Below, piece by piece: positions 1 through 53,048 of a stretch of DNA of 53,048 nucleotides. The position numbers and the translations under genes were made by a program. The stretch comes from Actinomycetes bacterium (GTDB lineage Bacteria; Actinomycetota; Acidimicrobiia; Acidimicrobiales; RAAP-2). The stretch spans positions 1-53,048 of the forward strand of contig JAKBAB010000003.1 in the NCBI GenBank assembly GCA_021815645.1, read 5' to 3'. Under the pieces are notes generated by a model. The model saw nothing but the letters and a program-made list of their open reading frames with translations. It had not been told where the DNA came from and did not search any database. Numbering within the stretch: position 1 is the stretch's first letter; every line of letters starts with the position of its first letter.

Positions 1-326
1 CTGGGAAACCGGACGGTGAGCAAGCACCGCTGAGCCACTTCGCTCAGTTGGTCAAGGCGAACCGGTGGGTCCAAATAGGACACACGCTGTTAGGGCAAAC
101 CGGTCAAAAGTGGCTGGACGTCGCCGGAGAGAGACTCCGACAAAACTTACGCCCGGCGTTCGCGGCGCCGTACGCGAACGGTTCGCTGCACCAGTATTGC
201 GCGACGCCAACTGAGTCGGCCGTCACATCGACGATACGCGCCAGACACCAAACGCCGTGTCGACGGGTGGCCATAGCTGCGGAAACGACGCATTATGTGG
301 GCGTCGCCCCAGGAGTCAGGAGTGGA

Positions 327-366
327 GCGTGCATCGGCCCGGTTAGTCAACCGGGCCGATGCACGC
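327..366 (-). terminator. Perfect 18-bp stem / 4-nt loop hairpin just after the stop of the last liv operon gene; U-tract-less terminator candidate
   Basis: GCGTGCATCGGCCCGGTT-AGTC-AACCGGGCCGATGCACGC; both arms are exact reverse complements; 6 bp past the end of CDS 373..1782(-). Confidence 0.75.
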
Positions 367-372
367 CGCTCT

Positions 373-1782
373 TTACTTCAGCCAGCTCGGTATTCCAGTG
401 CTCAGCTTCTTAGCCTTGACCACGTTATTGAGACTGCTGGAGTCGGTAACGTACACCGTTCCGTTAACGGGCTTGGTCTGAGTTGGTGAGATGACGGTAG
501 TTATGTATCCCCCATTTAGACCTTGGTGATTCGTCGGTGTGTACACGAGCGGCACCAGAGACGGGGTCTGGGAGAAGGTCGTGTGCGTAAGGGTCTTGAG
601 GAAACTAGCCCGCGTAAAGGTGCGGCCCGCGGCCTTTAGCGCTTCGACGAACGCTACGCCCCAGCCGATTCCGTACGCCATGTTTCCGTCGAGGGTCGTC
701 GTGGAACTAAACGTCGGGAAGTCGGCCTTATCCTTGGACAGAACCATTCGCATCCACGCGATCCAAGGGCTCGACGTCGTCGTAGTGGGCAGGTAACTAA
801 AGGTCGTGGCCCCGACTTCGGGGTCGATCGGTAGACCCTTGGCGGCGAAGGGTGCGTCGACCGTCGAGGGGTCGGCCCCCACACTGGAAATCACCCAGTG
901 GGGCGAGTAGCCCGCGACCAGCGCCGCGCCGAGCGCGGCGTCGGTGGCGCCGGGAATAGTGTCCAGCACTACGACCGTGCACTTATCACTCTGAAAACGC
1001 GCTATGTAGGGAGCGATCGATGCGCCCGACGTCGCGACGAGGGCGTTCACGCTGTAGAGCTGCTCGTCGGAGGGCGTTACGCCCCCCGCAACCAATCCGG
1101 CGAGGCCGTCGGTGCCGAAGTCGTCACCTTGACCCAAGAAGCAAACGTTCGCGCCGGGGTAAGTCGCGTTTATGTAGTTCGCGAAGATCTTGCTCTCCTC
1201 GTTGTAACTAGTCTGCCAACCGAAAAGGCCCGGGTACTGGGAGGGATTGTTCCAGTCTCGCGAACCTGAATTGACGAAGAGTTGCGGCACACCGTTGGCC
1301 TTTAACAGAGCCCGGACCGAGTCCTGGGTGGGCGTACCGAGCGATCCGACCGTGGCGAAAACGGGTATGGAGAGTAGGGCGTGAGTCTGGGCCGGTGTAC
1401 TGGGGTTGCCCGTGCAGCCAAAGCCCGGCGTCCCGTAGCAGTCGTCCTTAAGGATGTAACGAATCTTGCGTCCGTTCACTCCCCCGCGGGAGTTCACGAA
1501 GTCAAAAACGGCGCGGGCCGCCTTGGCGACCTCGTTGTAACCCGACGACGCGATGCCCGTGAGGGGCACCGTGGCCCCGATGGTTACCTGTTTCGCCGTA
1601 ACACCGGGTGTTCCCCGAGTTGCTCCGCCCGAAACTACGGCGCTGCCGTAAGTAATTAGTCCCACACTCAGCAAAAGTGCCGTGCCCGACGCCGCGACGC
1701 GGCGCCACTGGGTACTCTTCATTGTCTCCCCCTTAACTAATACCTTCAGCGCGAGCGTAGAGCGGATTAGTGGCGTTTGCAA
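373..1782 (-). CDS. Branched-chain amino acid-type ABC transporter substrate-binding protein
   Basis: Signal-peptide-like N-terminus; 'VTIGATVPLTGIASSGYNEVAKAARAVFDFVNSRGGVNGRKI' typical of Leu/Ile/Val-binding proteins; beside permease and ATPase genes. Confidence 0.9.
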   Translation of the reverse strand: MQTPLIRSTLALKVLVKGETMKSTQWRRVAASGTALLLSVGLITYGSAVVSGGATRGTPGVTAKQVTIGATVPLTGIASSGYNEVAKAARAVFDFVNSRGGVNGRKIRYILKDDCYGTPGFGCTGNPSTPAQTHALLSIPVFATVGSLGTPTQDSVRALLKANGVPQLFVNSGSRDWNNPSQYPGLFGWQTSYNEESKIFANYINATYPGANVCFLGQGDDFGTDGLAGLVAGGVTPSDEQLYSVNALVATSGASIAPYIARFQSDKCTVVVLDTIPGATDAALGAALVAGYSPHWVISSVGADPSTVDAPFAAKGLPIDPEVGATTFSYLPTTTTSSPWIAWMRMVLSKDKADFPTFSSTTTLDGNMAYGIGWGVAFVEALKAAGRTFTRASFLKTLTHTTFSQTPSLVPLVYTPTNHQGLNGGYITTVISPTQTKPVNGTVYVTDSSSLNNVVKAKKLSTGIPSWLK

Positions 1783-1783
1783 T

Positions 1784-2986
1784 TCACCCCGGCAACTTTG
1801 ACGCTAAGCGGCGATGGAGGCGTCGAATGAGTCCCACGATTCCGAGAGGAGCGAAGAGCATGACCAACACCAAAAGGGCGCCAAAAATGATTCCATTGAG
1901 TTGGCTCGCCAAATTGCCTTGGGGGTTAAGACCCGTCTGAGTCGTGATCCACGAGATGACCGACGCCGAATAGGCGTAAATCACGCCCCCGAGTAACGCG
2001 CCCGAAACAGTACCGATACCGCCGATTACTACGAGGGACAAAATCGTGATGGAGAGCGCAAAGGAGTACGCCGGTGGCGAGACGGAGTTGTTGATGAGCG
2101 TCCACAGCCCTCCCCCGAGGGCGGCGTAGGCCGAAGAAACTACGAAGGCCAGAACGCGGGATCGGGCCAGGGAAACCCCGACGATCTCCGCGGCCACGTC
2201 GTTGTCTCGAAGGAGGCGCATAGCTCGGCCGGCTCGACTGTGAATGAGATTGGCCATCAGAAAGAAACTCACCCCGGCCGCGACGATGGTCACGTCGGCC
2301 AGCCACGCGGAGTTGAGGGCGAGCGGGGAGCTTTGGGAGTCAAATAATGTCGCCATCCAACGCGGCGCCGTAACCGCGTTCGGTAGTTGGAGGCCCGCGT
2401 CTCCACCCGTCCAGGACGTAAACGAGTTGACGATGGCGGTGAAAGCCACCGCGAAGGCCAGCGTCATTCCCGCTAGGTAGGGGCCGCGAAGACGGGCGGC
2501 GGGCAGGCCGAGCAACAGTCCCGCCACCGCGCCGCACGCCACCGCGATGAGCAGCGTAACCACGAGCGGGGTGCTCGCGTGGTGATTGGCCCATATCGCG
2601 ACGGCCAGGGCGCCCACGCCCATGAAAGCACTGTTGCCGAGTGATATCTGGCCCGATATCCCGGTCAAGAACGACAGTCCAAGTAGCACGATCGCCATGG
2701 CCGCACCGATCGCCAAGTTGTAATTGGTGTTGGCCGAGAAGAAGAACGTCGCCCCCAGGGCGACGTCCACGACGACCACACTCCCCAGAGCCCGCGCCAA
2801 CGTAGGTCGCCGTTTTCGCAGATCTCTCGACGAGAGAACGGACAGTGAAGCTAACGCCCCGTCCAGCGCCAATCCCAGAACCACCCCATTACGCGTAGTG
2901 GGCGCCGCGAGGATTGACGACACGAATACGACCACCAGCGTCAGCGCCGCCACCGCGATGCGACTACGGGGAGCGAGAGTTCTCAC
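1784..2986 (-). CDS. livM: Branched-chain amino acid ABC transporter permease (LivM-like)
   Basis: Multiple TM segments; 'LTGISGQISLGNSAFMGVGA' LivM motif; operon context. Confidence 0.9.
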   Translation of the reverse strand: MRTLAPRSRIAVAALTLVVVFVSSILAAPTTRNGVVLGLALDGALASLSVLSSRDLRKRRPTLARALGSVVVVDVALGATFFFSANTNYNLAIGAAMAIVLLGLSFLTGISGQISLGNSAFMGVGALAVAIWANHHASTPLVVTLLIAVACGAVAGLLLGLPAARLRGPYLAGMTLAFAVAFTAIVNSFTSWTGGDAGLQLPNAVTAPRWMATLFDSQSSPLALNSAWLADVTIVAAGVSFFLMANLIHSRAGRAMRLLRDNDVAAEIVGVSLARSRVLAFVVSSAYAALGGGLWTLINNSVSPPAYSFALSITILSLVVIGGIGTVSGALLGGVIYAYSASVISWITTQTGLNPQGNLASQLNGIIFGALLVLVMLFAPLGIVGLIRRLHRRLASKLPG

Positions 2987-3882
2987 ACTCGCCTCGCGGA
3001 ATTGCGAGTGAAAATTCCGTTGGGCCGAACCATGAGCGAAACGACCAATATCACCAGCGCGACCAAGATAATGGCGTTCGAGTTGATGTAGTCCCCTACG
3101 AACTGCAGAACGATTCCGAGCGCGACGCCCGAGACGATTGCGCCCACCGGACTTTCCAGACCCCCCACCGCGGCCGCAATGAAGCCAAAAGCGAAGATGC
3201 CGTCCATTACTTGGGGCGTCAGCCCGGTAAAGAAGTTGGAAGCAACCAACACGGTGGTGATGGTGCCCACCCCCGTCGACAACGCCCAGCCCAACGTCAA
3301 CATGCGACCCACGCGTACGCCCAGGAGGCGCGACACCTCGGGCGCCAGTGCGGACGCGCGTAGTTGAAGACCGAGTTTGGTGAAGCGAAATAGCGCCGCC
3401 ACCGCCGACATGACCACGAGGGCCGTGACGATCTCGTAGAGACTAAAGCTCGACAGCGCGATCGGCTTGCCCGCTAGTTGCCAGTCGATCGGTGAAAAGG
3501 GATTGGGAATCCCCCGAGGGACCGTTGACCAAATCGCCGCGGCGACGCCTTCGAGGACGATGAGAATCCCCACCATAACCACGACGGGATTGATCGGGGG
3601 TTTACCGTAGAGTCGCCGCACGACCACCCGCTCGGTCAAAGCGCCAATGGTGAGCCCCGTGATGATCGCGATAACCACGCTGGGCCAATACCCCAGGGTA
3701 CTGACGAAAATCACCATGCCGACGTAGGTGGCAACCATCGGCATGGCTCCAGCCGCGAAGTTCAAAATTCCCGCCGAACGCCAAATCAACACGAGACTCA
3801 GCGCCACGAGGCCGTAAATCATGCCGTTCGTCAAACCGCCCAAAACGTCACTCATAATCCGCGAAGTCAAAAAGGCGTCCAC
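2983..3882 (-). CDS. livH: Branched-chain amino acid ABC transporter permease (LivH-like)
   Basis: 'GGLTNGMIYGLVALSLVLIWRSAGILNFAAGA' LivH motif; overlaps the livM start. Confidence 0.9.
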   Translation of the reverse strand: MDAFLTSRIMSDVLGGLTNGMIYGLVALSLVLIWRSAGILNFAAGAMPMVATYVGMVIFVSTLGYWPSVVIAIITGLTIGALTERVVVRRLYGKPPINPVVVMVGILIVLEGVAAAIWSTVPRGIPNPFSPIDWQLAGKPIALSSFSLYEIVTALVVMSAVAALFRFTKLGLQLRASALAPEVSRLLGVRVGRMLTLGWALSTGVGTITTVLVASNFFTGLTPQVMDGIFAFGFIAAAVGGLESPVGAIVSGVALGIVLQFVGDYINSNAIILVALVILVVSLMVRPNGIFTRNSARRV

Positions 3883-4589
3883 TACGACGACATCCCTAAG
3901 TAGTACTGACGAAGGTTCTCGTCTTCACCGATAACGGACGCGTCGTCGTCGGCCACTACCCGACCTAGGTTAAGCACTACGGCGTGAGACGAGATCCTTA
4001 GGGCCGTCACCGCGTTTTGTTCTACGAGGATCACGGTCAATTTCTTCTTTTCGCAGAGATCCTTGATCGTTTTCATCAGTTGCGCTGTGACCAGCGGCGC
4101 CAGGCCGAGCGACGGCTCATCGAGGAGCAGCACCGTGGGTTCAGCGATGAGCGCTCGGGCCATGGCGAGCATCTGCCGCTCGCCCCCCGAAAGTTTGGCG
4201 GCGTGTTGTTTGCGCCGTTCCCCCAAGGCCGGAAATAGCTCGTACTGCTCGGCGAGACCTTTAGCTAGTGGCGTCTTGTTGAACATCGATCCGAGGCGCA
4301 GATTCTCTTCTACGGTGAACTCACTAATAACGCCGCGACCCTCGGGAACGTGGCCGACGCCTAGTCGGGCAATCTCTTCGGCCCTCCTCCCAACGAGGGC
4401 CGTTGAACCAAAGTCGACCCGCCCCTGCGTGGGCGTCACGAGGCCACTGATGGTGCGAAGCAGCGTCGTCTTTCCGGCCCCGTTGGCCCCCAGCACTGCG
4501 GTTATCTGACCGGCGCCCGCTTGAAAACTAACGTCACGCAGCGCCTGGACGGCGCCGTAAGCGACCGAGAGTGACGTGACCGTTATCAC
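3882..4589 (-). CDS. livF: Branched-chain amino acid ABC transporter ATP-binding protein (LivF-like)
   Basis: Walker A GANGAGKTT, LSGGERQMLAMARAL signature, LLLDEPSLGLAP. Confidence 0.92.
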   Translation of the reverse strand: MITVTSLSVAYGAVQALRDVSFQAGAGQITAVLGANGAGKTTLLRTISGLVTPTQGRVDFGSTALVGRRAEEIARLGVGHVPEGRGVISEFTVEENLRLGSMFNKTPLAKGLAEQYELFPALGERRKQHAAKLSGGERQMLAMARALIAEPTVLLLDEPSLGLAPLVTAQLMKTIKDLCEKKKLTVILVEQNAVTALRISSHAVVLNLGRVVADDDASVIGEDENLRQYYLGMSS

Positions 4590-5362
4590 TGGTCTACTCC
4601 GAGGTAGGCCGCGACGACGTCGGGATTGCGTCGTACGTCCTCGGGCGCACCCGAAGCGATGACTTCGCCGAAGTTCAGTACGACCAAGCGATCGACGAGG
4701 GGCATCACAAAATCCATGTCGTGTTCTACGAGCAAGACGCCCATCGACGAACGCAGCGTGGTGATCAAGTGCGCGAAATCATCCAGCTCCGCACCGTCGA
4801 GTCCGGACGCCGGCTCGTCCAAGAGGAGAAGTGAGGGATCGCACATGAGTGCTCGGGCGATCGAGACTTTCTTCGCCGTTCCGTAGGGGATCTCCGAAGG
4901 AAGTCGAGGCGCGACGGCAGCGATATTGAGTCGCTCGAGTACCGCCAGCGCGTCATCTCGAAGGGACCTCTCGGCCCGAACGCTCGCCGGCGAGGAAAAT
5001 ATTCCAGCGAAGAAGCCGCCGTGAGGTCTGATTTGTCCTCCGGCCATGACGTTTTCCAAAACGGTGCAGTGAGGAAACAGACCCACGCCTTGAAGCGTTC
5101 GCGCTATCCCACTGCGCGCCAGCTGGTCGGGTCGAAGTCCGTGGCGCTTACTAACTGGGTAGGTCACCGCGCCGCTCGACGGCTTGACGAAACCGCACGC
5201 GACGTTGAATGCGGTAGTTTTACCGGCGCCGTTCGGGCCGATCAGTCCGACAATCTCTCCCGACGACACTGAAAAAGAGACCGAACTGAGGGCTTGGAGC
5301 CCACCGAAGTTGACGGACACCTCTTCGAAGGCAATCGCGGTCGAGGTGGTCGCAGGCTCCAT
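4586..5362 (-). CDS. livG: Branched-chain amino acid ABC transporter ATP-binding protein (LivG-like)
   Basis: Walker A GPNGAGKTT, LLLDEPASGLDG, VEHDMDFVM. Confidence 0.9.
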   Translation of the reverse strand: MEPATTSTAIAFEEVSVNFGGLQALSSVSFSVSSGEIVGLIGPNGAGKTTAFNVACGFVKPSSGAVTYPVSKRHGLRPDQLARSGIARTLQGVGLFPHCTVLENVMAGGQIRPHGGFFAGIFSSPASVRAERSLRDDALAVLERLNIAAVAPRLPSEIPYGTAKKVSIARALMCDPSLLLLDEPASGLDGAELDDFAHLITTLRSSMGVLLVEHDMDFVMPLVDRLVVLNFGEVIASGAPEDVRRNPDVVAAYLGVDQ

Positions 5363-5636
5363 GACTTCCCCTAAGTTATCCCCATCTCAGTGCGTCGAAG
5401 AGTTGGGCGCGAGTTCCCCAGTGGACCATCGAGGTCGCCCAGGCGCTCTTGACTGGATAGTCCGGGCACCACGCCCCCCGGCCAGAACGATCGGCCAACT
5501 CCCTTGGACGAATAGTCGTTAACGCCGTACGACTCAGAGACTGGGCGTAAGTAGCGCCATACTCAGCGGCCGTGGCGATCACTCGCTCGTCCATGATCCC
5601 ATTGAGTTCGGCGCTCCTGCGCCCATTTTGCGAGTA

Positions 5637-6281
5637 CTACTTGGCGGGGTTATCGAGGCGCAGCCCTTCGAGTCGTATTCGGGCCATTAGTTGTTCTAGG
5701 TCGTCACGCCCCCTGGAGTCCGAAGTCACTCCCGCGACAACTGTCGTTACGTCCCCGAGAAACGTCACCAACTCACGATTTGAGATCACGTAGTCGTACT
5801 GCCAGGCACTGGCGATTTGCTGATGCGCCGCTACGAGACGGGCCTCTCGGTCAACGTCGTCGGAACGCAAAGTAATGCGAAGATCAATCTCCTCAATGGA
5901 GGGGGGGAGCAAAAAGATGCCGACCACGCGTCGCGAAGAATGGCTCTTTAGGAAGAAGAAACCCTCGGGATCAAGTTCCACGACCTGGGCGGTCGTGGCG
6001 TCGTCGTAGTCGAGTAGTTCAAAGGGGGACGCGTAGGCGGAACTACCGTAGGTCCGATTGAACTCTAAAAAGCGACCCGCGGTGTGATACTCCCGAAAGG
6101 TCTCTTCGGAGATGAAGCGGTAGTCGACACCCTCAACTTCGTCCGCTCGAGGGGCGCGCGTGGTGTAAGTGACTACCTTGGTGAGTCCCTCCGCCAGCAA
6201 GTGATTCATTGCCGTCTTCTTGCCCGAACCACTCGGACCGGATATGACGAAGAGGAGCGGAGGGTTTCGAAGGGTCTTCAC
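5637..6281 (-). CDS. Guanylate kinase-like P-loop protein (divergent)
   Basis: 'FVISGPSGSGKKT', 'TYTTRAPRADEVEGVDYRFIS', 'IFLLPPSIEEIDLRITLR', 'YDYVISN'. Confidence 0.75.
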   Translation of the reverse strand: MKTLRNPPLLFVISGPSGSGKKTAMNHLLAEGLTKVVTYTTRAPRADEVEGVDYRFISEETFREYHTAGRFLEFNRTYGSSAYASPFELLDYDDATTAQVVELDPEGFFFLKSHSSRRVVGIFLLPPSIEEIDLRITLRSDDVDREARLVAAHQQIASAWQYDYVISNRELVTFLGDVTTVVAGVTSDSRGRDDLEQLMARIRLEGLRLDNPAK

Positions 6282-6692
6282 GTCCCCAAATTAACCGAAG
6301 TCGCTGTAGCGGGGAGAGTTGTAATCCGCCGTTGCTGGTGGCGAATCCCACGCGGGCTTTCTGTGCGCGTCGTCCAGGGAAACACGTTTTACGCGGGTGA
6401 AGGTTGACGAGAAGCCCGAACTCTAAATACGAGCATGAGAAACAGTTCAGGAGTTATTCGGCGCCCCGACCGCACGAAACTACCGAGGAACGAAGTCGGC
6501 GCACGCCACGAGTCGTACGCGGCGCGAGGTGCAAGAGGGAACGCCGATACTCGGTCGATAGCCCTTGGTGGCTGCGAATACGCTCCTTCGGCCACGCGAA
6601 GCGAAGGGACCGAGAGCCAGTCACCCGTCTAACTGCCAAACTAGCCAAGAGGATCGGCCCGTGGATAGGTGCGAAGGTGAGGCGTGAGATAA

Positions 6693-7547
6693 ATGGCGGT
6701 AGTTCTCATTACCGGGTGCAGTAGTGGACTGGGCGCGTCGACCGCGCTCGCCTTTGCGAAAAAAGGCGACACGGTCATCGCGACGATGCGAAGGATGGAC
6801 CGCGCTAGCGCACTTAGGGCACGCGTCCTCGACGCGGGAGTGAGTTTGGAGATCATCGAACTCGACGTCTCGAGCGCGCAGTCCGTCGGCGTTGCCGTTA
6901 CGGATGTACTAAAGCGTCATCGCGCCATAGACGTCCTAGTTAACAATGCGGGGGTCGCCCACGTTGGGGCGATAGAAACGACCCCACTCGAATTCGCTCA
7001 AGAGGTCGTGGACACCAACTTTTGGGGCGCGGTGCGGATGATTCAGGCCGTGCTGCCAACGATGCGCGCGAGAGACGCTGGGGTTGTAATCAACGTTTCG
7101 TCAGTTGCGGGACGCATCGCACCTCTACCATTTTCCAGCTGGTACTCCGTGAGTAAGCACGCCGTATGTCTACTGAGTGAAGCACTCCACATGGAGTTAT
7201 TAGGTACGAACGTGCGAGTGGTCAGCGTCGAGCCGGGCTTTTTTAAGACGTCACTCGTAGCTCGAACCGCGCCCCCGGCGCCAGAGGGAAACGACTACAC
7301 CGCCGAGGAGGAGTGGGTGGCGAGCTTTTACGAGGCGGGAACCCAAAATGGCGGTGACCCGAACGAAGTCGCGGTCGCCATCATCGCGGCCGCTACAGAT
7401 CCCGCTACGCCACTGCACTTAGCCGTGCCCGCTTTTCGTGTTGGAGTAATTCCCGCTGGCGCACCCTCATTCGAAGAGACCGTGGCTAGACAAATTGCCA
7501 CTTTGGAGGCGGTATCGGGTCCCCGCCCGAGTCGTAACACTCCGTAA
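6693..7547 (+). CDS. SDR family NAD(P)-dependent oxidoreductase
   Basis: 'VLITGCSSGLGASTALAFAKKG', 'NNAG', 'YSVSKHA' (YxxxK). Confidence 0.92.
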   Translation: MAVVLITGCSSGLGASTALAFAKKGDTVIATMRRMDRASALRARVLDAGVSLEIIELDVSSAQSVGVAVTDVLKRHRAIDVLVNNAGVAHVGAIETTPLEFAQEVVDTNFWGAVRMIQAVLPTMRARDAGVVINVSSVAGRIAPLPFSSWYSVSKHAVCLLSEALHMELLGTNVRVVSVEPGFFKTSLVARTAPPAPEGNDYTAEEEWVASFYEAGTQNGGDPNEVAVAIIAAATDPATPLHLAVPAFRVGVIPAGAPSFEETVARQIATLEAVSGPRPSRNTP

Positions 7548-7638
7548 GCGACGTTCGGACCAATTCGCGAGACAGCCGCGCGCACGGTTAGGGCGACCGC
7601 AGCCATTCTTCGAGCGAACCTATATCAGACCTGGACCC

Positions 7639-7989
7639 CTAAATACGGTTCGGGGCGCGACTGATCGGTTCGCGCACCCGCAAAATGTGGACTTTGAGTG
7701 TGTCAGTCAAAACACCTACCAAAAACGTCCGGCGGGTCTGCACCCAGTTTCCCTGACACCGGAGTTGAATCCGATGCGCGACAACGGTCTTAGGGTTGTC
7801 AATTATTTCGTAGTTGATCCAACCGTCGCCTCGGCGCGCCGAGTAGAGGCCGTCCAGTTCCCCGACCAACTTCTTGCCGAGTCGTTATGGGTTTTCTCTA
7901 ATCGCCCCCATCAGCGCGCTGAGCGCCGCTTCACGAATTTTGATAGCGAGGCGGTCGAGGCGTAGAAGCCCTTCGGGCGTGATTCTTAC
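7639..7989 (-). pseudogene. Degenerate RelE-family toxin (in-frame stop, missing start)
   Basis: Read through on the minus strand: 'VRITPEGLLRLDRLAIKIREAALSALMGAIRENP*RLGKKLVGELDGLYSARRGDGWINYEIIDNPKTVVAHRI'; TAA at 7887-7885; directly downstream of a Phd/YefM antitoxin. Confidence 0.75.
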
Positions 7990-8011
7990 TTCCTACACTG
8001 GGCCGTGTTGT

Positions 8012-8263
8012 TCAGCCATCGGGAAGGGGAAGAGTCTCACCGCGCGCTGATTCAGATCGTGATATCTGGAGTGAAGCGTAAAGTTCGGCGTCCTTTAAAA
8101 TGTCGAGTGTCTCTTCGAGCGAGTCAAGATCATTCGGGATGACGAGAACGAACGACCTTCGTCCGTTGCGTGTCACCAAGAACCGTTCGTGTTCGCGTTC
8201 TACCCGTTCGACCAGTACCGACAAGTGCGCTTTCGTCTCAGAAAATGCCATTGACTCCGTCAT
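8012..8263 (-). CDS. Type II TA antitoxin, Phd/YefM family (apparently orphaned)
   Basis: 'MAFSETKAHLSVLVERVEREHERFLVTRNGRRSFVLVIPNDLDSLEETLDILKD'. Confidence 0.85.
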   Translation of the reverse strand: MTESMAFSETKAHLSVLVERVEREHERFLVTRNGRRSFVLVIPNDLDSLEETLDILKDAELYASLQISRSESARGETLPLPDG

Positions 8264-8484
8264 TGGTCAAACTTTTAACGTACCCAGAGTCAGTTGGCAA
8301 GCACATGCAGTGGACTAGGAGCATCGCCGAGCAATCGAGGCCACGAGCCGAACCGGCGAAGTCGAAAGACCTGCGTTATTTACTCGAAATCGTGGCGCCC
8401 CGCTCGCGTTCTTTTGAGAGGGCCCGATAGTTAGGGGAGATAACGCGAAGGAGACGATATTCGCGGGAAGCCATTTCAGCGCCG

Positions 8485-9051
8485 TCATGATGAGGGGCGG
8501 AATGATCCGGGCGACTCCTGCGTGACGTGGTAGTCGAGCAGCAGTGATCCCGTCGGAGAAGTGACACCACTGATTAACTCCAACTGCCTCGGAATCGATT
8601 CCGGGAAGAGTCGTCGACCGCGCCCCTGCAGGGCGGGGGCGACGATAAGGCGTAACTCGTCAACGGCGCCGCTCGCAATAAAGGACTGGGTCAAAGTGAT
8701 ACTTCCGTGAATCCCGATGTCACCTCCGGACTCTTGCTTCAGTGCCGCGAGAAACTCGAGTGGTTCGTTTCCCACGACGGTAGTGTTCGTCCAGATCGCC
8801 CCCAACTTGGAAGATGTCACTACAAATTTCTTCACCGAATTAATGAAGGTGGCGAAGGGCTCTATGTCGCTCTGCGGCCAAAATTCCGCCCACTCGTCGT
8901 ACGTGCGGCGTCCCAGGAACACTGCGTCTTGAGTCGCGATGACGCGGCCACCAAACTCATCCATCTCCTCATCGAAGTTGGTTAGAAATGTGTCGGGTCT
9001 CTCCGCTACTCCGTCGAGTGAAATAAATGCCGAAGCGACTACTTTGCGCAT
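8485..9051 (-). CDS. Dihydrofolate reductase family protein (RibD C-terminal-like)
   Basis: 'MRKVVASAFISLDGVAERPDTF', 'VFLGRRTYDEWAEFWP', 'GDIGIHGSITLTQSFIASGAVDELRLIVAPALQGRGRRLF'. Confidence 0.9.
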   Translation of the reverse strand: MRKVVASAFISLDGVAERPDTFLTNFDEEMDEFGGRVIATQDAVFLGRRTYDEWAEFWPQSDIEPFATFINSVKKFVVTSSKLGAIWTNTTVVGNEPLEFLAALKQESGGDIGIHGSITLTQSFIASGAVDELRLIVAPALQGRGRRLFPESIPRQLELISGVTSPTGSLLLDYHVTQESPGSFRPSS

Positions 9052-9298
9052 ACTTCCCCTCCCGCGTGTCGAAAAGCGACAATCTTACGCACGTGACTCG
9101 CAGTATGCGGCCAAAGGCGGATTTCGAATGCGCGTGTTACGACAGCTTAAGCTACCCCCAACCCTCGAGAACGTTCGATGGACGTTGAACCTCTCAACTA
9201 GCGAATCTCGCGTGGCGTGCGTCGGAGTAGGCGACGAATGCTCGCGCACGACTTGAATACGTAAAGCAAGTTCTCGCACGCTCGACCGTGTGATGAAA

Positions 9299-9337
9299 GC
9301 GACCCCGACGGAGACCGAAGGCTTTCGGCGGGGTCGC
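9299..9337. terminator. Terminator-like inverted repeat (GCGACCCCG...CGGGGTCGC)
   Basis: 9-bp complementary arms around a ~21-nt partly paired loop; short pyrimidine stretch after it. Confidence 0.4.
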
Positions 9338-9927
9338 TACTTTGTCCTCAAACTGCAATAAAGAGTATTAACACAGGTCAGCGTTAATATTCCGTCGGAG
9401 TTCGCCGGATTTCGTCTTCTGGCTTCGTCCAAATTTGCGTGTCGACTTCACTCGCAACCCAGGCCCCATAAGTATTTTCCATTGTCCAATGTCTCAGAAC
9501 TATGTGAATCCAGTTGCCGCGATAGTTATTTTGCGCCCCAATGGACTTGCTTCTTTTGGTCTTTCGTCTGGGGATGGTGCGAACCTTCAGCGGGGACACG
9601 CGTAGTTGTCCGAGGGTTATTGCAAGGCAACCCGACTCGAGGTCTCGGCGAGCGGAGGTCCGACTCGAAATTTGCGTTTGAAGAACAACATCGATGTCAA
9701 CCGCGCTGGATTCGAGTTCGGGGCAACCCCAATTGAACAGGGTGCTCAGCCACAAGGGTCTGTTAGCCCCTGAGAAACTGACGGTTCTCCGCTTGCCGGA
9801 CATCTCACATAGTTGGTAGTTGCGGCAGTTATGAATGCAGATTCATAGCGTCCAACGGGACGTCGAAATCGCTATCCAAAGCCATTCGGACGTCTCTGCT
9901 GCTCCATTCATTACTCACCACCGCACG

Positions 9928-10017
9928 ATGAACGACGTGGCCCGAGAGTTGGGGATCGTCGAAGGGAATCTCGGCCGCTGGGTCCGCCAGGAGCGCGTCG
10001 AGCGAGCTGATCGATAA
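9928..10017 (+). mobile_element. IS3-type transposase OrfA relic (helix-turn-helix fragment)
   Basis: 'MNDVARELGIVEGNLGRWVRQERVERADR' resembles the OrfA HTH '(A)RELGIxEGxLGxWVxQxR'; no intact transposase around it. Confidence 0.55.
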
Positions 10018-10331
10018 GGTCTTGCCAGTGCGGAATATTCAAAGATCTTTCAGTCGCGTCGTAAGCTGCACCAGGTCAGCTGAGAATTCGACAATTTAGA
10101 TCGATCGCAGCGACCGGCAAATCGGGTTCTCATTAGCGACGAGTTCCGTCGAAGTGAACCATTGCCGAGCGTCGCAATTTCCGACGGTTCGTGGATCTCA
10201 CGTCAGCAGCGACGAGTTTCGACTCCACCGCTCTTCTGGCTCCACTAGAAATCCACTGGGGCTGCGATGCGCGTGGCGTATTCTGAGCCCTGGGTCGGAA
10301 TCTTTGAACCTCGAGGAAATGAGGGCGTACG

Positions 10332-13300
10332 TTGTCGTGCCAGGTGTGCTCAGGGGAGAACCCAGTCGGCAAGCGATTCTGCGGGGACTGCGGCGCGCCT
10401 CTCGCGCGAACCTGCCCTTCGTGCGGCGCTGAGGCCCGACCTGACAAGAGATTCTGCGCTGACTGCGGCGCCCTATTGGATAGCGCCACCGACGTAACGG
10501 CGTCGAACATGACCCAGCCCGTGTCACCTACCGGCGGCGCCGTGGTTGGGGCAGCACCGAGCACTGAGATTCGACATGTCTCGGTACTGTTCTGTGATCT
10601 CGTGGGCTTCACGGGGCTTTCGGAGTCTCGCGATCCGGCGGACGTCCGCGAACTGCTCTCGGGTTACTTCGATCTCGCCCGAGTGATCGTCGGTCGTTAC
10701 GGTGGGCTGGTCGAGAAGTTCATTGGAGACGCCGTCATGGCGGTGTGGGGCGCTCCGGTCGCCAACGAGGACGACGCCGAGCGTGCCGTGCGAGCCGCAC
10801 TCGAGCTCATCTCCGCGGTCGCCGCCTTCGGCCGTGACCACCGCGTCGATCTCGCAGCGCGCGTGGGGGTGGTGACGGGTGACGCGGCGACCACCGAGAC
10901 GCCAGAGGAGGGCATGGTGATTGGCGATCGGGTGAACACCGCCGCTCGCATTCAGTCCATCGCGCGGGTGGGTTCTTGTTACGTGGATGAGATGACGCGC
11001 ACCGCTACCGCCGCAGCCATTGAGTACAACGACATCGGTGAGCACGAGTTAAAGGGAAAAGTTGAGCCGCTGCGTCTCTTCGAGGCGACGCGGGTGATTG
11101 CCGCGACGGCTGGATCGCAACGATCGACCGTGCTCGAAGCACCCTTCCTCGGCCGCGACCATGAACTGCGCCTACTCAAAGATCTGTTTCACGTCGCGGC
11201 CGAGCGGCACTCGGCGCGCCTCGTGCTCGTGTCGGGCGTCGCTGGCGTCGGCAAGTCCCGACTGGCCTGGGAGTTCTACAAATACGTTGATGGGCTAGCC
11301 GTAGACGTGCTCTGGCACAGTGGACGCTGCCTGTCTTACGGCGATGGCGTGAGTTACTGGGCACTGTCGGAGATGATTCGCGCCCGGTTGCAGATCGGGG
11401 AAGAGGACTCCCTCGATCTCATCGGCGCTCGCCTTCGTTCCGGGCTCGAGCGCTGGATCCTCGATCCCAACGAGCGTTCCTTCATCGAACCCCGCCTGGC
11501 CCAACTCCTCGGACTTTCGACGGGCCTCGTCCTCGAGCGTGAGGAACTCTTCGCTGGATGGCGCCTATTCTTCGAACGCTTAGCCGAACACCTGCCGGTC
11601 GTCATGGTCGTTGAGGACCTGCAGTGGGCCGACGCTGGACTGACCGACTTCCTGGATTACCTACTCGACTGGTCGGCCGACCACGCCATCTACCTCTTGA
11701 TCCTCACCCGACCCGAAGGAGCGAGGCGCCGTGGCCTCGTGCTCAGCCGCCGCAACCTCACCAGCCTGACGCTCGATCCCTTGCCCGAAGAAGTGATGGG
11801 CGAGATACTTGACGCACTGGTGGTGGAGCTTCCCGCCGAAGCGCGCCACCGCATCATCGAGCGGGCCGAAGGCATCCCGCTCTACGCCGTGGAGACGGTG
11901 CGCAGTTTGATGGACCGGGGCACTCTGCTTCGTGAACTTGACGGGACCCTGCGCCTGATCGGCGAGCTCGGAGCCCTGGAGATCCCACCGGGGCTCAAGG
12001 CCCTCATCGCCTCACGCCTTGATTCCCTCACTGATGACGAGCGACGGTTGATCAAAGAGTGCGCCGTTTTGGGGGACTCCTTTCCCCGTCAGGCCATCGA
12101 AGCGCTCACCGACGCCGATCCCGCGATACTCGACGGACTCCTGGCTTCACTGGTGCGCAAAGAGGTGCTGACCGTGCGAGCTGACAAGCTCTCACCGGAG
12201 CGGGGCAATTACGCCTTTACCCAATCGTTGATTCGTTCCGTGGCGTACGACTCCTTGACCCGCTCCGAACGCAAGGCCCGACACGTGAGGACCGCGGCCC
12301 ACCTGCGCCGAGTCTTCCCCGACGAGGGTGCCGACGTCATAGAGATCATCGCCTCCCACCTGAGGGACGCTTACCAAGCGGCCAGCGGCGACTCGGACGT
12401 CGAGGAGCTGCGGGCCCTGGCGGTCACGGCCTACATTGGCGCTGGCGAGCGGGCGGAGTCGGTCGGCGCGCCGGCCGCGGCCGAGGCGGCCTTCGTCACC
12501 GCTTTGGCACTGAGTACCAACGAGGTCGGTCGGGCGACTCTATTGGAGAAGGCGGGCTCAATGGCCAGCCTGGTTGGGGCCAGTGATCGGGCGAAGGCTC
12601 ATCTCGAGGCGGCGGTGACTATCCACGTGGAAAATGGACGGGTAGTCGAAGCAGCGAGGGTGACCCAGAAGCTGGCCGCGGTGGTGGCGAACCTGGGCCG
12701 CGTCGAGGAGTCGGTTGCCCTGCTGCGCTCGGCACTCTCCTCACTCGATCCAGACAGTGCCCCCCCAACGGTGATCGCGGATCTCAATTATCAACTGGGG
12801 TGGAACCTTTGGTTCGCTGGGCGCCCCGCTGAATTGGCTGAGAGCATTGACCACGTCTTGACCCTGGCGCAGCACTTCGAACTGGCCGAGACCTTGGCCC
12901 GCGCACTGCGGGCCAAGGGATATCTCCTCTCCGGCGAAGGTCGTATGGCCGAAGCGTTCCTTTACATGGAAGCCAGCCTCGCGATCGCACGCGACAATGG
13001 TCTGGTGAGCGTCGAGTTGCTCACGGAGAACGCATTATCTGATCTCTCGATGTGCTTTGACCGTTCGGGATCCGAAGAGCACTGCCTGGCCGGCCTAGCC
13101 CTGGCGAGGCGTCGGGGGGCTCGCAGGGCCGAACAGGAACTGACTAACAACTTGATGTACATATTGACCGTCGCCGGCCGATTTGATGAGGCGGAGCAAC
13201 GCGCAAACGAGTTCCTGGAGTCGAGTTCCGGTGACGCCTTATTTGATTTAAACATTCTGCACTCGCGTCTGTGTTTCGTCGCCGCACTTCGCGGAGACAC

Positions 13301-13886
13301 GGAGGGAGCGAGACTCCACTTCGCGCATTGTCACGACTTCGCCGATACCGACGACATCCAGGATGCGGCAATGTACGCGTCGTTAGTGACGGCGATCGCC
13401 CTGGCCGAAGGAGACCATCGACGGGCTCTCGAGGCGGCTACTCAAACCTTGGACATCTGTATGAACCAAGCTCGGCTTCCCTCACACGAATCAGTGCGCG
13501 CCGCATACCCAGATGGCGTAGACGCCGCCCTCGCCCTCGGCGATCTCGACGCCGTCGATCGAATGGTGGCCCTCTTCGCCGGCCGGCCACCTGGGGCGGT
13601 GCCCCCGTTTCTTCGTATACACGTGCGTCGGGCACGGGCGCTGGCGGCGTCGGCGCGAGGTGACGACACCGAGGTGGAGACGGATCTCCGCGACGCGGAG
13701 GCGGACGTGGCCAACCTCGGGTACCGGTACTGGCAGGCTCGTTTCCAACTCGACTTAGCGGAGTGGTTGGCGCGTCAGGGCCGATCCGAGGAGGCCCGGG
13801 GGGTCGCCAAATCAGCGGCGGCGACTTTTGAGGACCTGCGCGTCGCTCCCATGCTTCTTCGAGCCCGTTCGATTTCCATCGCGTAG
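10332..13886 (+). CDS. Zinc-ribbon / class III adenylate-guanylate cyclase / AAA ATPase / TPR regulatory protein
   Basis: Two CxxC...CxxC ribbons (CQVC...CGDC; CPSC...CADC); cyclase 'VLFCDLVGFTGLSE', 'EKFIGDAVMAVWGAP', 'GDRVNTAARIQ'; Walker A 'GVAGVGKSR'; Walker B 'VMVVEDLQWAD'; TPR-like C-terminus. Probable TTG start. Confidence 0.92.
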   Translation: MSCQVCSGENPVGKRFCGDCGAPLARTCPSCGAEARPDKRFCADCGALLDSATDVTASNMTQPVSPTGGAVVGAAPSTEIRHVSVLFCDLVGFTGLSESRDPADVRELLSGYFDLARVIVGRYGGLVEKFIGDAVMAVWGAPVANEDDAERAVRAALELISAVAAFGRDHRVDLAARVGVVTGDAATTETPEEGMVIGDRVNTAARIQSIARVGSCYVDEMTRTATAAAIEYNDIGEHELKGKVEPLRLFEATRVIAATAGSQRSTVLEAPFLGRDHELRLLKDLFHVAAERHSARLVLVSGVAGVGKSRLAWEFYKYVDGLAVDVLWHSGRCLSYGDGVSYWALSEMIRARLQIGEEDSLDLIGARLRSGLERWILDPNERSFIEPRLAQLLGLSTGLVLEREELFAGWRLFFERLAEHLPVVMVVEDLQWADAGLTDFLDYLLDWSADHAIYLLILTRPEGARRRGLVLSRRNLTSLTLDPLPEEVMGEILDALVVELPAEARHRIIERAEGIPLYAVETVRSLMDRGTLLRELDGTLRLIGELGALEIPPGLKALIASRLDSLTDDERRLIKECAVLGDSFPRQAIEALTDADPAILDGLLASLVRKEVLTVRADKLSPERGNYAFTQSLIRSVAYDSLTRSERKARHVRTAAHLRRVFPDEGADVIEIIASHLRDAYQAASGDSDVEELRALAVTAYIGAGERAESVGAPAAAEAAFVTALALSTNEVGRATLLEKAGSMASLVGASDRAKAHLEAAVTIHVENGRVVEAARVTQKLAAVVANLGRVEESVALLRSALSSLDPDSAPPTVIADLNYQLGWNLWFAGRPAELAESIDHVLTLAQHFELAETLARALRAKGYLLSGEGRMAEAFLYMEASLAIARDNGLVSVELLTENALSDLSMCFDRSGSEEHCLAGLALARRRGARRAEQELTNNLMYILTVAGRFDEAEQRANEFLESSSGDALFDLNILHSRLCFVAALRGDTEGARLHFAHCHDFADTDDIQDAAMYASLVTAIALAEGDHRRALEAATQTLDICMNQARLPSHESVRAAYPDGVDAALALGDLDAVDRMVALFAGRPPGAVPPFLRIHVRRARALAASARGDDTEVETDLRDAEADVANLGYRYWQARFQLDLAEWLARQGRSEEARGVAKSAAATFEDLRVAPMLLRARSISIA

Positions 13887-14257
13887 TGCGGCGGTCACCG
13901 GCGACATGCAAGCACGCAAAAGTCCACGAGTGCAAGTTCGATAGCGCCCGCCGGAGAACGTGAGTAATCACCGAGGAGGTCGCTGTGAACGCGATCGTCG
14001 CTCCCGAGACGATGACCGGTCGCGACGGGGTCACCGTTCACCGTTTACCCCATCAGCGAGTGAGCTAACGCATGAATGGGCGCGTTCCTGCGAACTTACG
14101 TCTCCGTAGGAACGCTCAGGATTGACGGCTTCGTTGGAGTATTCGATGATGCCCGTCGCAGTAGCTCAGAAACCGCGGGCATACGCAAATTGGGAGAGCG
14201 ACGGCTAGTATCACGAGTCAATAGACCCGGTTGGTCTTGGTTTGGGGGTAGCCGCTA

Positions 14258-16048
14258 TTGCGTGACGGACTCATCAAACGCCGCTTCATGAGTGTGACGA
14301 GTTATCTCGACTACAACCGGGGCTGGGACCGTCTCCCTAAACCCTTGGCGTTGCTCACCTTGTTCGGCCTTCGCATGGTGCTTCGTAGAAATAATCTCTT
14401 CGACACCAGCGGTCAGCCGGTCCCGTGGGGACCAGAGGTGCCCACGGGACCTCGGAGTTTTTCGCGATCGTCGGATGGGAGAGGGACGGATCCCATCTAT
14501 CCCGACATCGGCAGTGCGGGAGCCCGGTTTGGGCGCAACGTGCCCATTGAAGGAACCTACCCAAATGATGTATTGAATCCCAATCCGCGAACGATCGCCA
14601 ACGAACTGCTGGCCCGACGTCGCTTTATCCCGGCCACGACGCTCAATCTCCTCGCCGCCGCCTGGATTCAGTTCGAAGTGCATGACTGGATGAGTCACGG
14701 CACGAACCTGGCCGACGATCCCTGGGAAGTGGAGCTAGACGAAGATGATCCGTGGCCCGTGCATCCCATGAAGATCCAGCGCACGAAAGTCGACGCGACC
14801 TCCGACGGCGGACCACCGACTTATCGCAACACCGAGACGCACTGGTGGGACGCATCACAGGTGTACGGGAGCAGTCTCATCTTCGAAGCGACGCTCCGGA
14901 CGTATCACCGAGGTCGGGTGAAGTTGACGTCCAACGGCGAGTTGACCTTCGACCCGCCGAATATGCCGCCGCTTCCCGGAGTCGACCTCGCCGCGATGAC
15001 CAACAACTGGTGGCTGGGTCTCGCCATGATGCACACGTTATTCATGCGCGAACACAACGCCATCTGCGAACTGCTCGCCTCCCTGCACCCCGATTGGGAC
15101 GACCAACAACTCTTCGATCACGCTCGACTGATAAACGCCGCCCTGATCGCGCGAATCCACACCGTGGAGTGGACTCCGGCGCTGCTGGCCGACTCGGACA
15201 TGGAGACGGGCATGAATTTCAACTGGTGGGGAATCCAGGGTAAGTGGCTGTGGAAGCACGTTGGGCGCCTTACCAAGAGTGAGGAGTTCAGTGGCGTCCC
15301 CGGATCGGACCTGTACTACCACGGCACGCCGTACTCCATGACCGAGGAGTTCATGTCCGTCTACCGCATGCATCCGCTCATCCCGGACGATTACAGCCTC
15401 CGCGAGAGCGCGAGCAACCAACTCATTGGCAACTTCAACTTCACCCAACTGTCGGGCACTTACACCCACGACGTGCTCGACGACGGTCGATTCCGAATGA
15501 AGGACCTCTTTTACTCATTCGGGACGAGCCACCCGGGGGCCATCGCACTGCACAACTATCCCGAGGGATTGCGACATTTCGCGCAACCCGACGGCACGCT
15601 CCTCGACCTGGCCGCAATCGACATTCTGCGCAATCGTGAACGCGGCGTGCCGCGCTACAACGAGTTCCGACGCAAGTTTCACTTGCGGCCCGCCGCCACA
15701 TTCGAGGAGTTCAGCGACGACGCCCAAGTGGTTGGCGACCTCCGGCGGATCTATCGCGACGTGGAGGAAGTCGACCTGATGGTGGGCCTGTACGCGGAGC
15801 GGCTTCCCGAGGGCTTCGCCTTCAGCGACACCGCCTTTAGGGTCTTCATCCTCATGGCGACTCGACGACTCAAGAGCGACCGTTTCTTCACCTACGACTA
15901 CACATCCGAGGTGTACACGAAAGAGGGCATTCAGTGGATCGAGAACAACACTATGAAGTCCGTCCTCCTTCGCCACTACCCGGCACTGCACACCGCTCTT
16001 TCCGGCGTGGAGAACGCCTTCAAGCCGTGGCGTACGGCGCAGAGCTGA
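14258..16048 (+). CDS. Heme peroxidase-superfamily fatty acid dioxygenase (alpha-dioxygenase/PGHS-like)
   Basis: 'LLARRRFIPATTLNLLAAAWIQFEVHDWMSHG' (distal His142), 'HWWDASQVYGSS', 'MMHTLFMREHNAICELL', 'VEWTPALL', 'EEFMSVYRMHPLIPDDY' (Tyr369, proximal His372). TTG start at 14258, or ATG at 14288. Confidence 0.9.
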   Translation: MRDGLIKRRFMSVTSYLDYNRGWDRLPKPLALLTLFGLRMVLRRNNLFDTSGQPVPWGPEVPTGPRSFSRSSDGRGTDPIYPDIGSAGARFGRNVPIEGTYPNDVLNPNPRTIANELLARRRFIPATTLNLLAAAWIQFEVHDWMSHGTNLADDPWEVELDEDDPWPVHPMKIQRTKVDATSDGGPPTYRNTETHWWDASQVYGSSLIFEATLRTYHRGRVKLTSNGELTFDPPNMPPLPGVDLAAMTNNWWLGLAMMHTLFMREHNAICELLASLHPDWDDQQLFDHARLINAALIARIHTVEWTPALLADSDMETGMNFNWWGIQGKWLWKHVGRLTKSEEFSGVPGSDLYYHGTPYSMTEEFMSVYRMHPLIPDDYSLRESASNQLIGNFNFTQLSGTYTHDVLDDGRFRMKDLFYSFGTSHPGAIALHNYPEGLRHFAQPDGTLLDLAAIDILRNRERGVPRYNEFRRKFHLRPAATFEEFSDDAQVVGDLRRIYRDVEEVDLMVGLYAERLPEGFAFSDTAFRVFILMATRRLKSDRFFTYDYTSEVYTKEGIQWIENNTMKSVLLRHYPALHTALSGVENAFKPWRTAQS

Positions 16049-16057
16049 GGTCGGACG

Positions 16058-17566
16058 ATGTGGCGCTGGCGTCGGGCATTCTGGAACTTCTTCATGGAGT
16101 TCAAGTTTCGCCACGCCAAGCCGATGGTGATTCCAGCGCCGATGATCCAGATCCGTCCGATCGTCCCGGTGCCCCTGGCCTCCCAGTTTCCCCGAATTCC
16201 GATTACGGGTGTCATGGTGGCCGACCACATCCCTGGCGACGAAGCCCAACTCCCGGCGCGGCTGTTCTGCCGGTTGCAGCTCGCCCTGGATCGAGTGTTC
16301 TCACCGATGCAAGTCGGTCTAGTGCCAATCGACGCCGACCCGGAGGTGGCCCTCGCACTCGCCTATCCCGCGAGCCACCGACGCAGTTTTCCGGCGCCGA
16401 CCCGGCCGACCGGCTTCGATCCGGTGCCGGACCTCGGTCGTTTGGCCGTAGACGGACCGTACTCGTGCTACGTGGAGAGAAGTGCTGCGGGCGTTTACAA
16501 ATGGGACGTCAGCGCGCTCGAGGGATTCGAGATACATCCGGGACTTCGCTCTCCGGCCGCGGTCGTGGAGTTCGCGCTGGAAGCCGGTTCGCGTTCCTTG
16601 CGAGCGACGCGGATCGACTCCGAGCTGGGTTCGTGCACGCCAGGCGACCACGACTGGGAACTCGCGCAACGCCTCGCGTTGTGCGGCGTGACTACGCACC
16701 TCTCATTGGTGCGCCACTTCAACTGGCTGCATCTCATGTCCGGTGGCCCGTTGTCGTTTACGACGAGGAACTGCCTACTCGCGACCCATCCCCTCCGTCG
16801 ACTACTCCAACCCCACGTCTACGCCACGCATTCGAGCAACCATATGGTGACGCTCGACCAGATGGCGCCGGGAGGCGACTTCGAGAACATCTTCAGCTTC
16901 ACCCACGCCGGCGTGTGCGATCTCTTCCAACAGTCCTGCGCCGACTCGGACCTGCGCCGGTTCAATCCCAACTTCGACGTGCGACTACGCGGCGTGGACG
17001 CCAGTGAGTTGGACTTGCCGGCGCACGAGAATTTCCGGGCGATATTCGACGTGATCCGCGCCCACGTGGAGCGCTATCTGAGGTTGTATTACGACTCCGG
17101 TGAGGCGATCGCCGCCGACGAGCAACTTGCGGCGTGGCTGGAGTCATTGGAGGCGTATATCCCTCACGGCGTCGCCGAGTTGGTGGGTGCGCCGTTCACG
17201 ATATCGGGCGCGTCGGAACTACTCGCGACGCTCGTCTACTTCACGACCGTCGAACACGAGGTACTCGGTTCGGGGGTGTGGAATTACCAACTTTGGCCGG
17301 ACGTACAGCCTCCGCGCGTCTACGCGAGTGGTCAGCGAATACCCCTCGACGTGTACGCGCGACTGGTCAACGCCAACTTCACCCTCAACGTACGGCGCAC
17401 ACCGTTGATGAGCGACTTCTCGTCGCTCGCGCTCGACGTTCGGGGCGCACAGGCGTTTCGGACGTTCCACGAAGACCTGACCCGACTGCAAGCAGCCATG
17501 GACGGGGCACCGACCACCGGCTGGCGTATTGAGCCGCGAATGCTGAAGGCGAACATCAACGCATGA
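16058..17566 (+). CDS. Lipoxygenase-like protein (short bacterial form without an evident PLAT domain)
   Basis: 'RHFNWLHLMSGGPLSFTTRNCLLATHPLRRLLQPHVYATHSSNH' matches the LOX iron region HxxxxH (His220, His225); 'VEHEVLGSGVWNYQLWP' gives the third His400; C-terminus NINA. Confidence 0.85.
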   Translation: MWRWRRAFWNFFMEFKFRHAKPMVIPAPMIQIRPIVPVPLASQFPRIPITGVMVADHIPGDEAQLPARLFCRLQLALDRVFSPMQVGLVPIDADPEVALALAYPASHRRSFPAPTRPTGFDPVPDLGRLAVDGPYSCYVERSAAGVYKWDVSALEGFEIHPGLRSPAAVVEFALEAGSRSLRATRIDSELGSCTPGDHDWELAQRLALCGVTTHLSLVRHFNWLHLMSGGPLSFTTRNCLLATHPLRRLLQPHVYATHSSNHMVTLDQMAPGGDFENIFSFTHAGVCDLFQQSCADSDLRRFNPNFDVRLRGVDASELDLPAHENFRAIFDVIRAHVERYLRLYYDSGEAIAADEQLAAWLESLEAYIPHGVAELVGAPFTISGASELLATLVYFTTVEHEVLGSGVWNYQLWPDVQPPRVYASGQRIPLDVYARLVNANFTLNVRRTPLMSDFSSLALDVRGAQAFRTFHEDLTRLQAAMDGAPTTGWRIEPRMLKANINA

Positions 17567-20500
17567 CCGGAATCTCCGCTGAGACCATGAACGTCACGAT
17601 CCTCTTCACGGATCTGGTGGGTTCGACCGAACTCTCGTCAAGGCTATCCGCGGAAGAAGCGGACGACTTGAGGCGGCGACACTTCTCGATTCTGCGTCAG
17701 TCGATCCTCAAGTCCGGCGGAACCGAGGTGAAGAACTTGGGTGACGGGCTGATGGTGGCCTTCAACTCCGCGTCGTCGGCCCTGTCGTGCAGCGTGTCCA
17801 TGCAACAGGGCGTCGAAAGGGACAACAACGTGCGCGGTCGCTCGATGGGTCTGCGGATCGGTCTGAGTGGTGGTGAAGTCAACGCCGAGAACGGTGACTA
17901 CTTTGGCGATCCGGTCATCGAGGCGGCGCGGTTGTGTGCATTGAGCGAGCCCGGTCAGATCCTGAGTGCGGAACTCGTGCGGGCCATGGCCGGTCGCCGT
18001 AATCGCTTCGCGTCGCGGCCCTTGGGCGCACTCTCGTTGAAGGGCCTGCCCGAGCCGATCGACGTCGTCGAGATCCTGTGGGAACCCATCGACGGTACCG
18101 ACATCCCCCTCTCCAGTCGCCTGGAGGTGCGACCGAGCGTGGGGACCGTCGGTCGAGAGTCTGAGATCTCCACGATCAACGACGTGTTTAAACGCGTCGC
18201 GGCCGACGGTGGGCGTGAGTTGGTCATCGTGTCGGGCGAAGCGGGAATGGGAAAGTCGACACTGGTGAGTGAGTTCGCGCGGTCGGCGGCGAGCACCGGG
18301 ACGCTCGTACTCTTCGGTCACTGCGAGGAAGACCTCGCCACGCCCTACCAGCTCTTCTACGAGGCGCTCGATCACTACGTCACCCACGCGCCCGAGGAGA
18401 CCTTGCGCGAGCACGTGGCAGTTCACGGTTCGGAGTTGGCCCGACTGGTGCCGGCAATGTCGAGCCGCGTGCCCGACCTCCCGCCTTCGAGAGCGACGGA
18501 CGCCGACACTGAGCGATTCTTGCTCTTCGCCGCAGTTGTCGGTCTCCTCTCGAAGTTGTCTGCGCAGCGCCCGGTCATCCTCGTCTTCGAGGACCTGCAG
18601 TGGGCAGACCGAGGGAGCCTTCTGTTGCTGCGCCATCTCGCGGCCGCGGAGCAGTCGACGCGCATTCTCGTACTCGGTACCTTCCGCGACTCCGAACTGG
18701 CCCGGGCCAGCGCGTTGCGCGAGACCCTCGGCGCGCTGCACCGCCACGGCAATTTGCACCGTATTGAGTTGAAGGGCCTAAGCGACCTCGGCGTGATCAT
18801 CTTCATGGAAGCCGCGGCCGGCCGATCCCTGGAGGACGCAGAAGTGCCGCTCGCGCAGGCGGTTTATCGCGAGACCGACGGTAATCCGTTCTTCGTGAGC
18901 GAGGTCCTTCGCCACCTGATCGAGACGGGCACCGTGCTTCAAGACGAGAACGGTCGTTGGTCGGCGCAGGACCTGGATCAGATGACCTTGCCCGACAGTG
19001 TGCGTGAAGTCATCGGCGGGCGTGTCGTGCGTCTCGGACCGGACGCTGCACGAGTGTTGTCAGTCGCGTCGGTGATCGGGCGCGACTTTGACCTGGACCT
19101 CCTGGCTAAGGCCACGGGCGCGCCGGAGGACGAACTGCTCGATACGCTCGACGCCGCCACGTCGGTCGCCCTGATCCGCGAGGTGGCCGACGCGTCCGGC
19201 CGCTTCAGCTTCGCCCACGCGCTTATTCAGCACACGCTGTACGCGGACCTGGGCCGCGCGCGCCGCGCCCAAATCCATCGACAGGTCGCAGTCGCGCTCG
19301 AGCAACTCCTCGCCGACCAGCCCGACGTGCGTATCGGCGAACTCGCCCGGCACTGGACCAACGCCACGCAGCCGGTGAACCTGTTCAAGGCCATTAACTA
19401 CTCCCAGCGCGCCGGTGACGCGGCTCTTCGAGCGTTGGCGCCTGCCGACGCTCTCACCTACTTCGTTAAGGCCCTCGACCTCGACGCGCAGTCCGACGTC
19501 GCCGACCCGATACTGCGCGTCGATCTGATGATTGGACTCGGAACGGCCCAACGTCAGACCGGGGACCCCGCCTTTCACGCCACGCTAATTAAGGCCGCGC
19601 ATTTAGCCGCCGACCTGAATGAAACGAGCCGGCTGGTTGCGGCCTGTTTGGCCACCGACCGGGGGTTCTTCAGCGCCATTGGCGCCGTCGATAAGGAGAA
19701 GGTCGAGATCCTTACCATCGCCCTCGAACGCCTTTCGAAGAGTGAACCGTCAAGGGCACTGGTCCTAGCGACGCTCTGCGCCGAACTGGCTGTGGGCACG
19801 TCCCTCGACTATCGCCTCGCGTTGGCGCGCGAGGCACTGTCGATCGCCGACACCCACGGCGACAACGCCGTGACGGTGCGCGTACTCAATAGCCTGGCGT
19901 TCCCTCTGATGGTCCCCGAACTAAGCCAGGACTCGCTCGAGCGCACCCAGCGCGCTATGACCCTCGCCGAAAACGTGGGCGATCCCCTCCAGATCCTTTT
20001 TGCCGCCCACTGGCGTGAGGAGGCCGCCATTTTGGCCGGCGATGTCGACGAAATGGACCGTGCGTTAGAGATGGTACACGAACTGGTCGAGCGTTTCGAC
20101 CAGCCGGGGCTTCGCTGGACCTATCTCTTCACCAAAGCGTGGCGCGCCATGGTGGCCGGTGACACCGACGTCGCCGAAGAGTTGGCCTTGGCGTCGTTCC
20201 AGATTGGCTCGGACAGCGGTCAACCAGACGCCACCGTGATGTACGGCGGCCAGTTGATCACCATCGGTCTGCAGCGCGGCACGCTGGGTGACCTAGTGGA
20301 GATCTTGATGCAGATGACCGTCGACGCGCCCGACGTGGGCGCCGCCGTGACCGCGGCCCTGACGTTGGCCCACGCGGAGGCGGGCAATCTCGACGCTGTG
20401 CGCGAGCTCCTCACCGAGATGTCCGCGAGGAACTTCGAGTCACCGATGGATGCCACGTGGCTCACGGCGATGGTCTGGCTCGCCGATGCGGCGATCGCTT

Positions 20501-20877
20501 TGGGCGATACCGCGATCATCGAGAAGATATATGACCTGTTGATGCCGTGGGCCGATCTGTGGCCGAGTAACGGCGCCGAATGCGAGAGTCCGGTGTGCCA
20601 ATACCTCGGTGCCTTGGCCACCTGCCTCGGTCGCTACGACGACGCCGAATCTTACTTTGCGCAAGCCATGTCCGAATGCGATCGCACCGGCGCCAAGTTC
20701 TTCGCCGCGCGGACCAATCTCATGTGGGGTGAGATGCTCGCGCAACGGTGCCGGGGTGCTGACCTCGACCGAGCGAGAGTGTTGCTCGAGGTGGCACGCG
20801 AACTCGCGGCGAAGAACCGCTATGCGAAGGTCGAACAACGGGCCGCCGTGGCGCTCGAGGCCCTCGCCGATGCGTAG
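17563..20877 (+). CDS. Class III cyclase domain / AAA ATPase / TPR regulatory protein, overlapping the LOX gene by ATGA
   Basis: 'ILFTDLVGSTELSSRL', 'VKNLGDGLMVAF', 'GDPVIEAARLCALSEPGQIL'; Walker A 'GEAGMGKST'; Walker B 'ILVFEDLQWAD'. Confidence 0.92.
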   Translation: MTGISAETMNVTILFTDLVGSTELSSRLSAEEADDLRRRHFSILRQSILKSGGTEVKNLGDGLMVAFNSASSALSCSVSMQQGVERDNNVRGRSMGLRIGLSGGEVNAENGDYFGDPVIEAARLCALSEPGQILSAELVRAMAGRRNRFASRPLGALSLKGLPEPIDVVEILWEPIDGTDIPLSSRLEVRPSVGTVGRESEISTINDVFKRVAADGGRELVIVSGEAGMGKSTLVSEFARSAASTGTLVLFGHCEEDLATPYQLFYEALDHYVTHAPEETLREHVAVHGSELARLVPAMSSRVPDLPPSRATDADTERFLLFAAVVGLLSKLSAQRPVILVFEDLQWADRGSLLLLRHLAAAEQSTRILVLGTFRDSELARASALRETLGALHRHGNLHRIELKGLSDLGVIIFMEAAAGRSLEDAEVPLAQAVYRETDGNPFFVSEVLRHLIETGTVLQDENGRWSAQDLDQMTLPDSVREVIGGRVVRLGPDAARVLSVASVIGRDFDLDLLAKATGAPEDELLDTLDAATSVALIREVADASGRFSFAHALIQHTLYADLGRARRAQIHRQVAVALEQLLADQPDVRIGELARHWTNATQPVNLFKAINYSQRAGDAALRALAPADALTYFVKALDLDAQSDVADPILRVDLMIGLGTAQRQTGDPAFHATLIKAAHLAADLNETSRLVAACLATDRGFFSAIGAVDKEKVEILTIALERLSKSEPSRALVLATLCAELAVGTSLDYRLALAREALSIADTHGDNAVTVRVLNSLAFPLMVPELSQDSLERTQRAMTLAENVGDPLQILFAAHWREEAAILAGDVDEMDRALEMVHELVERFDQPGLRWTYLFTKAWRAMVAGDTDVAEELALASFQIGSDSGQPDATVMYGGQLITIGLQRGTLGDLVEILMQMTVDAPDVGAAVTAALTLAHAEAGNLDAVRELLTEMSARNFESPMDATWLTAMVWLADAAIALGDTAIIEKIYDLLMPWADLWPSNGAECESPVCQYLGALATCLGRYDDAESYFAQAMSECDRTGAKFFAARTNLMWGEMLAQRCRGADLDRARVLLEVARELAAKNRYAKVEQRAAVALEALADA

Positions 20878-20941
20878 TCCTTGGTCGAACGGCTCAACGG
20901 TCAACCGGTCGTTGGACGACCTCGACCAGAGAGAGGGGTAA

Positions 20942-22144
20942 ATGACCGAACCAATTTCACTGTCAGACGCGCCGTGCGGCTACAAACGCGATCAAAAGTT
21001 GCAACGCCAATTCCTCGACGCAGCCGAACATCTTCGCGAGGTGGACGGCTGGCCCAACCCGGCGAACGCGAATCGACGGGAGCTTCGCGCCGACCTGGTC
21101 TTAGAGGGTGGTGGCGTCAAGGGGCTGGGTCTCGTGGGGGCCATCTTGGTCCTGGACGAGGCCGGGTACTCGTTTCGCGGCGTCGCCGGCACCAGCGCCG
21201 GCGCGATTGCCGCCACGCTCGTCGCGGGACTGACGCGCACGCAGCGAACGATGACCGATCTGCTCGGATTCATCCGCTCACTCGACTTCACCCAATTCAT
21301 GCCCGAGAGCAAGTTGCACAAGTTCCTGGACCACGTCGGCGGTCACGTCGTGGAGGCCGCGTCCGATGCGTCGATCCTCCTGCGTCACGAGGGCGTGTAT
21401 TCCGGTAACTACCTCGAGAACTGGTTGCGCCCAATCCTGCACGACCAGCTCGGCGTAAAGACGTTCAACGATTTGAGGCTCTCGACCGAAACAGACCCCG
21501 AACTAAGTGTGGCCCCGGGCCACGACTACAGCCTGGTGGTACACACGTCGGACATCACCCGTGGTCAACTGGTGCGCCTGCCGTGGGACTTCCCGTACTA
21601 CGGAAAAGACCCCGGTGTGCAGGATCCGGTCGACACGGTGCGCGCGTCGATGTCGATCCCCTTCTTCTTCGAGCCGGTACACCACGTCTCGCAGGAGGCC
21701 ATCGTGGAGATAGCCGCACCCAGCGGCGGTACGATCACGTTGCGCTACGAAGCCGGTTCCCAGACGTGGGTCGACGGGGGATTACTGGCCAACTTCCCGA
21801 TCCACGCCTTCGACCGCACCGACGGCAAGCCGTCGCGCTGGCCCACGATCGGGATAAGGCTCTCCCAGTTGCAAACCGATTTCCCGGCGACAGAAGCCTG
21901 CACGTCGACGTTGGAGGTGGCCCTGCGCACGCTCAAGACAATGTCCAATGAGTGGGACTCCTACGCCGTGACCGAGTCGACGGCTGCCAAGACGATCTTC
22001 GTCGACAACGCCGGACTGACCGCAACCGACTTCGGCCTCACCAAAGGTCAACAAGACACGCTCTTTCTAAACGGCGTACGATCGGCGACCGCGTTCATCA
22101 TCGCCAAGGCCCAGGCCGGCGGCGTACCCCGTTCGTCACCGTAG
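20942..22144 (+). CDS. Patatin-like phospholipase
   Basis: Oxyanion 'LEGGGVKGLGLVGA', nucleophile 'GTSAG' (Ser85), catalytic Asp 'VDGGLLANFPI' (Asp278). Confidence 0.92.
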   Translation: MTEPISLSDAPCGYKRDQKLQRQFLDAAEHLREVDGWPNPANANRRELRADLVLEGGGVKGLGLVGAILVLDEAGYSFRGVAGTSAGAIAATLVAGLTRTQRTMTDLLGFIRSLDFTQFMPESKLHKFLDHVGGHVVEAASDASILLRHEGVYSGNYLENWLRPILHDQLGVKTFNDLRLSTETDPELSVAPGHDYSLVVHTSDITRGQLVRLPWDFPYYGKDPGVQDPVDTVRASMSIPFFFEPVHHVSQEAIVEIAAPSGGTITLRYEAGSQTWVDGGLLANFPIHAFDRTDGKPSRWPTIGIRLSQLQTDFPATEACTSTLEVALRTLKTMSNEWDSYAVTESTAAKTIFVDNAGLTATDFGLTKGQQDTLFLNGVRSATAFIIAKAQAGGVPRSSP

Positions 22145-22374
22145 AAGAGTCCTGCCGTAAATGGCCGCTACCACAAGAGGCCTTGACAGCGTCGGACTAT
22201 TCCGCGGACGTTCTCCCGCTCGAGTTGCTTGAACCCTGCGCCGCAGTCGTACAGGGTTTGAGAGAGGAGACGATGGTGGACCTTGGGTCGCACAATACGA
22301 ACCGCAACGAATTCGTTTGGGCATGCCAAAACATCAGTAGGCGCATCGAAAACCACGTTCAATCTTGCAACCAA

Positions 22375-22403
22375 GGATTGTAGCACTCATTATGCTACAA
22401 TCC
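22375..22403. promoter_or_regulatory. Perfect 11-bp inverted repeat upstream of the TA operon (candidate autoregulatory operator)
   Basis: GGATTGTAGCA-ctcatta-TGCTACAATCC, ending 4 bp before the antitoxin GTG start. Confidence 0.75.
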
Positions 22404-22407
22404 TGAG

Positions 22408-22686
22408 GTGACCAGAATTGGGATAAGAGAGCTTCGCCAGCACGCCAGCCGCTACCTCGAGCAAGTTAAGGCGGGCGAAGTTGTCGAAGTCACCGAACGA
22501 GGAAAACTGATCGCCTTATTGGTGTCACCTACCCCGGCCGTCGCCTCAAGGGACCGACTCATTGCCTCGGGTCGGCTCATTGCGGCGAGAAATGCACTTG
22601 GAATACCAACACACCGACACGCCGCACGCACCAATAACACCGCATCGAACGCGCTCACTGAACTGCGCGAGGATCGGTTGGCGTGA
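22408..22686 (+). CDS. Type II TA antitoxin, Phd/YefM (VapB-type)
   Basis: 'MTRIGIRELRQHASRYLEQVKAGEVVEVTERGKLIALLVSP'; overlaps the PIN toxin. Confidence 0.9.
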   Translation: MTRIGIRELRQHASRYLEQVKAGEVVEVTERGKLIALLVSPTPAVASRDRLIASGRLIAARNALGIPTHRHAARTNNTASNALTELREDRLA

Positions 22687-23075
22687 TCTATATCGACACC
22701 TCAGCCCTCGTGAAGCTGCTGTTCGACGAGCCCGAGAGCTCGGCGCTCGCGAACTGGCTAACCCTAAAGGCCGACATTCCAAAGGTCAGCAGCGATCTGT
22801 CAACCGTTGAGCTACTTCGTACGTGCCAGCGAATCGATGAATCACTGGTTGGTGACGCCCGACGGCTACTCGATGGGGTCGACCTCGTGCCCATTGATCA
22901 CGTAATCGTTGAGCAAGCCGCAACCCTGATCCCCCACGAACTACGGAGTCTTGATGCTATCCACCTCGCAAGCGCGTTGTCTCTGAGCGACGAACTCACC
23001 GATTTCGTCGCCTATGACGTTCGCCTCTGCTCGGCTGCCAAGAATGCGGGGCTGCCCGTGATGTCGCCTACGTAG
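22683..23075 (+). CDS. vapC: PIN-domain toxin (VapC family)
   Basis: 'MIYIDTSALVKLLFDEPES', 'ELRSLDAIHLASALSL', 'FVAYDVRLCSAAKNAGLPV'; GTGA overlap with the antitoxin. Confidence 0.93.
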   Translation: MIYIDTSALVKLLFDEPESSALANWLTLKADIPKVSSDLSTVELLRTCQRIDESLVGDARRLLDGVDLVPIDHVIVEQAATLIPHELRSLDAIHLASALSLSDELTDFVAYDVRLCSAAKNAGLPVMSPT

Positions 23076-23191
23076 CGCAAATTCCTACTCAACTCAAGAA
23101 CATCCAATGCCACTAGCGGGAGGCTAACCCCTCCGACCAGAGTCAAGAAGGAATGTCCGTGCGAGATGCGATTAGCGCGTTCAATACTCGT

Positions 23192-23264
23192 GGGCGCTGG
23201 GGGACTCGAACCCTCGACCTCAGCCGTGTGAAGGCTGCGCTCTAACCAGCTGAGCTAAGCGCCC
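23192..23264 (-). tRNA. tRNA-Val (anticodon CAC)
   Basis: Reverse complement GGGCGCTTAGCTCAGCTGGTTAGAGCGCAGCCTTCACACGGCTGAGGTCGAGGGTTCGAGTCCCCCAGCGCCC folds as a cloverleaf; loop TTCACAC. Confidence 0.95.
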
Positions 23265-23326
23265 GCTCGTTCAATCTAGTCGGTGACCGGAACTTCGCCC
23301 CAAGGTGCGAGTTGTAGCCTTCAACT

Positions 23327-23995
23327 GTGCCAGAGAAAGTTGAACCACCCGTAGAGAGCGGGCGGCGCCGGCGACGCACATCCGTGGCTCCGCGTGAAGT
23401 GGTTCTCGGCTTAGATCGAATTGAAAGGCGCCTGAGTATCGCCGGTGCCGGCCTGGCCGTGCTGCTCGCCCTTGTGACCCTGGCGCAATGGATTCGCAAT
23501 ATCCCCAATACCACCACTCAGTCCCCTACTCACGCTCACTCGTGCGCAAATGGATTTCACTACGTAACGAGTTCGAAACTCTGTGAGATGACTTCGCACG
23601 CATCGCGCGGCGAGTGGGAAATCCGCTTCTCGTTCATTTTTGTGATCGCGCTTTGCATCTTGTACTTCGCGCTGCGCCGCAAGCGCGCCGGGGTCGTATG
23701 CTTCTCCGTTTTTTTGGGTTTAGGTCTCGGCGTCGGGACCGGCCTCGTCTTTTTGTTCCTAGGTGTCTGGCTCATAATTCGTGCGTACCGACTCCAAAAG
23801 TACGGCGAGGCATCGTTCTCGTCCTCTACGCGTGTCGCCAAAGAGCGCGGTCGTTCGCGACGAGCGGACCTTTCGACATCCAAATCCCCGTCCACTCGAG
23901 CAAAATCGGTGTCCCCGTCTTCGGGCACGACCCGGACGGTGGCGCCCGAGCCATCAAAGCGTTATACGCCGAAGAAGCCGCGGCGACGCCGCTGA
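23327..23995 (+). CDS. Hypothetical membrane protein (TM segments, basic Ser-rich C-terminus)
   Basis: Hydrophobic stretches 'AGLAVLLALVTLAQWI', 'FSFIFVIALCILYFAL', 'LGLGLGVGTGLVFLFLGVWLII'; start at GTG. Confidence 0.6.
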   Translation: MPEKVEPPVESGRRRRRTSVAPREVVLGLDRIERRLSIAGAGLAVLLALVTLAQWIRNIPNTTTQSPTHAHSCANGFHYVTSSKLCEMTSHASRGEWEIRFSFIFVIALCILYFALRRKRAGVVCFSVFLGLGLGVGTGLVFLFLGVWLIIRAYRLQKYGEASFSSSTRVAKERGRSRRADLSTSKSPSTRAKSVSPSSGTTRTVAPEPSKRYTPKKPRRRR

Positions 23996-23998
23996 CTC

Positions 23999-24733
23999 AT
24001 GTTCAAGCTCGGCATGGATTTTCCGACAAAGTGGGCGCGTGGTTACCTTGCGCGGGCCGCTCGAAACATAATCCATTCGTGCTTTTTTGGCCCTTACGTC
24101 CGGTTCCTCACGAGCTTAGAAGTCAGAGGCGCGGAAAACATTTCCGGCAAGGGCCCATTCATTTTCGCAGCGAATCACGCCAGTCACGCTGACACGATCA
24201 TCGTGCTCACCGCACTTCCCCACGATCGACGGCGACGAACAATCGTGGCCGCGGCGATGGACAGCTTCTTTATGAAGGCTGGGCAGGCATTTCGAACCGT
24301 CCTCGTCTTTAACGCGATACCCGTCGACCGACACAAGGTGAACCGCCGTAGCGCCCAGTTAGCCCTTGAACTCGTTGAAGACGGTTGGAATCTACTGATC
24401 TACCCCGAAGGAGGACGCACGCCCACCGGGCAGCCCCAAGAGTTCAAGGGCGGTGCCGCTTACCTAGCGGAACGTTCTCGTGCGGCGGTGGTACCAACGT
24501 ACATACACGAGTCGGGCTACCTGATGGGGCCGAAATACGCCAAGGCCCCAATTTACGTCGACCGTCCCTCGCAACGACGTCATCACGTCGTCGTCGCATT
24601 TGGTGTACCCCTGCACTGCGGCCCCGAGGAGAACATGCGCCGATTTGGCGCGCGCATTGAAGAAGCGGTGCTTCAGCTAGGCCGAGAGACGAGCGGCGAT
24701 CCTCTCTACGGTGTTACCCCACCCGCGCCCTAG
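23999..24733 (+). CDS. 1-acyl-glycerol-3-phosphate acyltransferase (PlsC family)
   Basis: 'AANHASHADTI' (HX4D), 'YPEGGRTPTG'. Confidence 0.9.
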   Translation: MFKLGMDFPTKWARGYLARAARNIIHSCFFGPYVRFLTSLEVRGAENISGKGPFIFAANHASHADTIIVLTALPHDRRRRTIVAAAMDSFFMKAGQAFRTVLVFNAIPVDRHKVNRRSAQLALELVEDGWNLLIYPEGGRTPTGQPQEFKGGAAYLAERSRAAVVPTYIHESGYLMGPKYAKAPIYVDRPSQRRHHVVVAFGVPLHCGPEENMRRFGARIEEAVLQLGRETSGDPLYGVTPPAP

Positions 24734-25428
24734 ACCTTTAACGCCCCACGGCGCTCTTCGTACAGATCGTCGGCCACGGTCACCAGGGGTTCGAGGCTGA
24801 CGCCCAGAACCGCCCCGAGAATCTCATCGGCCCACCAAGGATTAAGGGCGAGAACCGGTCCGTGGGCGTAGGTCGCCCAAACTCTCTCGGCAACGAAACC
24901 GTCTACTTTCCCGTCATTGCCTCGACCCCGCAGTACTTCGCCCAACGGCGTTACGCCCGCGCCCAGAGTCGTCGTGCCACCGTGGTTCTCGAATCCGACG
25001 AGAGCTCTCCCCTTCACGCGAACCGCCAGTTCACCGACGGCGCGCTTTTTAGCGCGGCGGGTCACCGCGTCAACGAGGTTGAGCCCGGGGTAGTCGTCTC
25101 GACCCTCAACGCAAAAAGTCGTGCCCAGGATCTGGAGTCCGGCGCACACCGCGACAACGAAGCTACCGTCTTCGACCCTGCTCGCGAACGAAGAGACGCG
25201 AAGTTGGTCGGCCGCTAATCCCTGGGGTCCGTCTTCACCCCCACCCAGAACAAAAAGCGTCGCGGATGGCACTTCCTCGCCGACGCCGACTACCACGAGG
25301 TTGGCGTCGATTCCCCGCTGCCGAGCCCGTTCAACGAGTACGCGTGCGTTGCCTCCGTCGCCGTAAGTTCCCAAGAGTTCCGGAAAGATAAGGGCTACGG
25401 TCAACACTCGACTGTCCTCTGTCGCCAC
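24730..25428 (-). CDS. gatD: Glutamine amidotransferase GatD (lipid II isoglutaminyl synthase subunit)
   Basis: 'LTVALIFPELLGTYGDGGNARVLVERARQRGI', 'VCAGLQILGTTF', 'GFENHGGTT'; adjacent to MurT. Confidence 0.88.
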   Translation of the reverse strand: MATEDSRVLTVALIFPELLGTYGDGGNARVLVERARQRGIDANLVVVGVGEEVPSATLFVLGGGEDGPQGLAADQLRVSSFASRVEDGSFVVAVCAGLQILGTTFCVEGRDDYPGLNLVDAVTRRAKKRAVGELAVRVKGRALVGFENHGGTTTLGAGVTPLGEVLRGRGNDGKVDGFVAERVWATYAHGPVLALNPWWADEILGAVLGVSLEPLVTVADDLYEERRGALKV

Positions 25429-26597
25429 TGTTCAAACGCCGTGTAATTCGCGACCACGGTAACTGGCGCTCCCGGTACCGCGAGCGAGTCGAGTTCGTCC
25501 ACTACCGTCGCATCGACTCCCGCGTAGAAGAGGCGAGTCGCCAAATCGAGCCGGCGCTCGCCCAAGCAGATCACCTTTCTTCCCGTGAGTTGCTCGAAGG
25601 GCACGTCGTAGAGCCACGAAGGATCCCGGCCATCGGCCACGCGCGCGTTTATTGCGATCCATAACTCTCCGGCGCCGATCAGGGGAAGTGCCGCACTGAA
25701 TCCGGCGGGGTTTTTGGCGAGAATAAGTCGAAGGTCACGGGGACCCCACTTTCGTATTGCGTAACGACCGGCGACACTGGTTAGTCCATTCAGTCGCGCG
25801 AGTGCGCTAGGTACGTCGGCGCCGAGGACCGACAGAGCGGTGAGCGCGACGGCGGCGTTAGCGACGTTGAACTCACCGGGAAGTGCGAGGTCTAGCGAGA
25901 GAGGGTGACCTCGCACCGTGAGTCCACCATCGGTGAACGTATCGACGGTGCTCGGTTTGGCGAACCCACACTCGCACTCCCACGACGTCTGCGAAAATCG
26001 AAGTGATTGCGCACACCGAGGGCACGACGCCGCGTCCAAACGCCACGGCGTAGGGACGTCGCACCACACCACTCGTGCCCCGTCGCGTGTCGCGTAGACC
26101 ACGAGCGGATCGTTGGCGTTGGCGACGAACGTCACTTCCGGACTGTTCTTAACCGCCTCACGCCAAAGTTCGGCGAGATGGCGAACTTCGCTGGCCCGAT
26201 CGAGCTGGTCGCGAGATAGGTTGAGCAGTGTCACAACGCTGGGGCGTGTCGCGACGATCGTTTCGGGCAGCCACGACTCATCGACCTCGAGCACCGCGCG
26301 ATTTCCCAGAGAGTCCGCCAGTGCGGCCACGTGGCCCTGGACCATATTGGAGCCGGTGGCGTTGGTGGCGACGTTCCCTCCCCAGCCCGCCGTAATCATG
26401 GCCGTCGTGGTCGTCTTACCGTTCGTCCCACTCACCAAGACGACGGTCCGGTCCCTAGTCAAGTCCGTTAGTAAATTGCCCGAAATCGCGAGACCGACTC
26501 GGCCACCGATGACCGTCCCCGACCCACGCCCGATTCGCCGGGCGAGGCGGTTAACGAAAATAACCGCCCCGCGGGCCACTTTGTAACGCCAGGTCAC
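25401..26597 (-). CDS. murT: MurT ligase domain protein (lipid II isoglutaminyl synthase subunit)
   Basis: Mur ligase P-loop 'VSGTNGKTTTTAMI', zinc-ribbon 'CPRCAQSL...CECGF', 'NPAGFSAAL'. Confidence 0.9.
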   Translation of the reverse strand: MTWRYKVARGAVIFVNRLARRIGRGSGTVIGGRVGLAISGNLLTDLTRDRTVVLVSGTNGKTTTTAMITAGWGGNVATNATGSNMVQGHVAALADSLGNRAVLEVDESWLPETIVATRPSVVTLLNLSRDQLDRASEVRHLAELWREAVKNSPEVTFVANANDPLVVYATRDGARVVWCDVPTPWRLDAASCPRCAQSLRFSQTSWECECGFAKPSTVDTFTDGGLTVRGHPLSLDLALPGEFNVANAAVALTALSVLGADVPSALARLNGLTSVAGRYAIRKWGPRDLRLILAKNPAGFSAALPLIGAGELWIAINARVADGRDPSWLYDVPFEQLTGRKVICLGERRLDLATRLFYAGVDATVVDELDSLAVPGAPVTVVANYTAFEQWRQRTVEC

Positions 26598-26639
26598 CTC
26601 ACCACCATGACGGCCACGCTAACAACCTCGAAAAGGCAA

Positions 26640-26669
26640 AAGGACCAACCAGGGGGGTGGTTGGTCCTT
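26640..26669. terminator. Perfect 12-bp stem / G6 loop hairpin in the divergent murT-LysR intergenic region
   Basis: AAGGACCAACCA-GGGGGG-TGGTTGGTCCTT. Confidence 0.6.
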
Positions 26670-26770
26670 CTGCAAAACCTTCGTATTACTCAACGGGGGG
26701 GTTGAGTAAGGCAGGCTCCATCAAGTATGACCTTCCGGCCTCTATCTCGCAAGCGCATAGTTTAGATAGT

Positions 26771-26797
26771 TTCCATCTGTATAATAGATTGATGGAA
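26771..26797 (+). promoter_or_regulatory. Leaderless promoter with overlapping dyad for the LysR gene
   Basis: TATAAT at 26780-26785, 6 nt before ATG 26792; dyad TTCCATC-N13-GATGGAA spans -10 and start codon. Confidence 0.6.
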
Positions 26798-27733
26798 GTG
26801 CGACAACTCGAGGCCCTGGTAGGGATTGCGGAAAACGGAACTTTCTCCCGGACGGCCGACGCGCTCGGTACCGTCCAGTCCAACATCTCAACTCGAATTG
26901 CGCGCCTGGAGTCGGAGCTCGGTACCGAACTCGTTAACCGATCATCTGGAACCGTGACCGAATCTGGCCAAGTCGTGGTCGAGCGGGCCCGGCGCATTTT
27001 GTTAGAGATTCGCGCGATAGCTTCGGACGTTTCGGAACTGAACGCGGACGTTTCCGGCGTCGTTACCCTCGGCATGATCGGGACGGCTGGTCGATGGGTC
27101 GTTCCCCTGCTCCTCGACCACCTCCGCCAGCGCTACACGAAAATCAACTTACGCATCAGTGAGGGTACTAACTCGGCGCTCGAACCGCGACTGGTAAACG
27201 GTCAACTCGATATCGCCGTACTCGCGTGGCCGGTCGCCAAAAAGGAGTTGACCGCCGTCGACCTGTTTACCGAAGATTTGGTTGTAATCGCGTCCCGCGA
27301 GCACCCACTAGCGGCCGTTAACGGCCCACTACCTTTTTCCCTACTCGCTCAACACGAGTTACTCTTGCCCATGCGCGGCACGCCAATTCGTCGTGAAATT
27401 GACGACGCGGCCCACGGCGCCGGGGTCGAACTCAATGCGTTGGTCGAGTTAGACGGCCTGCGGACCATCGCGTCGATGACTTTCGACGGGCACGGGCCCT
27501 CCATATTGCCGGCCACGATGCTCTCGCCACACTTAAGGAGCAACTTCGTCGCGCTACCCATCGAAGGCATAGCGAAACGTCGCGTCGTCCTCGCTAGCCG
27601 TCGCTTCGGGTTCCCGGCGGCGCCAGTTCGCGCCATTCACGCACTCCTTCGAGAGGTGGTGGCTCACGCGTCGGCGACGCCCGACGGGGTATACCTCCCG
27701 GGGCGCGAGACATCGGTGCACACTACGTCGTGA
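26792..27733 (+). CDS. LysR family transcriptional regulator
   Basis: 'MEVRQLEALVGIAENGTFSRTADALGTVQSNISTRIARLESELGTELVNR'; start chosen by homology instead of 26657. Confidence 0.92.
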   Translation: MEVRQLEALVGIAENGTFSRTADALGTVQSNISTRIARLESELGTELVNRSSGTVTESGQVVVERARRILLEIRAIASDVSELNADVSGVVTLGMIGTAGRWVVPLLLDHLRQRYTKINLRISEGTNSALEPRLVNGQLDIAVLAWPVAKKELTAVDLFTEDLVVIASREHPLAAVNGPLPFSLLAQHELLLPMRGTPIRREIDDAAHGAGVELNALVELDGLRTIASMTFDGHGPSILPATMLSPHLRSNFVALPIEGIAKRRVVLASRRFGFPAAPVRAIHALLREVVAHASATPDGVYLPGRETSVHTTS

Positions 27734-28359
27734 GTGAACCGAGGAACGCCCAGCAACGCGCTGACGTTATCGCGCGACTCGACCGCGCCTTTTCACCCCT
27801 CATAACGGCCCTGGGGCCGGCGCCCGAGCGCCGTAGCGCTCCGGTGTCCACACGCTTCTCGGCCCTAGTGAACTCGATAACTCACCAACTCCTCGCAACG
27901 AAAGCGGCGGCTACGATTCACCGACGAGTGATCGACGCGTGCGGCGGTGACGTCAACCCGTTCACTCTTAGTGAAATCGGGCCCGACGGATTGCGCGCGC
28001 TCGGTCTGTCGCGCGCTAAGGCGGCGGCCATGGTCGACCTAGCGGATCGGGTCCGCGACGGACGACTGGACCTCCGTCGGCACGGACGCATGGACGACCT
28101 CGACGTCATCAGTGAAGTCGTAGCGGTCCGCGGCGTCGGACCTTGGACGGCGCAGATATACCTCATGCACACTTTAGGTCGCCACGACGTGTGGCCCGCG
28201 AGCGACTTGGGTGTTCGTCGCGGTTGGTCAATTCTCCACGGCGACGTTGAGATGGTGGCGATCAACAACCTGAGGGAGGCGGGCGGTATCTTCCAGGGCT
28301 TTCGCTCCGACGTCGCGTGGTACTGCTGGCGCGCGATCGACTTTACGCTCATTAAGTAA
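27730..28359 (+). CDS. DNA-3-methyladenine glycosylase family protein (HhH-GPD, AlkA-like)
   Basis: 'NSITHQLLATKAAATIHRRV', 'LGLSRAKAAAMVDLADRV', 'VRGVGPWTAQIYLMHTLGRHDVWPASDLGVRRG'. Confidence 0.92.
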   Translation: MSEPRNAQQRADVIARLDRAFSPLITALGPAPERRSAPVSTRFSALVNSITHQLLATKAAATIHRRVIDACGGDVNPFTLSEIGPDGLRALGLSRAKAAAMVDLADRVRDGRLDLRRHGRMDDLDVISEVVAVRGVGPWTAQIYLMHTLGRHDVWPASDLGVRRGWSILHGDVEMVAINNLREAGGIFQGFRSDVAWYCWRAIDFTLIK

Positions 28360-28360
28360 A

Positions 28361-29794
28361 GTGGCGAGGGTGACTCTTTTCACGTTGTCCAACTTCGAGC
28401 AAGACGCGCTCAGTGCGTTGATGGAGTTCGCTACCATTCCGTCACTCTCTCCATCTTTTGACGAAAACTGGTCTTTGAACGGTCACCTCGACGACGCGGC
28501 CGAACTACTCGCGCAGTGGGCCCGCGGACGCCACTTGACCGACTTCGACGTCGCGGTGCATCGACTGGAAGGTCGCACTCCCACACTGGTGGTAACCGTG
28601 GGGGCCACGTGCGAGACGGCCGGTACCGTCGTGCTCTACGGCCACTTGGACAAACAACCCCCCCTCGGCGACTGGTCCGAGGGGCTAGGACCCTTTACTC
28701 CGGTGCGGCGCGGCGATCGACTCTACGCTCGGGGAGTCGCCGACGACGGGTACGCGCTCTTTAGCGCGCTCAGCGCGCTCGAATCGATGGAGGCCAATGG
28801 CGTCGCCCACGCCCGGTGCGTCGTGCTCATCGAAGCGAGCGAGGAGAGTGGGAGCCCCGACCTCGAGGCGTACCTCGACGCCCTACGCGTGGAGTTAGGA
28901 GAGGTCGACCTGCTCATCTGCCTCGACTCGGGCGCCCTCACGTACGATCGACTTTGGGTCACGACGTCCCTGCGTGGGGTCATCAACCTCGAAGTCACGG
29001 TATCGGTTCTCACCCAGGGCCAGCACAGCGGATCAGTGAGCGGCGTGGTCCCCTCCTCTTTTCGGGTGCTGCGTCAACTGCTCGATCGCGTCGAAGACGC
29101 GTCAACGGGACGGATTCTCGTCGACGAAATGTACGCCGAGATTCCCCCAATCCACCGCGACGCGGCCGAGGCCATCGCCCAGGAGTTCGGCGACGTCGCC
29201 GCGCGAGACCTGCCCGTCGTTGCGGGACTTGAACTCATGGGCGACAGTGACGCGGACCGAATCCTACGCAGTACGTGGCACCCCACTTTGTCACTCATCG
29301 GCGTCGGCGGGGTTCCCACCCCCGAGACTGCCGGTAACGTGTTGCGACCCTACACGAGCGCCGTTCTCTCCTTTCGACTGCCACCGACGGTGGAGGCCGC
29401 GCGAGCGCGCGCGAGGATCGAGGAGTTGTTAACTAGGGACCCCCCCTCGCACGCGCAGGTGACGGTCACCGGTACGCACGACGCCGACGGATGGCTCGCC
29501 CCGCCCAGCGAACGGTGGCTCTCCGACGCCGTAAACCGGGCCTCTACGGAGGCCTTCGGGCGACCCGTGGGCTACACCGGCGTAGGGGGCTCTATCCCCT
29601 TTTTGGCGTCGTTGGCGAGCCGATACCCCGGTGTTCAGTTCGTAGCTACGGGCGCCGCGGGGCCGCACTCGAACGCCCACGCAATCGACGAGATGCTCGA
29701 TTTGCCAACGATGGTGGGAGTCACTAACGCAGTCACGACGATTTTGGCGGCCCACGCGCAACGGCCGGGCGCCTCGACGGAGCGCCAACCATGA
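28361..29794 (+). CDS. M20 family metallopeptidase (dipeptidase-like)
   Basis: 'VVLYGHLDKQP', 'YARGVADDGYALF', 'IEASEESGSPDLEAYL', C-terminal 'GPHSNAHAIDEML'. Confidence 0.92.
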   Translation: MARVTLFTLSNFEQDALSALMEFATIPSLSPSFDENWSLNGHLDDAAELLAQWARGRHLTDFDVAVHRLEGRTPTLVVTVGATCETAGTVVLYGHLDKQPPLGDWSEGLGPFTPVRRGDRLYARGVADDGYALFSALSALESMEANGVAHARCVVLIEASEESGSPDLEAYLDALRVELGEVDLLICLDSGALTYDRLWVTTSLRGVINLEVTVSVLTQGQHSGSVSGVVPSSFRVLRQLLDRVEDASTGRILVDEMYAEIPPIHRDAAEAIAQEFGDVAARDLPVVAGLELMGDSDADRILRSTWHPTLSLIGVGGVPTPETAGNVLRPYTSAVLSFRLPPTVEAARARARIEELLTRDPPSHAQVTVTGTHDADGWLAPPSERWLSDAVNRASTEAFGRPVGYTGVGGSIPFLASLASRYPGVQFVATGAAGPHSNAHAIDEMLDLPTMVGVTNAVTTILAAHAQRPGASTERQP

Positions 29795-30393
29795 GCCAAC
29801 GGGTCGACCTTTGGGTCGACCCCGTCTGTCCCTGGGCGTGGGTGACCTCTCGCTGGCTAAAAGAAGCGGCGCTCGTTCGCGACCTAACGCTCTCTTTCCA
29901 CGTAATGAGCCTCGCGCTCCTCAACGAGGACCGCGAGGTCTCAAAGGAGTACGCCGCGCTACTCGCGCGAGCCATCGGACCGGTGCGCGTGCTCATCGCG
30001 GCGGCCGAACGATACGGCGACGACACGCTCGAGCCCCTCTACAGTGCTCTAGGACTTCGCTACCACGTCGGGGGCGACCACGACCTTGAGCGCGTGGTGG
30101 CGGGCGCGCTGGCCGACGTCAACCTCGACCCCGATTTAGCGAACGCAGCGCACAGCGGCGAATTCGACGTTGCGCTCGCTGCGAGCCACCACGCCGGGAT
30201 GGACCCCGTCGGACTCGACGTCGGCACGCCCGTCATCCACGTCGGCGACGTGGCGTTTTTCGGGCCCGTTGTTACGCCCGCGCCGCGAGGCGAGGCGGCC
30301 GGCCGGCTCTTCGACGGCGTGATGGCGGTCGCCGGAACTCCCGGCTTCTACGAACTAAAACGTACTCGTCACGACGGCCCGAGCTTCGACTGA
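29791..30393 (+). CDS. DsbA-family mycothiol-dependent nitroreductase-like protein (CPWA active site)
   Basis: 'VDLWVDPVCPWAWVTSRWLKEAALVRDLTLSFHVMSLALLNEDRE', 'GTPVIHVGDVAFFGPV', 'FYELKRTR'; ATGA overlap with the M20 gene. Confidence 0.88.
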   Translation: MSQRVDLWVDPVCPWAWVTSRWLKEAALVRDLTLSFHVMSLALLNEDREVSKEYAALLARAIGPVRVLIAAAERYGDDTLEPLYSALGLRYHVGGDHDLERVVAGALADVNLDPDLANAAHSGEFDVALAASHHAGMDPVGLDVGTPVIHVGDVAFFGPVVTPAPRGEAAGRLFDGVMAVAGTPGFYELKRTRHDGPSFD

Positions 30394-30419
30394 ACCGGAC
30401 CCCTTAGCGAGCCCGAACT

Positions 30420-31622
30420 CTAACTTCGCGGTACGTCCTTCCAGGGCACCGCTTTGTCGCTCCTCGGTTCTCCGGCCAAGCCCAGGACCCTTTCGCCGAT
30501 GATATTACGCATCACTTCGCTCGTTCCCCCTTCGATGGAATTCGCGCGCATCCGAATGAACACCTTGCGCATATCCCCACTAGCCATGGCGACCTCACTC
30601 GGACGTACGTGGGGATAGTGCGAACCGTAGAGCATTCCGTCAGCGCCCAGCAGGTCAACGCAGAGCTCGCTCGTGCGCTGGTTCTCCTCGGCGAAGGCCA
30701 ATTTCGCCACCGAACCCTCCGGTCCGGGAGTGCCCGCTCGGCGCAGATCACTCGCGCGCCAGTTCGTTAGCCGCCCGACTTCGTTTCGAACCCAGGCGCG
30801 CATTAGTTCCGCTCGCATCGCAACGGCGTGAGCGTCACTGCGATGGGCCCAACGGTCGTTCCAGATTTTAACGGCCTCCCCAATGAGACCCGAACTCCTC
30901 GCGGGTACGGATCCGCCAATGGAGACTCGCTCGTTCATAAGCGTCGTAATCGAAACGTTCCAACCCTCCCCGACCCCACCGAGCCGCTGGACGTCGGGAA
31001 CACGCACGTCGTTAAAGAAGCACTCGTTAAACTCCGCCTCCCCGGTCGCTTGGTAGAGGGGTCGAACCTCGACCCCGGGCGCGCGCATGTCCACTAGAAA
31101 CGCGGTAATTCCTCGGTGCTTAGGCACGTCGGGGTTCGTTCGCGCGATCAAGAGGCCGAAGGCCGATTCGTGCGCCAGGGTCGTCCAGACCTTTTGACCG
31201 GTCACGACCCACTCGTCGCCGTCTCGCTCGGCTCGGGTCGCCAACGTCGCGACGTCCGATCCGGCGCCGGGCTCGGAGAACAGTTGACACCAAATCTCCT
31301 CGCCGGTAAAGAGGGGCCGCAGATAACGACGACGCTGCTCATCGGTGCCGTGGGCCACCAAAGTAGGTGCGACCATTCCGTAGCCGATCACGTTTCGCCC
31401 CGTCGCCGAGGGCGCGCGGTAATGGGCCAGTCGGCTCATCACCACCTGGTGACGGGCCGGCTCTAGTCCGAGACCCCCACTGCCCACCGGGAAGTGGACC
31501 CACGCCAAGCCCCGGTCGAACTGTCGCCCGAGAAACGTCACTGCGTCGCATTGGCTAGGGGGATGCTCCGCCACCAATTCGTCGACCAACGCAACGAGTT
31601 CCTCATCCGTGACGCTCATCAC
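30420..31622 (-). CDS. Acyl-CoA dehydrogenase family protein
   Basis: 'WCQLFSEPGAGSDVATLATRAERDGDEWVVTGQKVWTTLA', 'IEGGTSEVMRNIIGERVLGL'. Confidence 0.93.
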   Translation of the reverse strand: MMSVTDEELVALVDELVAEHPPSQCDAVTFLGRQFDRGLAWVHFPVGSGGLGLEPARHQVVMSRLAHYRAPSATGRNVIGYGMVAPTLVAHGTDEQRRRYLRPLFTGEEIWCQLFSEPGAGSDVATLATRAERDGDEWVVTGQKVWTTLAHESAFGLLIARTNPDVPKHRGITAFLVDMRAPGVEVRPLYQATGEAEFNECFFNDVRVPDVQRLGGVGEGWNVSITTLMNERVSIGGSVPARSSGLIGEAVKIWNDRWAHRSDAHAVAMRAELMRAWVRNEVGRLTNWRASDLRRAGTPGPEGSVAKLAFAEENQRTSELCVDLLGADGMLYGSHYPHVRPSEVAMASGDMRKVFIRMRANSIEGGTSEVMRNIIGERVLGLAGEPRSDKAVPWKDVPRS

Positions 31623-31689
31623 ACTCCTTAGTTGCCCGGTAAGGAAATACTAGGCAGTCAATCCAACGCGGGCGCAACGCGACCTCGAC

Positions 31690-31704
31690 TATAAAGGTCG
31701 GGTG
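31690..31704 (+). promoter_or_regulatory. Putative leaderless promoter: TATAAA, 6 nt, GTG start
   Basis: TATAAAggtcggGTG upstream of the S51 peptidase gene. Confidence 0.45.
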
Positions 31705-32439
31705 GTGCGACGCAGAATCTTGGCCACGTCGGGTGGGTCGATTCCCGGTCCCGTTATCCGCTCGGTGCGCATTGGGTCCATGGTGCTCGACGCCCTCGCG
31801 CGCACGAAAAAAGATCGGCCTCGCGTCTGTCTCGTCGAAACCGCACGGGGCGACTCGGAGTCCGCCTACGCCACGTACTACGAAGCCTTTAACGCGGCCG
31901 GCTGTGACGTAACCGAACTTAGACTCTTCACGCAACCGTCGGCTAACCCCCACGAACGACTGGGCTCGAGCGACTTCGTGTGGGTGGGTGGTGGATCGGT
32001 GGCAAACCTCCTGGCGCTATGGCGCCTGCACGGCGTGGACGACGCGATGCTCAGCGCCTGGGACTCGGGGGTCATTTTGGGGGGCGTCTCGGCCGGCAGC
32101 ATCTGCTGGCACATAGGGGGCACCACTGACTCCTTCGGGCCAATATTGACGCCAGTAACGAACGCTCTCGGATTTCTGCCCTACGCCAACTCGGTGCACT
32201 ACGACTCCGAGCCCCAGCGGCGACCGCTTATGCACCAACTCATGCGCGAACGGGTACTGCCCGCCTTAGCGGTCGCCACCGACGACCACGTCGGGGTATG
32301 GTACGACGGCACCGACGCAACTGAGGTCGTATCGGACTCCCCCGTGGACCCGCGAACTGGCCCCGCCGCTTATTGGGTGGAACTGATAAACGGGGAACCG
32401 GTCGAAACCCGCGTCGGTGTAGGGGAACGTTTCGCCTAG
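31702..32439 (+). CDS. Peptidase E-like (S51) family protein
   Basis: 'RRILATSGGS', 'FVWVGGGSVANLLALWRLHGVDDAM', 'GVSAGSICW'. Confidence 0.85.
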   Translation: MVRRRILATSGGSIPGPVIRSVRIGSMVLDALARTKKDRPRVCLVETARGDSESAYATYYEAFNAAGCDVTELRLFTQPSANPHERLGSSDFVWVGGGSVANLLALWRLHGVDDAMLSAWDSGVILGGVSAGSICWHIGGTTDSFGPILTPVTNALGFLPYANSVHYDSEPQRRPLMHQLMRERVLPALAVATDDHVGVWYDGTDATEVVSDSPVDPRTGPAAYWVELINGEPVETRVGVGERFA

Positions 32440-32443
32440 GCGC

Positions 32444-33109
32444 TCACGATGTCGGCGTCGGTAGCGAGACCCGCAGTTCGTGCGCTCGCCGACCGAGAAC
32501 CTCCGAACGCGCGACGGCCCCGGCCACCCCACAACGTTCCAGCCAGTTCGCCATCATCAGGTGACCGTCCTGGGTTAAAACCGATTCGGGGTGGAACTGC
32601 ACCCCCTCCATCTCCAAGCTTCGGTGGCGCAGTCCCATGATCAGACCGTTAGATCGCGCGGTCACGACGAACTCTTCGGGCACGGCGTCGTTCTCTACGA
32701 CTAGTGAGTGGTAGCGCCCGACAATTAGCGGGTTCGAGACGCCGCTAAAGATGCCCAGACCGTCGTGTTCGACCAGGCTCGCGCGTCCGTGTAGTAGTTC
32801 GGGCGCTCGCCCGACCCGACCCCCGAAGGCCTCCGCCAGGGCCTGGTGACCGAGACAAACCCCCAGAAGCGGAACCTCGCGGTCACGGCAGTGGCGCACC
32901 AACTCGACGCAGTTTCCCGCGTCACGGGGGTGTCCCGGTCCGGGCGAGATCAGAACGCCGCACGGACTGAGGGTGGCGACATCTCGCGGTCCCACGCAGT
33001 CGTTGCGGCGCACCGTCGTCGACGCGCCCAACTCTTCGACGTATTGCACCAAGTTGTAAACGAAGGAGTCGTAGTTATCGACGACGAGAATGAGGGGGCC
33101 TTCGGGCAT
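32444..33109 (-). CDS. trpG: Anthranilate/aminodeoxychorismate synthase component II
   Basis: 'LILVVDNYDSFVYNLVQYVEELG', 'SPGPGHPRDAGN', 'LLGVCLGHQALAEAFGG', 'EGVQFHPESVLT'. Confidence 0.93.
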   Translation of the reverse strand: MPEGPLILVVDNYDSFVYNLVQYVEELGASTTVRRNDCVGPRDVATLSPCGVLISPGPGHPRDAGNCVELVRHCRDREVPLLGVCLGHQALAEAFGGRVGRAPELLHGRASLVEHDGLGIFSGVSNPLIVGRYHSLVVENDAVPEEFVVTARSNGLIMGLRHRSLEMEGVQFHPESVLTQDGHLMMANWLERCGVAGAVARSEVLGRRAHELRVSLPTPTS

Positions 33110-33148
33110 GTGACTCAATCATACGGCCGGGCTAACTAACCTCTCAAC

Positions 33149-34657
33149 ATGGAGATCCTCGACCTCGACGCTTTCTTACACCTCGTCGAACGGGGCTTCA
33201 ACCTCGTCCCACTTACGACGACGTTGCAGTTGGACCGAGAGACTCCCGTCACGTTGTACCAAAGACTAGGCGCGCGCGCGATCTACCTCCTCGAAAGTGC
33301 CGCTGTCGGTGAAGCGACCGGGCGATACTCATTTATCGGCTTCGATCGTCGGTGGCGCCTGACGACGAGCGGTCCTTCGACCGTCGTCAGTGGAGCTCTT
33401 AACTACGAGAGCGAGCGACCCCCGCTAGAGGAGCTGCGCTCACTATTGTCGTCATACCGTACGGCCGTCCCGGCCGACCTACCTGACTTCGTGGGGGGAG
33501 CCGTCGGCTACGTCGCCTTCGACTACGTACGACGTTTGGAGAAGCTCCCGGGCCGGCCCGCGCCTTCCACCTGGCCAGACGTTGACTTCTCCTTCGCCGA
33601 CTCGATTTTGATTTGTGACCACCTTCGTCACTCGACCACGATTGTCGTCTTGGCGCACGTCCCCGACGGCGGTGGCCGCGAAGAGTACGGCGCGAGTCGC
33701 CAGCGACTCGAAGAGATTGAGTCGGTACTTTTGGGTCCGGGGCCGACTCGCGACGAGACGACCGAGCGCCTCGTCTCCACCGCGCCCCAGCAGCGATCCA
33801 CCATCGACGTCGGAACACTGGCGCGCGATCTGTCGAACTTCACGGCCGCCGGTTACGAAGACGTCGTGCGCCGGGCGAAGGAGTACGTCGTGGCCGGCGA
33901 CGTGTTCCAGGTCGTGCCGAGTCAACAGTTCACCAGGGCGAGCCGGGTCGATCCGTTAACGTTGTACCGAGTTCTGCGCGCCCTGAATCCCTCGCCGTAC
34001 ATGTACCTCCTCGACTCGGGCGTCAGCCAGATCGTAGGGGCGTCGCCCGAGATGCTGATTCGGGTTCACGACGGAGTCGTCAGTACCCGACCGATTGCCG
34101 GTACGCGGCCTCGCGGCGCAACCGACGCCGACGACCTCGCCCTAGAGGCCGAGATGAGGCAGGACGTGAAGGAGGTCGCCGAGCACGTCATGCTCGTGGA
34201 CCTCGGCCGCAATGATATTGGTCGAGTGGCCCGGGCCGGTACCGTGCGCGTCGCGCAGTTAGCCCACGTCGAACGTTTTTCCCACCTCATGCACCTCGTG
34301 AGCCACGTAGACGGCGAGTTACGTGAAGGTCTCGACGCCTTCGACGCCTTCGACGCACTTTTTCCGGCGGGAACGCTCACGGGCGCGCCCAAGGTCCGCG
34401 CCATGGAACTCATCGACGAATTTGAATCGCGCTATCGCGGACCCTACGGTGGCGCCGTCGGTTACTTCTCCCTTTCGGGTAACGCCGACTTCGCGATTAC
34501 CATCCGAACCGTCAGCCTCTCGAACGGTACGGCGACGGTACAGGCCGGCGGTGGTGTCGTCGCCGACAGCGACGGCGCGCGCGAGTTCCAGGAGTGCCTC
34601 AACAAGGCCTCCGCGCCGCTGCTGGCCCTGGAGATCGCCGACCCGAGCGGACGCTGA
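33149..34657 (+). CDS. trpE: Anthranilate synthase component I
   Basis: 'YLLESAAVGEATGRYSFIG', 'RPIAGTRPRGAT', 'LVDLGRNDIGRVARAGTV', 'PAGTLTGAPKVRAMELIDEFE'. Confidence 0.95.
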   Translation: MEILDLDAFLHLVERGFNLVPLTTTLQLDRETPVTLYQRLGARAIYLLESAAVGEATGRYSFIGFDRRWRLTTSGPSTVVSGALNYESERPPLEELRSLLSSYRTAVPADLPDFVGGAVGYVAFDYVRRLEKLPGRPAPSTWPDVDFSFADSILICDHLRHSTTIVVLAHVPDGGGREEYGASRQRLEEIESVLLGPGPTRDETTERLVSTAPQQRSTIDVGTLARDLSNFTAAGYEDVVRRAKEYVVAGDVFQVVPSQQFTRASRVDPLTLYRVLRALNPSPYMYLLDSGVSQIVGASPEMLIRVHDGVVSTRPIAGTRPRGATDADDLALEAEMRQDVKEVAEHVMLVDLGRNDIGRVARAGTVRVAQLAHVERFSHLMHLVSHVDGELREGLDAFDAFDALFPAGTLTGAPKVRAMELIDEFESRYRGPYGGAVGYFSLSGNADFAITIRTVSLSNGTATVQAGGGVVADSDGAREFQECLNKASAPLLALEIADPSGR

Positions 34658-34855
34658 CGTGCTTAGCGGCGCATCGCACCTCTCGTCTTCAGTTACCGTA
34701 GTTGGCCCGAGCGCGAGCCGTGGGCGCGTGCGCCGTCGACGGGTCTCGCTGGGGCACTATTAGGGTGGGCCCTGTCGGCCACGGGAGTAATCCGGCAAAT
34801 TAAACGGTGTAGGGGGTGTGCGTGGACGTAGGAAATGTGATGGCACACATTCTCG

Positions 34856-35638
34856 GTGCGTCCCACGGCGCCACCGCGCGAAGTGCCTCCCGTGCGTAAC
34901 GGGCAACGAGTCGCGAAGTCCCGTACCTCTCCCAACGAAACGGCCCAAGAACTCTTCGCGCCGCTGCCGTCGCGCTATAACCGCTTGGCCGCGATTCTCA
35001 GTTTCGGACAAGATCGCCGGTGGCGTCGAACCATGATTGACCACGTAGCGGGTTCGCGGCCGAACTTGGTGCTCGACGTCGCCAGTGGCCCCGGCGCAGT
35101 CGTCCGAGTGCTCACGCGGCGCACCGACGCTTACGTGGTGGGACTGGACTTAAGCGAGGAGATGTTAAGCGCCGGGGCGCACAACATATCGCGGTGGGGG
35201 TTGAAGGATCGAGTGAGCCTCGTTCGCGGTCGTGCCGAACGGCTGCCCTTCGCCGACGCGACCTTCGACGCCCTCACCTTCACCTATTTGCTGCGTTACG
35301 TGCAAGACCCCGCGGCCACGTTGCGCGAACTAGTTCGAGTGGTCAAACCGGGCGGAGCGATCGCTTCCGTCGAGTTCGCGGTCCCCGCAAACCCCTTCGC
35401 CCACCTCGCGTGGTGGCTCTACACGCGCGTAGGACTGCCCGGCGCCGGATACCTACTGGGCGGGCGCCCGTGGTGGACCGTCGGACGCTTTCTCGGTCCC
35501 AGCATCGGCGCGCACTACCGCGCTTACCCACTCGAATGGACCCTCGACGCGTGGCGGCGCGCGGGAGTAGAACACGTTGAGTACCGTTCGCTGAGTGCGG
35601 GTGGGGGCGTGGTGGTCTGGGGCTACCGCAACTCTTGA
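34856..35638 (+). CDS. Class I SAM-dependent methyltransferase (UbiE/MenG-like)
   Basis: 'FAPLPSRYNRLAAILSFGQDRRWRR', 'LVLDVASGPGAVV', 'GLDLSEEMLSAG', 'LPFADATFDALTFTYLLRYV'. Confidence 0.85.
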   Translation: MRPTAPPREVPPVRNGQRVAKSRTSPNETAQELFAPLPSRYNRLAAILSFGQDRRWRRTMIDHVAGSRPNLVLDVASGPGAVVRVLTRRTDAYVVGLDLSEEMLSAGAHNISRWGLKDRVSLVRGRAERLPFADATFDALTFTYLLRYVQDPAATLRELVRVVKPGGAIASVEFAVPANPFAHLAWWLYTRVGLPGAGYLLGGRPWWTVGRFLGPSIGAHYRAYPLEWTLDAWRRAGVEHVEYRSLSAGGGVVVWGYRNS

Positions 35639-36408
35639 CGCTCTTTCGCTCACCACCCAAACGTTCGAACGCCGTGGCGCCAGCGTTTTACGCCACGCCG
35701 CGCCTGCTACGTCAAAAGCGTGCGCGAGAGTGGTGGACGCTGTTGCACCCGCCCTACACCGCTATGCACCTATCCTTCGTCGTTATCGGCGGGTGCCTCG
35801 TGGGCCCGGTAAGCGCGACGCGCCTCGCGGCGTCGCTCGGGGCATTCTTTCTCGCCGTGGGCGTCGGTGCTCACGCCCTGGACGAACTGCACGGTCGGCC
35901 CCTCGCCACGAAGCTGGCGACGTGGCAACTTACTGCGGCGGCCGTGGCCGGTCTCGGGGGGGCCGTAGCCCTGGGCGTGGTGGGCGCCACCGTAGTGGGC
36001 GCCAACCTCTTAATCTTTGTCGCCGCCGGCGTCACGCTCGCGCTTGGTTACAATCTCGAACTCTTCGGTGGTCGACTTCACCGTGACCTCATCTTCGCCT
36101 TAAGTTGGGGGGCCTTTCCCGTCTTGACCGCCTACTTCGCCCAACACTCGCGGCTCTCGCTCACCAGCGCGCTGGCCGCACTCTTCGCCGCGTTCGCCTC
36201 CCTGACGCAACGCCGTCTCTCCTCCCCGGCCCGAGAACTGCGGCGGCGAACGCGCACTCTAGACGGAGTACGAACCCTCAGTGATGGCACCGAAATGACG
36301 ATCACGCGCGCTTCGGTGCTCGAGCCGCTCGAAAGGGCGCTGCGCTCACTGTGCTGGATGAGTGTCGCCCTGGCGTGCACGTTTTTACTTCTGCGATTTC
36401 ACCCTTAG
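35635..36408 (+). CDS. Polytopic membrane protein (UbiA-like features, uncertain)
   Basis: About 7-8 hydrophobic segments; 'HALDELHGRPL'; overlaps the methyltransferase stop. Confidence 0.55.
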   Translation: MTLFRSPPKRSNAVAPAFYATPRLLRQKRAREWWTLLHPPYTAMHLSFVVIGGCLVGPVSATRLAASLGAFFLAVGVGAHALDELHGRPLATKLATWQLTAAAVAGLGGAVALGVVGATVVGANLLIFVAAGVTLALGYNLELFGGRLHRDLIFALSWGAFPVLTAYFAQHSRLSLTSALAALFAAFASLTQRRLSSPARELRRRTRTLDGVRTLSDGTEMTITRASVLEPLERALRSLCWMSVALACTFLLLRFHP

Positions 36409-36499
36409 CCGGCCCCAGCGACCACTTTCTTTGGGGGGCACGCCCTCGGGAGCCGAACTCGTCGACGCCTATGCTCGGGTTGGTACGAAGAGGGGTGAC

Positions 36500-38137
36500 G
36501 TGTCCACAGAGAGTGCCCGTGACATCTGGCGTCGCCAGTTCGACGGGGCCGAGTTACGATCGGGTCCCTTCACGACCATGTCGGGAATACCCCTAGAGCC
36601 GGTGTACGGGCCGCCCGAGGGAGAGTTTCCGGGACTCTTTCCCTACACCCGAGGCGTCCACGCGTCGATGTACCGAACCAAGTTGTGGACTATGAGAATG
36701 TTCGCCGGCTTCGGCACGGCCCTAGACACCAACGCCCGATTTCGCCAAATAGTCGGAGCGGGGGCGACCGGACTGTCAACCGCGTTCGATATGCCCACGC
36801 TCTTAGGCCTCGACTCGGACGACCCGCTCGCGCGCGGCGAGGTGGGTCGCTGCGGCGTCGCCATCGACTCGCTCGCCGACGTCGACGACCTTTTCCGCGA
36901 CATAGACCTCGGCGAAATATCGACGTCGATGACGATTAATTCCCCGGCGGCGGTCATGCTCGCGCTCTTCGTCGCCCACGCCGAGAAGTCCGGCGTCGCG
37001 CGCCGCCGCCTCTCCGGGACACTGCAAAACGACATACTCAAGGAGTACCAGGCCCAAAAGGAGTTCGTCTTCCCACCGCGTGCGTCGATGCGCCTCGTGC
37101 GCGACACTATGGCGTTCGCCGCTTCGGACATGCCCAGGTGGAACTCGATCTCGGTGTCGGGCTATCACATCCGCGAAGCGGGGTCCACGGCGGTGGAGGA
37201 GTTGGCCTTCACGTTGGCCAACGGTTTCGCGTACGTAGAGCTCGCCGTTCGCGCGGGGCTCGCCGTCGACGACGTTGCACCGCGACTGTCGTTCTTTTTC
37301 AATGCGCACATTGACTTCTTCGAAGAGATCGCGAAGTATCGAGCGGCCCGACGTCTGTGGGCCACGTGGCTACGCGATCGATACTCAGCGCGCGACCCCC
37401 GTTCGTGGCAACTGCGCTTTCATACTCAAACCGCGGGTGTTTCGCTCACCGCACAGCAACCCGACGTCAATACGGCGCGCACCGCCATCGAAGCGCTGGC
37501 GGGCGTCCTGGGTGGTACGCAATCGCTCCACACCAACGCCATGGACGAAGCCCTCGCACTGCCTTCGAAGAAGGCGGCTCGTATTGCCCTGCGCACGCAA
37601 CAAGTTATCGCGCACGAAACCAACGTAACGAACGTCGCGGACCCCCTAGGGGGTTCTTGGTACGTCGAAGCGTTAACCGACGAAGTCGCTCGCGAGGCCG
37701 AGGTGATCTTCGCCACGATTGACGAGATGGGTGAAGGATCCATGCTCGACGGGTGCATCCGGGGAATAGAGGAGAACTGGTTTCAAAGACGCATCGCGGA
37801 CTCCGCGTACGACCTCGAACGGTCCTTTAATCGCGGTGAAAGAATCGTGGTCGGGGTTAACGAATTTCTAGAAGGTAACGACGACGAAGTGGCGACGTTG
37901 CGCATCACCGACGACGACGAGCGTCTTCAGGTCGCTCGCCTCGACGCCGTCAAACGGGCCCGTAGTAGCGAGAGCGTCGCCGAGACGCTCCATCACCTTA
38001 GGGTTGACGCCTCGGACCCCGAAGTCAACCTGATGCCCCCACTCATTGACGCGGCGAGGGCCCACGCGACCGTAGGCGAGATGATGTCGGCCCTGGTAGA
38101 CGTGTTCGGCCGCCACGTGGAAGTACCCACCCTGTGA
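36500..38137 (+). CDS. icmA: Coenzyme B12-dependent acyl-CoA mutase large subunit; residues favour isobutyryl-CoA mutase
   Basis: '[52 protein letters not shown]', '[14 protein letters not shown]', '[17 protein letters not shown]', '[21 protein letters not shown]'; no B12 domain fused. GTG 36500 preferred over 36362. Confidence 0.85.
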
Positions 38138-38514
38138 GTACTCGCGTCCTCGTGGCCAAAGTTGGCCTCGACGGGCACGACCGGGGCGTCAAGGTAGTCG
38201 CTCGGCTCCTGCGCGACGCCGGCATGGAAGTGATCTACACGGGACTCTTTCAAACCCCGGAGACGGTCGCGGCCACGGCCGTCGACGAAGACGTAGACGT
38301 CGTGGGGATTTCGATGTTAAGTGGAGCCCATATGACGCTCGCCCCCCTGGTGGTAAGGGCTTTGCGCGAGCGCGGTTCGAGCGCTCCGCTCGTGCTGGGC
38401 GGTATCGTTCCCCCGGGCGACGAAGCGGAGCTACTTACCCTCGGCGTCGCGGCGGTCTTCGGACCTGGAGCCAGCGGTGGCGACATTGTGAGAATCATCG
38501 AATCGCTCGCCTAG
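38134..38514 (+). CDS. icmB: Cobalamin-binding small subunit of an acyl-CoA mutase
   Basis: '[39 protein letters not shown]' (DxHxxG), 'ISMLSGAH', 'LGGIVPP'; overlaps the upstream gene by 4 bp. Confidence 0.9.
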
Positions 38515-38602
38515 GGAATCCGATGGGTCACCGCGCCGACGTAGCGCGACGGCACGGCCTCGAAACTCTAGGTAGAGTCGATCCGGAGAGGGAGGGGAGA
38601 GC

Positions 38603-39022
38603 ATGTTAAAAGGATTCAAGACGTTTCTCATGCGTGGGGAGCTGATCGTCATTGCCGTGGGTTTGGTCGTGGCCCTCGCCTTTAGTACGTTGATTGCTTC
38701 GTTCACGACCAACGTCATCGAACCGCTAATAAACGCCCTCGCCGGATCGACTTCGAAGGGCCCGGGGCTCGGTTGGCACCTCAACGGACAGTTCATCGCT
38801 CTGGGGGCCTTTATCGCGTCCATCGTCTACTTCTTGGTCTTCATGGCCGTGGTCTACTTCGTTTTGGTGGTCCCGTACCGTAGGTATATGGCGCGACAGG
38901 GCACGGCCGTGTTCGCCGCCCCCACGCCGCCCCCCGCGACTCAGACGTGCCCCCACTGCCTGAGCGCGGACCTGCCCGCGGGTGCGACCAAATGTTTGCA
39001 CTGCGCCAGCGAACTCGGCTAA
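38603..39022 (+). CDS. MscL-family mechanosensitive channel with C-terminal zinc ribbon
   Basis: 'MLKGFKTFLMRGELIVIAVGLVVALAFSTLIASFT' MscL TM1; C-terminal 'CPHCLSADLPAGATKCLHC'. Confidence 0.85.
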   Translation: MLKGFKTFLMRGELIVIAVGLVVALAFSTLIASFTTNVIEPLINALAGSTSKGPGLGWHLNGQFIALGAFIASIVYFLVFMAVVYFVLVVPYRRYMARQGTAVFAAPTPPPATQTCPHCLSADLPAGATKCLHCASELG

Positions 39023-39207
39023 AGGGGTTTGATGCCCTCGCGGCGGGGCTACGGTGCTAAAGCACGAAGAGTACTGCTGGGCTAGCGACCTGCGGACTAG
39101 ATAGATCTCGTCGTCGGCCCGTGGTGCGAAGCCGTGTGTAGGGTGAGCGTAATGGTCGACCACAATCGGTATTCTGTCGCGCCCGACACCACCGCTGAGT
39201 ATCAGTT

Positions 39208-41706
39208 ATGAACGGGCCAAGGAAATCGCACGACGGACCCGCCTTCGCTGGCGAAACCGAACCGGGAGTTGCGGCCCCCGCGCTCTATCGCGCCGCGCTA
39301 CTCGACGCACTGCTCAACAACGAACACGTGGGGGTCGCCCTGCTCGACCGGGAGTACCGCTACCTCTTAATCAATGACACCCTGGCGGAGGCTCACGGTC
39401 TCTCGGTGGCCGCGCACCTAGGTCGTGAGATGAGTGAGGTCGTGCCCGAACTATGGCTTACGGTGAGAGACGCCGTTCACGGTGCCCTCGAGGGGCGCCC
39501 AACGACGGACTTAAACGTAACCGAGGTGCCGCTCGACCAGCGCCGTGGCGAAAGAAGTTGGCGCGCGAACTACTACCCCATCTTCGTGGACGGCGCGGTC
39601 GCCGCGATTGGTTGCGTCACCCACGAAACGACGGACATCTTCGCGACGGAGAGGGCCCTGCGCCAACGCAACAATCTCTACCGGATGTTGGCCGAGACGA
39701 GTCGGGTCGCCACGAGCGCCCCTTCGACCAAAGAACTTTTCCGCGAAGTCTGCGATATCGCCGTCGACGTGTGCGGCTTCGCCATGGCTTGGGTCGGGGT
39801 TCGCCACGATCTTCGAGTCGACGTGGCCACCTACGCCGGGGCCGGGGCCTCCTACCTGAACGACCTCGAACTGTCGTTGGCCACCAGTTCCCCGCACTCT
39901 CGCGGCCCCGTCGGTCAGACGTTTCTAACCGGACACCACGTGGTGGTCAATGACTTTTTGACGTCGGCGGCGACGGCGCCGTGGCGAGAGTTAGCGACGC
40001 GCGTCGGCTTCGAGGCGGCGGCCAGTTTTCCTATACGCGAACGGGGCGTCGTGGTGGCGGCCCTGACGGTTTACTCCGCGCAGTCGGACTATTTTTCTCC
40101 CGACGTCGTCGAGACGCTTTCGGAGATGATGCCCGCGCTGTCGCGCGCGCTCGACAATTTCGCCGACGCGAGCCGACGTCGCGAGGACGAAGCGCAGTTA
40201 CGAATAAGGGACCGGGCCTTGGCCGCCATTACCCAAGGAATCGTCCTGTGTGACGCGACCGATCCCGAACTGCCCATCACCTACGCCAGTTCAAGTTTTC
40301 GCCACCTCACGGGCTACGAATACGACGAGGTCGTCGGTAGAAACTGTCGCTTTCTTCAGGGGCCCGACACCGACCGAAACGTCGTCGCGCGCCTTAGAAC
40401 GGCCCTCGAACTCGGGCGGGCGTGCTCGGTGGAACTCCTCAACTACCGCAAGGATGGCTCCACCTTTTGGAACAGCCTGAGCCTCTCACCGGTGAGGGAC
40501 CCCACGGGTCGCGTTACTCACTTCGTCGGCGTTCAAACCGACGTGACAGCTCGCCGTACCCTCGAGCGCCAACTGGTCCAGTCCCAACGACTCGAAGCCC
40601 TCGGGACACTGGCGGGGGGCATCGCGCACGACTTCAACAATATGTTGATGGTTATCCGCGGGTACAACCAAATTTTATCTCGACGACACCTCGACGACGA
40701 CCTTAGTGACGTAACGCGCCGCATTGACGACGCGGTTCAGCGGGCCGCTGACTTCACCCGACGGCTCCTCGCCTTCAGTCACACCCAAGTCCTCAATCTC
40801 GAAGTCACCAACGTCAACGACCTCGTGCGCGACGTCGTTCGTCTTCTCGAGGGCGTCATCGGCGCTGACGTGAGGCTCGAACTCGACCTCGCCGATCAGA
40901 TACCCACCTTGATGATCGACCGCGTCCAGCTCGAACAGGCGGTCCTCAATCTCGTGACCAACGCCCGCGAAGCGATGCCGTCGGGAGGGACACTGCGCGT
41001 CACTACCCAGGTCGTGGAACGAAACGGCGACGACGACCAAGTAAATCCCGCTTTTGGCACCTGTTTGAAACTGGCGGTTTCGGACACGGGAATTGGCATT
41101 AGTGACGCCGCCCGGGACCGCGTCTTCGAACCGTTCTTCACGACGAAGGCGATGGGCTCAGGTCTCGGACTTTCGGCCGTCTATGGTTTAGTTCGCCAGA
41201 GCGGCGGAGAAGTGTCGCTAGAGAGCCGGCGCAACGAAGGCACGACGTTCTCCCTCTTCTTCCCCGTGGCTCCACTCCCGGAAACTATTCCCGAACCACC
41301 GATGGCGCCGGTTACCTCCTTACTGGGCAGTGAGGTCGTCCTAGTCGTCGAAGACGTCGACGAAGCGCGGTCCCTGTTGGCCCAATACCTGCGCGAACTG
41401 GGCTACGTCGTGTTCGACGCGCCCAGCGGCTGGGACGCACTTAAGTTCGCCAAGGATACACCCCGAGTCGACTTCCTGGTCACCGACGTGATCATGCCCC
41501 TCATGAGTGGCCCCGAACTCGCCGAGAGCGTGATGGAGCTATTTCCCGACCTCCGCATTGTCTTCACCTCGGGGCTGCCCTCGTACGACCTGACGCACCG
41601 GCGACGTTTCGAAGGTCGCTCTTCCTTCATCGAAAAACCCTTCCTCTTCGCCGCGCTGGCGAGCTCTCTGAGGCGGCTCGTGCCGGCCGACGACGCGACG
41701 CCGTGA
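39208..41706 (+). CDS. Hybrid sensor histidine kinase: PAS-GAF-LOV-HisKA-HATPase-REC (putative blue-light receptor)
   Basis: LOV motif 'GRNCRFLQGPDTDR' (Cys380) with 'NYRKDGSTFWN' and 'VGVQTDVT'; H-box 'GGIAHDFNN'; 'DTGIGISDAARDRVFEPFFTTK'; receiver 'LVTDVIMPLMSG'. Confidence 0.93.
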   Translation: MNGPRKSHDGPAFAGETEPGVAAPALYRAALLDALLNNEHVGVALLDREYRYLLINDTLAEAHGLSVAAHLGREMSEVVPELWLTVRDAVHGALEGRPTTDLNVTEVPLDQRRGERSWRANYYPIFVDGAVAAIGCVTHETTDIFATERALRQRNNLYRMLAETSRVATSAPSTKELFREVCDIAVDVCGFAMAWVGVRHDLRVDVATYAGAGASYLNDLELSLATSSPHSRGPVGQTFLTGHHVVVNDFLTSAATAPWRELATRVGFEAAASFPIRERGVVVAALTVYSAQSDYFSPDVVETLSEMMPALSRALDNFADASRRREDEAQLRIRDRALAAITQGIVLCDATDPELPITYASSSFRHLTGYEYDEVVGRNCRFLQGPDTDRNVVARLRTALELGRACSVELLNYRKDGSTFWNSLSLSPVRDPTGRVTHFVGVQTDVTARRTLERQLVQSQRLEALGTLAGGIAHDFNNMLMVIRGYNQILSRRHLDDDLSDVTRRIDDAVQRAADFTRRLLAFSHTQVLNLEVTNVNDLVRDVVRLLEGVIGADVRLELDLADQIPTLMIDRVQLEQAVLNLVTNAREAMPSGGTLRVTTQVVERNGDDDQVNPAFGTCLKLAVSDTGIGISDAARDRVFEPFFTTKAMGSGLGLSAVYGLVRQSGGEVSLESRRNEGTTFSLFFPVAPLPETIPEPPMAPVTSLLGSEVVLVVEDVDEARSLLAQYLRELGYVVFDAPSGWDALKFAKDTPRVDFLVTDVIMPLMSGPELAESVMELFPDLRIVFTSGLPSYDLTHRRRFEGRSSFIEKPFLFAALASSLRRLVPADDATP

Positions 41707-41796
41707 GCAATAGTGGCCCCGAAGCGATGACCTCGCTGGCGTCTAGCGAGCGAATCACCCCGCACCGATGGCGAACTCGACGGCGAGGGTAGTTGC

Positions 41797-43107
41797 GTGA
41801 TTCCCCTCCTGCGCGCCGACGAGATGCGCGACGCGGACCGCGACGCGGCCGCCAAAAGTAGCGTCGACGCCCTGGTGCGTCGCGCCGGCACGGCCGTCGC
41901 CCTCGAAGTCAAACGACTGCTGGGAACTTGCTACGGCGCTCGGGTCGCCGTGCTCGCGGGCCCGGGTCTCAACGGCGCCGACGGACGGGTGGCCGCCGAG
42001 TGGTTACGTGAACGCGGTAGCCAGGTCTCGGTCGTCGACGTTCGCGCCCAACCCGCGAGCCTGTCGGGCTACGATCTCGTCGTCGACGCCGCCTACGCGC
42101 TGGGTTGCTCGCGCGATTACCTTGCCCCCGACGTAGGCGACTGCCCGATAGTGGCCGTAGACCTCCCTTCGGGAGTGGAGGCTGACTCGGGCCGACTAAT
42201 GGGCGCACCCCTTCGCGCCACCGTCACCGTAGCGCTGGGTGCCCTTAAGTACGCCCACGTCACGGGCCCGAGCGTGTCCCACGTCGGCGAGATTCGCTTC
42301 CGAGGACTGGGCATCGTAGCTTCTAGTGCGAGCGGATTGGTGGAGGACGGAGACCTGAGCGCAGTGACGTGGCCCGAGCGCAACGACCACAAGTGGCGTC
42401 ACGCCGTCGCCGTATTCGCGGGGTCCCCGTCAATGCCCGGCGCTGCGTCCCTCGTCGCGGCCGGCGCCGCCAGCGCCGGGGCGTCCATGATTCGGCTAAA
42501 GAATCGGGGCTCGACACGCGACGTGGTGAACCTGGCCCCCGAGGTCGTGCGCGAAACCGGTGAGTTGGACTCACGCGTGCGTGCGGTCGTGGCTGGTCCC
42601 GGCCTCGGTGCGGGAGCGCCGCAGTGGCTCAAAGGGCAGTTCTCGACGCTACGCAGCCCCACCGTGCTCGACGCCGACGCCCTCGACCGCGACTTAATCA
42701 CCGAGTTAGTCACGCGCGCGGTGACGGTCGTGGTAACACCCCACGACGGAGAGTTCGTTCGTCTAACCGGGGGCCCGTTACCCGAAAACCGCCTAGAGGC
42801 GACGAGAGCGCTCGCGAGAGAGTTGGGGTGCGTGGTACTGCTCAAGGGACCGCACACGATCGTCGCGGCCCCCGGGGGTGAAGTAAGGGTCGTCACGTCC
42901 GGGACGGCCGCACTCGCGACGGCTGGAACCGGCGACGTCCTCGCGGGTATGATCGGGGGGCTTCTAGCCCGAGGGCACGACGCGCTGAGTGCCGCGGGCC
43001 TAGCGGCGCACCTGCACGGCCGCGCGGGGTCCCAACTGGCGCCCTTCTCGGGCGCGTCTGCCCTCGCGGGCGCGGTGCGCGACTTCCTAGCGGGGTCGCG
43101 ACTTTAA
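41797..43107 (+). CDS. nnr: Bifunctional NAD(P)H-hydrate epimerase / ADP-dependent dehydratase
   Basis: N-terminal epimerase 'VAVLAGPGLNGADGRVAAEWL'; C-terminal 'VLDADALD', 'VVTPHDGEFVRL', 'VLLKGPHTIVAAPGG', 'TAGTGDVLAGMIGGLLARG'. Confidence 0.92.
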   Translation: MIPLLRADEMRDADRDAAAKSSVDALVRRAGTAVALEVKRLLGTCYGARVAVLAGPGLNGADGRVAAEWLRERGSQVSVVDVRAQPASLSGYDLVVDAAYALGCSRDYLAPDVGDCPIVAVDLPSGVEADSGRLMGAPLRATVTVALGALKYAHVTGPSVSHVGEIRFRGLGIVASSASGLVEDGDLSAVTWPERNDHKWRHAVAVFAGSPSMPGAASLVAAGAASAGASMIRLKNRGSTRDVVNLAPEVVRETGELDSRVRAVVAGPGLGAGAPQWLKGQFSTLRSPTVLDADALDRDLITELVTRAVTVVVTPHDGEFVRLTGGPLPENRLEATRALARELGCVVLLKGPHTIVAAPGGEVRVVTSGTAALATAGTGDVLAGMIGGLLARGHDALSAAGLAAHLHGRAGSQLAPFSGASALAGAVRDFLAGSRL

Positions 43108-43186
43108 CGGGCGTGCCGGCGTTATTTTTGTTAGGTCCGCTGCGCCGCGTTCTAACCGGAGAAAGCCCACTGCCGGGGGGATGAAA

Positions 43187-43954
43187 CTATATGACTGGCG
43201 AGAGCCCGCCGTCCAAGCTAATACCCACTCCGGTTACGTAACTAGCTCGCGGCGAAAGGAGGAACGACGCGAGATCGGCGAACTCTTCCGCCCGCCCGAC
43301 TCTTCCGAGTGGAATGCGCGCGTCGTCGGCCAACTGCCGGTAGAAGGTTCCGCGAGGCACGCCCGCGTCGTGGGCGCGCCTCTCCCATTGACCCGACTCA
43401 ATGAGCCCCACGAGCACCGCGTTAGCCCGAACACCCAGCGGACCCAATTCGGCCGCCATTGATTTCGTTAGGGCCAATCCGGCGGCGCGCGACGCCGACG
43501 TCGGTGTCGTATTGGCACCCGGCGCACGCGCCGTTACCGAAAGAACGTTCAGAACCGCACCGCGCGAGCTCGCCAGCGCATCTAGGGATCGTCGAACCGT
43601 CCGCAGGGCCGCGACGACCTTCAACTCGTAGTCCTCGCGCCACTGGTCGTCGAAGGAGTTGGCAACGGCGCTCGCGGCGCTGCGACCGGCGTTGTTAACG
43701 ACACCGTCGAGGCGGTGAAACTGCTCTATCGTGCGCTCGACGAACTTCTCGACGCCGTCGGGTTCCGTTACGTCGACGCGCACACAGAGAGCGTCGTCGC
43801 CGAGATGCCGCTGAGCTCGCTCCAGTCGGTCCCGGTCGCGCCCACAGACCGCCACCAGCGCCCGTTCGTCCACTAACTTGCGAGCGAGGCTCAATCCCAA
43901 ACCGTCCGTGCCCCCGGTAATCAAAAAAACGCGGTCCGCGAGTTCGAGGTCCAC
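43187..43954 (-). CDS. SDR family oxidoreductase
   Basis: 'VFLITGGTDGLGLSLARKLVDE', 'VNNAG', 'YVTGVGISLDGG'. Confidence 0.9.
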   Translation of the reverse strand: MDLELADRVFLITGGTDGLGLSLARKLVDERALVAVCGRDRDRLERAQRHLGDDALCVRVDVTEPDGVEKFVERTIEQFHRLDGVVNNAGRSAASAVANSFDDQWREDYELKVVAALRTVRRSLDALASSRGAVLNVLSVTARAPGANTTPTSASRAAGLALTKSMAAELGPLGVRANAVLVGLIESGQWERRAHDAGVPRGTFYRQLADDARIPLGRVGRAEEFADLASFLLSPRASYVTGVGISLDGGLSPVI

Positions 43955-44051
43955 CGGCTCCCCTAGCGCCGAAGTCGCAAGGGGGCCGTCGCGTGGGAGC
44001 TACGCCTGGCGTGGTCCACACCAGGGCGACTCCCCAAGGCGCACCAACGAG

Positions 44052-44294
44052 TCACTGGAGGTAGTTCTCCACAACGTCGGGTTGGCGAAGTCCGGCTCCT
44101 TCGGGGTCGAGACCAGCGCTTCGGCGAGCGCGACGTTGGCGCAACAGGTCGTAACACTGGTCGAGCTGGACTTCGATCGTCCGCAGGCGCTTTCGTTGTT
44201 GTTCAGACAGGGCGGCGCCGTGGTGGGACTCCTCGAGCTCGAACTCCTCCAACGAAAGCTCCTCGATTCTCGCTAATACACCCTCGTCGTCCAC
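44052..44294 (-). CDS. DUF2630 family protein
   Basis: 'VDDEGVLARIEELSLEEFELEE...LSEQQRKRLRTIEVQLDQCYDLLRQRRARRSAGLDPEGAGLRQPDVVENYLQ'. Confidence 0.85.
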   Translation of the reverse strand: MDDEGVLARIEELSLEEFELEESHHGAALSEQQRKRLRTIEVQLDQCYDLLRQRRARRSAGLDPEGAGLRQPDVVENYLQ

Positions 44295-44551
44295 GGTTCC
44301 CCTTTCGCCCCTGCGCTGAACACTAGTCATTAGCGGGCGGCCCCTCGGAACCGAGAAAACTTCGGACCACCGCGCCGCGGGCCCACAAATAGTCCCCACG
44401 ACCAAACGAATCGCCGACGCGTACATCATCTTCGACACCATCAGCACGTCCTCAGAGATTTCACAGACGGCCCTAATGGATTTCTCAAACTAGTCCGACA
44501 CAATTAGGTCGGACCGGTTCCCAAGGTCGCTTTCACTAGTTAGGAGCATTC

Positions 44552-45691
44552 ATGCGCACCCCAACCCTAAAGACCATCGCTCAGTCGCTCACCGCAGTGG
44601 CCATGGGCGTAACGATGATTTCAGGCGGAGCGGCGCTAGCGTCAGCCGCGCCGGGCCGCGGTCACGGTTTCGACCGGAACGTGGCGAGTGGACGACTCTC
44701 GCGCTTTGACTACTCACTCGAAGGACGTGGCGGCTACGTCACCGCCGTAACGGGGACGTCGGTCACCGTAGAGTCCCTGAGCGGACTCACGACGACCTTC
44801 GCACTCACGCCCACGACCACCTATCGCGAGGGTGACTCCCCCACGTCCATCGGCTCGCTGGTCGTCGGCGACCGCATTCACGTAGCCGTGAGTGCAACCG
44901 CTCCCCAGACGGCGACGGCGGTGACCATTGAGTTGGCCGAACTCATGGGCGTCGTCACCGGCGTCAACGCCAACACCGTATCGATCCGGTCCGACCAGGG
45001 ATTCACCCGTACGATCATCGTTAGCCCGACGACTACCTACCGCGAAGGCGGCTCTTCCACCACGCTCAGCAGCGTTGCGGTGGGTTCTCGGATTGAGGCT
45101 CAGGGCACCATCGACGCCAACGGAGTCTCCCTCGACGCACTGAACGTATTGATAGACGCCAACATCCATCGAGAGACTTTCCGTGGCGTCGTTCAGTCAT
45201 TCACGAGCTCCTCGGTAACGGTGCTGAGCTCTGGTGGCGTTATCGAGACCTTCGCGTTCACAACGACCACGACGTTTAAGAGCGGTGACGTCACCTTGAC
45301 CGCGGGCTCACTCGCCGCGGGCCAACACGTGACGGTATCGTTCGACTCGGCGGCCGCTACGACGGCCCTCAACGTCAGCATCGAGCTCGCCAAAGTAACA
45401 GGGACCGTGGCGAGTATCGCCGGCGACCTCATCACATTAAGTGGTGGGGAGGGCTTTAGCCGCCCCGTCTTGGTTAGTGGACAGACCACTTACGTTGAGA
45501 AGGGCAAGAGTGCGACCTTGGCCAACATCAGCGTCGGAACACGTATCCGGGCCGAAGGTACCGTGGCCGCCGACCTCATTACCTTGGACGCGCTGCGAGT
45601 TACGATAAGTCCTTCGCGTGACCGAAACACTCCCGCGAAGGGATCGAATTCGAATCACTCGAACCGAAAGTCCCCCGACCGCACTCGCTAA
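44552..45691 (+). CDS. Secreted protein with DUF5666-type repeats
   Basis: Signal peptide; recurring 'G.VT.V...TVTV.S..G...TF....TTTY..G' units. Confidence 0.8.
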   Translation: MRTPTLKTIAQSLTAVAMGVTMISGGAALASAAPGRGHGFDRNVASGRLSRFDYSLEGRGGYVTAVTGTSVTVESLSGLTTTFALTPTTTYREGDSPTSIGSLVVGDRIHVAVSATAPQTATAVTIELAELMGVVTGVNANTVSIRSDQGFTRTIIVSPTTTYREGGSSTTLSSVAVGSRIEAQGTIDANGVSLDALNVLIDANIHRETFRGVVQSFTSSSVTVLSSGGVIETFAFTTTTTFKSGDVTLTAGSLAAGQHVTVSFDSAAATTALNVSIELAKVTGTVASIAGDLITLSGGEGFSRPVLVSGQTTYVEKGKSATLANISVGTRIRAEGTVAADLITLDALRVTISPSRDRNTPAKGSNSNHSNRKSPDRTR

Positions 45692-45707
45692 CCCCCAGCC
45701 CGCGGTC

Positions 45708-45755
45708 ATCACCGCCGCCCTGCGAGTCGATTGAGACTCGAGGGGCGGCGGTGAT
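45708..45755 (+). terminator. Hairpin terminator candidate after the DUF5666 gene
   Basis: ATCACCGCCGCCC-tg-CGAGTC...GACTCG-ag-GGGCGGCGGTGAT; 13 bp + 2x2 internal loop + 6 bp. Confidence 0.7.
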
Positions 45756-45830
45756 CGCTTTGAGCGCCAAAGTGGATCTAACTCAAGGATCTAAGCCCGC
45801 GCGGTAAGAAGTAAGCGGCGTGACAGACTG

Positions 45831-46610
45831 GTGAGCGTGCGTGCGGCGTCTAACTGGCTATGTGACATGGACGGCGTACTGATTCGAGACGGATCCATGG
45901 TCCCGGGCGCCGATCGCTTCCTCGCGTGGCTACGCTCGACCGATCGCCACTTCCTGGTCCTGACCAACAACTCACTCTTTACCCCCGACGTTCTCAGCCA
46001 ACGACTCAGGTCGATGGGTCTCGACGTCGGCCGGGACCAGCTCTGGACGTCGGCGCTCGCGACCGCTCGATTCGTTCGCGACCAGCGTCCCGAGGGTCGC
46101 GCCTTCGTCATCGGTGAATCAAGTATGCACGACGCCCTCAGCGACGTCGGGTACCGCGAAGCAACTCACTCCGTGGACTACGTCGTGCTCGGCGAAACGT
46201 GGCACTACTCCTTCGAAGAGTTGACGACCGCGATTCGTCTAGTGGAGTCGGGCAGCGCCTTCGTCGCGACGAATCCCGAAACCACGGGCACGTCGCCCGA
46301 AGGACCGCTACCGGGCTGCGGCGCCCTGGCCGCCCTGATCGAGAGCGCCACGGGCGTGACGCCCTACTACGTGGGTAAACCCAACGCGGTGATGATCCGT
46401 GACGCTCTAAAAATCCTCGGGGCGCACTCGAGCGAAACGGTGGTCGTCGGCGACCGAATGGATACCGACATTCACGCCGGCACCGAGGCGGGAATTGAAA
46501 CCGTACTGGTTCTGACCGGCGTCGCCCAGGCCGGCGACGCGGAAAAGTACGCTTTTCGCCCCACCCGCGTCGTCGCGAGCGTGGTGGACCTCATTGAAGT
46601 TGCTAAATAG
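45831..46610 (+). CDS. HAD-IIA family hydrolase (NagD-like)
   Basis: 'WLCDMDGVLIRDGSMVPGA', 'LVLTNNS', 'GKPNAVMI', 'VVGDRMDTDIHAG'. Confidence 0.92.
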   Translation: MSVRAASNWLCDMDGVLIRDGSMVPGADRFLAWLRSTDRHFLVLTNNSLFTPDVLSQRLRSMGLDVGRDQLWTSALATARFVRDQRPEGRAFVIGESSMHDALSDVGYREATHSVDYVVLGETWHYSFEELTTAIRLVESGSAFVATNPETTGTSPEGPLPGCGALAALIESATGVTPYYVGKPNAVMIRDALKILGAHSSETVVVGDRMDTDIHAGTEAGIETVLVLTGVAQAGDAEKYAFRPTRVVASVVDLIEVAK

Positions 46611-46634
46611 CCCGTGGCGCCCGAGGGCCGGGCG

Positions 46635-48089
46635 CTAGAGACTGGTCTGTCGAAGGGCCGCGAGAAACGACTCGGCCCAGTCGTAGACGTCGCGCCGCGA
46701 CGTGCGTCGACGCATACGCGACATCCGGTCCCGTTCCTCTTTGGGCGCGACGTCCACCGCTAGACGAATCGCCTCTTTGATTCCCTCGAGATCGTGGGGG
46801 TTCACCATAAAGGCTCCGCCGAGCTCCCCGGCGGCACCGGCGAACTCACTGAGCACCAGCCGTCCGCGCAGGTCACCTCGACACATAACGTACTCTTTGG
46901 CGACAAGGTTCATTCCGTCACGAAATGGCGTCACGATCATTACGTCCGCCGCCAAATATAGAGCAACGAGTTCGGCGAATGGCAGATTCTGGTGAAGGTA
47001 GTGAACGACGGGCCGTCCCACGAGTCCGTAGTCACCGTTTACTTCACTGACGACCTGCTCGAGATCGTGACGCTCCCGCTCGTAGTGGGCGTCGGTCTCG
47101 CGGCTAGGGACCGCCACTTGAACCATGACGTGGCGTCCAGCGACGAGCGACCCTTCTTCGAAAAGCTCCGAAACGGCCTTAATTCTCTGCTGAATACCCT
47201 TGGTGTAGTCGAGTCGGTCCACGCCGAGCAGGACCACCTCGGGCTCTCCGAGGTCGGCGCGCAGTGACTGGGCGCGTTCACGGGTAGCCCGGTCGTTGGC
47301 CAGTGCGACGATCTGGCGACAGTCGACTGAAATGGGAAAGGCGCCGACGCGAACGGTGCGGCCCTCGTACTCAAGAATCGAATCGGTTCCCGTAGCGAGG
47401 GACTGTCGTCGGGCCATGCGCGAGAAGTTCGACGCGGCGTGTCGAACTTGGAAACCGATGAGGTCCGCGCCCAAGAGACCGGCCAGAATCTCGCGACGCC
47501 AGGGCAGTTGCATAAACAGTTCAATCGGCGGAAAGGGAATATGCAGGAAGAAGCCGATTCGAACGTCGGGCCGCAGTTGACGGAGCATGCGCGGCACCAA
47601 CTGCAGTTGGTAGTCGTGAATCCACACCGTTGCCCCGGGCGCCGCGGCCTCGGCCGCGGCTTCGGCGAAACGTCGGTTGACGTCGACGTACGTCTGCCAC
47701 CACACTCGGTGAAAGGTCGGAGCGCGAATTGCGTCGTGGTAGAGCGGCCACAAGGTGGCGTTAGAAAATCCCAAATAGAAGTTCTCGTACTCCTCTTTGC
47801 CCATCTCCACCGCCACCAGGCGAATTCCCTCGTAGACCTTCGGGGCCTCGCGCCGCTCGGTCGAACCGGACCAACCAATCCACAGTCCGTTGCGACTCTG
47901 GAGAACCGAGGTCAAAGCCGACACGAGCCCGCCCGGACTGGGCCGCCAACCCTTCGAACCGTGATTAGAGGTGTGATGAACGGGCAGACGATTCGCAACC
48001 ACAATGAGGTCGGCGCGCCGCGCGTCCCGGGGACTCGCGGCAGCGGCGCGCGCCCGTGGTGGATTGGGTGGGGCCTCGAAGGTGGTCAC
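46635..48089 (-). CDS. otsA: Trehalose-6-phosphate synthase
   Basis: 'VVANRLPVH', 'WIHDYQLQLVPRMLRQLRPDVRIGFFLHIPFPP', 'GVDRLDYTKGIQQRIKA', 'VTPFRDGMNLVAKEYV'. Confidence 0.95.
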   Translation of the reverse strand: MTTFEAPPNPPRARAAAASPRDARRADLIVVANRLPVHHTSNHGSKGWRPSPGGLVSALTSVLQSRNGLWIGWSGSTERREAPKVYEGIRLVAVEMGKEEYENFYLGFSNATLWPLYHDAIRAPTFHRVWWQTYVDVNRRFAEAAAEAAAPGATVWIHDYQLQLVPRMLRQLRPDVRIGFFLHIPFPPIELFMQLPWRREILAGLLGADLIGFQVRHAASNFSRMARRQSLATGTDSILEYEGRTVRVGAFPISVDCRQIVALANDRATRERAQSLRADLGEPEVVLLGVDRLDYTKGIQQRIKAVSELFEEGSLVAGRHVMVQVAVPSRETDAHYERERHDLEQVVSEVNGDYGLVGRPVVHYLHQNLPFAELVALYLAADVMIVTPFRDGMNLVAKEYVMCRGDLRGRLVLSEFAGAAGELGGAFMVNPHDLEGIKEAIRLAVDVAPKEERDRMSRMRRRTSRRDVYDWAESFLAALRQTSL

Positions 48090-48175
48090 GATTAGGTACC
48101 TGGTCGCGAGCCTAATGCGCGGTGTCGCGAACCGGTCGGGCGCGGTGATTCGTTACGCTTTCGACACGTAGTTCG

Positions 48176-50260
48176 TTAGGGGACCGTCGACGGTCGATCG
48201 TCCTTGCCGGCGGCGTTCCACCAACTCGGTGAGATGGCGGCCCCCCGAACGGCCTCATTCGCCCGCTGCTCCGCTTGAATCACCTGGAGTATGGCGTTGA
48301 TCAGTGAGAGGTGCGTCAACGCCTGAGGAAAGTTGCCGAGGTGCCGCGCCGTGAGGGGGTCCAACTCTTCACCAAACAGTCCGAGCGCGCTCGCTGAGCC
48401 GACCAATTTTTCACAGTGCGTACGGGCCCGCTCGAGTTCACCGATCTCCACTAGAGCCGACACCAACCAGAACGAGCAGACCGTGAAGGACCCCTCACCT
48501 TCCCCCTTCATACCATCGTCGGTAGTGTCGGGTTGATAGCGATAGACGAAGGGCCCCTCACTGAGGTCGTCGGCGATGGCTAAGACCGTGCGACGAATGC
48601 GTTCGTCCGAAGCGGGCAAGAAACCCACCTGCGCCAACAGTAGGAGCGACGCGTCTAGTTCTTCCGATCCGTACGCCTGGGTGAAACAGCCGTTCTTCAA
48701 TCCCCGAGCGCACACGTCGGCGTGGATCTCCTGGGCCACCGACCACCACTGATCGGCCCGGCTCTTCTCGCCGCGCAGCGCGGCCAAGCGCGCTCCCCGG
48801 TCTAGCGCAACCCAGCACATCACCTTGGAAAACGTGAAGTGCCGTGGTTCGCCGCGAACCTCCCAGATACCTCGGTCGGTCTCGCGCCAACAGCCCAGCA
48901 CCACCTCGACGGCCTGAACGACGATGCGCCAAGAACGCTCACTGAGCGCGTCGCGTGATCGGGTGTGTTCGAAAACGCAGTCCACGATCGCGCCGAGAAT
49001 GTCGAACTGGACTTGATCGAAGGCGGCGTTGCCGTCGCGGACCGGGCGGCTGCCGCCGTAACCGGTTAAGTGGTCGAGCTCCATCTCCACCGGGGCGCTG
49101 GCGCCGTCGACCGGGTAAAGAACCTGGAGGGTGCGCCGAGACTTCTTCGCCCCGCTGGGGTGTGAACCCACCGGTTCCAAAACGTCGCCCAAAAAGGCCA
49201 AAAAGTCGTCGGCCTCGGTGTCGAAGCCCAAGGAGTGCAAGGCGCGCAAGGTGAAGGCGGCGTCGCGCACCCACGTGTAGCGATAGTCCCAGTTGCGCCC
49301 GCCACCCATGGACTCGGGTAACGAAGTCGTCGGGGCCGCGAGGAGGGCACCCGTCGGCGCGTAGGTGAGCCCCTTCAAAGTGAGCGCACTGCGCTGAAGA
49401 AACTCCCGCCACGGGTGGTCGGGGAAACGTCCGCCGTCAATCCAGTCGCGCCAGAACCGACTCGTTTCAGCGCGAGACCGGTCGACTTCGTCACGGTTCG
49501 ACGGCGCCTCCGCGTCCGTCCACCCCAGCACCACGAAGGATGATTCACCCTCGCGTAGCCGGTGACGCGCGCGAACCGCACGCCCTTCGATGCCGAAGCG
49601 CATATCCCCCGAGAGGCGCAGCCGGGGGTAGTCGGGGTTCGTCGTCTCGACTTGGTCGTAACTCGAACCACTAAAGACCCACTCCGCGTCGACGCGCCCG
49701 TAGTCGAAGGACGGCTCGCAGTTAAGGACAATGTCGACACTGCCGTGCAGGCAAGTTGCGGTCCTCACGAGAACGTGTTTGGCGTCGAAGTCACCGGGGG
49801 TTCGTCGGTGGTGACCGGATCGTTCCGTCGTTTGGTACCACGGAGCGACGGCCAGAAAGTCGTTCACGATCAGCCACCCGCTGCGCGTCTGCCAGGTCGT
49901 AGCGAGCACCATCGTGCCGGGAACGTACTGACGGTGGGCCGGGACGGCACTATCGGCGGGGGCGAGGCGGAACGACCCGGCCGCGCGGTCAAGGAGTGTC
50001 CCAAAGACGCTGGGGTCGTGGGGCTTGGGAATGCAGAACCACTCAATAGTTCCCGTTGGGGCCACGAGGCAGGAGTTCTCGCAGTCGGACAAAAATGCGT
50101 AATCGGCAATCGGCGGAAATATCGCTTCGAGGGAGTCCTGGTTCGTCGGACCCCTCATCCCCACCTCGCCGAGAGAGGACCGGCCTGTGAAGTCACCGCG
50201 GCGCGCCGGTACTCCACTCGCACCCATTGGCGTACCGAATGGCCCCCTCGTACCGCTCAC
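48176..50260 (-). CDS. Glycoside hydrolase family 15 protein (trehalase/glucoamylase-like)
   Basis: 'PPIADYAFLSDCENSCLVAPTGTIEWFCIP', 'GGGRNWDYRYTWVRDAAFTLRAL', 'CSFWLVSALVEIG'. Confidence 0.92.
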   Translation of the reverse strand: MSGTRGPFGTPMGASGVPARRGDFTGRSSLGEVGMRGPTNQDSLEAIFPPIADYAFLSDCENSCLVAPTGTIEWFCIPKPHDPSVFGTLLDRAAGSFRLAPADSAVPAHRQYVPGTMVLATTWQTRSGWLIVNDFLAVAPWYQTTERSGHHRRTPGDFDAKHVLVRTATCLHGSVDIVLNCEPSFDYGRVDAEWVFSGSSYDQVETTNPDYPRLRLSGDMRFGIEGRAVRARHRLREGESSFVVLGWTDAEAPSNRDEVDRSRAETSRFWRDWIDGGRFPDHPWREFLQRSALTLKGLTYAPTGALLAAPTTSLPESMGGGRNWDYRYTWVRDAAFTLRALHSLGFDTEADDFLAFLGDVLEPVGSHPSGAKKSRRTLQVLYPVDGASAPVEMELDHLTGYGGSRPVRDGNAAFDQVQFDILGAIVDCVFEHTRSRDALSERSWRIVVQAVEVVLGCWRETDRGIWEVRGEPRHFTFSKVMCWVALDRGARLAALRGEKSRADQWWSVAQEIHADVCARGLKNGCFTQAYGSEELDASLLLLAQVGFLPASDERIRRTVLAIADDLSEGPFVYRYQPDTTDDGMKGEGEGSFTVCSFWLVSALVEIGELERARTHCEKLVGSASALGLFGEELDPLTARHLGNFPQALTHLSLINAILQVIQAEQRANEAVRGAAISPSWWNAAGKDDRPSTVP

Positions 50261-50505
50261 CGCTGGACCTCAATCATCTCACCGTTCCCGTCTCTCGCGT
50301 AGCTGGGCACCACTTGTCGTACGCACACTTCAATCTACGGCCCGGGCTCGACCCAGTACGGTCGGGACTCCCGAGTCACTGCGCCCACCACACTCTCCCC
50401 ACGACCGCGCGTTCCGGCGGTCTAAACTAGCGAAACTTTTATGGCCACCTTACGAGCCGCCGGGCGCCGCCGCGGAACTCATCCGAGCGCTGGGTTGATA
50501 GCACC

Positions 50506-51594
50506 GTGAGCGTTACGTTACGAGTCGCCGCCGGAGTACTCGCGCTAGTCCTTCAACTCGTCGTTCTCGACGCGGCCATTCGCACCTTTCTGCTACCGCG
50601 CGTCGCCCAAGTACGACTGAGCCGCTTCGTCGCGAGAGTGGTGTCGATGGTTTTCCACGCCCTAACTCGGCGGGCGCGTACCTACCGTCTTCGAGATCGC
50701 GTTTTATCCCTCTACCCGTCTATCGTCCTGCTCTCTTACCAAACCACGTGGCTGGCCCTGAGCGCCGTCGCGTTCGCCCTCGCGTTCTTTTCGGCGGGCG
50801 TCCGAAACTTTCTGGCCGCGCTTCGAATATCGGGGTCGTCACTCTTTACCCTCGGCACCTCCCCCGCCCACGGCGGTAGCCAGAGCGTGCTGCAGTTTGT
50901 CGAAGCGGGTGTGGGCCTAACGCTACTGGCGTTATTGATCGCGTTCATACCGACGCTCTACTCGGGCTTCCAACGACGCGAAGTGTCCGTGTCGCGTCTC
51001 TCGGTGCGCTCGGGCATACCGGCCACACCCTGGGGCATCCTCGAGATCGCGAAGAGCGTCGAGTCTTTCGAACTCCTCGACGAACTGTGGCGTGAATGGG
51101 AGCAGTGGTTCATTGAACTCGGTGAGACCCACACGACGTTGCCGATACTGAACTACTACCGCTCCCCCGACCGCAATCAGACCTGGTTTAGTGCCGCGGT
51201 CTCGGTACTGGACGCCGCCGCGCTCTATAACGCGGCCGTCGACATGGCGGTCTCGCCCACGGCCGGGCTGTGCATACGCTCCGGTTGGCTGACTCTTCGC
51301 CAGTTGGCGCAGTACTTTCGTATCCCTTACCCCGAGACCTTCGACGGCACCGAGTCAATTCGGATTAGTCGCGAGGAGTTTGAACAGGTCCTGGCGCGCT
51401 TGGAACGAGGTGGCGTGCCGATACTGGCGGACCACGAAGTGGCGTGGCGTGACTTCGTGGGGTGGCGCGTTAACTACGACGCGATCGTAGAATCCGGATA
51501 CCAGCTCTTCGATTGCCCACGCGTCGCGTGGCGCGACGCCGTCAACCTGCCCCTCGTGAAGCCGTCGAATCGCCGCGGCCACTCGGAACGTTAA
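50506..51594 (+). CDS. Membrane protein resembling a 2TM pore-loop (Ion_trans_2-like) channel, with large cytosolic domain
   Basis: 'RISGSSLFTLGTSPAHGGSQSVLQFVEAGVGLTLLALLIAFIPTLYSGFQRRE' resembles pore helix-filter-TM2; GTG start. Confidence 0.55.
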   Translation: MSVTLRVAAGVLALVLQLVVLDAAIRTFLLPRVAQVRLSRFVARVVSMVFHALTRRARTYRLRDRVLSLYPSIVLLSYQTTWLALSAVAFALAFFSAGVRNFLAALRISGSSLFTLGTSPAHGGSQSVLQFVEAGVGLTLLALLIAFIPTLYSGFQRREVSVSRLSVRSGIPATPWGILEIAKSVESFELLDELWREWEQWFIELGETHTTLPILNYYRSPDRNQTWFSAAVSVLDAAALYNAAVDMAVSPTAGLCIRSGWLTLRQLAQYFRIPYPETFDGTESIRISREEFEQVLARLERGGVPILADHEVAWRDFVGWRVNYDAIVESGYQLFDCPRVAWRDAVNLPLVKPSNRRGHSER

Positions 51595-51653
51595 CTCCCA
51601 CCAGCTGAGCGGGCCCGTGGTCGCTCGAGAGGCCTCTCGCCACCCCTTGGCCG

Positions 51654-52694
51654 CTACGGCCGTACTTCGGCCCCCGCACCACTACCGGGCGCCAGCGGAG
51701 CGCCATCGCCGAGTGGGAAGTCGGGCCCACTCGGTCCGGGAAAATCGCCGGCGCGATCGCGTAACTCCCGCCAAAGACGCGCCCACCGGCGACGGCGTTT
51801 CTGCGCCCGTCGTTCCTCCGACTGCGCCAGAGTGATCGCGACCTTGACCAACTCGCCGTCACGACTCGCTTCTCTACGAAGCCAGTTCGCCACCAGAGAG
51901 CTATCACGTTGCTGGCCGAGGTTTCTCTGGAAGGCGTCGAGGTGCTCGCTCACCGTGTCGACACTGGGGTCTAGGGTCAGCGAAAACGTGCGCAGCAGTA
52001 CGGCCAGACGCTTTGCCGCCCGGCGGGCGCGGTGAAGATTGTCGTCATTGGGGTCCCCCTTCGCGCGCGCGACCGATCGCTCGAGGTCCCCCCAAGACCG
52101 AATCAGTACATCGTGGGCTATGGGTCGAAGTACGTTGAGCGACAGTGGCGCCTCGCGTAACCCGACACGGTATAAGCGCATGGACTGAAGGAGCGAGTGA
52201 AAATCCGAGGAGTCGAGCCCACAATGCGCGACTTCCCCCGCCGCCTCTCGGTACTTTGTCGCAGCCGAGCGCAGCCGCAGCGCCCGAGGAGACGGGGCAC
52301 CTACCTCTAGGGCCGACGCGACCCGACTCTCGACGACTTCAGCGTCACGCAGGCCACCCAGGGGTCGCACGACGCACTTTACTTGTTGCGCCATCGTGGA
52401 AGTTGCCCACGAACCCTCCAGGGGAGCGAGGCCCTCGACGAGATACTGCACTCGGCGCAACGCTAGTCGTAACGACCGAATTGACGCGACGCCCTCGGAC
52501 GCACCCTCTCGACGGGCGAAGGGTGCGGCGACTTCGCTAATCTCTTCGAGCGCGTCGCGTAGGAGGGCTCGCAGGAACGTTCCGGTGACCTCCCGACTAG
52601 AGCACTGGTCGACGTTGCTATCCCCGCGCACCCACCCGACACCGGAGGGGCGCGGGGAACTGTGGTGACCACGACGTAGGGCCTCGTCGCTCAC
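51654..52694 (-). CDS. CHAD domain-containing protein
   Basis: Repeated His/Arg helical pattern: 'SIRSLRLALRRVQYLVEGL', 'LGGLRDAEVVESRV', 'LHRARRAAKRLAVLLRTF', 'FQRNLGQQRDSSLVANWL'. Confidence 0.85.
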   Translation of the reverse strand: MSDEALRRGHHSSPRPSGVGWVRGDSNVDQCSSREVTGTFLRALLRDALEEISEVAAPFARREGASEGVASIRSLRLALRRVQYLVEGLAPLEGSWATSTMAQQVKCVVRPLGGLRDAEVVESRVASALEVGAPSPRALRLRSAATKYREAAGEVAHCGLDSSDFHSLLQSMRLYRVGLREAPLSLNVLRPIAHDVLIRSWGDLERSVARAKGDPNDDNLHRARRAAKRLAVLLRTFSLTLDPSVDTVSEHLDAFQRNLGQQRDSSLVANWLRREASRDGELVKVAITLAQSEERRAQKRRRRWARLWRELRDRAGDFPGPSGPDFPLGDGAPLAPGSGAGAEVRP

Positions 52695-53048
52695 GCGTGG
52701 CCACCCCCGATCAGTTGCGCGAGACTGGAAACCACGACGTCGGCTCCGTGAGCGCGTAGTTGGTCAGCGTAGGAACTTTCGCCCGCACCGTCGTGGTGAT
52801 CAACGCCAATGACCAGCGAGAAATGGCCGGCCCGCCCGGCCGCGACACCGGCCAACGCGTCTTCGAGGACCACCGCCTTATCCGGAGAGGTGTTCAACAG
52901 TCGGGCACCTTCTAGGTAGCTATCGGGCGCGGGCTTACCGGCGAGACCGCGGCTCTTTAACACGTTGCCGTCCACGATCGCGTCGAACAGCGAGACGAGA
53001 CCGGCCGCCCCGAGAGCGGCCTTCGTGTTCTCACTTGCCGACACCACC
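52691..53048 (-). CDS. HAD hydrolase (beta-phosphoglucomutase-like), partial at window edge
   Basis: 'VSASENTKAALGAAGLVSLFDAIVDG', 'GKPAPDSYLEGARLL', 'AVVLEDALAGVAAGRAG'; N-terminus is outside the window. Confidence 0.88.
   Translation of the reverse strand, partial: VVSASENTKAALGAAGLVSLFDAIVDGNVLKSRGLAGKPAPDSYLEGARLLNTSPDKAVVLEDALAGVAAGRAGHFSLVIGVDHHDGAGESSYADQLRAHGADVVVSSLAQLIGGGHA

Follow-up and report, generated by a model that had tools for sequence, protein, structure and literature searches.

Alpha-dioxygenases (alpha-DOX) and lipoxygenases (LOX) are known singly in bacteria. The plant and cyanobacterial alpha-DOX insert O2 at C2 of a fatty acid to give a 2-hydroperoxide, which is converted to a shortened aldehyde or a 2-hydroxy acid; proteins of the patatin family free fatty acids from lipids. 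The heme enzyme described here resembles the plant and cyanobacterial enzymes AtaDOX1, OsaDOX, CalDOX and LepDOX over its full length and shares with them the tyrosine, the proximal histidine and the His/Thr/Arg of the carboxylate site (PMC8720084); actinobacterial members are present in the tree of the same study. That study makes no mention of a partner LOX, a cyclase/AAA regulator or a patatin such as our locus has, and the relatives of our enzyme differ further in that they often carry a TPR-like N-terminus and in some cases replace the distal histidine by Arg or Gly.

In Nostoc punctiforme, a linoleate 10S-DOX, which is not an alpha-DOX, and a hydroperoxide lyase related to catalases form a pair (Brash 2014, cited in PMC13049297), which as described includes neither a LOX nor a patatin or cyclase/AAA regulator. 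The diol-synthase operon of Pseudomonas aeruginosa and its oxylipin quorum sensing system ODS (PMC5155153, PMC6377657), which provide the precedent for bacterial oxylipin signals, likewise combine two fatty-acid oxygenating enzymes in one operon and have a regulator of their own, but the enzymes are others and act on oleate, and the receptor is of the LysR type, not a cyclase/AAA/TPR protein. As for the non-heme enzyme, LoxA, CspLOX2 and the coral AOS-LOX fusion have the LOX fold and the three histidine ligands in common with our LOX, which departs from them by a glycine at the fourth-ligand position, a C-terminal Ala/Gly and the lack of a PLAT domain. The coral fusion joins a LOX to a hydroperoxide-processing heme enzyme, a likeness to the present locus, in which the partner is an alpha-DOX instead. 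Finally, the animal PLA2-COX/LOX cascade shares this logic, with release first and heme and non-heme oxygenation after it; our locus has neither a COX nor a known receptor, and the resemblance is one of parts only. The families are each known, and so are two-enzyme bacterial oxylipin operons, but we found no description of a DOX-LOX pair, or of its cluster with cyclase/AAA regulators, in the open-licence literature searched.

Results

The window, by which we mean the whole 53,048-nucleotide stretch of DNA analysed, belongs to a MAG of 1.9 Mb that is 86.5% complete. Our check of the open reading frames recovered five genes on one strand between 10332 and 22144 (Table 1), and the junctions given by an earlier sequence-only reading are confirmed: DOX and LOX are 9 bp apart, the LOX stop and the CYC2 start overlap in an ATGA, and 64 bp separate CYC2 from the patatin gene. 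The Pfam and PDB-chain searches also agree with the families which that reading had named (patatin, dioxygenase, LOX and cyclase/AAA/TPR), with the heme enzyme on the alpha-dioxygenase side, and place both oxygenase reading frames within the dioxygenase and LOX families. By its geometry DOX-LOX-CYC2-patatin appears as a tight operon, while CYC1 lies 371 bp upstream of DOX and is probably a neighbouring regulator that stands apart. This gap contains a sigma-70-like match at a frequency no higher than in shuffled sequences, so that CYC1 may sit either in or outside the operon.

Table 1 Features of the locus and of its conserved flank, with their positions in the window.
Feature	Coordinates	Strand	Basis
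CYC1: zinc-ribbon / class III cyclase / AAA_16 / TPR protein	10332..13886	+	Pfam
DOX: alpha-dioxygenase, heme fatty-acid dioxygenase	14258..16048	+	Pfam and PDB-chain comparison
LOX: PLAT-less lipoxygenase, DOX-linked subfamily	16058..17566	+	Pfam, alignment, AF2, Foldseek
CYC2: class III cyclase-like / AAA_16 / TPR protein	17563..20877	+	Pfam
Patatin-like lipid acyl hydrolase	20942..22144	+	Pfam and motifs
Conserved flank: membrane protein, PlsC-like acyltransferase, GatD/MurT-like pair	23327..26597		product names read from sequence

The DOX matches the An_peroxidase profile at 2.4e-111. Compared with PDB chains, it gives full-length alignments to plant alpha-DOX with E-values from 1e-107 to 1e-111 (4kvj, 3.9e-111), whereas the match to PGHS reaches about 1e-20 in two partial stretches. 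With alpha-DOX ahead by about 90 orders of E-value we rejected a COX-like identity, which had been part of the original description as an alpha-dioxygenase/COX-like enzyme; judged by its sequence, the heme enzyme is a plant-type alpha-dioxygenase and not a COX. The residues Tyr369, His372, His301, Thr306 and Arg536 are invariant in all relatives whose sequence reaches them, and Arg537 is conserved beside Arg536, as read from the alignment blocks. Following the plant alpha-DOX structures, we take Tyr369, the counterpart of the tyrosine changed to Phe in the 4kvl variant, to be the catalytic tyrosine, His372 the proximal heme histidine, and His301, Thr306 and the arginine the carboxylate site, and the predicted active site is thus complete. 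The histidine of the HDW motif (142) is kept in the window protein, whereas some relatives have Arg or Gly in its place; this agrees with the report that the distal histidine of alpha-DOX is only partly conserved (PMC8720084). NCBIfam gave no match for either DOX or LOX.

The LOX is recognised by the lipoxygenase profile PF00305 at 2.4e-8 (33.4 bits against a cut-off of 23.6), only over the central residues 198-412, and no PLAT domain is present. An AF2 model built from 21 sequences has a pLDDT of 91.7, and the PDB matches listed by Foldseek for this model are all lipoxygenases (best E 2e-16, TMq 0.72), indicating that a divergent sequence adopts, as modelled, the lipoxygenase fold. The metal ligands His220 and His225 occur in 21 of 21 loci and His400 in all 18 sequences reaching it. 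Classical LOX use Asn or His, also Ser, as fourth ligand and the carboxylate of a C-terminal Ile or Val. Here, the position four residues after His400 is a glycine (Gly404) in 18/18 sequences reaching it, and the chain ends at the classical place but with Ala or Gly in place of Ile (INA in the window; INA, MNG or VNG overall); a terminal carboxylate remains available. Catalysis is therefore not to be assumed, and the protein may be inactive or catalyse another reaction. The idea that this metal site is unique had to be softened, since a LOX from a Nostoc plasmid also combines Gly at the fourth-ligand position with a C-terminal Gly. With respect to substrate, the Pfam search of the 86.5%-complete MAG finds one acyl-ACP desaturase (PF03405) and no PF00487 desaturase; the organism may thus have no obvious polyunsaturated substrate of its own, in which case polyunsaturated acids would come from an external source or the LOX would use a different substrate.

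With the LOX profile, 20 loci were found in the 85,462 genomes scanned, many of them on MAG contigs and three identical with the records G157, G403 and G410. A DOX, intact or truncated by the contig end, lies directly beside the LOX in 17 of the 19 evaluable loci, with the window counted and two loci cut by contig ends (L034, L036) left out. At an eighteenth (L020), in a Pseudonocardiales MAG which also has an intact pair (L022), a damaged DOX remnant (3492-3879) lies by an intact LOX, and a DOX neighbour is absent only at L028. The arrangement exceeds chance, and chance proximity was rejected on these counts together with the cyclase-linkage statistics given below. The loci span Actinomycetota, Acidobacteriota and Pseudomonadota, the hosts being Pseudonocardia, Mycobacterium/Mycolicibacterium, Marmoricola, Acidimicrobiia, Acidobacteriota, Tabrizicola and a betaproteobacterial MAG. 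The gene order changes from DOX-LOX in the window to LOX-DOX in Pseudonocardia and a divergent arrangement in G157, a variation that speaks for selection to keep the two genes linked, and LOX and DOX distances are correlated (r 0.48, p 0.001).

On the other hand, DOX without LOX is commoner, both in relatives from the same class (G416 and G361, on short contigs from genomes in which no LOX was found) and in plasmid records; among the plasmids examined no LOX-DOX link was seen, plasmid LOXs and DOXs lying apart. That DOX is often alone and LOX rarely suggests that the LOX needs the DOX more than the DOX needs the LOX.

The four-family neighbourhood which the sequence-only reading expected to be conserved recurs in G403, from another family of the same taxonomic order, and on an Acidobacteriota contig (L021) with weaker patatin support. 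In G403 a DyP-LOX fusion, a TPR-DOX and a patatin gene follow each other on a single strand with overlaps of 4-8 bp, and the locus also has catalase-family and cyclase/AAA genes, one of each; the row in L021 consists of patatin, alpha/beta hydrolase, cyclase/AAA, DOX and LOX. Across all loci the DOX-LOX pair forms the core, the cyclase/AAA regulator is frequent and the patatin is found in three. The window patatin matches its Pfam family at 1.8e-25, with the motifs GGGVKG (oxyanion loop), GTSAG (GxSxG) and DGG intact; the other two are those of G403 (2.7e-25) and L021 (4.8e-9, weaker, with the serine motif SVSGGS). We rejected the patatin as a core member on this count, a profile made from the three patatins having added at most one weak match among all loci. 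On a Calothrix plasmid (L085, 5986-13737) an alpha-DOX gene is followed a few kb further on by genes for a GMC oxidoreductase and a patatin, and there is no LOX.

CYC1 and CYC2 both contain Guanylate_cyc and AAA_16 domains with weak TPR matches, and CYC1 has a double zinc ribbon in addition. The class III catalytic set (two metal-binding Asp, Lys, Asn and Arg) is complete in CYC1, which has a paralogue (39%) at C8 of its own genome. In CYC2 the transition-state Asn is replaced by Ile (FGDPVIEAARL), and cyclase domains at Mycobacterium and other loci also vary in their catalytic residues. Since CYC2 and several others are without the full set, the domain may serve as a sensor and not as an enzyme. 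Counted with PF00211, class III cyclases number four in the own genome (two of them at the locus), one in Tabrizicola (at its locus), four in the Acidobacteriota genome and 22-37 in mycobacteria. A cyclase/AAA neighbour is present in five of nine lineages, for which random placement gives p of about 6e-6 with three of the nine background rates assumed to be 0.05.

In the organism's class, LOX occurs in 9 of 392 genomes, and every class locus on a long enough contig (7/7) lies within 2 kb of a cyclase/AAA gene, with a chance product of about 1e-12 to 5e-11 if the loci are independent, which they are not wholly, as some share a cluster type. Because these loci comprise different LOX subfamilies, DOX-less ones included, the cyclase/AAA partner is a trait of the LOX clusters in the class and not of the window operon alone. 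At the mycobacterial loci the cyclase/AAA gene is divergent from DOX, and the Pseudonocardia loci have no such neighbour. At three mycobacterial loci (L024, L027, L029) the cyclase/AAA gene adjoins a gene for an FAD-binding squalene-epoxidase-like monooxygenase (79-86% identical).

The flank downstream of the operon (Table 1) is common to congeners, and the operon is absent next to it in those examined, five of which have unrelated genes at this site. Nearly all sampled congeners have a homologue of the MurT-like flank gene (45-63% identity), indicating that the contig belongs with its genome. No window-type LOX was found in the sampled congeners, one of which (G195) has a LOX of a different kind; in the tree, the window LOX groups most closely with the LOX of G403 (support 0.97). 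From this patchy distribution we infer horizontal transfer of the operon.

Discussion

Taken together, the occurrence of the DOX-LOX pair in at least three phyla looks like a real, regulated oxylipin-forming pathway, and we consider the locus likely to be a regulated, horizontally mobile operon for the double oxygenation of fatty acids. The patatin would release free fatty acids from lipids and the DOX, by a Tyr-radical/heme mechanism, would insert O2 at C2 to give the 2-hydroperoxide and from it a shortened aldehyde or 2-hydroxy acid; its LOX-fold partner would oxygenate the same chain or isomerise its hydroperoxide. The near-obligate pairing suggests that the two enzymes act sequentially on one substrate, which would yield doubly oxygenated products, and the cyclase/AAA/TPR protein would sense a signal and gate the expression or activity of the pair. 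In this scheme the catalytic activity of the LOX, its substrate, the order of the steps, regulation by CYC2 and any role in signalling are all presumptive. The sequence-only reading had gone further and drawn a resemblance to the animal/plant PLA-COX/LOX cascade in prokaryotic form. Its logic of release, heme and non-heme steps is retained, and the COX is not; given the atypical metal site of the LOX and the missing PF00487 desaturase, we put an endogenous polyunsaturated cascade of the PLA2-COX/LOX type forward only conditionally. A wider view, which we regard as possible though doubtful, is that a hitherto undescribed class of regulated oxylipin cascades is widespread in bacteria, with several LOX subfamilies (accompanied by an alpha-DOX, a homologue of the coral-type allene oxide synthase or a fused lipase) each tied to a class III cyclase/AAA/TPR protein as lipid-signal sensor or relay, as a prokaryotic counterpart of eicosanoid signalling.

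The same enzymes could instead form a catabolic or lipid-remodelling module which makes no signal, the patatin and the alpha-DOX shortening acids by alpha-oxidation and the LOX-like protein processing or detoxifying hydroperoxides together with catalase or DyP proteins. Chain shortening by alpha-DOX is established, the metal site of the LOX is atypical, and at other sites DOX has P450, FAD enzymes, cytochrome c and hydrolases as neighbours. Catalase-family genes lie at G403 and L021 (convergent at the latter), the G403 LOX (L011, 10906-14229) is fused to an N-terminal DyP-type peroxidase-like domain, with DyP_N just below the cut-off, and the Tabrizicola locus has a free DyP gene (L031, 3587-5227); as partners that would process hydroperoxides, these genes speak for the oxylipin-operon reading as well. 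However, the operons are small, with no beta-oxidation or aldehyde dehydrogenase gene recognised among the genes profiled, and linkage to a large cyclase/AAA/TPR protein would be unusual for such a set and extends to unrelated LOX clusters; we find this explanation rather unlikely.

We give a similarly low probability to chemical defence or secondary metabolism, in which antimicrobial oxygenated lipids or aldehydes would be switched on by the cyclase/AAA protein. It overlaps with the oxylipin-operon reading, as both make oxylipins and differ in the purpose of the product. The patchy distribution, the many gene orders and the variation of accessory enzymes between loci would suit it, as would the gene upstream at L022 for a SARP/BTAD-NB-ARC-TPR protein, a regulator type of antibiotic clusters; but the operon has no recognised export or self-resistance gene, and no product is known.

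A Pycsar/CBASS-like attack on membranes, with a cyclic nucleotide activating the patatin and the dioxygenases peroxidising membranes to kill infected cells, is very improbable: PADLOC relates CYC1 and CYC2 to PycC (1.6e-17 and 2.9e-6) and the patatin to CBASS phospholipase effectors (2.7e-5), and the accessory genes occupy a variable genomic site, but these domain-level matches are to be expected of any class III cyclase or patatin domain, CYC2 is without the catalytic Asn, most loci have no patatin, and no recognisable defence gene was noticed at the site in congeners.

The oxylipin-operon reading has a practical side, as the near-obligate DOX-LOX pair makes the purpose of bacterial oxylipins testable in cultured species, namely Pseudonocardia acaciae, P. 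eucalypti and Mycolicibacterium stellerae. Further gains are a LOX subfamily whose metal site is altered and related clusters that bring a LOX together with an allene oxide synthase homologue.

Other LOX clusters

Further LOX cluster types were seen besides that of the window. In a third type (L097, 11485-15142; L098, 10386-14236; L017, 7906-8841), a family of 302-320 aa proteins (42-53% identical) is encoded between or near the LOX and the cyclase/AAA gene; these proteins have no Pfam or PDB match, and the predicted structure reaches a pLDDT of only 41. A second type, present in G195 from the window's genus (L016, 4758-12841) and in G291 (L015, 8708-16607), has a canonical LOX (PF00305 at 4e-65 in L015) with a large AAA/cyclase protein next to it; in L016 this protein is 1761 aa long with the order kinase-AAA-GAF-cyclase. 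It also encodes a protein of 371-373 aa, whose L015 copy has coral allene oxide synthase (1u5u, 1.4e-48) as best PDB match. Finally, a Lipase_3-lipoxygenase fusion is encoded one base from a cyclase/AAA gene in G362 (L017, 8831-14729), bringing release and oxygenation together in a single chain.
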